Assembly (NCBI GenBank): GCA_003290165.1
Contig: QNQO01005754.1
Span: 1 to 64,000, forward strand
Direction of reading: 5' to 3'
DNA: 64,000 bases
From: Berberis thunbergii
Taxonomy: Eukaryota; Streptophyta; Magnoliopsida; Ranunculales; Berberidaceae
Part shown: positions 1 to 64,000 of the stretch, one piece after another
Layout: every line of letters begins with the position of its first letter
Numbering within the stretch: position 1 is the first letter of the stretch
Notes under the pieces: generated by a model
What the model saw: only the letters and a program-made list of their open reading frames with translations
Databases searched by the model: none
What the model was told of the DNA's origin: nothing
Position numbers and translations under genes: made by a program

Positions 1-193
1 GGTGGCCGAAAGCACTCTGATGCTTAAGTCAGTAGTTATGTTGGAAGAATGAAGTAAATATGGACAAAACTCAGTTAAAGTTGCATACATTTGTCCAATG
101 TTCCATTTACCTTTTATAATGGTCGTAATTAACTTTCTGCGTGACTTAAGCATGTGAGGCGCAACCGAAGAAGATGTTTCTGTAAAAGTCTCC
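1..193 (-). repeat. Gypsy LTR fragment, copy 1 (same LTR as at 58847-59114)
   Basis: These bases match 58922-59114, with about five differences by eye. In the right-hand copy this sequence continues leftward to 58847, directly beside a gypsy primer-binding site and a minus-strand gag (element G). It is therefore read here as part of a gypsy LTR whose remainder lies left of the window. At base 194 it is followed by an unrelated LTR-like block in both copies. Confidence 0.6.
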
Positions 194-560
194 TGACGCC
201 GGGCAGAATAGCGATTATGCTGCAGGCTAATAGCAACAGATAATTGACAGGGAAGCACACAAGATGATAGCCCAAAACACAGAGAAATAACTTTAATGTT
301 TAATCAAATTACTCAAATCAAAGGTATCGCTAAAATCATCCTACAAGCCGGACTTTATAGCTAAAACTCATCAATATTGGAATTTTACCAAAAATGGCAA
401 TACCCCAATAATCATGCTAAAATAAAATACGTAATAAAAGAAATAAACTGTAAAAAATCTGACCCAAATTGAATTCAAAATCATTTCCTAAACAATAATT
501 GATAAGATATTTCATCGGAGCCAAATAAATAAATAAGTAAGTGTAGTTATGATAAGATAT
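194..560. repeat. Solo-LTR-like block related to the element A LTR, copy 1
   Basis: The block begins TGACGCCGGGCAGAA, as do the LTRs of gypsy element A (7311, 9131), and stays alignable for roughly 150 bases before diverging. No internal retrotransposon region follows. I could not find a clear terminal CA plus target duplication, so the right end is approximate. The same block is at 59115 in the duplicated segment, so the insertion predates the duplication. Confidence 0.45.
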
Positions 561-628
561 TTCATCCATTTGTAATAGGATATTTCATCCGAGCCAAATA
601 AATAAATACATAATATAAACTAAACGGG

Positions 629-1100
629 TTAAAAAGGGGAATAGACCATGTCATTTACACAACTCATTATCTTTTGCACAAGCAAGGCTTGTGAAACATT
701 CTGGATGTTCTTTTCCATGTAGCATATTGAGATGATCTTAACAAATTTTACTTTTGTCCCACCCCAGCTAGCCATGGATTTTCTGAGACCACTAGGTGAG
801 CCGTCTCTAGAAGCAGAATCCATTGATCCATGAACCTTGCGAGTCGTACGTGTGGATCCCATCCTATGCATACACGCTCCAATTGGTCTTTCTTGTACTA
901 TACGAATCAAAGCTGCAAAAACTGTGGAATATATTGTTTTCTATATTCCATAAACAAACATTCCTTGCATCTTCTGGGATATACTTACAAACCCAGACCA
1001 ATCCGTTCGCACACCTTCCTGGCTTTGAACCTAGTGGATTAAATTATCATATAACCATAGGAAAAATTTTCTGGGGGTTGATGGAATAGTTGGCTCCTAT
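629..1100. other. Unassigned flank upstream of MYB copy 1
   Basis: This stretch is shared with 59570-59850 except for about 165 bp (737-901) present only here. A minus-strand reading frame of about 65 codons is maintained in the other copy at 59579-59776, but I do not recognise the protein. I see no promoter element I would defend. Confidence 0.3.
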
Positions 1101-1180
1101 CTATATTACAAGTATATTTGTCATGGGTTTCAGCTTGAAATTCATACTTACCTAAAGAGAAGAAAGAAGTTTGGTTTCAG

Positions 1181-3048
1181 ATGGTGAGAACTTCCTACTG
1201 TGATAAAACAGGGCTGAAAGAGGAGGCATGGTCTCCTGAAGAAGATAGGAAGTTGTCAGCTTACATCAAGAAATATGACCATTGGAATTGGCGCGAGATC
1301 CCTAGGTTTGCAGGTAAGTAACTAATAAGAGTGACAATCCACACATTCTAGTTTGGGGTTTCAATAATCGGTAACTAGTTGTACTAATTTTTTTTTGTAT
1401 TAGAGATCATTTAGAAAAAGAGATGATTAGCACAGTTTCATTGTTTGCATATCAAAATTTTTTAGACATAGCTTGTGATGGGCGGGTTCAATATGATCAG
1501 TTGACTGTACAAGTAATTAGTGCATATTTCTGAGGAATATTCTATACAGTTCCTTACTTCATATGAAGATGGTGGTCGATAGATCTCCATGGACTAGCTA
1601 GGGTTTGCTATCTTGAGTTAAAATTATTTTTTTGGTAGCTAACTGCCATAATCTTGATTCTTCGAGGTATATATATATAACTTAGGGGTTTCTTCGTTGA
1701 TAGTTTCAGGGACAATTCATTGTTTAGGATAATCAATTTGTTACTTGTGCAGGCTTATCTAGGTGTGGTAAGAGTTGCAGACTCAGATGGAAGAATTACT
1801 TGCGACCTAATATCAGACGAGGAAACTACACCAAGAAGAAGAGGAAATTATCATCAACTTGCATGAAACCCTTGGCAATAGGTATGCATTGATTGTTTAC
1901 AGTTCTATTGATGCAGTTGGAAACAGTAAATGCAAGGTTTTACTTGAAAGCAATCTATTTTATGATTTTGGGTTTAAGATAATTTTAATTTTAGTTTGAG
2001 TGAATACATGAGTTTGAATTACTTGAAACAACTCTAATAGAGTGAAACAGCATTAGACTGTCACATGAATGAAGCACAATTCAAGACCAAGAAAATGAAC
2101 TCTAATAGAATGCTCTAGGATAATGCTGTGGATGATCACATGATCTCCCTAACTACAACAAAATTCTTATTGATGTTCTTGGATTTTCAGATGGTCAGCT
2201 ATTGCAGCCAAATTACCAGGAAGAACAGACAATGAGGTTAAAATCACTGGCACACCCACCTAAAGAAACGCATGCAAAGGAGTTCAACGCCAAGGGAGGA
2301 GGCAATACTTCAGCCCATCACTGAAGTATCTGAATGTGAGAACGAATCAGCAGATCTAGTTGATACTTTTTCTTGACAATGCTCTAAGACCTTTCATTCC
2401 GGAAAGTTCTAGTGTAGTCTCTGTGTCGCTAGAAAGTGCCATACTGGAAAAATCAGCGTCACCCGCTGATACTAATAGTGAAACCAAACAAAAAGTTGGG
2501 AATATTATACCAGATACAACTAATGAGATCAGTGGAAACCTTTGGGCTGAATTCTTTCAAATGCCAAGACTCCAACTTTGTGGGGGAGAATTTTACATCT
2601 AGTCTGGTTGATCCCGAACTTGTTTTTCCGCCTCCTTCCTTGCATGATTGGACTGATCCCAACCAGGTGATAGATGACGCCAAGCTATCATTTGAGGAGG
2701 ATTTTATAGCTGCTAGTATGCTTGATCAAGAAACTGTCATTCCCACTTCTCCCTTATATAGTTTGTCTGATGAGCCCATTCAGGAAGCAGACTCCAACTT
2801 CTTTGACGGATAATTTTATCCATTATATGGGTGATCAGATTTTATCTTTCTGCCTGCTCCTTTTGTAGTTGGGTTGAGTCCTTTCAGGTAGCAGAATCTA
2901 ATTTCTCCGCAGAAATTTACATCTAATCAGCTGGCTAATCCAGAAAATATCTTCGAATCTTCTTCAACAAATAGTTTTCGACAATGGAGAAGATGTTTAC
3001 TTCAATCATCTATAGTTGGGTGGCGAAGAAGTACCTATATTGTTCTGA
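1181..3048 (+). pseudogene. R2R3-MYB transcription factor pseudogene, copy 1 (full exon layout, frameshifted)
   Basis: Exon 1 is 1181-1313 (133 bp), exon 2 1753-1881 (129 bp) and exon 3 2191-3048; all splice sites are GT/AG. Exon 1 starts MVRTSYCDK, the usual R2R3-MYB start, and encodes repeat R2 (WSPEEDRKLSAYI, then WNWREIPRFAG). Exon 2 carries [16 protein letters not shown]; exon 3 opens with WSAIAAKLPGRTDNE of R3. The family norm for exon 2 is 130 bp. The missing base near 1831 turns TKEEEE into TKKKRK and shifts frame; a second missing A near 2238 destroys the KNHW motif. Comparison with copy 2 shows further indels in the C-terminal exon (about 2367, 2567, 2811). Such proteins bind DNA in the nucleus; the R3 repeat resembles Myb4/MYB14/15-type factors, a family-level guess only. 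As it stands no functional protein can be made. Confidence 0.85.
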
Positions 3049-3477
3049 AGAAATACTTGTGTACTTTACTTGCATTTCCTGCAATCTCCAATTTCTACAT
3101 TATATTAGTTTTATAAAAAATGTACTCTTTGGCCTTGGGTTCAGTAATCAGTGAAGTGTTATGATAATATCTCTATATTGCATGCAAGGTTAAAGGTTCT
3201 CATCATTTACTATACAACAGAAATATGAGCTTGTATGATGTATTAGTTTTGCACTGAAATGAGCAGCTTGTATTATTATTATCTCATTTTGTTTAAATAT
3301 TAGCTCTATTTGAATGGGGTTACTTGTTTCAGTAATGGATTAAAAAGTGCATTGATCTGGATTCTTTAGTTCAAATTTGAGGGAGTTGCTTTTATTTTTT
3401 TTTTAATTAAGTAATTTTTTTTCTTTTTTATGAAAGTCGGGAGCAGGGTTTTATTTGATCCCATAATCATTGATATT
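3049..3477. other. 3' flank of MYB copy 1
   Basis: AT-rich sequence matching 61498-61710 as far as base 3260. From 3261 onward it is missing from the right-hand copy because of a deletion there. I see no gene. Confidence 0.5.
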
Positions 3478-5675
3478 CACTACAACAATTAAGGCATTTT
3501 TCAAGAAAACTTTTCCTTGACAAAAATCAAAATTCTGTTGGAAAAAACTTTTAACAAAGAAAAATTCGTTATTGGGTTCGTGGAGGCATCCCCGTAGCTA
3601 AAGGTTTTTACCAAGGAATTACATTTTTGTTGGTAAAACAATTGATAAGTCAAGGAAACACGGTGTTGGTAATACTGACAACTACCAAGAAAATTCGTTG
3701 GTAAAAATCAAATTGTTTTACCAACAAATTGTTTTGTTGCAAGAAAACTTTTGTTTATCTATGAATTTTTTTCTCGAAAAAACTTAGAATCTTCAAGGAA
3801 AATTGTCGTGGAAAAATGTAACTACCTTTATCAAAGAATTTCTTCATTTGTAAAATTAATGTATATCAATGAAAGTTGTCATAGGTACTGATAAATATTC
3901 CAAGGAAATTATTTTCAATAAAAAATTGTATATTAAAACGGTCATTCTCGGCTCTAGGGACAAGACTCTTGATGATAAGAAAATGAGAATCGAACTCCTG
4001 ACCTATAGTAAAATAGGTTGCAATATTTACCAATTGAGTTATTTGAATAATTGTGTTGTGTGAAGCAACTTTATAGCTTATTAAATCAAATTACTCATTT
4101 TTGCAATAAAAAATCATTGCTACGTATATAATAGAGACCAATATATAATATTGTGTCACAATAAATTAGAACTAAATATTTTCACGATTATAAGATTTAT
4201 GTTAATATCTACCACTTTTCGCAATGAATTTTTTTTTATAATTAGCAATAAAATAGTAATAGTATTTCATTGCTATATGTTATTGAAATTGGTTATATTC
4301 CCAATGAAATAAAATTAAATTGTTGTAAATAAGAAAATGAGCCTTAATAAGAAAAACGTTCATGAAAATTTTATCAATATTTAGCTACGAATTGAAATAA
4401 ATTGTTACCATTAATATTAAATTAACAGTAAATAATTTTGTATTGTTAAATAAATTTTATTTGATTTTTCAGATTAAATAATATCAATGCTACTAATAAA
4501 AATTTCAACGAATTGATATTTTCCACTATAAAAGGCTAGGAGCTTTAAATATAAATAAATTTCATTATAAGTAACCAAATAAATCGTTGCAATAACGTGG
4601 TATATAATTAGTGAAAATTTAATTTCATTGTCGAAGAGACACAAACAAGTGTTATAGTGCATTTACTAAGAAAATGTTTGTCAATAATATTAATATTTAT
4701 TAGCAATGAAATAATTTATTGTAAATGACGTCATTATAACTAACAAACTAAAATTTCATTGAAATAGAAATATTTTGTTGCTAAATAATGTTGGAGGGAA
4801 ATTTGTTTTGGAATGAATACTTTTCACCACTTCTTTACAAAAAAAAAGTTGCCAACAAAATAAATTTTGTTACAAAAAGTGACAACTCTATGGTTTTTTC
4901 AATGAAATTTATTTTGTTAGAAATAGTAACATATTAACAAGAAAATAAAATTTGTTAGTAAATAAAACATTTTTTGTAGTGAGTATACCAATTTTCAACA
5001 AAATAATGACTTGTCGCTATAAAATGGTTAGTGAGCTTTAATGAGAAACAAATTTTCATGAAAATAATTATCACCAACAATGTCTTATTTCATAACTACA
5101 AATATTTCATTAAAAAAGATATTGTTTCCAACAAAATAACAAAACGTTGCCAATAGTGTAACAATTATAAACGAAATATTATTTTGTTGCTATAAATTAA
5201 TAAACGACTTTAACAAGAAAAAACCTAATGAAAAAAATTATCTATCATTATCAACGAACCAAATCATTACTAATAATGTGATTATTGTCTAGGAAAACAT
5301 ATTTCCTTACTAAAGAGAAATGAATAAGATTTAATATTCGTTAACAAGGAAAGTGATTTGTTGTTAAAATTAGTCTTCTTTAGCAACAAAATATTTCATT
5401 CCAGATGATGCCATAATTACCAAGGAACAAGTATTTTGTGGTCATAAAAATAACTTCGTTGTTAAATCAATTTGGCGAGAAATTGGTTTGGAATGAATGT
5501 TTCCTGCCACCTATTAACAAGGAATGTTTCCTACAAAATATATTTTATTGAAAAACAGTAACAAGTTTATGGATTTTCAAGGAATTTTTTATTCGTTGAC
5601 AATGCTACAATATTAACAAGGAAATAAATTTTCGTAGCAATAATTTTGTTAATAAAAAATAGATTTCTTGTAGTG
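3478..5675. mobile_element. Non-autonomous CACTA transposon, 2.2 kb, copy 1
   Basis: The left end reads CACTACAACAATTAAGG and the right end, on the opposite strand, CACTACAAGAAATCTATTT. The element is flanked by a 3-bp target duplication, ATT (3475-3477 and 5676-5678), as expected for CACTA (En/Spm) elements. The interior is AT-rich and made of many diverged short repeats of the type caaggaaat and ttcgttggtaa, typical of CACTA subterminal regions. It has no transposase reading frame and must have been mobilised in trans. A second terminus-like sequence, ttttttgtagtg, ends at 4981, so the element may be composite. Only its last 34 bp survive in the duplicated segment (61711-61744). Confidence 0.8.
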
Positions 5676-5678
5676 ATT

Positions 5679-6710
5679 ATCCATCACATGTCTACTAATT
5701 GAGCTGGTACCCATTGGGTTGAGTAAATGTTTTGTTGGTCCAATGATATTTATGGACTAGAGAATGAGGATGTATAGAAATTAGTTTGTTGGGTTAATAA
5801 GGTGGTTGACAGTTGGTGAACAAGGCTGTAATTCTATTTATTTATTTTTGGTAAAATTTAGAGATAAATTCTCATTCCACATTGTTGAACACTATCTCAT
5901 GCATCTATATAAGTCTAGTGTTTATGCAAGGGTCGCAAATCAAGATGTATTTTGATGTGGTCGCAAAACTTTGGCGTGGTCCATCCCCATGGTTAGAGTG
6001 AGACTCCAATAGATGCCCTGACATACTATTCCATAGCGACATTACACTGGCGTTGTCACCAAAGCCCCTTTATTTATATTGGATTAAGTAGCAATACCCG
6101 TTATTATAAATAGAAAACTAGCGGTAACCCCCTTACATATCATAAATTAATATTACCCACAGACTCATAGTTTTCAGTTAGTTGATTGACTGTTTGAAAC
6201 AAGGGTGCAAATTTTAAATCAACCAAAACTAATTGCATCTCAAAGGAACTTCTAGTGGCTAAGATAAAATCTCATAAAACCATCGAGATAGTAATTCTAA
6301 TATCGATGTAAACTAATGGAGAAGATTAAATAATAAAAAAAAAAGCCCACCAAAACCCATTTGTAGTGGCTAAGGGAGTTTTTGAATCCACTCTAAGAAA
6401 TATTTCATTTATCCCACTACTTAATTTATCCACAAAACATTTGCAGTTTACATATAAGGTGGAGTAAACTTGTCTAATTTAAAAAAAAAAAAAAAATCTC
6501 AGATCCGAGATCGTGATTGTTTGTTTTGAAGACTATAAATCTCATTCCGACTCTTAGAGCTATAGATACAATTTCGGATCCGAGATCAGTTTTCTTGTAA
6601 ATTTTTATTTTGTTTTTTGTAGCTACGGAGTCAATCACAACCTACAAAGTTATTATTATTTTTAGTAACTCCTCAGAATGAGAAAAAAAAATTAATTGCA
6701 AAGATAATGT
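5679..6710. other. Intergenic sequence, no gene seen
   Basis: This sequence is shared with 61748-62790 in the duplicated segment. It is AT-rich and has homopolymer runs (for example A-rich 6480-6496). I found no coding exons, RNA genes or transposon ends. Confidence 0.5.
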
Positions 6711-7310
6711 TACGATCATAATTAAGTAATTGGCTATCTGCTCCTTGATATCTCGGTCTTTTGAGGAGTATTGGTTGATTTTTAACAATTGGTATCAATG
6801 CTAAACCCAACATCTAAGGTTTGGTTCTCAGGATGGGCGACCTAAAGGCTAATTAAAATAACTTAGTACTATGTATGACATAGTTCTAAGTTGTTGAATG
6901 CTAGTAGATGAATAAAGCTACCAAAAGGGATAGGGTTACCATCAGCCCAATGTCGATGGAGTGGGCTATCGAGGACGTCGACTTTTGAAGCGTGGTGGGA
7001 TATTACGATTCTAGTTAAGTAATAGGTTTTTTCGCTCATTGACAGCTCGGGCTTTTGAGGAGTATTGGTTAATTTATAATAGTTATTATCAAGGCCAAAC
7101 CCCACATCCAATGTTCGATTTTCAGGAGGGTCGACTTAGAGACTGGATTAAAATAACTTAGTACTATGTATGAAAATAGTGCTAAGTTTTTAATAATGGT
7201 AGGTGTGTGAAGCTACCAAAAGAGAAAGGGTTACCATTGCGCCAGTGTCTATAGAGTGGGCCAACTAGGACATCGACTCTGGAAGCATGGTGAAATATTA
7301 CGATCCTAGT
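6711..7310. repeat. ~294-bp tandem repeat, two units plus a partial third after element A
   Basis: Units begin with tacgat at 6711, 7004 and 7299 (spacings 293 and 295). Each contains ttaagtaat, cttttgaggagtattggtt, aataacttagtactatgtatg and a gctaccaaaag block. Gypsy element A inserted at the beginning of the third unit; the rest of that partial unit resumes at 9535. The same array is at 62791-63390. Confidence 0.75.
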
Positions 7311-7713
7311 TGACGCCGGGCAGAACAGTGATTATCCTGTAGGCTAGTTCAACAGACAATTCACAAGGAATGATACAAGAGATTCGCCCAAAAACACAGA
7401 GAAAATAACTCTAATGTTCAATTAAATTACTCAAATCAATGGTATCCTACAATATTGAGGAAAAACTATATTTATAGTGCTCAAATAACTTAAATAATAA
7501 ACAGCCTATTCCTAAAAGAAAAAGTAGAATTAAATACTAAAATAACAAGCAGTCTATTCATAAAATAAAAGGTAAAACTTAATCTTAAAAGAAACTAAAA
7601 AGACTCCTAATTAAATTGAAAGATTATGAATAAGTTATTTAGTAAATAACTTTGAACCCAAATTAGGAACCCTATAAACCCAAATTAGGAACTCTAAAAA
7701 CCCTTCTATATCA
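7311..7713 (-). repeat. 3' LTR of gypsy element A
   Basis: Plus-strand TGACGCC at the left and ATCA at the right (TG...CA). It is followed on the right by ccccgggttgg, the complement of the polypurine tract. It contains a minus-strand TATA-like sequence (the plus strand reads atttatag near 7471). Confidence 0.8.
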
Positions 7714-7729
7714 ATCACCCCGGGTTGGA

Positions 7730-9079
7730 AAGAACTCATCCTCGAGTTCACAATAGCTTCATCGGAATGCTCTGGCGGCAGCCCAGGAAAAAGATCCTCT
7801 GGTATCAGGTCAAAAAACTCTACTAGCTACTACTGCACCTCCTGCATCAGTCACCTCGGTAGGAGTGGTCATTTCCGATGAGGTGCCAACACAATCTTCT
7901 TCCCTTTGATGCTAAGGGAATATGTATTTTTCCACCCATCATGGATAACACTACAATCATACTGCTAAGGCTTGCCTCAAAGCCTTTATTTAGCCACAAA
8001 AATTTGTACGGCTTGGGATGACGATCTGTCTTCAACTGCAATTTTTGGACAGCCTCTTCAGACACTATGTTCTCACAACTGCCACTGTCAATGATCATAT
8101 TGCAGACTTTATATGCAACTGTGTAGGTCATGTGAAAATATTGGTTCTCAACCAATCGTCCTCTGAATCGCCCTTGGGAGTCAGTAGGCTCTTTCGAACA
8201 ACCAGAGTCTCATGGCCATCTCCATACAACACATTTCCATCTTCATCATCATCATACAAATGCTCTCCAAGCTCCTCAGTTTCTTCTTCCTCAATAAGGA
8301 GATTGTTGCCCTTCTGAATAGCAGACTTCCTGCACTCAGTCGATCTATGTCTCTATTCACCACATCTAAAACATCTAATATTTGAGTTATAATTACTCTG
8401 CGGTGAATGCTGGGTAGGATGGGATTCCTGAGGGCGAACTTGCCTACTACTTTGATCACTTCTTAAAAATATGTATTCTGTTATGTTGTTTTTCCATAGC
8501 AAGTGCACGCTGGTAGGCTTCAGAAACATTCCTCAACGAGTGAAGTCGCGAAAATAAGGTTGAGTGTAGCCGTAGGAAATGACCCTTCATCTTCTTCTCC
8601 ATCTTCCCCCAATCAGTGATCTTGGCCTTGCCTTGCAAGTCTTGTGATCGCTTCAACTGCTCCCACCACGCAGATGCTCTGCCTTTGAGTTTGATGGTGA
8701 CCAATTTCATCTTGACACGATCTAGGACTTCCTTATACTAAAAAATATGTTCTACTTCATTCAACCAATCAACGAATCCTTCGACCTGTAATGTACCAAA
8801 AAACTCGGGTAGATCCACTCTGAATCTGAGGTCTCCATGATGATCCTTCCGACCACGGTGCTCCCAGAATTGAGCACGATTGTGATACGGGTTTTCGGAA
8901 TTGGAATCAGAATCGTGATCTTCCATCTCACGATTACCGAAATCCTGCGTCGTTGGACGCTGGGTTAACTCTGCAACTTGCCTCTGTAAAACCTCAATCA
9001 TCACATCCTGAACGCTACGATCACAGTGAGGGCCTTCCTCGTTCAAAACTTGTCCACGTCGACCACGACCACCAACCAT
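7730..9079 (-). pseudogene. Gypsy gag-protease remnant of element A
   Basis: Reading on the minus strand from an ATG at 9079: a glycine/arginine-rich N terminus; the gag core with FRVDLPEFFGTL and FVDWLNEVEHIF, then GRASAWWEQLKRSQ and WGKMEKKMKGHF; an IRCFRCGE zinc-knuckle piece; and a retropepsin with IDSGSCENIVSEEAV (about 8090-8050). After the protease a short linker resembling PEDLFPGLPPE appears, then directly SRMSSFQPG, normally the end of the integrase region. An internal deletion near 7760 thus removed RT, RNase H and integrase. Stops and frameshifts split the frame near 8738, 8456 and 8181. Confidence 0.75.
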
Positions 9080-9130
9080 AGAAATTGATGAAATCTCACC
9101 CCAAGAAGATGTTGAAGATCTGATACCAAC

Positions 9131-9534
9131 TAACGCCGGACAGAATGGTGATTATCCTGCAGGCTAGTTCAAAAGACAATTCACAAGGAATGATACAAGA
9201 GATTCGGCCAAAAACACAAAGAAACTAACTCTAATGTTCAATTAAATTACTCAAATCAAAGGTATCCTACAATATTGAGAAAGAGCTACATTTTTAGTGC
9301 TCAAATAACTTGAATAATAAGCAGTCTATTCCTAAAAGAAAATGTAGAATCAAATACTAAAATAACAAGCAGTTTATTCCTAAAAGAAAAAGTAAAGTCT
9401 AATCCTAAAAGAAAACTAAAAGGACTCATAATTAAATTGAAAAATTACAAATAAATTATTTAGTAAATAACTTTGAGAGAAAATTAGGAACCCTAGAAAT
9501 CCAAATTAAGAACCTTAAAAACCCGACTACATCA
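9131..9534 (-). repeat. 5' LTR of gypsy element A
   Basis: 404 bp, matching 7311-7713. Its left terminal TG has mutated to TA. The primer-binding site lies immediately to its left. Confidence 0.8.
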
Positions 9535-9539
9535 CTAGT

Positions 9540-10360
9540 TAAGTAATTGGCTTTCTACTCCTTGACAACTCAGACTTTTGAGAAATATTGGTTGGTTCTT
9601 AACGGATTATATAGTTGAATTTCTTTTCTTCCCCATCCTTTCTATCTATGTTTGTTTGTCACACCCTCTTCTTTTTTTGCTTATACTTTTGCACTTGTAA
9701 TATTTATTTGTGTTATGCAATAAGAAGGGAAGAACAATTTCTGTGAATTTAGTATACACAAAACTGAATAGAGAAATAATGTGTGAATTGAATGTACGGA
9801 TTTAGAGAGACTAATGTGTTCATTGTACACATGTCAGCTTCTCTTTCATTTTACTACTATTATTTCTCTTGCAAATACTAAAAATTAGAAAGTAATAAAT
9901 TTCTTGCAACGATGTGTTGGGATAGAAGTGAAATGCAACAACTTTGAGAGAAAAGAAGAAGAAGAAATGTTAATGGAATCAGCCTAACCAATTCAGTCCC
10001 TTCCTTGCCTGGGTTGCAACATAAACTTAGGAAGGGCTTAATGACCCTTCAATTATTGTGGATGCTCTTAGTAATTAGCTTAGATTGCAAGAGTTGTGGT
10101 GGATGAAACACACGTGACACTAATTAACTAAGCTTGTTCATGGATCCAACAACATCAGACTGAACTAGAAAAAGGATTACTGCGATGCAAATGCACCCCG
10201 CATTAAATAGGAAATAGTCAAAGCAAGAGGGAAATTTTTAACAAGAATTCATTCTCTAACCTTCTACACGGATCTCATAAAATCTCTGCAATTAAGCGTG
10301 TTAGCAATCTCGAAATGATGCTCTCATAAAATGATATGCGTCATATATGTTCAACTATTT
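9540..10360. other. Intergenic sequence, no gene seen
   Basis: It starts with the leftover third unit of the ~294-bp repeat (to about 9600). The rest is AT-rich, with no exon, RNA gene or transposon boundary that I could recognise. Confidence 0.4.
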
Positions 10361-11411
10361 GTTCTAGATTGTAAGTTTAGTTTGCTTTCTGAAACCTAGT
10401 AGTCCTGGGTGCAAAATTGGTATCAGATGAACTGAAACTGATTGGAAAGATGGTGGTAGTGTCAATAAAACATATCTTTATTTCTATTTGTTTTCTCAAA
10501 AAAATTCGAAGAACAATTCTTGGATGAACACCTCGTTATACTAGCGGTAACCTAGTATCGGCACCGTTCTCTTGAACTCTTCAAAGAATTATCTTCAAAT
10601 GATTATTGTTATTCTTGTCTAATTTTATCTGTGTGTTTTACTATTTTTGTATCTTATTTCTCATGTATTCAACTATCTGTTCTAGACTGTAAGTTTAGTT
10701 TGCTTTCTTAAACCTAGTAGTCCTGGGTGTGAAATTGGTATCAGATTAACTGAAACTGATTGGAAAGATGGAGGTAGTGTCAATAAAAACATATCTTTAT
10801 TTCTATTTGTTTTCTCAAAACAATTCTAAGAACAATTCTTGGATGAACACCTTGTTATATTAGCGGTAACCTAGTATCGGCACCGTTCTCTTGAACTGTT
10901 CAAAGAATTATCTTCAAATGATTATTGTTATTCTTGTCTATTTTTATCTGTGTTTTACTATTTTTGTATGTTATTTCTCCTGTGTTCAACTATCTGTTCT
11001 AGACTGTAAGTTTAGTTTGCTTTCTGAAACCTAGTAGTTCTGTGTGCAAAATTGGTATCAGATGAACTGAAACTGATTGGAAAGATGGAGGTAGTGTCAA
11101 TAAAAACATATCTTTATTTCTATTTGTTTTCTCAAAACAATTTTAAGAACAATTCTTGAATGAACACCTCATTATACTAGCGGTAACCTAGTATCGACAC
11201 CGTTTCTTGAATTGTTCAAAGAATTATCTTCAAATGATTATTGTTATTCTTGTCTATTTTTATCTGTGTGTTTTACTATTTCTGTATGTTATTTCTCCTA
11301 TGTTCAACTATGTTCTAGACTGTAAGTTTAGTTTTCTTTCTGAAACCTAGTAGTCTTGGGTACAAAATTGGCATCAGATGAACTGAAACTGATTGGAAAG
11401 ATGGAGGTAGT
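10361..11411. repeat. ~317-bp tandem repeat array, 3.3 units
   Basis: Landmark gttctaga(t/c)tgtaag recurs at 10361, 10679, 10996 and 11312, with spacings of 318, 317 and 316. Each unit contains ggtatcagatgaactgaaactgattgg, cattcttggatgaacacct-like and agcggtaacctagtatcgg blocks. The last unit stops at about 11411, after gatggaggtagt. No coding capacity. Differences between units are scattered substitutions and short indels. Confidence 0.85.
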
Positions 11412-11705
11412 AGGGTACTTCCATACATTCCATGTCTATTGAATACTAGTTGATTAAGCAGACACTCTTAGATATTATTCTAGTTGATTATCCTATTTGA
11501 TTGAGACCAATTATTTTGTCTTTGTTTCTTATTTTGACTTTTGAGTTGGGAAAGGGAAGCTTTGTAGCTAAGTATTCAGATTGGCTTTTCCAATGCTTTA
11601 TAAAAATATATTTGTGGTGATATGTTGTGGAAGGAAACTATCTATAAATGTAGTGTATATAGTTGTTTCTTATTTCTTTTTGTTTGATAATGGTTAATAT
11701 CTATA
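11412..11705. other. Sequence between tandem array and CACTA gene
   Basis: AT-rich, no exon recognised. It probably contains the left part or promoter of the CACTA element, but I found no CACTA terminus here. Confidence 0.3.
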
Positions 11706-13244
11706 ATGTCATTGATAGAAATGGGTAGTACTCGCGGCAATCTCTCCACCAATGATGTCACTACATCTACAAATGATGACAGTGATGTTAAAAAGACCAT
11801 ACAGTTCAATGTCCATTGTTTAGCAGTTGGACCTGGCGCTAAAAATTTCAATAAACACATTGGAAAGCTTGTTGAAACCCTTGTGCCCATCAAATTCAAG
11901 GGTTGTCACCATGTTACTGACAACTACAAAGAGGATGTGTGGAATGGCCTCAAGGTGAGATTTTACATCATTGATTTTCATAATGTCTTATTTTATTGTC
12001 AACTTATATCTCAATGGCTTATTTGCAGCGTGAATACAACATCCCAAATTATGTGAAAAGGAATGTGCATTTGAAAATGCCAGAATATTTCAGAAGGTTC
12101 AAGGAAAATCTTAGGAAGGACTATTTGGATAAGTATCCTACCATTTAGGAACAAAAGAAGCATGTTCCAAATGGTGTAAGACAGGAGGATTGGAAGGAGT
12201 TTGTTCGCTATGAGAGCACCCCTGAAGCGAAGGCAATTAGAGCCCAAAATGCCAAAAACAAAAAGGCTTCAAAGTATGTATAGGGACTGGCCAAAAGAGT
12301 GGTGCAGATGTAGAGTATGAAATGGTAATTGAGAAGAACCCTGATGGGGAACCAGTCACACGCACTGATATATGGATTGCTTGTCACACGAGAAAGGATG
12401 GAAAACCCACGCATGGTGCTGAACTATATATGGTATGTGCCCAATGTTGTCTTTTATATACAATTCTTAATTTACTTTGTAGTTGTTTGAATATTATTTG
12501 TGTCCTGTGTTATTTTATTTTATCATTTTCTTGAAGGAACAAGTTAAAGCAAAAAAGGTCGCCTTGCAAGAATCTTCAACCCAGGGTACCACTGACCTCA
12601 CTATTGATAATTATCCTCTAAGCCAAGTGTTTGGCCAAGAAGAAAGGGGACGTGTTCGTTGTGTTGGAACCGCCGTCTCTAAAAGGAAGTATGATGCTTC
12701 ACTTCCCGCTCGTTCATTGCTTTTCGATAAAACATTGAAAGTAAAATTAGCAAAAATATATGATAGATTGGAAGAAAGTGTTCAATGGATACGAGAGAGA
12801 CTTGAAAATGGAACTTATGTGAGACCATCAACAAGTGAGGGAACACAAGGAGGGACACAAACAACTGAAGATACATTACCTCCATCAACAAGGCAACCAG
12901 AAAATCCATTACCTGCATCTCCATTACCACCATCTTCTCAAGGTGTTGCGAGGTTTCCTTCTCCAAGCAATCATGTTCCTTCAGTGTCAAGAACTTACAA
13001 AGTTTGTGATTGGCATAAGAATGTCATTGCGATAGCAATAGAGGTTGTAGATCCTATCCATCGATTCTCTTGCGATTGCCATGGATCATTGAACCCTGCA
13101 ACAGATATCAGACTTTCCTTATGCTTCAAATATATAACTGAGGTGAAACTTTACAAGAGTGATCCAAAAGGAGACATGATGGGGGATTTGGACGTTGGTG
13201 ATTTCTTCGTATGGTGTAAAAATCTTGTGGAACTTGATGATTGA
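11706..13244 (+). pseudogene. Plant Transposase_24 (Ptta/En/Spm) family protein, degenerate
   Basis: Three exons with GT/AG borders: up to 11954; 12029-12432; 12537-13244. The first begins near ATG 11706 or 11721 and contains a GPGAKNFNKHIGKLV block. The second has VRQEDWKEFVRYESTPEAK, then NPDGEPVTRTDIWIACHT and GKPTHGAELYM; together these are the signature of the CACTA-associated Transposase_24 family. The third has FGQEERGRVRCVGTAVSKRK, a proline/serine-rich linker, then DPKGDMMGDLDVGDFFVW. A stop (TAG near 12147) and a 2-base shift near 12280 break exon 2, so no full protein is possible. It probably served as the DNA-binding accessory protein of a CACTA transposon; that is inference from the family. 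Confidence 0.75.
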
Positions 13245-13428
13245 TAGTTACAACTATGTTGGAAGCAATGTAATGGTGGCAGCAAAAGAGGAGCTAAGTA
13301 AAATACACTATGGGCAGGTGATTGTTCATTTTAAGGTAAATTGCCCCCTTCTTTCATGGAGTCTACGCTCTGAATAAAAAAAAAGCAGGAAAAAGCTTAT
13401 GAATTAATTCATTTGATCGTATATGCAG

Positions 13429-13559
13429 GATCACAATGACAGAATCTTGCACTGAACTATCTCAAAGTCAGGAAGCACATCTGCAGAACTTGCTGCTCAT
13501 GTCCATGCTTCCTAAGGATGATGCAGATGAAAGGGACTGCATTTTGGAGGTGAGAGCAG
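13429..13559 (+). pseudogene. Captured exon of mitochondrial-type peptide chain release factor 1
   Basis: Translating from base 13431 gives SQEAHLQNLLLMSMLPKDD followed by [13 protein letters not shown], the segment just before the GGQ-containing half of class I release factors of the organellar type ([24 protein letters not shown] in the family). It is bordered by an acceptor (tgcag at 13424-13428) and a donor (gtaata after 13559) exactly where a plant exon could end, so one exon with its splice sites was copied. Neither the codon-recognition region nor the GGQ loop follows. The neighbours are CACTA sequences, so this is a transduplicated fragment rather than a gene. Confidence 0.75.
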
Positions 13560-13569
13560 GTAATACATG

Positions 13570-14750
13570 AGCATCTTCTTTCTATCTTAATTTATAAAAA
13601 CAAAAAAACAATCTGTTATGTCTTGATGCACTCTGTTGCTTGGTTTTTTTTTCTGCTGTTAGCGTGATGGTGTGCTGGAATTCAGTAGGGGGTCGGTTGT
13701 TTAATATGATGCAGAATGCTATTGGGGTGAAGTGAGTATTGACTTTGGATTGCGATGTTTGTTGTGCTTTTTTGATTGTTTTTGCGAGTTGTGTTATGTG
13801 TTTCGTCGTGCAAATGCAAATTTTACCAGGCCTGTGTTTACAGCTGTTGCATTTTATTTATGTGTAGATTATTTGTGTTCTGATGAGTTTTACAGTTTCT
13901 ATGTTGTAGTTGATTAATGATAAAGTGTTCATATGAATATGACCTTGTTTAGTGTTTGCTATGGTATGATCTGTCTTTCTTTTTTTAAGTATGATTACCT
14001 TGTCTAAAGAAATATATATAGAGGTTTTTTTTTGTCCCAAGGGTATTAATTTTATATAGAGGTTTCCTATAAATGAAAAGAAAATGTTCCAGCTACTAGT
14101 GCGTGCTGCTAGGAAGCCCAATACACCACAGTGAGTTTCACCTACTTGTCCTGTTGTCCGTTTTATTTGGATAACTTTTAATTACTGCTCTCAGCTCTCG
14201 GGTTCCTTAAACATGGGATCATTAGTAACAGGGTGCTTCTGCAAATTTACTGCACTAACTGCCTGGAGAATGCCCTGTCCCCACTGAGTTTGTTGTCCAC
14301 TTTCATCAACTTAAATTAACCAATAGGCATGCACTGCTAGTGATAAGCTCAAGTGTCACCATTATTCGTGTAAATCCCGATTTGCCATTTAGGGCTGAAC
14401 AATGCAGAATTGTTGCTGCTGACAAGAATATGACAACTTGTTTTGATTGCATTATTTCAAATTATCTAGTAAAGTCTTGGCTTGAAGGCTTGAAGTTTTT
14501 CCTGCCTAGTTGATTTACACTTGCAAAGTCTCAGCTAATACTAGTAAACTACATAGGTTCATTATTTATAGATTTGATGCTCTGGAATGCTCTTAATCAG
14601 AAACTTAACAGAAATGGGGTATTGGGATAGTGTTCCAAATTCTATTAAGAAGCAAAGTAAATGATTCTTGGTTGCTTATTTTTCTCTGCTATGAAAATGT
14701 TCAAGGACCGCTTATATATTTATGTATGAACGAAATGATTCCATGGCAAT
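13570..14750. other. Interior of CACTA element without recognisable exons
   Basis: AT-rich and T-rich tracts, probably intron and captured non-coding sequence. I looked for more release-factor or proteasome exons and did not find any I would defend. Confidence 0.35.
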
Positions 14751-14751
14751 T

Positions 14752-15102
14752 TACTTTTGCAGGATGGGACAAGAACTTTGGCTTCCAGCTATACATGAGT
14801 GATCCCAGTGGAAACTATGGTGGGTGGAAGGCTGCAGCTATATTAGCAAACAACCAAGCAGCACAATCCATGCTGAAGCAAACTACAAGGACGAGATCAC
14901 CTGGGAGGAAGCCATCACTCTTGCACTAAAGGTTCTCAGCAAAACCATGGACATCACTAGCCTTACTTCAGATAAACTTGAATTGGCTGAAGTTTTCCAT
15001 GCACCATCTGGTCAAGTGAAGTACCAGGTATGTTCACCTGAGACCGTGAACAAGTTACTGGTGAAGGTGGGAGTCACCCAACCTGCTACAGATGATTCTT
15101 AG
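14752..15102 (+). pseudogene. Captured 3' part of 20S proteasome subunit alpha type-4
   Basis: The frame at 14752 reads [20 protein letters not shown], then [18 protein letters not shown]; after a one-base loss near 14878 the other frame continues [49 protein letters not shown] and stops at 15102. This is the C-terminal third of the alpha-4 (PAC1-type) ring subunit, which forms the outer ring of the proteasome in nucleus and cytosol. The first two thirds, including the N-terminal gating residues, are absent, and the homology begins at a possible splice acceptor (ttttgcag, ending at 14761). Sequence after the stop to about 15280 may be the original 3' UTR. It sits inside CACTA sequence, so it is a gene fragment. 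Confidence 0.85.
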
Positions 15103-15499
15103 TCATTTTCATGGTTAGTGTTGATGGATTCAGTAACATTAAGTGTATGTCTTTAAAGCTCCATAAGCTACTCTGACTATATGGATTTTGTGTAAGTGAT
15201 GAATTATGAGAATCACATGGAGTTGTATCTCTTTGTTTTGCCCGCATATGCTAGAACAATTTACTGGTTACGGAACGGTGATTCCTAATGATTAAGGTCA
15301 ATTTTTATTTTACTTGAATCATAAGGAGCTTTATCCTTGCGTTTGTGGCATGCATCTGATTATTTTGCAATTACATACTTGTAACATTTAAGTGCTACCA
15401 TTTGGTGCAGCTTAAATTAAGTGGGTTTTTGCTAAAGTTGTTGTTATTGAGCTTATTAGAGGTACGAAAATCAGAGAAACAAATTTTTGCAGGTGTGGG

Positions 15500-15869
15500 G
15501 CTGTGATTTTGGTGCAGCAGCAAAAAAATGTAATTTTTTTCAATTATATTAATTTGCAACGGTTTCAAACCCTCGCAACAAATCAGATTTCTTTTTTTTT
15601 GAATTTTGTTTTGACTGGCCACGGCTTAAAACCGTGGTACTTAATTATTGCCACGACTTAAAACCGTGGCCATCATTATTGCAACGGCTTTAAACCGTGG
15701 CTAAATCATCAAGCGTCCCGAACATAAAACCGTTGCTAACATGTGTTGCCACAGTTTATAGCCGTCAATGATGATTTCACGACGCCTCTACTACCCACGG
15801 CTCTAAGCCGTGACAATTGGTTACCCCCACGGTCCCAAACCGTTGCTGATGGGTATTTTTGGTGTAGTG
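15500..15869 (-). repeat. CACTA right terminus with palindromic subterminal repeats
   Basis: The terminal sequence on the minus strand is CACTACACCAAAAATACC. Between about 15555 and 15850 lie roughly eight imperfect palindromic units of the form gccacggcttaaaaccgtgg, spaced about 30 bp, in both orientations. In known CACTA elements such motifs bind the accessory protein; that role here is inferred. Confidence 0.75.
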
Positions 15870-18800
15870 TACCTTCGTCTATCTAGATCACCAGCATAAT
15901 CAGAATCAACAAACCCCCGAACCTGACATGAATCTCCACCGAAGTCCAAACCCACATCCAAGGTACCTTTTAAGTACCTAAGCATCCATTTCACTGCCTC
16001 CCAATGTTTCTTCCCAGGGTTTTCATATACCTGCGCACAACACTAACAGCCGGTGAAATGTCAGGGCGTGTACACACCATAACATACATTAAACTGCCAA
16101 CTGCACTAGCATAAGGAACATGCGACATGTATTCATTTTCTTCCACTGTGACTGGATATAACTTTCGAGAAAGCCTAAAATGTGAAGCCAAAGGAGTAAT
16201 AACCGGCTTTGCATTTTCCATGCCAAACCGTGATATGACCTTCTCAAGGTACTCCTTCTGTGAAAGAAATAATTTTTTATTCTCCCTTTCTCTTCTTATC
16301 TCCATACCAAGTATTTTCCTTGCAGCACCCATATCCTTCATCTCAAACTCAGATGCAAGTTGAGACTTCAATTTATTTATCTCCACCATACTCTTACAGG
16401 CAATGAGCATATCGTCAACATAGAGCAAAAGATAAATAAAATCGCCACTACGAAGTTTTTTCAAGTAAACACAAAAATCATACTGACTTCGTGTGAACCC
16501 ATGTTTCAACATAAAAGTGTCAAACCATTTGTACCACTACCTAGGTGACAGCTTTAACCCATAAAGTGATCTCCTCAAACGACAAACATGGTCTTCTTTT
16601 CCAACAACCTTAAAACCTTCCGGCTGATGCATATAAATTTCGTCCTCTAAGTCTCCATGCAAGAAAGTTGTTTTCACATCAAGCTGTTCAAGCTCAAGGT
16701 CACCATTAGCTACCAAGCTCAACAACACACGTATAGAAGTGTGTTTTACCACAGGCGAAACTATCTCATTGTAGTCAACGCCTTCCCTCTGAGCAAAATC
16801 TTTAGCTACTAATCTTGCCTTGAACTGAGTACCAGACTCTAGAGTACCTATTTCTTCTTAAACACCCACTTGCAACCAATTGCTTTCCTTCCATTAGGCA
16901 ACGACACTAGATCCCAAGTATGGTTCTTCTGGAGAGATTCCATCTCAACCTGCATAGCTACTAACCAACTCTGACTATTCGAATGATGAGCGGCCTGCTT
17001 GTAAGTAGTTGGCTCATCTTCTTCCACAGAGAGTGCATATGCAACCAAATCAACTATATTCAACTGACCATAGTGCTTCAACGGTTCTTCAAAGCCAAAT
17101 TTTTGAACTTGCTTAACTGATCATTTTGACCTAGTTAAGGCCAAAGGTTGCTGCTGGGATTGATTATCTTCAACTGGTTGTTGTTCCTCATGCTCTTCAG
17201 GCTCATAATTCAGATCATGTGTGCCTGCTTCAACCACTTGTTCATCTGCTGCATCCACAACCGCTTCAACTTCCACTTTCTAAGTGTTACTAGATTCACC
17301 ACCACTATCAACCAACTCCTTAGCTTTAGTACAAACTAACAAGGATTTCTCATCAAATGTAACATCTCAACTGATGACAAATTTATTATCCTCTAAACAC
17401 CATAGACGATAACCCTTCACGACTTTTTCATACTCCAAGAAAATGGCCTTCTTAGCCCTAGCATCAAGCTTATTTTCTTTCACATGGTAGTAGGCAATAC
17501 AACCGAAAACTTTCAGTATACTGTAATCAGCATGTTCACCTGACCACACCTCATAAGGTGTTTTGCAGTCTAATGTAGAATGTGGCGATCTATTAATCAA
17601 GAAACACGTGGTGGCTATTGATTCAGCCCACCATTCTCTGCCAAGACAAGCATTGGAGCGCATACACCTAGCTCTTTCAAGCATAGTACGGTTCAATCTC
17701 TCAGCTGCTCCATTTTGTTGTGGCGTGTCTCTAACAGTCCAATGTCGAACAATTCCTTCCTGATCACAAAACTGTTTGAAAGTACCCTCAGTATACTCGA
17801 TACCATTATCAGACCTCAAAGTCTTCACCTTTCTTCCAGTTCTATTCTCAACCATTGCTCTCCACCTTTTAAATGTCTCAAATACTTCATTCTTAGACTT
17901 CAAAAAATATACCCATGTGTAACGGGAATAATCATCAATGAAGGAGACAAAGTACCTGGAACCTCCCTTAGAGGCGACCTTCGCTGGCCCCCACACATCT
18001 GTATGCACATAGTCTAGAATACCTCTACTTGTGTGCTTGCTTGTATTGAATTTTACTTTGCATTGTTTTCCATATACACAATGCTCGCAAAACTCCATAG
18101 TCGGTTTCGACATTCCCTTCAGTAACCCTTGCTTGCTCAGTAAAGACAATCATTTTTCTGTCATATGCCCAAGTCGCATGTCCAAAACCTAGTGCTTTCC
18201 AATGAAGAAGTTCCCACTACCACATTTCTTGTTACCGTGTTACCAATCAAGGTGTACAAGTTACCTTGTTTGATCCCTTTTATGACAACCAAAGACCCAC
18301 GAACAACCTTTAAAACTCCACCTACCCCTGTAAACTTACAACCATTGGAGTCTAAAACACCGAGCGAGAGAATGTTCTTTTTCAAGGCTAGGACATGCCT
18401 CACATCAGTTAAGGTTCTCACAACACCATCATACATCTTAATCCTCATTGTTCCAATTCCAACTGTCTTGCAAGCATAATCATTACCCATCAGAACAGTA
18501 CCACCATCAATGTGCTCATAGGTAGTGAACCACTCCCTGTTTGGGCACATATGGTAAGAACACTCAAAGTCAAGGATCCATCTCTCAAAGATTTCTGTGT
18601 TTTCACCCGCAATTGAATAACATTATTCATCATTTTCCGTACTAGATGCATAACTTGCTTCACTAGTATCACCCTTATCTTGTTTTTTCTTGCCCTTCCA
18701 ACTGTTATCATGATTACTCTTATCTTGATTTGGATAATTTTTCCTAATATATGTGCCACCACTCTCTACATTTGTGACATTGTGGACCTCTAGACTTTGA

Positions 18801-19477
18801 TCTAGATTTTCCACTCTTTGAAGATGATTTGACTTGAGACCTTTCTCTAGCAACCAACCCTTTAGCTTGATCTTTTCCACTACCACTTGATGAAGTTTTC
18901 TTCCGAATTTCATTGGACAAGAGTGCACCGGTAGTTTCATCAAATGTAAGTTCATCTTTACCAAACAAAATTATTTGTACAAGATTTTCATATGACTGCG
19001 GCAAGGAGTAAAGCAATATAATTGCTTGGTCTTCATCCTCAATCTTCACATCCACATCTCTCAAATTTGAAATAATTCGTGTAAACTTGGCGATATAATC
19101 AACAATTGGAGTGCCATCATCCATTGCTAGTCTGTACAAATGGGTTTTCAAGTATGACCTGTTTGATAATGTCTTAGTCATAAACTGTGACTCAAGCTTC
19201 AACCAAACATCAGCTGCCATAGTCTCTTCATTAACTAAAAAACTATGTCTCTATCAAGACACAAACAAATATCAGCACGAGCCTCCAGATCCAATTCTTC
19301 CCATTCATCATCTGACATGGTTTCAGCCTTTTTATCCTTCCCTAGTAATGACTTGTGTAATTTCTGAGAAATAAGCAAATTCCTCATTTGTATTCTCTAA
19401 TATCCGAAATCGTTTTTACCATTAAATTTCTCGATTTCATACTTCCCCACATGTGCCTTGCTCACCTTGGATGTCAT
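15870..19477 (-). pseudogene. Copia gag-pol polyprotein, degenerate and truncated
   Basis: ATG at 19477 (MTSKVSKAHVGKYEIEKF). Gag UBN2 region at 19220-18744 ends in a zinc-knuckle start (CHKC). GAG-pre-integrase at 18550-18161. Integrase core at 18149-17367 with HTDVWGP, LRSDNGIEY and QQNGAAERLNRT supplying the D, D, E residues. RT pieces at 17081-16848, 16752-16537 and 16512-15991, including YVDDMLIA (catalytic DD). RNase H begins near 15980 and stops at 15870. At least seven stops or frameshifts, including TAT-TAG early in gag, separate these blocks. No polyprotein can be made; its parts are clear enough to assign the family. Confidence 0.85.
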
Positions 19478-19632
19478 TGCAAACAAAACCTGTGACTTTC
19501 TAGACAAGAAGCTTTACTACGGCTTTTTTTCTTCAAACAACTTGTGCACAAAAAAACCCTAACACTTTTGAATCTTCACAATCTTGAATAGAACAATTCA
19601 AGATCAATTTCCCTTAGGGCTCTGATACCAAT

Positions 19633-20182
19633 TGTTGCGACTTATTGCGGAAGCAGGTAGACACCAACAATTGCACACAAGTACCACAAGGATCCAATCA
19701 ATTAAATAGAGCAACTAGCAATGAAAGTAATTAGAAAAAACCAAGAACCTACCACAAGAGACACAAAGTTTACGTGGTTCGGCAAATTGCGCCTACATCC
19801 ACGGTGAGGTGATTCCACTATATTCAAGAACAAGGTACAAGAAGATGACAATTCTCACACAATCTCTCAACAAGAGATGAAACAATGCCAACAATTATCT
19901 TTCTCTATTCCCTGTGTTTCACAGTTTTTCTACATACAAAAAAAAACAGCTACAGTTCCTAGTATATATAGCGTCTTGTTTATAGTTATACAACAATTCT
20001 TTCACAACAGTTTCCTGTCTTTGTTTCCTGTTCTAAAACTAGTTTCTTGTTTCCTAAATTTGTGTCCTATTCAAAAACAGTTTCCTGTTTCCCGTTCAAA
20101 AATAGTTTCCTATTTCCTGAATTTGTTTCCTGTTCAAAAACAATTTCTTGTTTCACAAAACAGTTTTGTTTCCTATTGCACA
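19633..20182 (-). repeat. 5' LTR of copia element
   Basis: Plus-strand TGTTGCGACTTATTGCGG at the primer-site side, ending in about TTGCACA. It has a minus-strand TATA (plus strand ctagtatatatagcg near 19960) and a set of tttcctgtt-type short repeats at 20000-20165. The right boundary is set by comparison with the intron-like sequence at 40131 and is accurate to a few bases. Confidence 0.65.
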
Positions 20183-20453
20183 GTTTATGTGTTCTTGGTG
20201 CATATTTATATGAAGAATCTGTGGAATGATTCAACCATTGGTTTAATGGATATTACAAATTTGATTGTTGTCATACTCTTTCTATGTCAGCTACAATTAA
20301 TGTCAATAAAATGCATTTGTTTGAGGATAACATCATGAAGGTATGTTTTGGCTTTATTAGTGCTAGTTGCTAATTTTCTTATCTTAGGTATCCTTATTTG
20401 ATATTCATTGGAGTATCAATGTACTAATAGGTCGTAATTGATTAATCGTGTAG
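20183..20453 (+). other. Residual intron 1 of MYB copy 3
   Basis: It precedes MYB exon 2, ends in an acceptor (gtgtag), and resembles 40131-40317 (atgaagaatct, tttaatrgatatta, aaaatgcat blocks). Exon 1 of this MYB copy was not found anywhere to the left. Confidence 0.5.
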
Positions 20454-20811
20454 GTTTAGCAAGGTGTGGAAAGAGCTGTAGGCTCTGGTGGATGAATTAC
20501 TTGCGACCTAATATTAAGTGAGGAAACTACACTAAAGAAGAAGAGGAAATCATTATCAATTTACATGAAACCCTTGGCAATAGGTATGCAAACAAATTTT
20601 CTGATGAGAAAAATTATATGAGATTATACAAGTTATGTTGATTGCTTTAGTTGTTTCTATGATCACAGTAACCTTTTTCTATCTCCAAAAACAATTATTA
20701 AATTAGAAACTAAGAAAAACTAGGAAGCAATGCAATTTGGTGATGACCTCAAGACTTGGGATCATGAACTTGTTGCTTATCTTATCAAGACAATATGAGT
20801 GATGGTCTCTT

Positions 20812-21748
20812 TGTTGCGCACGGAAGCGTTACAAACAGCAAAATGTGAATTTACCAAACTAAATCAACTAGTAATGGAGTCAATATATTTACGTGGTTCA
20901 GCAAATTCACCCACATCTATGACAACTAACAACTTTTGTTGAACAGATTCAAATTACAAACTCCTTCAAACAAATTGGTTTTCCAAAAGAAACCCAAATA
21001 CAGAACCCCGAACAAATACACAAATGGAGATAAATCTAAACCCTGGAGAAAACAATTGAAAATTCCACAAACAAACAATTGAAAATCTGATGAATAAAGG
21101 AACAAACTGATTCAAATTTCCCAACTAACAAATTTTAAAACTAATTTTGGAAATAAAACTCCAGGTATTCCACATGGGTTGGGTCTCTCATATCTTTGAG
21201 ACTAAATCATATTAGGGATTGATTTAATAAGAGATTACAAACAAAGTACAGATTCCCTCTCAAATTGATTTCTAGGAAGAAACTCAAAAGTAACATCAAA
21301 CCAAACAAATGAAAAATCGACGAACAAATGAAACATATTTCGAAATTCCCAAACAGATGGGTTTCACCCCGAACTTCAAATTTCACATATTGGCTTGAAG
21401 TTATTCAACTAAGAGACCTAGTCCTTATTTATAGACAAGTTGAGGAGGTTGGAAACTATCTCCTCTCTTCCTTACTTCATACTTAAGAAAGCAAACCAGA
21501 GTCAACAAAGACAGCTACCTCCATTTACTTGTTCAAATTGGTTTCTTCTTTACCTCGTCATTAAGAAAGCTAATTCGAAGTCAACAAAGGCGGCTAGAAC
21601 AGCACTTATTCAAAATACTTTCTTCTTTTCTTCATCCTTAAGCAAGCCAAAGTTTGCCCTTGAAGTTTCCACAAGCCTCAAGCCAAGTCACTCTACCATA
21701 TTCCACCACATTTTCTCATACTTTTCAACACCATTTTCATCAAGTTAT
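20812..21748. repeat. Possible solo LTR in MYB intron 2
   Basis: It begins TGTTGCGCACGGAAGCG, like the copia LTR at 19633, and includes ttacgtggttcagcaaattc, shared with that LTR at about 19770. No internal domains. The right end and target duplication were not resolved. Confidence 0.4.
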
Positions 21749-22105
21749 CAATAACTTGCAAGATTGTCTTGTAGTTACAACCAATGGGGATTTGTTAATT
21801 TGCTACGAATATTAATTTCCTTTAAGAATCAAAATATGAATGATTGAATTATGTAGTAGTTATAAATAGAGGTTTAGACCACTAGTGAAAAACTATTAAG
21901 CCTTGGAAGTAATTAATACACCAATTAGTGGTCATATAATCCTAGTAATAAAGTACATGACTTGTACCGTCCTTGGTATCTAACATTTAAAACAAATTAT
22001 TTCTCAGAATTTATATATGGCAACTCTGTTTGGCTAAAAAGAAAGAAGAGATGGAGCGTCAAAGGCAGAACGATGAGAAGTATATAAATATATACAAATT
22101 TTGGA
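21749..22105. other. Intron 2 sequence, nothing recognised
   Basis: AT-rich filler between the LTR-like block and the MULE-like inverted repeat. Confidence 0.35.
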
Positions 22106-23859
22106 AAATGGCCTTGAAGGCTTACTTTTCTGAAAAGTAGATCATTAAGATACTATAGTTAATGAAATGGTTAATAAGTAATATTATTTCAATCTTATGA
22201 CCATTAAGGCTCAATTTGTTAACTATGGTTAACTACCAAAACAAAATGACAAAATTATCTGTAAAATAAAATGTAGATCCTGAGGCATGAGCCGCTACAA
22301 ATCTATGTAATCTCTGTGTAGATCAATAGCGATCGTATCATATTCTTCCTTCAAACCTTTTACAACTACTATTTTTTTAGTTTTTTTTTCCTTTTGCATT
22401 TTCGAAACACAGCACCGACCACACCTCTCCTCGTCTCCTTCTTTCTTTTCATCTGATTCGTTAAGAGTTATTGGTATTTGAATTCACTTAAGTGGAGAAC
22501 GGTTTCGATATTGAAGAATTTTCTAAATATTGATCATCTTAATTGGAATATTTTGCTTCCCATATTTGATCATCACAATCCCTATGTCGTTTTTCTTTGT
22601 GAGTGCAAAATTAATGAAATTCATACTAGCCCACTAATATGATTTTCAAAATGGGTTTTGAGATGGTGTTATATACTTTAGTAAGAGATAACATCAATTA
22701 AACGAAAGCTTTCAAGAGTTATGGAAAAGGGAGAAAGAAGATGTGATATGAATCATGATGATGATAAAAAAGGGTTTGGAGGAAGAAGATAACATGATCA
22801 CCATTGATCTACCTAGACATTTACATTATGTATTTAGGGATTAAAAAGGCAAATTATCATTTTGTTTTGGTAATTGACCATAGTTAACAAATTGAGCATT
22901 AATGGTCATGAAATTGAAAAAATAATACTTGATGATACTTAAAAACGATCACACCCCTAAGTCATACACGCGTCATGATGATCTCGAGGAACTACATGCC
23001 CCAGCATCAGCCCAACACTGATCCGGCCCAAGCTTTTTAAGCCCGCTATACTTCAGTCTACCAGGCGGACCCGAACATTCACAACACGCTAGGCCCACTC
23101 TTCTCACAGCAGTCCTCAATACCGTAAGCCATCCTTAAGCATGTATCTCGAGGATTAGCTTCGGGACGGGCAACTACAATTGTTATTTGCTCCCAATTAG
23201 GAAGCAAACACCAGAGTATCTTCCACACAGGGAAACTCCCTTTTACGGATTGCTCTTGGATTGAAAACTATCTCCCGCGTATTTAGGAACGCAGAGCTAA
23301 CATGGAACTTCCCTTTTACAGCGCGATTCCTAATGGCATGTTTAAACCAGGATTCCTAAAACTATAAAATAAGACATGAGGTTGGTAAGCTAGGATACGC
23401 TACAAATTTCCTGTTACAACATTACACCTTTCTAAGAGCATTGTCTGACTTTAGCATCGGAGTGCCATCGGCCACCACAACAATGGTTTGTGGCTCACGT
23501 GTGCTACTTGTGCAGGTCAGTAGGAAAAGGGTCAGAGCAGGGAGCAAAAAGGACTACATTAGTTTGGCGCCGTCCGTGGGGACGACATAGCTTGTAACTT
23601 TACACTAAGCATCATTTCCTTTTAAAACACAAAGAGATGATGACCATCAGGTCACGTAACAACGGATAACCAGGGGACACGACAAACGTTCTGGCTATCC
23701 CTATACTGCCTCCTTCAACAGTTCCTATCTTGCACGCGCAGCCAACTCATGCTCACGTACCAACGGCAGCAGCAACAGATACCAGAGTCGATACGCGGGC
23801 ATCCCAAATATAGGGGGTCACCAAATTAGTGCAGGCTCTCACGCGACAAAATTCACCAC

Positions 23860-24606
23860 TAGCTAATGGAGACCAAGAGCAACACGAACCCTCGCCTCCG
23901 GCAGATGATAGGGAGCAAGCGCAGGAAAGCCAAGCACCCGCCAGTTCTTATTGGACTAAAGGAGGTTGTGCGGCTAACACTGAGTTCAATGCCACTACAT
24001 AAAGGCTCGAACCTAGGAACCTCGTCCGCAGAGGAGTGCATGACCCAAACGTATTGTACCACCTCTCCGTCCCACCATTTGTGGATCGAATCATGAACGA
24101 GGCCCTACCGAGGAAGTTCACCCCTCCGACAGTTGACTCCTACGACTGAACCATCGATCTCTTCAACTACCTGCGCCATTACCAACACGTAATGGTCCTT
24201 ATAGAAGTATCTAAATCCGTCATGTGGAGGACCTTTCCCACTAATCTAAAAAGCTCTACATTGAAGTGGTTCCACAGCCTTCAACCGAAGTCCATCGACT
24301 CCTTCAAAACGCTAGCAAAAGAATTGCTAACGTGTTTCGTCGGAAGCCAACACTTCCGAAAGGCCCTCACTACATACTCTCCCTGAGGCAGAGGTTCGGC
24401 GAGGCACTCCAAGAGTATAACACGCGCTTCAACAACCAGTTAACCCTCATCGGCGAGTGCAGGGACTATACAGCCGTGCCTACCTTCACTGCAGGCCTTA
24501 AAGAGGGAAAAATCTACGAAGACCTCACCTTAGAGCCCCCTATGGACATGGCGGAGCTTTTCAAGAGCGTTGAAAGGAAATCACATGGGAAGAGTCGAGG
24601 ACCGTA
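23860..24606 (+). pseudogene. Gag remnant of gypsy element E
   Basis: The joined frames read PFVDRIMNEALPRKFTPP, TLKWFHSLQPKSIDSFK and LLTCFVGSQHF, then after a shift near 24380 LRQRFGEALQEYNTRFNNQ and ELFKSVERK. This is the Retrotrans_gag core of Tat-like gypsy elements (W-x-L-P-x-SI-x-SF, then LRQ..GE.L..Y..RF). A stop (TGA near 24149) and at least one frameshift break it. The zinc knuckle and everything downstream in pol are missing. Confidence 0.75.
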
Positions 24607-24856
24607 AAGAGGGAAATCGAAGGCGGCAGGAGGCCCTCCGCCCCCAGATACAAGAAAGAGGAAAGGAGGCCCTACAAGCATCTTTATACAGTATGAATTG
24701 AAGTAAAAGACTCGCTTAGACAATTCTATTATGGACGACTACTGACAAAGACTTGCTAACCTTCCGATGCGAGTAATCTGCAAGTGACATCAAAGATAAG
24801 CGAACGGTATACGCAAGATGGCATACTAAGGCATCTGATCAACATGGAGTGAGGAC

Positions 24857-26600
24857 TTACTGTTTGATCGCACAAGCAACGCGAACAGTCCAACCCAAAC
24901 AGAACCAAGATCTAGCAAACGTGAATATGGTATGTGGGGGTACAAAATTGGCAAACGGGAGCCTCGTAATAAGCCACTGCCGAAAAGTGCACCCTACCCG
25001 TGGCAACCAGCTGTGACGCCTGCTTATATGCTTCCTCGAAGCATACTCTATGTCCACCTCTTGGTGCCAGACTTGTGAGCTCATCTTTACCAAGTCAGGT
25101 GTGAACAAGTTTATCCGTGCACCTGCATAAAGCTTTCTCGAATCAGAAATTATGCCAGCGCCGCTCTTCGCGATCGCTACCATCCTCAAACTCTCCTTTG
25201 TGGCCTTCCCTTTGTCATTAACAGCCGACCCTTTATTGCGAGGTGGCTCAATAGGATCTAGAGCAAAAGGAGAGAGTGAATTATCCAAAGGACCCTCTAA
25301 CACTTTTAGCTGTAGCCTAGAACGAAACGGTGAGCAATGCGGATTACAAGAGACATGGCAAGTACCGCCGCCACCTTCAGGTGAATCAATAGCAGAGCGA
25401 TTAAATTCTACCACCTCGGGCGAATCTTCATAAGAGTCTCCTACAACAATGGTCTCACGCGAATCAGCACTAGTGAAAGTTGTCGTTGCAACCTGCACTA
25501 GGCGGTCATTCAGAGCCTCGACCTGTGCGACACTAAGGTTCGACTTGTCCATGACTCTTGCCAACCGCAGGTAATCTTTCCCCAATATGAAAAAGTTAGT
25601 CTCCGTTTTAACAGACCCGGCAGACTCGCGTTCTACTCTTACTGGAGCGACTTGTGCCAAAAACGGCCCAACTCAAAGGCAAGACATCTTCCTCACAAAG
25701 GAAGCAAACGTCTCAGATGACTCTTCCACATCGAACAGATTGAGAACTTTGGCCCCAACAGCCTTCCTCTTCTAGAAGGGGCCCCATCTTCCAACTTCAT
25801 ACGCGACTTTCGATACATTTTAGGGGCAACGTGTCAGTTGTCCCACGGCCCACTACAAATGAAGTTGGAAACTCCTATGACATCGACCGCCTTCCTTTGA
25901 AACAAGACACGGGACGTCTCCATGGTGTTTTGCTCCTCTAAGGTAAGAGGAGTTGTAGGAAACCTTCCTGCAAGGGAACACAGGTAATGAGCAGTCAACC
26001 CGCTACCAAGCATATCAAAATCGCAAGAAAAGGGTTGAACTTAAGAAGAGGCCTAAACTATCGCTCAAGAAAACGACCTCTACACCAGAAATACTTCTAA
26101 TCTGCGGGAGCCAAGAAGCAGTACTTCTGCCAGAACTTGAAATCATCAGGAAATTTACTGAAGCACTTCGACGACTTCATCTTATAGACAACATTGCTCT
26201 TCAGCCGAGGAGAGGTCAGCAACTGGATCACCCGTGGAGTCACGCCAACAATGTCCTCCTTAGCAGTGAGCATAATCATGAGAATGATCCTATATCCATT
26301 GGGCCCCAACTGAGTCGAAGGAATCCCTCAGAGATCCAAGAACTCCCAAATCACGCCCAAGACCGAAAAACACACTCCAATTTGAAGCATCCCATGATGT
26401 AAACAGATGAAACCGACAGGAGGTGAAATAGGCATTTGGTCGCCTGTTAGGAGATACAATGGCAGGTCCTCTGGAACTCCAAACTTTGTACGGATTTCGG
26501 CAAGACCAAGCTCGAACAACAACCTGTCTTCAAAAAAACTCCAAGGCCTCAGCCAAAACAGCATCATCAATAAAGTTTTCTTGAGCCCTGGAGAAAACAA
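24857..26600 (-). pseudogene. Antisense ORF of gypsy element E (gypsy-type transposon domain)
   Basis: Opposite to gag, reading from about 26600 down: ADIRTKFGVPEDLP-like and PPVGFICLHHGM, then LGPNGYRIILMIM, FPDDFKFWQKYCFLAPAD, and after breaks an open frame of 267 codons at 25660-24857 with VIVVGDSYEDSPEVVEFN-like acidic and coiled-coil-prone sequence. This layout matches the putative gypsy-type transposon protein (PF04195-like) found in antisense in several plant gypsy lineages. Its function is unknown. Stops near 26327, 26096 and 25660 interrupt it. Confidence 0.55.
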
Positions 26601-28334
26601 ATGATTTTTTCATAACAATATCTTCGAAAGCAAACAAAGTAGAAGAATCAGATTCTGCTTTGAGGATGACCTAAATAGATGATGGTTTCCTACCTCTTTT
26701 CATCCGAACCAACACACGTGCTATTAATGTTGCATGCGGCTCAAGTAACGATTCAGACTCAATCATCATGAGCAGCACATCCCTTCAAGAGATGACTTAG
26801 CGAATTGATGTGACAACCAACTAACTCGGGCGGAATAACTGATGACACATAAAAATGATCACACCCCTGAGCCGTACACGTGTCATGATGATCTCGAGGA
26901 ACTACAGGCCCCAACATCAGCCCAACACTGATTTGGCCCAAGCGGTTTAAGCCCGCTCAATTTTAGTCCGCCAAGCGAACCCGAACTCTCACAGCACGCT
27001 AGGCCCACACGTCTCACAACTATCCTCAATACCCGTAAGCTCTCCTTAGGCAAGTATCTCGATGATCAACTTCGAACGGGCAACTACAACTGCTCTTTGC
27101 TCCTAACTAGGAAACAAACACCAGAGGTATTTTTCGAACAGGGAAACTCCCTTCTACGAATTTCTCTTAGATTGGGAACTATCTCTCACGTATCTATGAA
27201 CACAGAGCTAACATGGATCTTCCCTTCTACAGCATGTCTTCTAATTATAAAGGGATCTCCACAAAGATCTTCTCCCTAAACTACACCCACGATGGCCTAG
27301 TTAAACCTGGACTCCTTGCACTATAAATAAGACACAAGGTAGGTAAGCTAGGATACGCTACAAATTACGTATTACAGCATTACTCCTTCCTCAGAGCCAT
27401 GTCTGACTTTAGCATCGGAGTGTCATCGGCCACCACAGATCAACAGAAACCAGGTCAGAGCAAGGAGCAAAAAATGACTGCATCAATACTTATAACCATT
27501 TTACTAACTACGGTACCTTAATGGTATACTTTTCAGAAAAGTAGGCATTAAAGGTCATTTTCCCATTAGATTTTCTTGTGAAATTTTCAGAACCCTAAAA
27601 GAATGCTTATGATGAGGAGCTTTTGTACTGATCATGCAACTCTTAATTAGTCCACATTCTGATGGCATTTTTCTACTTTCAGATGGTTAGCTATGGTAGC
27701 CAAACTACCTGGAAGAACAGATAATGAAATAAAAAATCAGTCACATATAAACCTAAATAAACACTTTCAAAGACAAAAAAGTTCAACACCGAGGAAAGAT
27801 GTGATATTGCAGCCAGCAGAAGTATCTCAATGTGAAAGTGAATCAGAAACTAGTACTTCTCTTGACATTTATAAAATACCAACCATTTTGGAAAGCTCCA
27901 GCTTAGTGTTGTTGTCAATAGAAAAGACTACGTCCAATGTTACATCGTCACCAAGTTATACTAAAAGTTCAACCAATTTAATCCCCATTACATATGGGAA
28001 TATATTAGAAGAATTTGATGAGTTGAGTGGAAACTTTTGGACTGAACCTTTCCAGTGGACTGAAACTAACCAGGCAGAAAATTATACAACCTATGAAATC
28101 AAAGTGAGAAATGGAAATACATTGGAAGCAGTTGACAAATTTAGTGAAAATTTTTCAAGTGAGTCTTTTCAGTTGGAAGAATCCAACTTGGCAGATAATT
28201 ATACATCTAATCTGATTGATCCAGAACTTCTGTTTTTGCCTTCTCCTCAATATAGTTCTTCTGACGTTTATGACATGGAGTTTTGCTTCAATCGCCTATC
28301 TGGGACTGGAGAATTGTTGTCACAGGTATTTTGA

Positions 28335-28869
28335 AATCAAATTTACTTGATTGTGTACAAATCTTGAGCCACGTGTAAACTGTATATTGTATCCAATGTA
28401 TGTGATCCCGCTGTTTTTTATTTGAGCTCAGAATCAATGAAGTCTGATCATGTCCATAATAAATGTATTTACGCAAGATTAAGGTATTACTGGCAATGAT
28501 GCTGCAACAGAAACACAAGACTATTATGCATTACAGATGGGGGAATTTTGATATTGTTTTTCCTCCATATCTATTAAAAACAAATATGGTTGAAGCAATA
28601 TGATTAGAAGTCAACAATACCAAGGTTACATTGAGCAATTTGAATTTTGTTTACTACTAAGCATTTCTTAGTTAGGCGTTTCCGAAGTTGATTTCAGTTG
28701 TTCTTATGTTCAGTTGATTGCTTCAGGTTTTGTTGTATGTTGTTCTAATTGTTGTTCTTATGATTAATTCATTGTTGTAGTTGTTATTATGTGCTGAATT
28801 TTTAATTACTTGGTCTTTGTCTTATGATCAATTGATTTTTTTTAATTACTTGCTGATATTCTAATAGTT
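28335..28869. other. 3' flank of MYB copy 3
   Basis: AT-rich, no second gene. It leads into the first copy of the locus repeat at about 28870. Confidence 0.4.
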
Positions 28870-30128
28870 TTAGTTGCCATGTTCAGACACCAAGTTGGTC
28901 CAGTTAATTCCATTCATGTTGTGCATATATAATAGCTTGTATTTACTCAACGTAGAACTAATATTGCTATTGAGGAAGTAGAAAAGAGTCTATCTCCAAC
29001 GGAGCGGTGTCTATCGTATTGATTGCACAGATGCTTCTAAATGAGTGGCATACCAATGTCCAACATGACAGATTCTTGTGTGACACTTTGTGAAATGTAA
29101 CATATCGTGAGAATTAATTACCCTGTGTCTCACCTGAATCTTCCTTTCTAGATTACCCATGTCTGGCACTCCACATCTGTGTCCTAGTCCGAAAGGCATA
29201 TCAGTATTTGTGCAACCCAGGGATGGAGGTAAGAACCACAAACTAACAATAGACATAGATAGCTATCTGGCTATTGTAGCCTCCAGCTATCAAGCTATTG
29301 TAGCCTCAATCTCTAGAGGTAGCTATTGTAACCTGAAAGTGAGAGCAAGATAGAGGAAGAAAGAAAGTCAAGTAAGTTAGTTGTGAAAAGTGGGAAAATC
29401 CCATACAAAATGCAAGGGCTCATACAAGATTATATGTTGATACATACATGCCTTTGGTGGAGGCAAAATAACATGTGTTAAAATTTATTACAACAAATGA
29501 AACTGATAGGAAGTATCAAAGATTCATAGGTGTGCGATCATTCAAGTAGTTTTTTTCAGAATTGAGATGCCCCTGACTTCATCTTCCGAAGCTTCCAACA
29601 ATGGAAAATCGGTACTTAAGTACTTTTGAATGCAATTGGAAACTCTCCTTTGACCAAATCCCACAATAGAATAGAATAAATTTCGAGGTAGATCTCCATG
29701 AAATCTTGTTGTGCATAATAGCTTGAATTTTTTTATCGATGTCAAATGATGGGTACTACTCATTGTAGAACTAATTAATATTGTCACTGAGGGAGTAGAA
29801 AGACACCAACTATGGACAGTTAAACAAAGGCTTTATTACATAGGCAATTACTTCAGAACTGATTTATGGATAGAGATATGGAACACAAACCAAACAAATT
29901 GAATTACCAAAAAAGCCATGGCCATCTGGCTATTGTAGTCTCAATTTTTAGATGTTGCTATTGTAGTCAAAATTATTTTTTGCAGAGACGGAGAAAACTT
30001 GAGAATGATAAACACAAGTCAGTCAGAAAAGAGGGAAATTTACATACAAAAGGCATGGCCTCATACATGATTACATCCTAATATATGTTGCACGTGCCTT
30101 TTCTGGAGACTCGAGTGCGTGCTCAAAT
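28870..30128. repeat. Locus repeat, copies R1 and R2 (left part)
   Basis: Blocks such as cataatagctt, gatgggtactact, taggcaattacttcag, gccatctggc and cccacaatagaatag recur in order at 28870-29707, 29708-30128 with 33396-33600, and 34040-34136 with 38666-39330. A minus-strand reading frame (29787-29542, ending YLSTDFPLLEASEDEV...) is partly kept in the 39140-39330 copy, suggesting an old coding exon; I do not recognise the protein. Confidence 0.55.
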
Positions 30129-33100
30129 GTCATGCCCTGATTTTCGAAGGAAAACAAAAATCCTAAAATCCACGTAGGATTATCCGTTTCCCCAAAACTC
30201 GAGACGTGAAATTCAATAACAACAAAAACATTTAGCAGCAATGACAAAAATATAGTTTAGAAAATAGGAACAAACTAAAATTTATACAAAACTCTAACCA
30301 AGAAAAACTAACGTCACTAGCCCCACTAGCGGAACTCCCGTAACGCTGCTCAAAAGTCTCTAAACCTGAAAAGCTAATCGGCTACATTCCCAAAGAAATG
30401 TACCCAAGAAGCAAAAACTCACATGGGTCAGCAATAAAGCTGGTGTGAGAAATCTTCATCCCAAAATCAATAAAATCGCACATGATAAACATAAAGCTAA
30501 ACACAAACAATACACAAACACACCAACAGGTAGTTCCTCAACGAGGCAAAGGTGTCACGCAAGAAAACACAGTCCTCCACAATGACATTTTGTCATACAT
30601 AAGTCGATTCACAATCGTATCCACCCACATTTTTGGAGAAAACATAGCATATTCATAAATCATGCTTTATAATAACACGGTGATCAACTGACATTTTGTC
30701 ATTCATAATGAAATCCACCCCTTCCTTTGGGAAAACATAACCATTTCAAGATGCATACATACAGTGGAACACCATTAATCTTAAATGGTCCTACATCAAT
30801 AGAATCAACGAGACATCAAGACAAAACAAACTATAGTGCAAAATCAAACACTACTACACATAGTACTCTCCATATGAATGTGATTTTAGTAATAAACACA
30901 TACATCCTAATTTGGCTGAAAGTGTCTCAAATGTTGAATCCAACAAAGCCACTACATGCAATCTCCGAAAAGACAATTTCAACACAAACATGAAAGTGCA
31001 TGACAATCATGGGTGAACACTAACTTACACCAAAGCAACCATCCAAATTCCAGTACAGCACACATAACTTAAGTTCTTTGAAAACACCCACAAATTCCTA
31101 GTTAGCACCAAATTTGATTCAATCTATATTTTATGAACTCGCACTTAACTCCGAGAAAGGGCTTTTGCACACAAAACTGCAGATAAGAGAGATTATGAAG
31201 CACACCTACCCATCCATATATTCCAAAATCTTGACTACCTCACATATAGTCCCCTTGGCATTCCTAATCGATATTTCAAGATAGACCTTTCCCACTGCTT
31301 AGTAATTCCTGCCCTGAACTACACCTATTTGACTAAGAGGGCTTGATTGATTGACTCCTAGACTAATTTATTTTTACCTTTGAGTCTCTCTAGATGAAAA
31401 TGCAGGGGCTTCTCTAAATAAAGCTCAAAATAGCAATCAAGTAAGAAAAATGATAAGGAGGTGGCATCAAAGAACAAGATTTCAACTTTAGTTCAGTAAT
31501 CTGAGTTTATCTTTTCTCACAATCCCCATTTAAACAAGCCAATGTAAATGGCATGCATTCCTAGCAATCCCAACATTCAAACTTCACCCACTTGCTAAAA
31601 TGCTTAGAAATTGGCTTTTGCCTTGCTAATCAGTCACATTCCACATCAAGCTGATTGTGTCTGATCTATTTTCCTTATTACCTTCGTTGCCTAAATCCAC
31701 GATGAATCAAGCAGACGTACTCGCTTTTCTTAATAAAATCGACTTTTACCAAGTACATTCATCAAAGCATAATTGCCTAAACCTTAGTCAACCAACATAA
31801 CGTTAATCAAAACAGTAGAACAAACAAAAAGGGATTAAAAGTTTCTTAATTTACCACCATCCCCATAAAATTAAAGATTCCAATCTTAGTAAATTCAACT
31901 TATTTAAACCCTAGTTTAACTCTACATAGCAGAAACATTCAGCACCGAAAGTCCTTTCTAGTCCAAAGGTATCTTGGTAGGCAAACTTCCACTAGACACC
32001 GAATTCCCAATGGATACAACCAAGCCATAAACAGATTTATAAATACTAAAACTAATACTTCATGAACAAAGAAAGCAAACCCATTCTCATAGACAAAACC
32101 CACTTTTTATTTGTAAATTGGGGATATTCTATTTTCAAGTACAACATGAACTAGGCACCCAATCAGCAAATCAAACAATCCAACAAACCCCATAAACCCA
32201 AATCTTCCCAACATCAATATATTTGCAAATACGCAAACACACCCAAAATTCTAAAAGAACAAGAAGAAGGAAGAACTCACAGTAAAAGAGAAAGAAATGA
32301 AGAAAACTCACTTGATGAAATCACCAATGATTTGCACAACAAATCCACATCCACACGATGCCAACCTATCCACAAATTCTTTCCAAATTCATCAAAAACC
32401 CAACAACCCATTCCCACATTCATCACTCAACACCACCACCACCATTTGGACAACATTAACACACCACCTCCACCATCACTAAACAATAACACCACCACCA
32501 CCATTCAGACAACAACGCCTCCACCACCACCACGCACTACCACTTCTTCCATTACTCCACAAAGATTTACTCCCAAACAGTCCACATCTCTTTAATACTA
32601 CAATAGACAACATACAACTACATCTTAAGAATCTTACAAAGGAAGCGTTGAAGAAGTAATTGTCGAGCTTGTATGTACAGTGAAGATGTACATGGCAACT
32701 AGTACTCATCTGAACGTCTCGCTGATTTCACTTTTGAGCGATTCAAACGAGCCTCTAAATCGCCTTACAGGGACAGATCTGATCCAAGCGAACGATATAT
32801 CCGTGTTCGATCATTTGAGACCGTGAACACCTATTCTCAACCAGCAAAGTGAAAACGAATCGGAAGATAAGAGCGATGAAGAACGCGAAACTGAAGGAAC
32901 TAGTACTAAACGATAGATCAAGAAAAGATCTATCGATCTCCATGGATGGGGAATCCTGAAGGGGAGAGGAGATGCAGAGATAAGTTGAAGACAAGAGAGC
33001 TAGAAGGAGAAAAGGAGAAAAAAAGAATGAATAATGGAAAAAGGGTTTTCTTCCTCTTTATAGGGTGGGTGGTTATTCGCCCACACTGGACTTCTGAAAG

Positions 33101-33395
33101 CACCCACCTTCTAAACTCACCAAATAAAACCCTAAATTTTGAAATTCATATTCAATTTAATGTAACCCTATTTTATTTAATTAAAAATAAAATACATTAG
33201 TCTTTATGAAATTTAGGGGTGTTACATTATACACACGTTAAATGGAATCTCGTCCCGAGATTCGAATGGTAAAACAGTTAACTGAATTTCAAAAAATACG
33301 AGTTGTCAAACAAAAGAAGATTTTAAAACAAAAATTTCAATTGAATTTTAGAAACATATATTATTTATTGTTATTGGAAAAGTAAGGGTGTTACA
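30129..33395 (-). mobile_element. Probable solo LTR (3.27 kb), gypsy chromovirus-like
   Basis: Plus-strand ends are TGTCATGCCC and GGGTGTTACA, flanked by the 5-bp duplication TCAAA (30124-30128 and 33396-33400). The undisturbed target is readable at 39091-39112 (gctcaaatttattagcac). A minus-strand TATA sits in ctctttatagg (33055-33064). The motif gaatctcgtcccgagattc (about 33244) is typical near the 3' end of large-LTR gypsy elements. No gag or pol was found, so a solo LTR (or large non-coding derivative) is the best reading. CA/His-rich frames inside (32330-32600) are simple repeats. Confidence 0.65.
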
Positions 33396-33400
33396 TCAAA

Positions 33401-34136
33401 TTTATTAGCACAAATGAAACTTGTAGGAATTATCACATATTCACAGCTTCATAGGCACGTGGCATTCACTGGATTTTTTTCATCCTGCGAAGCTTAAGTA
33501 TTTTTTTATACCAATAAAAATTTTCCTTGTACTAAATCCCACAATAGAATAGAATATAATTCCGAGGTAGAACTGATGAAGTCATTGTTCTTTTGAAGTA
33601 CTGATTTCTTTCTGTTTCTGTCGTTCTTCCTTTTGTGTTCCTCCTTATTTCCATGAATGATTTTTTTGTTAGTTTAATCGCAATTGTGTGGACTAATCAA
33701 AGAATGATGTCTATACACACATTCTCTCTGAAAGCATGTGAACTAAAAAAATTTCAATGAGTCAGTTTTCCATTTTGATCCAATTTACACGTGGTGTATT
33801 GAACGTCAATATTCAGTTTAGGTTCATTGAACTCTCACAGGTGAATGGAAGTACAACTTGACTTAAAATAAGTTGTTTTCCTGTCTTATTCCCTATAAAT
33901 CTATTGAAACAAGTAAACTAATACAAGAGGATATAAAACACATATTTCTGAACTATAACAAATTCTTTTCGACCAAGTGGGGCATTTTCTATTTCCTATG
34001 CCTAAGTAAACTTATGATGAAGAAGAACCGTCCATGAACCAGGCTAGTTGCCATGTTCGGACCTAGTAGGTCAAGTTAATACCATCCTTGTTGTGCGTAC
34101 ATAATAGCTTGTTGTTAACATAATAGCTTGTTGTTC
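33401..34136. repeat. Locus repeat R2 (right part) and R3 (left part)
   Basis: Continues the repeat broken by the solo LTR and matches 39100-40090 (for example tctgttgttcttccttttgtg and gatccaatttacac). It ends where gypsy element B inserted. Confidence 0.5.
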
Positions 34137-34612
34137 TGATGCAGTGCGGAAACGAGAAAAAGAAGGATGAGAAAATAAATTAAATGATAGGCTTGAATCC
34201 GTTGATTGGCTCACCAATAATCCGGAAACAAGGGTTCTACAAGTCGTTGATTGGCGCACCAATAATCTGAAAAGTAAGAAAAAAAAAACACAATAATCAC
34301 CTTAGAGAAAATATACCAAGATTATTAATTATCAAAAGTTTACCTACAATATTGAGGAATAACTCTATTTATAGTACTTAAATAACTTGAATAATAAGCA
34401 GCTTATTCCTAAAAGAAAAAGTAGAATCAAAGACTATAAAAACAAGAAGTCTATTCCTAAAAGAAAAAGTGAAGCCTAATCCTAAAAGGAAACTAAAAAA
34501 ACTCCTAATAAAATTTAAAGACTACAAATAAGTTATTTAGTAAATAACTTTGAGAGCAAATTATGAACCCTAGAAACCCAAATTACGAACCATAGAAACC
34601 CTCTGTGCATCA
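34137..34612 (-). repeat. 3' LTR of gypsy element B
   Basis: 476 bp. Minus-strand TATA (plus strand atttata at 34367-34373). It shares long blocks with the element A LTRs (aataagcag, ctattcctaaaagaaaaagt, aaataactttgaga). Confidence 0.85.
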
Positions 34613-34619
34613 TCCTCCC

Positions 34620-35880
34620 CGGGTGGAAGTGAATTCGCCCTCGAATTCGAATCTTCAGAACAACTAGAATCACATGTATATGGAATGAGGTGCTTGACAT
34701 TGAACACGCCATGGGTCTTGATGTGACTAGGAAGCTTGAGACGATAAGCATTGAGATTGATTTTTCAATGATCTCCAAAGGTCCAATCTTCTTAGCAGAG
34801 AAAGCTTATTATACTCACCCACTGAAAAACGATTCTTGGTCAAAACAACCCACACAAAATTGCCTTTCTCAAATTCCACCATATGTCAGTTTTGATTAGC
34901 TATGGACTTATAATGAGCCGTAGACTCCAATAACTTGGCTCGTGTCAGTTGATGAATGTGTTGCAAATTATTCACCATATCTTGTGTCTTCGTATGAACA
35001 GGCTTCATATCCGAAATAGGAGCTAGTTTTACTGGAGCTCGTGGTTGATAACCGTACACAATAATTTTAACCGTACTCCAATTAACAGAACGATTGAAAG
35101 TGAATTCAGCTTGGAATAGTTATTGATCCCACGTCTTCACATTCTCTTCAACCAAACACCGCAACAGATTGCCAAGAGAACAATTAACTACCTCCGTTTG
35201 ACCATTTGTCTGAGGATGATAAATACTACTGAAATCAAGTTTTGTACGCACTAACCTCCAAAGACATCGCCAGAAATGACCAAGAAACTTAGAATCCCAA
35301 TCAAACACAATAGATAATGGAAACCCATGTAAACGATAGACCTCCTGAAAATACAGTTGGGCAACGTTAACAACATCGGTGGTCTTCTTACAAGTAATGA
35401 AATGTGCCACTTTCGAAAATCTTTCCACTACAACCATAATGGAATCTGCTCCTCGATGAGTACGAGGAAGCCTGACAACAAAGTCCATACTCACATCAAC
35501 CCAAGGCTTGTCAGGTATAGGAAGAGGCATATAAAGTCTAGCATTCGTTGAAGTACCCTTTGAAACTTGGCACACCCTCCAATTCTGAACAAAACGCTCC
35601 ACCTCTCGCCTCAAAGTAGGCCAATAGAATGTTCAAGAAATGAGTCTAAACGTCTTGTCCCTCCCCATGTGTCCCTTATTATCCAATTCAGACACAATTT
35701 TGACTCGTAAGCTAGAGTCAAGAATACACAAAGTTGTTCGTTTGAACAAGAAACCTGTATGTAATAGAAAATTTGATCGCTGACCTGTAATAACTTCTTC
35801 AAGCACAAGAGAAAATAGGGGGTCAGTTGAATATAACTCAGAAAAAGTATCGAAACCCAACAATTTTGTCTGCATAGTCG
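34620..35880 (-). pseudogene. Integrase and 3' part of pol of gypsy element B
   Basis: The frame resumes at [15 protein letters not shown] (about 35880), the connection after RNase H, then the H2C2-like region ([27 protein letters not shown]) and the integrase core 35614-35120: VDVSMDFVVRLPR (D), FDWDSKFLGHFW (D), QTNGQTEVVN (E). After it come AEFTFNRSVN and the C-terminal linker ending SRANSLPPGEDD. The DDE residues are kept, but stops near 35630 and 35119 and later shifts make it non-functional. Confidence 0.8.
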
Positions 35881-37285
35881 TTATGAGCATAAAATAAACC
35901 AAAGCGTACACATCTGTTGCCAACCTAAAGTACTCATTATTATTTCCAGTAAATGCCACCTGCAATCCATGGTGAGTGTACATCATTGAAGTCACACCAT
36001 CAAACCTGAAGCCATCAAACTTGTATTCATCAAGCTAGCATCTCGCATTTGAAAATAGATATCTCAATACCTCCCAACTTCCATATTTGAAAAGACGTGA
36101 ATCCCACATCCAATGATAACCTCGTGATCCAGAGTGGAAATAGTGACTATCGATTCCATCAAACATATTCAATCCGTCTAACACATTGTTTGATTCATGG
36201 TTGTGCACAACATCCATGAGAACTAGCAAACCAAGCTCATGGCCTTTGTCTATCAACTATTTGAGATCATCTGGAGTTCCCCAGTGACTGCTAAGCACAA
36301 AAAAGTTGGTGACATGGTACCCAAAGCTAGCATAATATGAATGCTCATGAATAGCCATAAGTTTAACATCATTGTATCCAAGCTTCTTAATGCGAGGCAG
36401 TACATAATCTCTGAAGTTTGCATAGGTATTAATTAATGGCTCTGTACTACTCATGCCGACATGTGCTTCATAGATCCTCAGTGATTCTGGCCTTTTTGGT
36501 TGAGGATGCTTAAATACATATTTTTCCTCTTCTGGAGGATCATAGTATATGCCATTATAAGGAATTTCACCAGGCGTTTGTACAGAAAATTTTATCTAAG
36601 CAGGAATTGAATATTTAATGCTAGAAGGCGTGTCCATACGGATCTTTACTAGAGAGCCATGAGGAATCGGTGATGACTCGTCCACATTGTTTGGCAGAAA
36701 AATTTCCCAGACACTAAACTCATTCTAGTTCATAACATCAATATCGGGATTCCAATTGTTAAAATCTCCTATGAGTGGAGCTGACTTCGCTCCAGGAGCC
36801 CACTCTCTATAAGTTACACCGGTAGCACTGTGAGTGACCAAGTTTTTCATATCCTCGAGAAAAGGCTTCTAACCCACCTTCATACTTATCAATTGACTCG
36901 CGGACTTTCTTGTATTGCGTATAGCAATAATCAAGATGATCTTTGTGAGTTTTCAAAAATGGATCTATTTCATATATTCTCTGTCCAGTGCCAAATGGAG
37001 GAATATATCGTGGTTTAGCCACTAACGTTTCCACAATATATGAGGTTTGTAAACTGATGCTTTTACATCCTCATACTCGACCATCACACCACTTCTTATA
37101 AGTTCTAATGAAATAAGATCTTGTTCACCCTGGGGTTCTTCTAGGGTGGCTTCAGGAGTTTCCACAATATCCATGGAGGATGAAGGACCACCGCTCTCAG
37201 CACCTGGAACAAGGACTTTCTTTGAAGGACCAACAGTCAAAGATGGAGAATCGGAATCACTATAAGCCTTTCCAACACAAATCTT
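35880..37285 (-). pseudogene. Starch branching enzyme II, processed capture inside gypsy element B
   Basis: Intronless, in pol position. Order on the minus strand: N-terminal region (SKKVLVPGAES, about 37230); [36 protein letters not shown]; the CBM48 domain ([69 protein letters not shown]); then the GH13 barrel with [36 protein letters not shown], region 1 [26 protein letters not shown] and region 2 [19 protein letters not shown]. It stops in [12 protein letters not shown], so the last catalytic regions are absent: about 470 of the roughly 800-plus residues. The enzyme makes alpha-1,6 branches in plastid starch; the family gene has about twenty introns, none present here. In-frame stops at 36725-36727, 36596-36598, 36257-36259 and 36035-36037, and frameshifts near 37040 and 36830, kill it. 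Confidence 0.9.
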
Positions 37286-38161
37286 CTCTCCAATGTATCT
37301 TGCGATCAATTGTTTGTTGGTCTCAGGGAGGTCATTTCGAGCCAACAAATTGTAAAACTCCGTCGTGTATTCGTCCACCGTTCGTGCTCCTTGCTTCAAG
37401 TTCTGAAGTTGTTGATACATTAACTTTGAATAATTATTTGGTCGGAATTGAGAGTGCATATGCTTCATCATCTTTTCCCAAGAGGTAATTTTTTGCTTTC
37501 CTTGTCGTTGATGAGCGAGTTTTGATTGTTGCCACCAAGTCGTTGCTCTCTAACGGAACCTTGTAACAATAAGAGCCACCCGTCTATCATCCAGAACAAC
37601 CTTATACTCAAGTACTTCCTCAACTGCTGCCAACCAATCCAGAAATTCTTCAGGTTGACCATTCCCATGAAACTCCGGTATTTCTATCTTCAGACCAGAT
37701 TCTCGTAGCCAAGGCTCCAGATTATATGCAAAACCCCGACCACCTCCACGATGCCCGCGTCCTCCGAAAGGATTCTCGTAGTCCTCGTCTGTGTCCTCTT
37801 CATACGCATGATGATATTGACGGTTATTAAAGCCCCGTCCTCTATTGCCATGCCTCCCACCACGATCCCTCAAAGGTCCTTCGAAGTGATCATCAAACTT
37901 GGCATCTCCCTCATCGACTTGTAGTTGCCGATTTGGTTTTCTACTAGGGTGAATTCATAAGAGCCTCGTGATTTGTTCAGTTAGGGCCGTGAGATTAGCA
38001 TTTGTTATCTCAATATTAGCGTTTGCGGTTTCAAGTTGGACTTGTACCTGTGCTACATGCGCCTCAACTTGAAGAATTCGACCAACTTTGGCACGTTGCT
38101 TCTCTTCATCCCTCTCATATATGTTTTCAACTATCACCTCCCTTGGTTGATGAGGTGCCAT
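37285..38161 (-). pseudogene. Gag of gypsy element B, fused to the branching-enzyme block
   Basis: ATG at 38161 (MAPHQPREVIVENIYERDEE), a coiled-coil-like segment (VAQVQVQLETANANIEITNANL), a stop near 37955, a glycine/arginine-rich stretch (GGRGHRGGGRGFAYN), then the gag core: IEIPEFHGNGQPEEFLDWL, TTWWQQSKLAHQRQGK, FNQLQNLKQ-like and VDEYTTEFYNLLARND, ending LIARYIGEK. There the frame runs without interruption into branching enzyme sequence (ICVGKAYSDSDSPS). The zinc knuckle that normally follows is gone. Confidence 0.8.
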
Positions 38162-38179
38162 AATCCAAGAACCAACAAG

Positions 38180-38191
38180 GCTCTGATACCA
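38180..38191 (-). other. Primer-binding site of element B (initiator tRNA-Met)
   Basis: The minus strand reads TGGTATCAGAGC, complementary to the 3' end of plant initiator tRNA-Met, two bases inside the 5' LTR. Confidence 0.85.
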
Positions 38192-38193
38192 AC

Positions 38194-38665
38194 TGATGTT
38201 GCGCGGAAACGAGAAAAGAAGGATGAGAAAAAAATTAAATGATAGGCTTGAATCTGTTGATTGACTCACCAATAATCCGGAAACAAGGGTTCTACAATTC
38301 ATTGATTGGCGCACCAATAATCCGAAAAGTAGAAAAAAAAACACAATAATCTCCTTAGAAAAAATATACCAAGTTTATTAATTATCAAAAATCTACCTAC
38401 AATATTGAAGAAGAGCTCTATTTATAATGCTCAAATAATTTGAATAATAAGCAGCCTATTCGTAAAAGAAAAAGTAGAATCAAATACTTAAATAACAAAC
38501 AGTCTATTCCTAAAAGAAAAAGTAAAGCTTAATCCTAAAAGGAAACTAAATAGACTCCTAATTAAATTGAAAGACTACAAATAAGTTATTTAGTAAATAA
38601 CTTTGAGAGAAAATTAGGAACCTTGGTAACAAAAATTAAGAACCCTAGAAACCCTTTCTACATCA
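38194..38665 (-). repeat. 5' LTR of gypsy element B
   Basis: 472 bp, pairing with 34137-34612. Confidence 0.85.
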
Positions 38666-39560
38666 AGTTCTTATCCGTGTTGTGAAAGGATGGGTACTAC
38701 TTTGTAGAATTAATATTCCTACTGAGGGGGTAGAAAAGAGTATCTCCAAGACGTCGACTATATTACAGTTAACCAAAGCTCATATTGCATAGGCAATTAC
38801 TTCAGCACCGACGTCTGTTGCGTGGATATAGACTGAGCACAAACTAAGCAAAATGAATTACAACAGCCATAGCCATCTGGCAATTATAGCCTCAAGCTCA
38901 AGATAAGTTATTTTATCCAGAATTCTTTTTTGCAGAAACAGAGAAAGCAAGATAGACATAAGTCAGTCATAAAAAGAGGAAGTCAATCCTGAAAAAGGGA
39001 AAACTGCATACAAAAAGGAAAGGACTCATACAAGGTTACATGCTAGTATATGCTGATACATGCATTCCTTTGATGGAGGTAAGCTAATGCGTGCTCAAAT
39101 TTATTAGCACAAATGTAACCTGTAGGAAGTATATTTGAGATTCATACGCATGGCATTCACTAACTTTTTCACAATTGAGATGCCACTGACTTCATCATGC
39201 CAAGCTTCCTTCAATGAAAAATCAGTACTTAAGTACTTGTTGATACAAGTAGAAATTCTCCTTTTACAAAATCCCACAATAGAATAAAATAAAATTCAGG
39301 GGTAGATACTCAGGAAATCATTGTACTTTTGAAGGGCTGACTTCTCTGTGTTTCTGTTGTTCTTCCTTTTGTGTTTTTCCTTATTTCAACGCTCACATTC
39401 TCTCTGAAAGTAAGTGAACTAAAATTAGATCATGTTTATTAGTCAATTGAGTCTGTTTTTCCATTTTGATCCAATTTACACACGATGTGTTGAACGTCAA
39501 CATTCAGTTTAGGTGCACTGAACTCACACAGGTGAATGAGAGAGAACACATGAATGGAAG
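38666..39560. repeat. Locus repeat R3 (right part)
   Basis: Matches 29745-30060 and then 29400-29700 / 33400-33960 in block order. It shows the uninterrupted target site of the 30129-33395 insertion at 39091-39112. Confidence 0.55.
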
Positions 39561-40130
39561 TAGGCAGTGATTCTAATTTTGCTTGTCCATGTTTACAATA
39601 TGATCAATTCAGACTATGTGAAGTGGTCCAAGTGAAGATTGTTAACTTTCATGAAAACTTTTCCACAGATCTAATCTTTTCAATTCAGACTATGCGAAGT
39701 AGTCCAAGTGATCAGATTCTCTAATCTTTCCACAGATCTTATACAACTTTATAGTTGAGTGCTTAAGCCTAACAAATCCCTGTAAAAACCTTCCTATTGT
39801 GTGATGTTTCATTGATAGTAATCTATGTGTTCTATTCCTTAACTGTTGACCAGTAATTTGAACTAGAACCAAAATCTTTAGAGGAAAGCCAATCCCAATA
39901 CAATGTCTCATAGAATCGGGCTTGAATCCAGATCAAACCAATCCAACACAATAAGATCCCCTGAATAATAAACCAAAATAAAAAAGAATCATTAAAATCA
40001 TAGTTTCATATTATTTTGGTGGTGCCTACATTGTCTTCATGACATCAATTGCCAACGAGAGTTATGTTGAAGAAACACCATCCATGAACAAACTTTGCGT
40101 TTTAGGATAATCCCGTGTGATGATTAGCTT
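39561..40130. other. Intergenic sequence, no gene seen
   Basis: AT-rich; a short internal duplication (cagactatg-gaagt with gtccaagtga near 39615 and 39690). No exon recognised. Confidence 0.35.
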
Positions 40131-40317
40131 GTATATTTTATATGTTTTTATGCATATTTTATGAAGAATCTTTGAAACGAGTCAACTAACTATTTCAACA
40201 ATATTCGTGGATTTAATAGATATTATAAACTTTGATTGCTATAATACTATTCGTACGTCAACTACAGATAATGCATATAAAATGCATATGCTTGTTTGAT
40301 ATGGATAGCATCGTGAA
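40131..40317 (+). pseudogene. Intron-1-like relic of a fourth MYB copy
   Basis: Aligns with 20200-20340, the sequence before MYB copy 3 exon 2, through atgaagaatct, ggatttaatagatattata-like, tcaactaca and aaaatgcatatg. Gypsy element D interrupts it at 40322. I did not find MYB exons on either side, so the call rests on intron similarity alone. Confidence 0.35.
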
Positions 40318-40322
40318 CTTAC

Positions 40323-42042
40323 CGATATTCACATAATTATTACATAATATATCCCTTAATTTATGCATGTTAGTGTTTCGATATTATATTGTATATTAAT
40401 TATTTCGTTTTCATGTCTTTATAGGAATTTGAGCGTAAACGATGAAATCATATTAAAGCGACAAGTTAAGGAAGGACAATTAGTCGATTTCAACGGTGGT
40501 ATAAAGCAGCCACAAACCTAAACCCGAAACCTAATTCATAACCTAAACCCAATCCATAATCTAAACCCAAACCCAACGCCAAGCCCAATCCTTCTCCCAC
40601 CCTCATTGATGAATCATTCCCTCATTTCATCCCTATTCATCTTGATAATTTGCTATAAATAGAAGATAATAGGGAGAAAGAGGGAGGAGGAAGGAAGGGA
40701 AGAAAAATAATAGAACATCAAACCCTCTTCCTTCACAAAAGGGGAGAAGGAAGAGAAGGAAGAAAAATATCATTGAAAATCAAATCCTCTGTCCTTCAAT
40801 CAAGTGATTCTCATCACCCTCCCCATCTATCATCAGCCACACCACCAAGCTCCACCTCGCCACCACCGTCACCACGCGACCACCACGAAACAGGGGCGTG
40901 ACAACCCTGTTTCGTGTCAAACTTTCACTCCGCCACCAATCTATGTCCCTCTCCCTGTCCATCATCCATCCACCACCATCATCCATCAAACACCATCACC
41001 TCCAGACAGCACCTCGCGATCCACCATCACCGCGAAGCGAAACAGAGTCACCATCACCGCCGCGACTCTGTTCCGCCTCGCGACAGAGCCACAGGCCATC
41101 CTCCTCTCCTCTATGTCCTCTCTTCGTCCAGACTTCCTTACCGCCTCTCCGCCATAGTCCAACCACCACAGAAAGCCTCACCGCGGCGTACCACCATCGC
41201 TGAAACAGGAAGCGAAAACAAGGAGTATTCACCGTGCTCGGTTTCTCTGTTTTTGAGTTTCTCACTGTCCCTCTCTCTTTTTCAGGTTTTGGAAGCATTT
41301 GGAGGTCAAGGGGACTCGCGAGGAGCGAAGATAAGCACCGCGAGCGGCGCTGTCGCGCTGGAGAAGAAGGTCGGTACTGTAGCGGGTACTGTAGCAGTAC
41401 TGTAGCAGAGATGGGAGAATGAGTCAATCTTTTTTGGCTATTCACACCCCCAATTCTGTTCTATACCACCATAGAGCTTGTGTACTTCATTTTATCAGGA
41501 TTCGTGTTCGGACCAACTGCTGAGTACCACCACATCGAGTTTGCGACAAACTAAATGGGTTGTATAAGTTATTGTGATTGATTTTACAGAATTCTATGCT
41601 CAATTACTAATTACAATTTATTTCTGAATGCTTTTGCATGAAATAATTTGTTAATGTTTAATAGAAACACTATATAATTTAATTGGAATTTAACAATCAC
41701 ATATTCGGTGTAAGCAAGGGATTCTCATCCCTAAAGTTTCTCGTTTTTAAATTCAGTAATTTTGATTAAATAATTTTGCTAACTCACTTGTGAGTCCAAG
41801 CCCACAAAGCCCATCCTTTTATTTTTCTTATTTTTAAATTTATTTTTAGTTTAGTTTTAAAATGATGTAACCCCATTTTCCATTTAAATTAGTTTAAATT
41901 AAATTATAAATTTCAATTGCATCCACTTCCTCGTGGGATCGACCCGTACTTGTCGTTGTCTACCAGTTAGGCACTGTGCACTTGCGGTTATTACAAGTGG
42001 GTTGAATTAACCTATTAATTTAGGTTAGTTAAGCTCGCATCA
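40323..42042 (+). repeat. 5' LTR of gypsy element D
   Basis: First base mutated (CGATATTC for TGATATTC). It contains telomere-like CCTAAACCC units at 40514-40578, a TATA box tataaat at 40654-40660 and repeated gtactgtagc near 41380-41405. The proline/histidine-rich frames at 40800-41400 come from CCACCA-rich 5' leader sequence and are not treated as genes. Confidence 0.85.
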
Positions 42043-42048
42043 AGTTTT

Positions 42049-42066
42049 TGTCGCCATTGCCGGGGA
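42049..42066 (+). other. Primer-binding site of element D
   Basis: tgtcgccattgccgggga, a mutated form of the TGGCGCCRTTGCCGGGGA site, six bases inside the 5' LTR. Confidence 0.7.
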
Positions 42067-43414
42067 AGGTTGCGATGTAATTGAATTTACGATTTATTTT
42101 CACTAATTTAAAAAAAACCAAAAAAAAAAAATTTCAAATTTTTTTTTATTTTTATTAAGTTCTTTTTACACTCATTTTGTGTTTGATTTTGCAGATTACA
42201 CGCTTCTCGAGGATATTGGACGATCCTGCAAAACATCAAACAAATTTTTTTTTTGTGAGGAGAGTTTTAATTTTATTTTCACCTCGTTTTACGCGTGTGG
42301 TGTAATAATTTTTAAACTTTACTATTTTTCATTTTGTTTAATCACTAAAAAAAATATATATACTCTAATTTTCTAAGTCAAAAGAAAATATAGGGAACAA
42401 TTTTAATTGTTACCCAATAATTTCTTGTGATTTAGAAATCCGACTTCTAAGACCAAGACCGGTAAATTTACTTGCATGTGCTTGTGTATTGAATGAAACG
42501 GATAAAAGAAGTCGGATATTTTTTTTTAATTGTGCTAACTTTTTGTGCAGATTGGAATGCACACACTGTAAGTATTTCTATCACACGCAACGTATTAGCG
42601 ACCAGGGTGCTTGGTGTAATTGTTTGAAATTATGTGATTGGTTGTTAAATTTCTGTAATTGTGGATGCTAACCTTTAGTAATTCATAATAAGCAGTCTCA
42701 GCTTATAAATAGAAACTGGTGGGACTTGATATCCCCACTTCATCACTCCAGCTGTGTGCAACCAATAACCTAACATAATTAAAATCAATTAGCAAGTTAG
42801 ATAGAACATTCTTTTAGGTACGGTGTTCATAGGACAACCAAGACCAAGGTGAATCCAATAATTTTTGTGTTGACCTAAGCTAAAAGTGACAATGGGTTTA
42901 ATCATTCAATGAACTCCGAGAGGCCACTGCCACAAGGGTAATTTACCCGGTACGCCGAGTCATAAGTAAGCTACGATCCACAAGAAGAATTGGTGTAACC
43001 AACAGTTTTTGGTTAGGAACACAAGCCTCAAGTGTGCATTTAACATCACATCGTTCTCACATCTATTGGCTTACAGAGCGGTAGCACAAGGAAGTATTTA
43101 ATTGGACCATTGTGACCTCCTTCTCTTGTGCGATAATCCGGTTTCTTTGAAACAAAACTCTAGCCTATTGATTTTGAACTTTGCGGTGTAAAGTGTACAC
43201 TCTTAGGATCAACTTGTAGCACCCATTGCTGTGTCATAAAGATTACATAAGAAATAATTGTCCCCCAAAGATAAAAAGATAATTGATCTAAAAAATGTTG
43301 ATTGCTTAGGGAGGCATGTTTCTTGTGCATTTATTGGTTGTTGATTGCATGTGAGCCTGTGTATATTTTAGAGTTAGTGCTTTAAAATTAAAATTAAAAT
43401 TAAAACTAAAAAAA
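42067..43414 (+). other. Leader region of element D
   Basis: Untranslated-looking sequence between primer site and gag, with T- and A-rich tracts and no long open frame. Confidence 0.5.
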
Positions 43415-44583
43415 ATGAACACAAGGGATTATCCAGCCTATTTTTCCGAGCAAGTCAATTCATTTTATGACATGCGACGACCTGATTATGATCCATATTT
43501 AGATTATTACAACCCAGGTCTAGCCTATCATCCTGACTTCTCATGGGCTCATGGTCAGTACCATGAAGGCCCTCTAGACACTCCTCAGACTCCTCAAGCT
43601 TTCATTCCTCATAATGAATTAGAGGATATCATGAAATTTTTATAGAGCGAACAGGAACCATACTCGAACAAAACTCTCAGGCTATCACCGAACTAATTAG
43701 AGTGCAAAATTCTCATGATATCACAGAACTGACAACTATTTATCAACAAAACTCTCAAGCTATCCGGAAACTTGAGATGACTATGAGTCAGATAGCTGAA
43801 TCACTTCCTGAGATAGAGTCAGAAAAATTCCCTAGCCAACCTATTTTCAACCCAAATGGTCAATTTGAAATTAGTGACACATCTCAGCTGGATAGTGATG
43901 ATGTCCAATTCATTACTACCTTTAGGAGTGGACAACTGGTTGACAATCAGGTAGAAATGCCTGATATGGGTATCATTGAGTTGTCTAGACAGGTTGCATC
44001 CTCATCTCAAAAGAAAGCTGATAAAGCCTCATTTATTGATGAACCTGTCGATTCTGTGACACTACAGACATCTCCTTCCCATGTTGACTCATGCCTCCCT
44101 AGTGACTCATGCATCGAATCAAACTGTGAACATTCTTTAGAAGCTCCCCTTGACTGTTTAGAGGCTTGTTTCACTCAATTTAAATTAGACTTTGATGTTG
44201 ATGATTCCATTAGGGAAATCAATGATTTGCTTGACTCAGTCCCCATTGTGGATCCTAGTTATAAATGGAAGTCTAAAGTGAAGCCTCTTCCACTCAGTGA
44301 GTCAAAACTAGCCCCATCAGTTGAGCCACCTGAGCTTGACCTTAAACAATTACCTGACACCCTCAGGTATACATTTTCAGGTGATGAGTTGTCTAGACCA
44401 ATATCTCTATATGATTCATGTGATGAGCCTGTACCACCTGATATATCCATCGTCTCATCTACTTGCATCACATTCCCATTTTTAAGGCTACTTTCACCGA
44501 TCCCTTGTGTTGTAGTGAGGATTTCAGTTTTCACCATCCTGTTGTGCAAATTATCCAATCATCCAATTTGGAACCAGACATAG
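43415..44583 (+). pseudogene. Gag-derived ORF of gypsy element D
   Basis: Starts MNTRDYPAYFSEQVNSFYD at 43415, TAG at 43643-43645, then reopens at 43702 for 293 codons. Features: IRKLEMTMSQIAESLPE, FPSQPIFNPNGQFEIS, FITTFRSGQLVD (the ..TLRSGK..D block near the end of Athila-type gag) and LDLKQLPDTLRYTFSGDE (the KPLP..LKY.FLG block at the start of pol). The Retrotrans_gag core, zinc knuckle, protease and RT between and after these blocks are missing, so this is a shortened polyprotein typical of a non-autonomous derivative. Confidence 0.65.
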
Positions 44584-44584
44584 G

Positions 44585-46846
44585 ATGTTCCCTTTTGGAG
44601 CACACAAGGATCATTTGTTGTGTATGACTACTGGTCATTTTTGGAATGTCCTAGTGTATTTGGTGCCCCATGTGATTGCTATATTTTGGTGGATTGATCC
44701 TCAACTGTTCAGGTTGTTGATATACGACCATGGACTAAGTGTTTGTCATGTTCTTCCTCTCCACTATTTGATACACCATTTTTTAGGAAGAATATTTGTC
44801 GGGCTGATGACGATAAACCAAGCGCTCCTAGGAAGCAGCCTAGCTTTAGTTGTGTGTCTCTGCTGTTAGTCTGGATTGATTTTCGAGTACCCTATTTAGT
44901 TGTGTTTCACTCATACTCGTTAGCTCCGTAACAGTTTTGACTTACAACTTGTTTTTTTTAGTTTTCTTTGTTTGTGTCGAATCTACAATTTATCGATTTC
45001 TAATGAAAACTCCATGATTTTTATGTTGGTGAGCCTCATTGATGGACGACTTCTTAGAAATTGGTAAAATCTTCACCGCGGTAATACTGTTCTAACCTCC
45101 TCTCATGTACTTACTACATTCATTTGTCAGAATTATTTTATTAAACATTGAGGACAATGTTTGGATTAGGTTTGGGGGTAGATTCATGAGTCGGTGAGTT
45201 TTTCATTTTTTCGTAGTGTTTTATTTCTTTTCTTAAAATTCATGAGTCGGTGAATTTTTCATTTTTTCGTAGTGTTTTCTTTCTTTTAACTTTTCTGTGT
45301 CAAGACAACTTGGTCTTTCGTGAAAATGGATTTTTAATGTTTTATGCTCAAGAAAATGCAAACCAACTTGACATATTGGTATATTGATAAAGACTGAAAG
45401 TTTAGTATGATCCTTAAGTTAGATCTAGTTCATGAGATTTTTCAACTCAATTATCTTGCACCATGAGCCATGTTAGCATAACTTGAAGTTGATGAGTGAA
45501 ATATATGCTAGAAAACCTTAGAATAAAAGTGGAGACTTAACCCTGAAAGTTTTGAACCTTTCTATTTTTCTGAGGGTTATACATAAACTCTGATTTTTCT
45601 TGAGTCCGTATTATCTCGTTGATGATCTCATTATTCTCATTTTTCTGATCAATTGCTTTGGGAATGACATCAAAATTGAATTATTACACTAGAACTTCTT
45701 GGCTTATTTAATTGGCATATTTAATGAGGAAATGATCAAGGCATTTTTTCTTTAGACCATTAACTAGCCTTTTAACTTACCCATAACATTAACCTTGTTT
45801 GTAGCCTTTTGAGCCTTAGATTAACTTTTATTTGTTAACCCATTAACCTTTACCCAATTTTTCTGGGAATGTGTACGGATGAATATACTTGGTGTAAAAA
45901 GGGCATGAAAGAGCAAAATCTGAGATATTTCATAAATCCTCTATGAAAGAAAAAAAAAAAAAAAAAAAAACATAAGAAGAATGTGAATGAGGATAAAGAT
46001 GTGAGAATGAAGAAAAAAATTGATGGTGCGCAACATTGATTTATTCTTGACAACCCTAATTGTTTGTATAATGGGTGTATACATTCCTAGAAATTTTTGT
46101 TAGAATTCTTTGACATTCCTTATTAACTATTACCCAAGCCCCATTACAACCCAATAAAGTCCTACTTGATCTTAGGTGAAGGTTGGTTCTGTAGATGTGG
46201 AAATTTAATAACCAAGACCTATGGTGTTTGATTCAACATTTCCAAAAGTAATTGATATTCATGTCCATGAGATCATGTTCATTCCATTCTTGAAAAATCC
46301 GTTCTTCATATTACTATATGTGAGATGATTGTTTTCCATCATTTACTCTTTTCCTCACATATAAACTGAGTGAAATACCAAATCTCTGAGTGTTTTATTG
46401 TGAGTGACATGAGAGGTTTGAAGTCAAAACAAACTTTCTACAGGAGATTTTGTTATTGTTTTACTCTGAAATGAAAAGTTATGTTGACAGTGTTATCCAC
46501 ACACACACATTGAGTTGAGGATGATTATGAATTTTTCTAACCTTTGGAGAATATTAAATTATTTGGAGATTTGTTGATACACTAAAATGACACTATTGGT
46601 TTCCTGCATTTCTTGAAGTTTTAAAATGAACACTGTTTGACCAAGTTTTGATTGAGTCAGTAATGTTTGTGGGTAACATTTCTTGAAACCCTCACGAGAC
46701 TATAACTCGTCCACTAGAGGAAATCTAGGGGTTTAAAGCCTTGTTGCACGTTTAAGGTAAGTGCAACCGATGATATCTGCGAAGTGAGTTAGGATTTCCT
46801 TTTAATTGTTTTGCTCGAGGACTAGCAAAATATAATTTGGGGTATT
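44585..46846 (+). other. 3' region of element D
   Basis: No pol domains. Contains aacattgaggacaatg...tttgggggta (45146-45181), an A-run (45951-45970) and AT-rich sequence up to the polypurine-like tatttggggtatt before the 3' LTR. Short frames here (44585-44931) are not conserved enough to assign. Confidence 0.5.
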
Positions 46847-48549
46847 TGATATTCACATAATTATTACATAATATATCCCTTAATTTATGCATGTTAGTGT
46901 TTCGATTATTATATTGTATATTAATTATTTCATTTTCATGTCTTTGTAGGAATTTGAGCGTAAACGATGAAATCATATTAAAGCGACAAGTTAAGGAACG
47001 ACAATTAGTCGATTTCAACGGTGGTATAAAGCAGTCACAAACCTAAACCCGAAACCTAATTCATAACCTAAACCCAAAACCTAATTCATAACCTAAACCC
47101 AATCCATAATCTAAACCCAAACCCAACGCCAAGCCCAATCCTTCCCCTACCCTCATTGATGAATCATTCCCTCATTTCATCCCTATTCATCTTGATAATT
47201 TGCTATAAATAGACGATAATAGGGAGAAAGAGGGAGGAGGAAGGGAAAGGAAGAAAAATAATAGAACATCAAACCCTCTTCCTTCACAAAAGGGGATAAG
47301 GAAGAGAAGGGAAGAAAAATATCATTGAAAATCAAATACTCTGTCCTTCAATCAAGTGATTCTCATCACCCTCCCCATCTATCATCAGCCACACCACCAA
47401 GCTCCACCTCGCCACCACTGAGCTCCGCCACCGTCAGCACGCGATCGCCACGAAACAGGGGCGTGACAACCTGTTTCGTGTCAAACTTTCACCCCGCCAC
47501 CAATCTCTGTCCCTCTCCCTGTCCATCATCCATCCACCACCATCATCCATCAAACACCATCACCTCCAGACAGCACCTCGCGATCCACCATCACCGCGAA
47601 GCGAAACAGAGTCACCATCACCGCCGCGACTCTGTTTCGCCTCGCGACAGAGCCACAGGCCATCCTCCTCTCCTCTCTGTCCTCTCTTCGTCCAGGCTTC
47701 CTTACCGTCTCTCCGCCATCGTCCAACCACCACAGAAAGCCTCACCGTGCTCGGTTTCTCTGTTTTTGAGTTTCTCACTGTCCCTCTCTCTCTTTTTCAG
47801 GTTTTGGAAGCATTTGGAGGTCAAGGGGACTCGCGAGTAGCGAAGAAAAGCACCGCGAGCGGCGCTGTCGCGCTGGAGAAGAAGGCCGGTACTGTAGCGG
47901 GTACTGTAGCAGAGGCGGGAGAATGAGTCAAATCTGTTTTTTGCTATTCACACCCCCAGTTCTGTTCTGTACCACCACAGAGCTTGTGTACTTCATTTTA
48001 TTAGGATTCGTGCTCGGACCAACTGCTGAGTACCACCACATCGAGTTTGCGACAAACTAAATGGGTTGTATAAGTTATTGTGATTGATTTTACTGAATTC
48101 TGTGCTCAATTACTAATTACAATTTATTTCTGAATGATTTTGCTTGAAATAATTTGTTAATGTTTAATAGAAACACTATATAATTTAATTGGAATTTAAC
48201 GATCACATATTCGGTGTAAGCAAGAGATTCTCATCCCTAAAGCTTCTCGTTTTTAAATTCAGTAATTTTGATTAAATAATTTTGCTAACTCACTTGTGAG
48301 TCCAAGCCCACAAAGCCCATCCTTTTATTTTTCTTATTTTTAAATTTATTTTTAGTTTAGTTTTAAAATGATGTAACCCCATTTTCCATTTAAATTAGTT
48401 TAAATTAAATTATAAATTTCAATTGCATCCACTTTCCTCGTGGGATCGATCCGTACTTGCCGTTGTCTACCAGTTAGGCACCGTGCACTTGTGGTTATTA
48501 CAAGTGGGTTGAATTAACCTATTAATTTAGGTTAGTTAAGCTCGCATCA
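46847..48549 (+). repeat. 3' LTR of gypsy element D
   Basis: TGATATTC...CGCATCA. Telomere-like units 47039-47125, TATA at 47204-47210. Confidence 0.9.
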
Positions 48550-48554
48550 CTTAC

Positions 48555-50640
48555 TGTTTTTGCAATATTCGTGCTTGTTGCTTTGCTTATCTTAACTATC
48601 TGTATAAATGTATAATCATTTGAGCGAGGTTAGAGAACCAAGTTTTGCAACCATACAAATATGTAATAACTTAAAAATACTATAAATAGTTTGAAATTAC
48701 TAGGAAATTAGGTTTTGCAACCAGGTGATGTAGCGTGGAAAGAATGATGAAATTTTCAAAGTATTTATATATATCTCGATGTTGTAAAAGAACCTCCTCT
48801 GATGATACAACATCATCATGATTGCAGATCCTTGTTGCAAAACGTGATTTCCTACTTAAATTAACTACAAAGAGTTATATCCATTACTAATAATAGAAAT
48901 GTGTGAATTCTTGCAAAAATTTCCCAACTCCCTGACCACCAAATCCATTTGCTGGCCAGTTCAAATTGAGAAAATTCCATCCAACATTACATTGTAAAAC
49001 AAAAAATGCTCCAAACCTCAAATTCTAGGAACAAACTTAGCTTTTGTTTTGACAAGGAACAATGCCATTAGATGCTCAAAATGACCGGAGACTGAAGTAG
49101 GCACTAGAAATAGGGTAAGGTCTTGCATTAATTTGTTTTGCACCTGTATAAAAAAGCCTCCTACTGGAAGCAAGGAGATTCAAATTAGGTGTTTGAATTA
49201 CAAAACTAAGTATTCTCTTTTTGGTTTTCATAAACTCCCAAAGATCTACAAGAAAATGAAGTTTAGTTGAAAATCCTTAGAAGTCTATTTTTTAAATAAA
49301 CTTTTGCAACTCTATTTTTTAATTTTTTTAATTCTTTAACCCCTCCACCCAAAATATTGCCAGTGGGATTCAAACCATGAACTTGTAATTTTCATCCGCC
49401 GCCACAAGTCTACTGCTGAGCTTGTACCCCATCGACTTCCACCTCTATTCAACAATAAGCTGTCAATTACATCTGTATCCTTTGCACACCAAATCACTTG
49501 TCAGCATAAAACATAATGCATATTTTGTCATTTTGATTTTTTTCTAATAAGAATTAGATAATTAGTAATTAGTGAAAATGATGGTTGTAATATTGAATTT
49601 AGATTGCCAACTGGCGGTCTCCTTTATAAGATGAAAATGATGGTTGTCTAATATCTTGGGGGCTCCGGGTGTATTTTAATGAAATTGATGTCTTAATGAG
49701 GGTGTCTTGATACCATGCATATTAGGTCAATGACAAGACAGGCACATGTTCCTTAGCTATTAAACAATTAAGGCTAAAAATTGATTAGTTTAATTGAAAT
49801 TGGCTTTTCCAATGAGAGCTCGATGAATTATTCACTAAGTAAACTAGTTTATAAATGAAAATAAACGAAGTAAACTATATTATATCAATCAAGAAAATTG
49901 TAATTATTTACATTTTATGGGCAACTGCATAAGCATGGACAGAATTCTTACCATGTTTTTCAAGATCCATGAAATCTTATACAGGCAAATCTTCGTGCAT
50001 GTTACATGATCTAGTTACAGGTCTGAAAACATACAATAGTATGTTTGTAAATATAAAATGTGTAGAAGGCTAAAAATTGATTAGTTTAATTGAAATTGGC
50101 TTTTCCAATGAGAGCTCAACGAATTATTCACAAAGTAAACTAGTTTATACATAAAAATAAACAAAGTAAACTATAATTATCAATCAACAAGTTGTAATTA
50201 TTTACTTTTCATAGGCAACTGCATAAGCATGACGATCTAACTCTAACAAGCGACATTTGCATCAACCTACTACCTCTAGCTAATTATTCAACAAGTCATG
50301 AACACCAAGGTTGACAACTCTATTAATAAAATGGATATATTATTATTTGTTTACTTTTAGTTTAACTAGTATTATTCAATTAAAAGACACAGATGCCTCT
50401 GAACTATTCATTGTTCTTAGATTTTACATGTAATTATTAAGAATAGGAGATGGTCAAATTGAAAAGTAAAGTTAGAGTTGAAGACATATATTTTACTATT
50501 CATTTGGAGAAGATGAGTTGTGGTAGTAGTGATAAGATGGTCTCTGATAAATTTCTTTTAATAGGATTGTCAAATTAATTTGTCATGTGGATGCACAAAC
50601 CTTATTTATATTTTCAATCATCCACATGTCATTTTTCTAT
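48555..50640. other. Intergenic sequence with a 167-bp direct repeat
   Basis: AT-rich. 49770-49937 and 50066-50231 are near-identical direct repeats (aaggctaaaaattgattag ... gcaactgcataagcatg), 296 bp apart. No genes seen; the 3' LTR expected for element G was not found here. Confidence 0.5.
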
Positions 50641-50665
50641 TAAAAATGTTATTAATTAAAGGCTT

Positions 50666-53486
50666 GTGATTGGGTGCTCTTTTCTACAAGGCCCTAGTGT
50701 TGTCCTCCCTCGGAGCAATAAAACATTTATCGAGGTGGTGACCACCAATCTTTCAGGTGTTAGATCCTCTCCTGATGCTAATAAGGGCACAGTTACGGTA
50801 ACGTCTATCCATTTTGATTCTCCTATTGATTTATTGGCTCGACTTTGGGGGAGTCATCACTTTCGGGCAGCTCCGATTACAGGAGAGAATGGTACAAGAT
50901 CAGTGATACAATTGCCTAATTCAGTAATTCAATGATCGCATGTTGCTCTTCCCGGTGGCCACAAAGGTTTTTTGGTTTTTGCCAACCCCCACAGGTGATC
51001 CCTTATGAGGAGCAGAAGGAACCTTCAACTAGGTTTTCGGCATTGAGTTCAGTTTCCCTTGCAAGATCCAGTGCTTCCTCATTCCCATGCTTTTCTCTTT
51101 GGCTCAGTCGGCAAAGTGGGTAACCTGGTCACGGAATCAGTTCACCCAACTTAGCAGGATAAGGCAAGGCGGGGTATTGTTGGACTTTCGCCTAACTAGG
51201 GGCCCATGTTTAATTTTAAGCGTAATCTTGTCCAGTGTACTGAACAACATGTTTCTGAAAATTATTGGAAGGTCTTAGAATCTGTGGAGGAAGATGTCTT
51301 CAACATAGACCCTTTATTGACCAAGATATCCATGCAAGCCAATAGGGAGCAAGCTGGCTAAGAAAGCCTAAGCGTGACAGAGTCGTTGAATGTCCTAATT
51401 TTTCATTTTTTCAGCCAGATCCAAGTTCATGCTTAAACAAAGATACACTAAATCAGTCTCTTCCAACAAAGTCGGGCGGGTGAAACTTAAGGGCTGTAAC
51501 ACTCCTGTTGGTCGGTTAAGAACCGAGTCTTCCAACCATACCCATGAGTGCTCGGTGTCTCTTGCTTACCCTCCGGGTTTTTAGCCACCAACGGAACAGT
51601 GTGCTCAAGTCCATGGTTTGCCAATAGAACATTGCGCCTCGCATTTGGAGAGGTGCTCGTCCACACTAAACCACGTAGGCGCTCCCTCAGACTTCAAGGT
51701 CACTTGGACGAACCATCTAGATGGAGTGCTTCCTGGCAAACATGTTTCTAGGCAGTCTTCAGGGGTTGTTGCTAAGGTCAATGATAGTACAGAGCTCTCT
51801 ATTTCTGATTGTCATTTGACAGAAGAAGAGACATCAGATCGATCGGATTTCAAAGAGTGTCAAAGCCGCAAATGCACGTGGAGCTGACATAGCAGAGCTT
51901 CAGGAGTATATATGATGGGTCCTTGAAGCTCACATATCAAGTTGTTGAAGGCAAAAAATATGAGAAACTCGTGGCCTTATAAAAGCTACGAATAAAATTA
52001 TGTACCAAGCCCTCGGAGATCCACGAGGTGTAGGGAAGGAAACAAGAAATATGAAACTTCATGTTTTATGTCTAATCATTAAGATCAGTTACCTCAAGAG
52101 CTTGTTATCATCGAGTTTTACTGTTTTTACTAATCTAAAGGTTAAGGGGTCCTTAAAACCATGCTTATGATTTTGCGACTGAGAGTTTTCATTCACGGGT
52201 ACAAATTCTTTTGCCTTCACAACGGTGCGTGCGAGTGTAGAACCCATCCTCGCATGGGCGAAAAATAAACAAAGTGCAAGGGGCAGGAGAAGGGTGACAA
52301 CCTGAGCGAGAAAAAGAGAAAAAATGACAGAAGAAGACAGAGGAAGTGAGAGAGAGTGGGAGAAAACAAGTAGAGAGAATTTTTTTAATTATTTTACTTA
52401 AAATTTTTTAATCAAATATCCTAAAATTTTAATTCTACTTATTATTTTCGTAATATCCTAAAATTTTTAATCAAATATACTACAATAAACAAATTTTTCT
52501 TGTAGTGTTCGTTACCATTTTGAAGAACTTGGCAGTCAAGGTCTCACCTCTAAGTTGCATTCTCGTCCTCCTCCTTCCCCTCTTGCTGATGGAGGGACCA
52601 TCCCTCCGTTTGTAGCCTACTTTAATCATTCGGCTGCATTCGTTCCTCTTCTGCCGAGTGACAAGATGGTGATGGAGGTTCTCATGTTGTTTCCTCATCT
52701 TTTTCGGCCATGGGTGGTGGTGGTTCGTCCATACTACCTGACCCTCGTGTTCTTCATTCATGGATTAGTTGGAAGGAACCTACTTCTGAAGAGATCCGAG
52801 TTAAATCAGATGGGAAGTTCTGTTGGTTTTCTCATCTTGGTGTATAGGATGGTGCACGCGAGCTTATAAATGAATGACACAAGCGATCAGTAGAGAAGCC
52901 CCAATGTCCATGCTGAATTCGGACCTTCACCATGAGGATGGTGTTAGGCTTGTAACGGAGGGGATGACTCATCTAACCTATGCAAGGGTGATGGGCTTGA
53001 GTAGTCAGGTCAATCACAGTCTTATGGTTTCTTTGGAGAGGAAGTTTTTTGTGCTTCTCCTGGTGTTCTCCTACGTTCTTTACCAGTATGACATGTTAAT
53101 TACAAGTGTGATGCTCTGAGCAAACCAAGGTGGTTGAAGCTGCTCGGGCGTCGTTGGTCGAGGTGTAGGGTGCACGGGATTGATCTATGCTCGCACTCGA
53201 ACCTCTGAGAGCTTACCTGGAAGGTGTTCACACACGTTTGTTCGATGTGAAAAAAAAGCTTTCCACTGAGAAGGCGCTCCATGAAAAGACCGCACGGGCC
53301 ATGATAGAATACTTCAAAAATCGCAATATTGTTGAGAAAAGGGTGGAACAATTGTTGTCTTTACTTGATGAGGTCAAGGCTGATTCCTCTGCGTTGCTTT
53401 CTACTGCTGAGCGCCAACTTATCACAGTAAGAAGTGAGCTTGCTTTTGTTAAGGATAGACTCTGTGTTATGGAGGTGCCGGACTGA
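50666..53486 (+). pseudogene. Antisense ORF remnants of element G, including a coiled-coil segment
   Basis: A chain of broken plus-strand frames: 50666-50935, 51548-51887, 52555-52869, 53187-53486. The last one is rich in heptad-like leucines and charged residues (LFDVKKKLSTEKALHEK, FKNRNIVEKRVEQLLSLLD, LITVRSELAFVKDRL), a coiled coil. It resembles in layout the antisense protein of plant gypsy elements; I cannot assign a domain to the earlier parts. Stops are frequent. Confidence 0.45.
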
Positions 53487-53504
53487 CAGCGCGTTGTTGA
53501 TGGT

Positions 53505-55381
53505 TGATATTCACATAATTATTACATAATATATCCCTTAATTTATACATGTTAGTGTTTCAATTATTATATTTTAAAGTAATTGTTTCGTTTTCATGTC
53601 TTTGTAGGAATTTGAGCGTAAACGATGAAATCATATTAAGGCGACAAGTTAAGGAACGACAATTAGTCGATTCTAACGGTGGTATAAAGCAGATGGTCAC
53701 AAACCTAAACCCAAAACCTAATTCATAACCTAAACCCAAAACCTAATCCATAACCTAAACCTAAACCCAAACCCAATGCCAAGCCCAATCCTACCCTCAT
53801 TGATGAATCATCCCCTCATCTCATCCCTATTCATCTTGATCATTTTCTATAAATACAAGAGAATAGGGTGAGAAAAAGGGGAGGAAGAGAAGGGAAAAGA
53901 AGAGAATTAGACAAAAATCAAAACCTCTTTCTCACAAGGTGATTTTCATCACCCTCACCACTCATCCATCTCTCACTCACTCAGCAATCACCACCATTCT
54001 CCACCTCGCCACCACCATCACCCTAGCACCACCACCACCTCCGGACAGTTGCCTCGCCACCACCGTGCGAGCACCGCCACCACCACGAAACAGGGGAGTG
54101 ACAACCCTGTTTCGCATCAGAGCCACCTCCATCACCGTCCCTGTCCCACTTCCTGTACATCATCCATCGACCACCATCACCTCCGAACGCCACATCACGA
54201 AACAGAGCCTCACCGCGGCTCTGTTTCACATCGCCACAGCGCCCTGTTCCTCCTCTACTCTCGGCCTCTCTTCGTCTCGAGCTCCTTCATGCCTCCCTCT
54301 CTCGCGACCACCGTTAAAATTGGACCGAACACCACCGCCACCACCTCGCAAGACAGAGCTCGCAAGCAGAAACAGGGAGTCCCTGTTCCTCATCGTCCTT
54401 CGTTTTTGTTGTGGTTTTCTCACTGTTTCCTCACTTTCTCTATTCTTTTGCAGGTTCTTGAGGCATTTGGAGGTCGAGGAGACTTGCGAGAAGCACAGAG
54501 GAAGGAGGAGCAGCGGCGCTGCTCGCTGGAGAAGACGGGGGGGTACTATAGCGTACTGTAGCAGAGGCGGGAGAACTGGTCAAATTCGTTTTTGGCTATT
54601 CACACCCCCGATTCTGCTCTGTACCACCACAGAGCGTTTTGGGAACATTTTTTCGGGATTCATGTTCAAACCACCTGCTGATCTGCTGAGTACCACCACA
54701 TCGAGTTTGTGGCAAACTAAATGGGTTGTATAAGTTATTTTGATTTATTTTACTGATTTGTGTGTTTAGTTGTTAATTACAATGTATTTCTTAATTTTGA
54801 TAAATTGCTTTTACCTTGCATGTTCGAGAAATTAAATTTGATATGTTTAGTAGTTAGAATTACCCTTTATCAATATTCAAAGCATGTGCTAAAAATATTA
54901 AGCTTAAACTTTGATTGAGTGTGCCCTAAAAAGACACTTAATACTTGGTAAGAGCGTATTTGCTTGAAATAATTTGTTAATGTTTGATAGAAACATGATA
55001 TAAGTTGAATTGAATTTTAACGATCACATATTCGGTGTAAGCAAGGGATTCTCATCCCTAAAGCTTCTCGTTTTCAAATTCAGTAATTTAGATTTAAATG
55101 TTTTTGCTAACTCATTGGTGAGTCCAAGCCCACAAAACCCATCTCATCTATCTTTTATTTTAGTTTTCTTATTTTTAATTTATTTTTAGTTTAGTTTTAA
55201 AAACACTGTAACCCCATTTTCTCTAAATTAGTTTAATTAAATTCTAAAATTCAATTTAATCCACATTCCTCGTGGGATCGACCCGTACTTGCCGTTGTCT
55301 ACCAGTTAGACATCGTGCACTTGCGGTTATTACAAGTGGGTTGAATTAACCTATTAATTTAGTTTAGTTAAATCCGCATCA
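53505..55381 (+). mobile_element. Solo LTR of the element D family
   Basis: 1877 bp, TGATATTC...CGCATCA, target duplication ATGGT at 53500-53504 and 55382-55386. It matches the D LTRs end to end, with telomere-like units (53700-53780), TATA (53848-53854) and about 175 extra bases after 54790 not found in element D. It interrupts the antisense ORF of element G; the frame on the two sides can be lined up by removing it and one target copy. No internal region, so it arose by LTR-LTR recombination. Confidence 0.9.
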
Positions 55382-55386
55382 ATGGT

Positions 55387-55608
55387 CGAACTGAGCTTTT
55401 GGATTATAACGAGAGTCTTGGTGTCGATTTGGCCCAGTATCATCCTCTGGTGCATCATACTTTTGAGGGAGTGGAAGATGTCATTGAAGATCCTCCATGT
55501 GTCCCACTGACTGAAGGACCGCTTCCTCCTCTTGAAGAAGGAATCCTTGTAGTTGATCCGGCTCCTGTGAGTGATATTGTCAAGGATGTTATAAATTTTT
55601 CTCCTTAA
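55387..55608 (+). pseudogene. C-terminal end of the element G antisense ORF
   Basis: Continues the coiled-coil frame across the solo LTR: LDYNESLGVDLAQYHPLVHH, then an acidic proline-rich tail (EDPPCVPLTEGPLPPLEEG, DPAPVSDIVKD) and a TAA at 55606-55608. The end of the protein is intact; a TGA at 53484-53486 lies upstream of the insertion. Confidence 0.5.
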
Positions 55609-55929
55609 TCTTCCATTGTTGCTTTTGTAACCGAGTGGATTTTGAATGAAATGGGATTAGTTCCTTTATCGTCTTTGTTCACTTATTGTTGTCTTGAAAT
55701 TTGCATTTGATGTTTCACAGATGTTTGTATTAACCTTTCGGCGGTTTGATTTTTCCCATGCTTTAGTACACATGTCTTGATCTTGTACTTGTTGTTTCTG
55801 AATTGTTGTGTAATGTTGTTTTGCTTGCGTACTTTTTCCTTTGAATTATTCGCCTGATATCTTGCTTTGCTAGTTTATTGTGACATGAAATTACTTTGTT
55901 AGATTGCCTCGTTCGTTCAAGGTGCAACG
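55609..55929. other. Non-coding spacer in element G
   Basis: T-rich sequence between the antisense ORF and the tandem array. Nothing recognised. Confidence 0.4.
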
Positions 55930-56815
55930 CTCTAGTTGATTCAAAGTCATTTCATTTAGTTGAAACTTTTACTCAGTTAACTTGATTCCTCGATCAACTC
56001 GAAGTTATTGTTTTCTGCTTGACTCAATCGTCCAACTGTTGTTGCGTCTTATGTGACACTTTGGTCTACTCGAAGGCATTTCCTTTTAGTTGACTTGCTT
56101 GTCCAACTTTTACTTCGTTAACTCGACACTTCGGTCAATTCAAAGTTTTTGTTCGGTTTGACTTGAGTGTCCAACTTTTACTTCATTAACTCAACACCTC
56201 GGTCGATTCAAAGTTTTTGTTCAGTTTGACTCGGGTGTCCAACTTTTACTTCATTAACTCGACACTCTAGTCGACTCGAAGTCATTTTCTTTTAGTTGAC
56301 TCGTTCATCCAACTTTTACTTCGTTAACTCGAGAACTCAAGTCAATTCGAAGTTTTTGTTCAGTTTGACTCGGGTGTCCAACTTTTTCTTCATTTTGTGC
56401 GACACTCTGTTTCAAAGTTACTTCCTTTTTGCTGACTCGTTTGTCCAACTTTTACTTCGTTAACTCGACACCTCGACCGATTCAAAGTTTTTGTTCAGTT
56501 TGACTCGGGTGTCAAACTATTGCTTCTTTTTGTGCAACACTCTAGTCGACTCGAACTCATTTTCTTTAAGTTGACTCGTTCGTCCAACTTTTACTTCGTT
56601 AACTCGACACCTAGGTTGATTCAAAATTTTTGTTCAGTTTGACTCAGGTGTCAAATTTTTTGCTTCGTTTTGTGCAACACTCTGGTTGACTCGAAGTCAT
56701 TTTCTTTATGTTGACTCGTTCTGCCAACTTTTACTCCGTTAACTCGACACATCAGTCGATTCGAAGTTTTGTTCAGTTTGACTCGGGTGTCCAACTTTTG
56801 CTTCTTTGGTTGATC
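55930..56815. repeat. ~137-bp tandem repeat (two ~68-bp half units) in element G
   Basis: Landmark gttgactcgttc(g/a)tccaac with cattttctttt recurs near 56290, 56428, 56565 and 56700, about 137 bp apart. Half units alternate gactcgggtgtccaactttt and gactcgttcgtccaactttt with cgacacctcggtcgattcaa. The leftmost units (55930-56230) are more irregular. Confidence 0.75.
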
Positions 56816-57284
56816 AGACCAGAAGCTTATCATGAATGTCTGACTTGCGTCTTGATTTTTTGTGGGCTTTTGTGCCTCACTGTTTTTTTGTAGATGTGCT
56901 ATGAAGTAGTTTTGCTTTTGTGATATGTCGATTCCCAAAATGAAACTTTATTGATTTTTTGGCAATTTTAGTAGTCGTTCTTCTAGAATGGCTTCGTTAC
57001 ATCATGAAGTGTTTCTTCTTTTATTCATGCGTTGCTACTGCTTACCCATGCGTTGGCGCTCGTTCCCTTGTGGTTATTGCTCCCCATTTGGCCCTGCTTG
57101 TTGTGGCCTGATGGAGTTTGTTAGTTCCCTTGCAATTGATTTTTGCCGAATTTGTCTCTGCTATTGAGGTCTTTTGAGTATTGGCCTCTCGACTTCGATA
57201 TAGGTCTGTTCGGGTGGGAGCTGCTCCTTGCACATGGAAGATGCAGTGTAGAGTGTATATTAATTCCCTTGATCGCTCATTTGA

Positions 57285-58734
57285 TCATGTGGCGATAATG
57301 CCCACTTTTTCCTTGCCCTTGAACTGCTTATCTAATGTGTCGATGAACTCGTTCAGAGGTCCTCTTTGGATCCAATGCTCGATCTCTTCTTTTAATTTGT
57401 AGCAATCCTCTGTATCGTGCCCGTGATCTTTGTTGAAAGAACAATATTTGCATTTGTCTCATCCTTCCAGTTCTCCTTTCATTCTTGTAGGCCAGTTGAG
57501 ATTCTCTCAGTTTTATATGTGTTTTAAGATGTCGATTCGGCTTGCTTTCAGGGTTGTGTATGGTTTATACTCTTTCCTCATTATGTTGGTTACTCGCTCA
57601 TGGTTGGGTCGTGCCGACTACGATTTCCTGGATTCTTGCTGGTTAGACTCTATTCGCCCATCACTTCGATGTTTCTTTAAATGACTGTTATCCTCCCGTG
57701 ATTTGTTATCTCATCTTATTTCATCTTTTCTTTCTCGCTTCCTCGAATGATTTTCTTTCTCCTAGTCCTTCTTTCTCCTCGCAACATTCATTTCCTCGAG
57801 TGAAATATGTTTCTGTGCTATTTTCAGCAGGATCGTCATGCCTTTTGGAGGTTCCAAGTTAAGGGCAACAAAAAGGTACATCTTTTCAATCCTGCGACAA
57901 AAGTTGCAGTGGCTGTGTCATCGCTGCATCCATCAATCATTGTTAGTTCGTCGGTGAAGCGAGTAACATACTCCCGTATTGTTTTTTCTGCCTTTTGTCG
58001 GATGTGCAGAAGGTAATGGATTTTTTTTCCTCATCCGCTGACTCCCGATGAATTTGGTAATGAAAGCAGTGGCTAAAGCCTGGAAAGAATCTATTGACCT
58101 TGACGGTAGGCTGTTGAACTGGTTCATTGTTGTGGATGTGAGACTGATTGGGAACGTTCTGCACAGGATCGACTTTATGGTGAAGTGTCTTAGTTTATCA
58201 GTCGGGTCGATGGTGCCACCGTATACTTCAAACTTTAAGAAAGTGGACTTCTTTGGCATTGCCTTCTTCATGAGGTCGTCAGATAATGGTGACTTGGCCA
58301 ATTCGTATAGTACTTTGGGATTTGTGACTCCGATCCTGAATTGTATCTCAACAATTGTTTCGCCGCACTGCGAAGTTTTTTCTCGGTTGAGTTCACTGCT
58401 CTCGATGATTCCCTGTTGGGGTTTCCCTAAGGCTTCGTCGTTCCCTTGAGTTTTGATAGTGGAGTTTTGTTGAGGCGATACTGGAGTAGGGTCGGCTGGT
58501 TGAACATGTTCTTGGATAATTTCTCCAGCATCTCCGTCCAGCGTTGACGTGGGCCATTAGCAAGTCTACCTGAGGTTCCGTGGCAGCGTTGACGGCCATC
58601 TGTGTTATTTGAACTATTGCGTGTAGTGGATCCACATTCTCGGAGGCTAATGGTTCAGTGATCCGGGTTGTGTCTTCTCCTCCAGGTGTTAGTGGTGCAT
58701 CGGAGGGAGAGTTGTCATGATATGGGGTTTGCAT
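57285..58734 (-). pseudogene. Gag of gypsy element G
   Basis: On minus from ATG 58734 (MQTPYHDNSPSDAPLTPGGE). The core at 58301-57933 reads SPLSDDLMKKAMPKKSTFLK, YGGTIDPTDKLRHF, LPSRSIDSFQALATAFITKF; after breaks, the zinc-knuckle end at about 57435-57285 reads KYCSFNKDHGHDTEDCYKLK, then IEHWIQRGPLNEFIDTL and a TGA. These are standard Tat/Athila-like gag landmarks, close in type to element E. Stops and shifts separate the blocks, and pol does not follow. Confidence 0.75.
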
Positions 58735-58830
58735 TATTTCATCTGATGGCTTGTGGATCTTTCGTCAAACTATGGTGAACTTTTATCATAGTTTGTTTTG
58801 TGTTTAGAAAAATGAAATTCATCGTTCCCA

Positions 58831-58846
58831 GCTAACGGCGCCAAAC
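58831..58846 (-). other. Primer-binding site of element G
   Basis: The minus strand reads GTTTGGCGCCGTTAGC, directly inside the LTR that starts at 58847. Same class as the site of element E. Confidence 0.65.
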
Positions 58847-59114
58847 TGACGCATCCAAAAAGTGTTCTCCTGTGAGTTTGACCTGCAAAACCACTGTTAG
58901 ACTGCCAACGACCACCTTTTTGGTGGCCGAAAGCACTCTGATGCTTAAGTCAGTAATTATGTTGGAAGAATGAAGTAAATCTGAACAAAACTCAGTTAAA
59001 GTTGCATACATTTGTCCAATGTTTCATTTACCTTTTATAATGGTCGTAATTAACTCTCTGCGTGACTTAAGCATGTGAGGCGCAACCGAAGAAGATGTTT
59101 CTGTAAAAGTCTCC
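58847..59114 (-). repeat. 5' LTR of element G (part), copy 2 of bases 1-193
   Basis: Starts TGACGCATCC on plus. Bases 58922-59114 match 1-193. It is interrupted or ends at 59115, where the solo-LTR-like block begins. Confidence 0.6.
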
Positions 59115-59500
59115 TGACGCCGGGCAGAATAGCGATTATTCTGCAGGCTAATAGCAACAGCTAATTGACTGGGAAACACACAAGATGATAGCCCAAAACA
59201 CAGAGAAATACCTTTAATGTTTAATCAAATTACTCAAATCAAAGGTATCGCTAAAATCATCCCACAAGCCAGGCTTTATAGCTAAAACTCATCAATATTG
59301 GAATTTTACCAAAAATGGCAACACCCCAATAATCATGCTAAAATAAAATACGTAATAAAAAAAATAAATTGTCAAAAATCTGACCCAAATTGAATTCAGA
59401 ATCACTTCCTAAACAATAATTATAAGATATTTCATCGGAGCCAAATAAATAAATAATAAAGTGTAGTTATGATAAGATATTTCATCCATTTGTAATAGGA
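59115..59500. repeat. Solo-LTR-like block, copy 2
   Basis: Counterpart of 194-560, beginning TGACGCCGGGCAGAA. The right end is approximate. Confidence 0.45.
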
Positions 59501-59948
59501 TATTTCATCCGAGCCACATAAATAAATAAATAAAAACATAATATAAACTAAACGGGTTAAAAAGGGGAATAGACCATGTCATTTACACAACTCATTATCT
59601 TTTGCACAAGCAAGGCTTGTGAAATATTCTGGATGTTCTTTTCCATGTAGCATATTGAGATGATACGAATCAAAGCTGCAAAAACTGTGGAATATATTGT
59701 TTTCTATATTCCATAAACAAACATTCCTTGCATCTTCTGGGATATAGTTACAAACCCAGACCAATCCGTTCCGCACACCTTCCCTGGCTTTGAACCTAGT
59801 GGATTAAATTATCATATAACCATAGGAAAAATTTTCTGGGGGTTGATGGAATAGTTGGCTCCTATCTATATATACAAGTATATTTGTCATGGGTTTCAGC
59901 TTGAAATTCATAACTTACCTAAAGAGAAGAAAGAAGTTTGGTTTAAAG

Positions 59949-61497
59949 ATGGTGAGAACCTCCTACTGTGATAAAATAGGGTTGAAAAGAGGAGCATGGT
60001 CTCCTGAAGAAGATAGGAAGTTGTCAGCTTACATCAAGAAATATGACCATTGGAATTGGCGCGAGATCCCTAGGTTTGCAGGTAAGTAACTAATAAGAGT
60101 GACAATCCACACATTCTAGTTTGAATATATGGGTTTCATTAATCGGTAACTAGTTGTACTAATTTTTTTTGTATTAGAGATCATTTAGAAAAAGAGATGA
60201 TTAGCACAGTTTCATTGTGTGCATATCAAAAATTTTTAGACATAGCTTGTGATGGCGCGCGGGTTCAATATGATCAGTTGACTGAACAAGTAATTAGTGC
60301 ATATTTTCTGAGGAATATTCTATACAGTTCCTTACTTCATATGAAGATGGTGGTCGATAGATCTCCATGGACTAGCTAGGGTTTGCTATCTTGAGTTAAA
60401 GAAGCGCATGCAAAGGAGTTCAACGCCAAGGGAGGAGGCAATACTTCAGCCCATCACTGAAGTATCTGAATGTGAGAGCGAATCAGCAGATCTAGTTGAT
60501 ACTTTTCTTGACAATCACTACACCAAATTGGCACTTTTGTAACAACTCTCAAAACAGTATCACTTTTGAGATGTTGCAATTGACCAAACAATTTCAAGTC
60601 AAAACTAAATTTAGTCAAAAAAATAAAAAACAGTAACACAAAAAAAATGATACAATAAGTTGGATCACCATAAATAGTATCACTTTTATAATCATACTTT
60701 TCATGGTGATACAATTATTTTATCATTTTGTTTGTGAAAATGTGTAAAATTGTTAGGTGAATTGTTACACTTCAAAAGTGATACTGTTTTGAGGGTTGTT
60801 ACAAAAATATCAATTTGGTGTAGTGAATGCTCCAAGGCCTTTCATTCCAAAAAATTCTATTGTAGTCTCTGTGTCGCTAGAAAGAGCCATACTGGAAAAA
60901 TCAGCGTCACCCGCTGATACTAATAGTGAAACCAAACAAAAAGTTGGGAATGTTATACCAGATACAACTAATGAGATCAGTGGAAACCTTTGGGCAGAAT
61001 TCTTTCAAATGCCAGGCTCCAACTTTGTGGGGGAGAATTTTACATATAGTCTGGTTGATCCCGAACTTGTTTTTCCGCCTCCTTCCTTGCATGATTGGAC
61101 TGATCCCAACCAGGTGATAGATGACGCCAAGCTATCATTTGAGGAGGATTTTATAGCTGCTAGTATGCTTGATCAAGAAACTGTCATTCCCACTTCTCCT
61201 TTATATAGTTTGTCTGATGAGCCCATTCAGGAAGTAGACTCCAACTTCTTTGACGATAATTTTATCCATTTTATGGGTGATCAATATTTTATATTTCTGC
61301 CTGCTCCCTTTTGTAGTTGGGTTGAGTCCTTTCAGGTAGCAGAATCTAATTTCTCCGCAGAAAATTTTACATCTAATCAGCTGGCTAATCCAGAAAATGT
61401 CTTCGAATCTTCTTCAACAAATAGTTTCGACAATGGAGAAGAAGTTTACTTCAATCATCTATTGTTGGGTGGCGAAGAAGTACCTATATTGTTCTGA
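59949..61497 (+). pseudogene. R2R3-MYB pseudogene, copy 2 (exon 2 deleted, MITE in exon 3)
   Basis: Exon 1 59949-60081 is intact (133 bp: MVRTSYCDKIGLKRGAW, EEDRKLSAYIKKYDHWNW) with its donor. A longer in-frame start at 59889 exists, but the family begins MVR, so 59949 is chosen. Relative to copy 1, 641 bp are deleted between two TAAA tetramers (after 60400), removing the end of intron 1, exon 2 and the start of exon 3, and with them all of R3. Exon 3 resumes KKRMQRSSTPREEA and is then split by a 310-bp MITE (60516-60825). Beyond it the C-terminal domain is fully open to the TGA at 61495-61497 (SNFVGENFT, FPPPSLHDWTDPNQ, FNHLLLGGEEVPILF). Without R3 this cannot act as a normal R2R3 DNA-binding factor. 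Confidence 0.85.
60516..60825. mobile_element. CACTA-type MITE, 310 bp, in MYB exon 3
   Basis: Ends CACTACACCAAATTG in inverted orientation on both sides, continuing as a long imperfect inverted repeat (TTTTGTAACAAC, TCTCAAAACAGTATCACTTTTGA versus its counterpart). A 3-bp target duplication AAT (60513-60515 and 60826-60828) is the CACTA signature. Copy 1 has the empty site (cttgacaatgctc at 2371-2383). Non-coding. Confidence 0.9.
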
Positions 61498-61710
61498 AGA
61501 AATACTCGTGTACTTTACTTGCATTTCCTGCAATCTCCAATTTCTACATTATATTAGTTTTATAAAAAAATGTAGTCTTTGGCCTTGGGTTCAGTAATCA
61601 GTGAAGCGTTATGATAATATCTCTATATTGCATGCAAGGTTAAAGGTTCTCATCATTTACTATATAACAGAAATATGAGCTTGTATGATGTATTAGTTTT
61701 GCACTGAAAT
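61498..61710. other. 3' flank of MYB copy 2
   Basis: Matches 3049-3260 up to the deletion junction at 61710/61711. Confidence 0.5.
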
Positions 61711-61744
61711 AATTTTGTTAATAAAAAATAGATTTCTTGTAGTG
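61711..61744. mobile_element. Remnant right end of the 2.2-kb CACTA element, copy 2
   Basis: Equals 5642-5675 (aattttgttaat ... tttcttgtagtg), followed by the same attatcc flank. The other 2.16 kb and the left flank are missing. Confidence 0.8.
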
Positions 61745-62790
61745 ATTATCCATCACATGTCTACTAATTGAGCTGGTACCCATTGGGTTGAGTAAATGTT
61801 TTGTTGTTCCAATGATATTTATGGACTAGAGAACGAGGATGTATAGAAATTAATTTGTCGGGTTAATAAGGGGGTTGACAGTGGGTGAACAAGCTGTAAT
61901 TCTATTTATTTATTTTTTGCAAAGTTTAGAGATAAATTCTCATTCCACATTGTTGAACTCTATCTCATGCATCTATATATGTCTAGTGTTTATGCAAGGG
62001 TGCAAATCGAGCTGAATTTTGATGTGGTCGCAGAACTTTGGCGCGGTCCATCCCCATGGTTAGAGTGAGACTCCAATAGGCGCCCTGGCATACTATTCCA
62101 TAGCCACATTACACTGGCGTTGTCACCAAAGCTCCTTTTTTATATTGGGTTAATTAGCAATACCCGTTATTATAAATAGAAAACTAGCGGTAACCCCCTT
62201 ACATATCATAAATTAATATTACCCACAGACTCATAGTTTTCAGTCAGTGATTGACTGTTTGAAACAAGGGTAGGGTGCAAATTTTAAAATCAACCAAAAC
62301 TAATTGCATCTCAAAGGAACTTCTAGTGGCCAAGATAAAATCTCATAAAACCATCGAGATAGTAATTCCAATATCGATGTAAATTAATGGAGAAGATTAA
62401 ATAATAATAAAAAACCCACCAAAACCCATTTGTAGTGGCTAAGGGAGTTTTTGGATCCACTCTAAGAAATATTTCATTTACCCCAATACTTAATTTATCC
62501 ACAAAAGATTTGCAGTTTACATATAAGGTGGAGTAAACTTTTTCTTATTTTGTTAAAAAATAAAAATAAAAAAATCTCGGTTCCAAGACCGTGATTGTTT
62601 GTTTTGAAGACTATAAATCTCATTCCGACTCTTAGAGCTATAGATACAATTTCGGATCCGAGATTAGTTTTCTTGTAAATTTTTATTTTGTTTTTTTGTA
62701 GCTACGGAGTCGATCAAAACCTACAAAGTTATTATTATTTTTTACTGACTCCTCATAATGAGAAAAAAATTTTAATTGCAAAGATAATGT
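61745..62790. other. Intergenic sequence, copy 2 of 5676-6710
   Basis: Near-identical to the left copy. No gene seen. Confidence 0.5.
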
Positions 62791-63390
62791 TACGATCCTA
62801 ATTAAGTAATTGGCTATCCGCCCCTTGATATCTCGGTCTTTTGAGGAGTATTGGTTGGTTTTTAACAATTGGTATCAAAGCTAAACCCAACATCTAAGGT
62901 TTGGTTCTTAGGATGGGTGACCTAAAGGCTAATTAAAATAACTTAGTACCATGTATGACATAGTTCTAAGTAGTTGAATGCTAGTAGATGAATAAAGCTA
63001 CCAAAAGGGATAGGATTACCATCGGCCCAATGTCGATGGAGTGAGCTATCAAGGACGTCGACTTTGGAAGCATGGTGGGATGTTACGATTCTAGTTAAGT
63101 AATAGGTTTTTCGCTCCTTGACAGCACGGTCTTTTGAGGAGTATTGGTTAATTTATAATAGTTATTATTATAGCCAAACCCCACATCCAATGTTCGATTT
63201 TCAGGAGGGTCGACTTAGAGGCTGGATTAAACTAACTTAGTACTATGTATGAAAATAGTGCTAAGTTTTTTAATAATGGTAGGTGAGTGAAGCTACCAAA
63301 AGAGAAAGGGTTACCATTGCGCCAGTGTCTATAGAGTGGGCCAACAAAGACATCGACTTTGGAAGCATGGTGAAATATTACGATCCTAGT
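62791..63390. repeat. ~294-bp tandem repeat, copy 2
   Basis: Counterpart of 6711-7310; two units, interrupted by element A at the same base. Confidence 0.7.
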
Positions 63391-64000
63391 TGACGCCGGG
63401 CAGAATAGTGATTATCTTGCAAGCTAGTTCAACAAACAATTCACAAGGAATGATACAAGATATTCGCCCAAAAACACAGAGAAAATAATTCTAATGTTCA
63501 ATTAAATTACTCTAATCAATGGTATCCTACAATATTGAGGAAAAACTCTATTTATAGTGCTCAAATAACTTTCATAAGCAGCATATTCCTAAAAGAAAAA
63601 GTAGAATCAAATACTAAAATAACAAGTAGTCTATTCCTAAAAGAAAAAATAAAGTTTAATCCTAAAAGAAAACTAAAAAGACTCCTAATTAAATTGAAAG
63701 ATTACGAATAAGTTATTTAGTGAATAACTTTGAAAGCAAATTAGGAACCCTAGAAACCCAAATTATGAACTCTTGAAACCCTTTTGCATCAGTCGCCCCG
63801 GTTGAAAAGAACTCATCCTTGAGTACACAATAGCTTCATCGGAATCCTTTGGCGGCAGCCCATGAAGAAGATCCTCTGGTATCAGATCAAAAAACTATGC
63901 TAGCTACTGCTGCACCTCCTGCATCAGTCGTCTCAGTAGGAATGGTCCTTTCTTGACGAGGTGCCAACACAATCTTCTTCCCTTTGATGCTAAGGGAATA
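63391..64000 (-). mobile_element. Gypsy element A, copy 2 (runs off the window)
   Basis: LTR 63391-63791 (TGACGCC...GCATCA) after CTAGT (63386-63390), then the polypurine complement and the start of the deleted interior, matching 7714-7924. Same target site as at 7311. Confidence 0.85.

Follow-up and report, generated by a model that had tools for sequence, protein, structure and literature searches.

Element Structure

The window, a stretch of 64,000 nucleotides from Berberis thunbergii, contains at positions 34137–38665 on the minus strand one non-autonomous Ty3/gypsy LTR element carrying a fragment of starch branching enzyme II (SBEII) coding sequence. The 5′ LTR lies at 38194–38665 and the 3′ LTR (TGATG...CATCA) at 34137–34612, both on the minus strand; the two are in direct orientation, end in TG...CA and differ at 48 of 473 positions (K2P 0.1095). 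A primer binding site, TGGTATCAGAGCC (38179–38191, minus strand), adjoins the 5′ LTR and has a sequence that we take to fit the initiator-Met tRNA, and a polypurine stretch, GGGGAGGA, precedes the 3′ LTR. The target-site duplication is represented by the flanking 5-mers TGTTC at the 3′ side of the element (34132–34136) and AGTTC at its 5′ side (38666–38670), both given on the plus strand and equal at four of five bases. The initial annotation had reported matching LTRs, a primer site and a target duplication here, and the LTR pair and TGGTATCAGAGCC were confirmed, with the flanking 5-mers alike to the extent just given.

Downstream of the primer binding site, the capsid part of gag occupies 37288–38161 (minus strand; Pfam PF03732, E 4.5e-14, above the cut-off) and stops short of the zinc knuckle seen in the uncaptured gag copy L051. 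The SBEII block follows at 35892–37287 (minus strand) and runs from the first base of donor exon 2 to a point inside exon 14, with 12 introns absent. This block had been placed at 35880–37285; its presence holds, and its exact limits are those given here. The part of the element that lies beyond the block (34613–35891, minus strand) consists of the RNase H–integrase linker (TATGCTCATAACGACTATGCAG...), a decayed integrase and the polypurine stretch. The integrase H2C2 domain (Integrase_H2C2) was detected with an E of 1.2e-4, which is below Pfam's own cut-off. RT and RNase H were not found ahead of the integrase, and the interval from gag to the end of RNase H contains only SBE. Since the hybrid appears to have no protease, RT or RNase H, its movement must presumably have used the enzymes of the uncaptured family.

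Origin of the SBEII Block

Compared with the PDB, three separate reading-frame pieces of the block hit plant branching enzymes (best E 2.8e-42, 2.2e-7 and 4.3e-18), which agrees with its earlier description as same-sense SBEII coding sequence. The 2.24-Gb assembly containing the window was searched for SBEII genes, and among the best 40 of 53 scored candidates intron-bearing genes were present on contigs C568/C8380 and C6345/C154. C8380 is 99.8% identical to C568 over the 9.7 kb compared and is probably its other haplotype. The block is 94.4% identical to the C568 exons over 1403 sites, and this similarity identifies the SBEII gene on C568, in the same genome, as the donor. In a protein comparison with the whole donor as query, the highest identity among 120 listed sequences of 3906 was 77%, in Papaver atlanticum. 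The paralogue on C6345 was rejected as donor, with 91.2% identity over 1324 sites.

The block corresponds to 13 consecutive C568 exons joined to one another. All 12 of the intervening introns, which range in size from 103 to 7202 bp, are missing, and for each of them a GT-AG boundary could be placed with no base gained or lost. The exon edges all come from alignment and reading frame, and the script that placed the introns considered GT-AG boundaries only; in C6345, 1 of the 11 introns placed needed a 1-base shift. Exon 1 of C568 was placed by reading, with its start codon at 336 and its end at 468 of the gene piece, and so was intron 1 (1371 bp), which was read in its whole length. An intron-free, RNA-derived SBEII had been proposed from the first, and alignment to the host gene supports it, crossing 12 of 12 intron positions without an intron; donor introns inside the block, which had been named as evidence to the contrary, numbered 0 of 12.

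Copies and Integration Sites

Both seam patterns, searched with up to two mismatches, were found at six places in the assembly and at no others, and reversed-pattern controls returned 0. These places are C5740 (the window), C85 at 143 and 72 kb, C1551, C10530 and C2186. The copies on C5740, C85 (both), C1551 and C10530 have flanks in common and define a single MYB-array site. The window and the C85 copy at 143 kb, compared over 10 kb, show 99.4% identity and are probably haplotypes or redundant assembly, and the C85 copy at 72 kb is a tandem relative in the array. C1551 and C10530 differ by 0 substitutions in 1401 compared block sites, with several single-base indels in C10530. Transposition as the means by which the array copies spread was ruled out by their common flanks, and they are segmental duplicates or haplotypes. 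Element-free paralogous units that are contiguous across the array site occur, among the best 40 of 141, at C10530:40581–40854 (85%) and C1551:76869–77141 (84%). The array insertion site lies within a dispersed repeat: many scored rows of 70–74% identity cross the join, and these are not all relatives of the locus.

The hybrid on C2186 is bounded by LTRs and its flanks are unlike those of the array. Its empty site is contiguous in C3710, C1854 and C831, where query positions 148–247 align across the 200/201 join at 94% (27 of 27 candidates scored). Past about 50 bases on each side of the site, the flanks in these three contigs are broken by other gaps. The 5-mers flanking the C2186 hybrid agree at only three of five bases (CACGA/CACTT), a point against the explanation favoured below. 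Both seams occur at the same six places and only five changes in 681 sites are common to all six copies, which points to a single capture ancestor; the differing flanks and the empty sites show that this hybrid integrated at least twice. A genome search for both junctions had been suggested with the initial annotation, and it is this search that yields six places and two integrations. Two unrelated element halves lying around an older pseudogene, the arrangement that had been named as fatal to the capture, were ruled out: both seams are common to independently inserted copies and recur at C2186.

The 3′ Seam and the Replaced Region

At the 3′ seam (35891–35892, minus strand), SBE sequence ending in ...GGTTTATTT gives way to element sequence beginning TATGCTCATAACG...; the hybrid reads GGTTTATTT|TATGCTCATAACGACTATGCAG, the donor reads GGTTTATTTAATGCTTGTAAACGACTTAATTC at a position within exon 14, and the uncaptured copy on C325 reads GACGTTCTATGATCATAACGACTATGCAG. 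The seam lies in mid-exon and keeps the reading frame. In the translation of C325, DALSRRSMIITTMQTK, the seam is located at the codon that directly follows DALSRR. As DALSR is presumably the end motif of RNase H, the seam would lie just past this domain. In 34 copies without SBE (among the best 40 of 127), similarity to the hybrid begins at query positions 66–70, which correspond to window positions 35895–35891. The 3′ seam appears to have come from recombination during reverse transcription, as template switching would give, and to this extent the switch that the initial annotation proposed here stands.

The size of the replaced region was estimated from relatives of the element. Lists of gag and integrase copies were drawn from the best 40 of 162 and the best 40 of 646 scored, respectively, and at least six uncaptured contigs appear in both. 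Measured between the points corresponding to window positions 37290 in gag and 35875 in the integrase, the gag–integrase distance is 2381 bp in C188 and C6591 and 2368 bp in C325, compared with 1415 bp in the window hybrid; it is about 3.2 kb in C477 and C8050 and 8.6 kb in C370. On this evidence the block takes the place of about 2.4 kb in which NC, protease, RT and RNase H would be expected. Replacement of RT in particular is suggested by the gag–integrase distance in the relatives together with the flanking zinc knuckle and DALSRR. The earlier description of a post-gag stretch replaced by SBE was in this respect correct, with the extent given by the spacing in relatives and the loss of RT deduced from distances and motifs.

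The 5′ Seam

At the 5′ seam (37287–37288, minus strand), gag sequence ending in ...ATACATTGGAG is joined to exon 2, which in the donor begins GGAAGATTTG. The uncaptured gag copy L051 (on C7545) reads GCAAGATACATTGGAG|GTATGTGTAAT and continues through the zinc knuckle. Pattern matches aside, the uncaptured sequence at the seams comes from two copies, L051 for the 5′ seam and L052 for the 3′ seam. Around the junction itself, uncaptured gag reads TACATTGGAG|GTATGTG (GGAG|GTATGT). The donor has TTTTTATAG ahead of exon 2, whose first bases are GGAAGATTTGTG (ATAG|GGAAG). In the C2186 hybrid the sequence is TACATTGGAG|GGAAGATTTGTG (GGAG|GGAAG), its gag end being the ATACATTGGAG given above. The five array copies, including the window, carry one G>A change at the first base of exon 2 (A in the array, G at C2186). 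The frame across the seam, GGA G|GG AAG, preserves both gag and SBE, and a single 175-aa open frame spans the seam, in line with the first observation that the gag frame runs into SBE.

The gag sequence at the seam has the properties of a 5′ splice site. GGAG|GTATGT ranks 1 of the 100 GT sites tested across 1976 nt, made up of the window's 5′ LTR to gag plus 600 bases of L051; the scoring model was built from 24 SBEII donors of two paralogous genes, two of which are identical to the tested 9-mer and so favour it. In both paralogues, moreover, one SBEII intron has GAG|GTATGT as its 5′ splice site according to the alignment. The 25-base gag site occurs at 97 places in the genome within three mismatches (reversed control 0), and GGAGGTATG is kept in 26 of the 26 places that have 0–1 mismatch among these 97.

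Most likely, the 5′ seam was made by splicing from the gag 5′ splice site to the SBEII exon 2 acceptor, because the position of the seam is exactly that of the one joined to the other. Exon 1 has no acceptor, so exon 2 is where splicing would be expected for a transcript that enters the gene from upstream or within intron 1. Since introns end in AG, a template switch over 3 nt (AGG) onto an RNA that kept intron 1 would fit this seam as well; that reading is weighed below.

Proposed Route of Capture and Alternatives

The sequence establishes a cDNA-like structure with a splice-site-like 5′ edge and a mid-exon 3′ seam, both in frame. We consider it highly probable that the SBE block was acquired in two steps, in which an LTR-started transcript was spliced into SBEII and the product then underwent one recombination with normal element RNA. 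In the first step, an intact, same-sense member of the family would have lain upstream of the SBEII gene or within its intron 1. A transcript initiated in its LTR would have entered SBEII, and the gag site GGAG|GTATGT would have been spliced to exon 2, which is the first exon to possess a 3′ splice site, with the remaining SBEII introns removed normally. The product would have retained the LTR leader, primer binding site and start of gag and would have ended in SBEII. In the second step, this hybrid RNA and a normal element RNA would have been packaged together. Synthesis of the minus strand would have started on the normal RNA and proceeded through its 3′ LTR and integrase; at TATG.TCATAACG it would have switched templates, landing on the hybrid RNA within SBEII exon 14. 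Intron 1 of the C568 gene (1371 bp) contains no match to the element, and the postulated donor-locus element was not found there. Among the 97 gag-site places, one same-strand family member is on C568, about 91.7 kb upstream of SBEII; this is far for read-through, and we gave it no weight.

The gag–exon 2 joint could alternatively have come from trans-splicing of two separate transcripts, one of the element and one of SBEII, which we regard as unlikely. The C568-allele intron 1 without an element is in its favour. Cis splicing of read-through RNA is the commoner process, and it speaks for the cis route. Trans-splicing has the same splice-site evidence, so that it divides the best explanation and does not oppose it, cis and trans being indistinguishable here.

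The explanation put forward in the initial annotation, which is also a usual account of gene capture by plant LTR elements, is that two template switches took place between packaged element RNA and mature SBEII mRNA. This would explain the absence of introns and also the 3′ seam, which is in mid-exon with patchy local similarity typical of switching. The 5′ seam is a different matter, since it falls on splice sites, and the 5′ switch is not upheld. Mature mRNA would read TCATCTT|GGAAGATT at the exon 1/exon 2 boundary and gag reads TTGGAGGTATG; a switch guided by the common TTGGA predicts TTGGAAGATT. The hybrid instead carries TTGGAGGGAAGATT, a sequence compatible only with a break at the exon's first base and no more than 1 nt in common. 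The switch would thus have had to coincide both with an exon edge and with the best-scoring 5′ splice site in gag, and two switches seem improbable as a whole.

Less probable still, at a level we would call very low, is a single AGG switch that joined gag RNA to an SBEII RNA with intron 1 retained or with its start inside that intron, together with the 3′ switch. Gag (GGAGG) and the intron 1/exon 2 boundary (ATAGGG) do both contain AGG, but the RNA in question would have to be without 12 introns and yet keep intron 1, and the switch would have to occur exactly at the acceptor; a common AGG is, moreover, the remnant of any AG|G...AG|G splice pair.

A LINE-type processed SBEII pseudogene within a gypsy element, or flanked by halves of such elements, has a negligible probability: three other largely intron-free, 5′-truncated SBEII copies do exist in the genome, each on two contigs (L036/37, L038/39, L047/48), but these extend to near the C-terminus, whereas the captured block is cut at both ends, stops inside exon 14, passes into the element without poly(A), replaces element sequence instead of interrupting it, and has both seams repeated at the independent LTR-bounded insertion on C2186. 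The other retrocopies (L036–L039, L047–L048) resemble the block in being largely intron-free and differ from it in their 5′ truncation, their extent to near the C-terminus and the lack of any element match beyond SBE. Poly(A) runs were found after 0 of these 6 loci within 900 bp.

Relation to Known Gene Captures

Two-step acquisition by splicing and recombination has a counterpart in retroviral oncogene transduction, which proceeds by read-through, splicing and then recombination. The packaging of read-through RNA was reportedly described by Herman and Coffin in 1987. The hybrid is like a transduced oncogene in that, judged here from sequence alone, splice sites mark the join of the 5′ leader and gag with the host exon, in that the introns are gone, and in that the 3′ seam would have been made by non-homologous recombination away from an exon edge. 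It differs in that the element is a plant Ty3/gypsy, the gene is metabolic and there is no sign of selection for the cargo. For retroviruses, it is stated that transcripts of a provirus may be spliced from a donor site, either retroviral or cryptic, to an acceptor in the host gene (PMC515179).

Among plant LTR elements, Bs1 of maize is described as carrying pieces of a plasma-membrane H+-ATPase gene and of other genes, and it is similar to the present element as a case of host coding sequence inside a plant LTR element (PMC13317346). In that source, a summary through which Bs1 is compared here, Bs1 holds pieces of three genes, in contrast to the one gene, with 13 exons, found in the hybrid (PMC13317346). 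Relative to Bs1, the present case has its donor, its uncaptured relatives and both of its seams identified, with the 5′ seam on splice sites. Pepper NLRs are reported to have been retroduplicated inside LTR elements that are mostly non-autonomous and moved in trans (PMC5664825), and a survey of rice and sorghum reports genes retroduplicated inside LTR elements (PMC3726574). These genes have likewise lost introns compared with the parent gene, and the accessible sections of both papers describe capture of spliced mRNA with no gag-to-exon splice seam (PMC5664825, PMC3726574). A 2026 review describes both transduction and template switching, in the portion available (PMC13317346).

Gene capture by plant LTR elements (Bs1, NLR retroduplication) and retroviral donor-to-host-acceptor splicing are, then, already known. 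Neither splice-made capture by plant LTR elements nor capture of SBE was found in the open-licence PMC papers searched, insofar as their text was accessible, and within those papers the combination of splicing and recombination in a plant Ty3/gypsy element appears to be new. Plant LTR gene capture is often deduced from intron loss, with the steps guessed. The present case allows a base-by-base comparison of the donor, uncaptured relatives, seams and two integrations, from which splicing and recombination emerge as separate steps.

The more general reading is one on which we are evenly divided: that a host gene was captured by an LTR retrotransposon that is not a retrovirus, through read-through, splicing and then a single recombination, that the resulting in-frame gag–SBE–integrase fusion was mobile at birth, and that the gag 5′ splice site, common to many copies of the family, would make the family prone to capture exons from any gene lying downstream. 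If it is right, the route of oncogene transduction would not be special to retroviruses, and splice sites in gag would predict which element families shuffle exons.

Divergence and Decay of the Copies

LTR pairs have a K2P of 0.086–0.135 in the array copies and 0.069 at C2186. Plant substitution rates are 6.5e-9 to 1.3e-8 per site and year, and at these general plant rates, from which those of the host may differ, the window insertion would be about 4–8 million years old.

Substitutions in the block were counted after excluding columns gapped in any array copy, which leaves 681 sites with C2186 and 700 without it. Over the 681 sites, five changes are common to all six copies, two of which, at the 3′ seam, are letters that the uncaptured element has. 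The array copies have 12 changes in common, and 37 are confined to C2186. Another 18 array-wide changes were counted over the 700 sites where C2186 is deleted, at which changes on the shared stem and in the array are indistinguishable. There are 78 changes within the array and nine on the donor's branch. On these counts, the array and C2186 lineages parted soon after capture. No stop or frame-shifting indel is common to C2186 and the array in the approximately 700 bases of SBE left in C2186, and decay therefore followed spread, as had been suggested initially and as holds for the part that C2186 keeps.

The SBE block decayed neutrally after capture. The 144 coding changes outside the shared stem comprise 105 nonsynonymous, 33 synonymous and six stop changes (.73/.23/.04), compared with a no-selection expectation of.71/.246/.044; selection on the block was ruled out by this fit to neutrality. 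C>T/G>A changes in the window copy number 7 in CG, 11 in CHG and 18 in CHH contexts (donor positions 66, 99 and 433, respectively), a pattern that would fit DNA methylation of a silenced transposon. Of the 1383 21-mers in the window copy, 397 still match the SBEII exons exactly, the longest stretch being 93 nt.

Further SBEII copies and family members in the genome

The Berberis thunbergii assembly also contained three more copies of starch branching enzyme II (SBEII), which were mostly without introns and truncated at the 5' end (L036/L037, L038/L039, and L047/L048). Each was present on two contigs, with an identity of 99.1–99.9% within the pair, and the match was interrupted in each copy by a single gap of approximately 0.2 to 1.4 kb. 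The 900 bp 3' of these copies contained no poly(A) run. These three largely intron-free copies fall outside the gypsy family of the hybrid element, and SBEII RNA seems to have been retrocopied frequently in this genome. A more distant branching-enzyme gene (67–68% DNA identity) was identified on contigs C910 and C403 (L040/L041) in several pieces, which are probably exons.

The contig carrying the donor SBEII gene, C568, also carried a gag copy belonging to the uncaptured family (355411–355435), on the same strand as SBEII and ~91.7 kb upstream of its exon 1. Simple arithmetic based on the 97 matching places gives an expectation of ~0.002 for a same-sense copy this near upstream, although this is a post hoc observation and 97 understates the size of the family.

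Genomic surroundings of the hybrid element

The hybrid element in the window lies in an array of duplicated units, which recur on contigs C85, C1551, and C10530. Open frames resembling R2R3-MYB exons were observed at 27663–28334 and 60793–61497. Partial LTR-like pieces at 7446–7749, 9255–9534, and 63526–63807 shared 83–90% identity with the LTRs of the hybrid copies and may represent solo LTRs or fragments from that element family. A second pair of direct repeats (40382–42042 and 46907–48549; ~6.5 kb apart, with pieces 90–99% alike) enclosed open frames and looks like a second LTR element. On the minus strand, frames resembling copia-type integrase, RT, and gag were noted at 15991–19250 on reading the translation.
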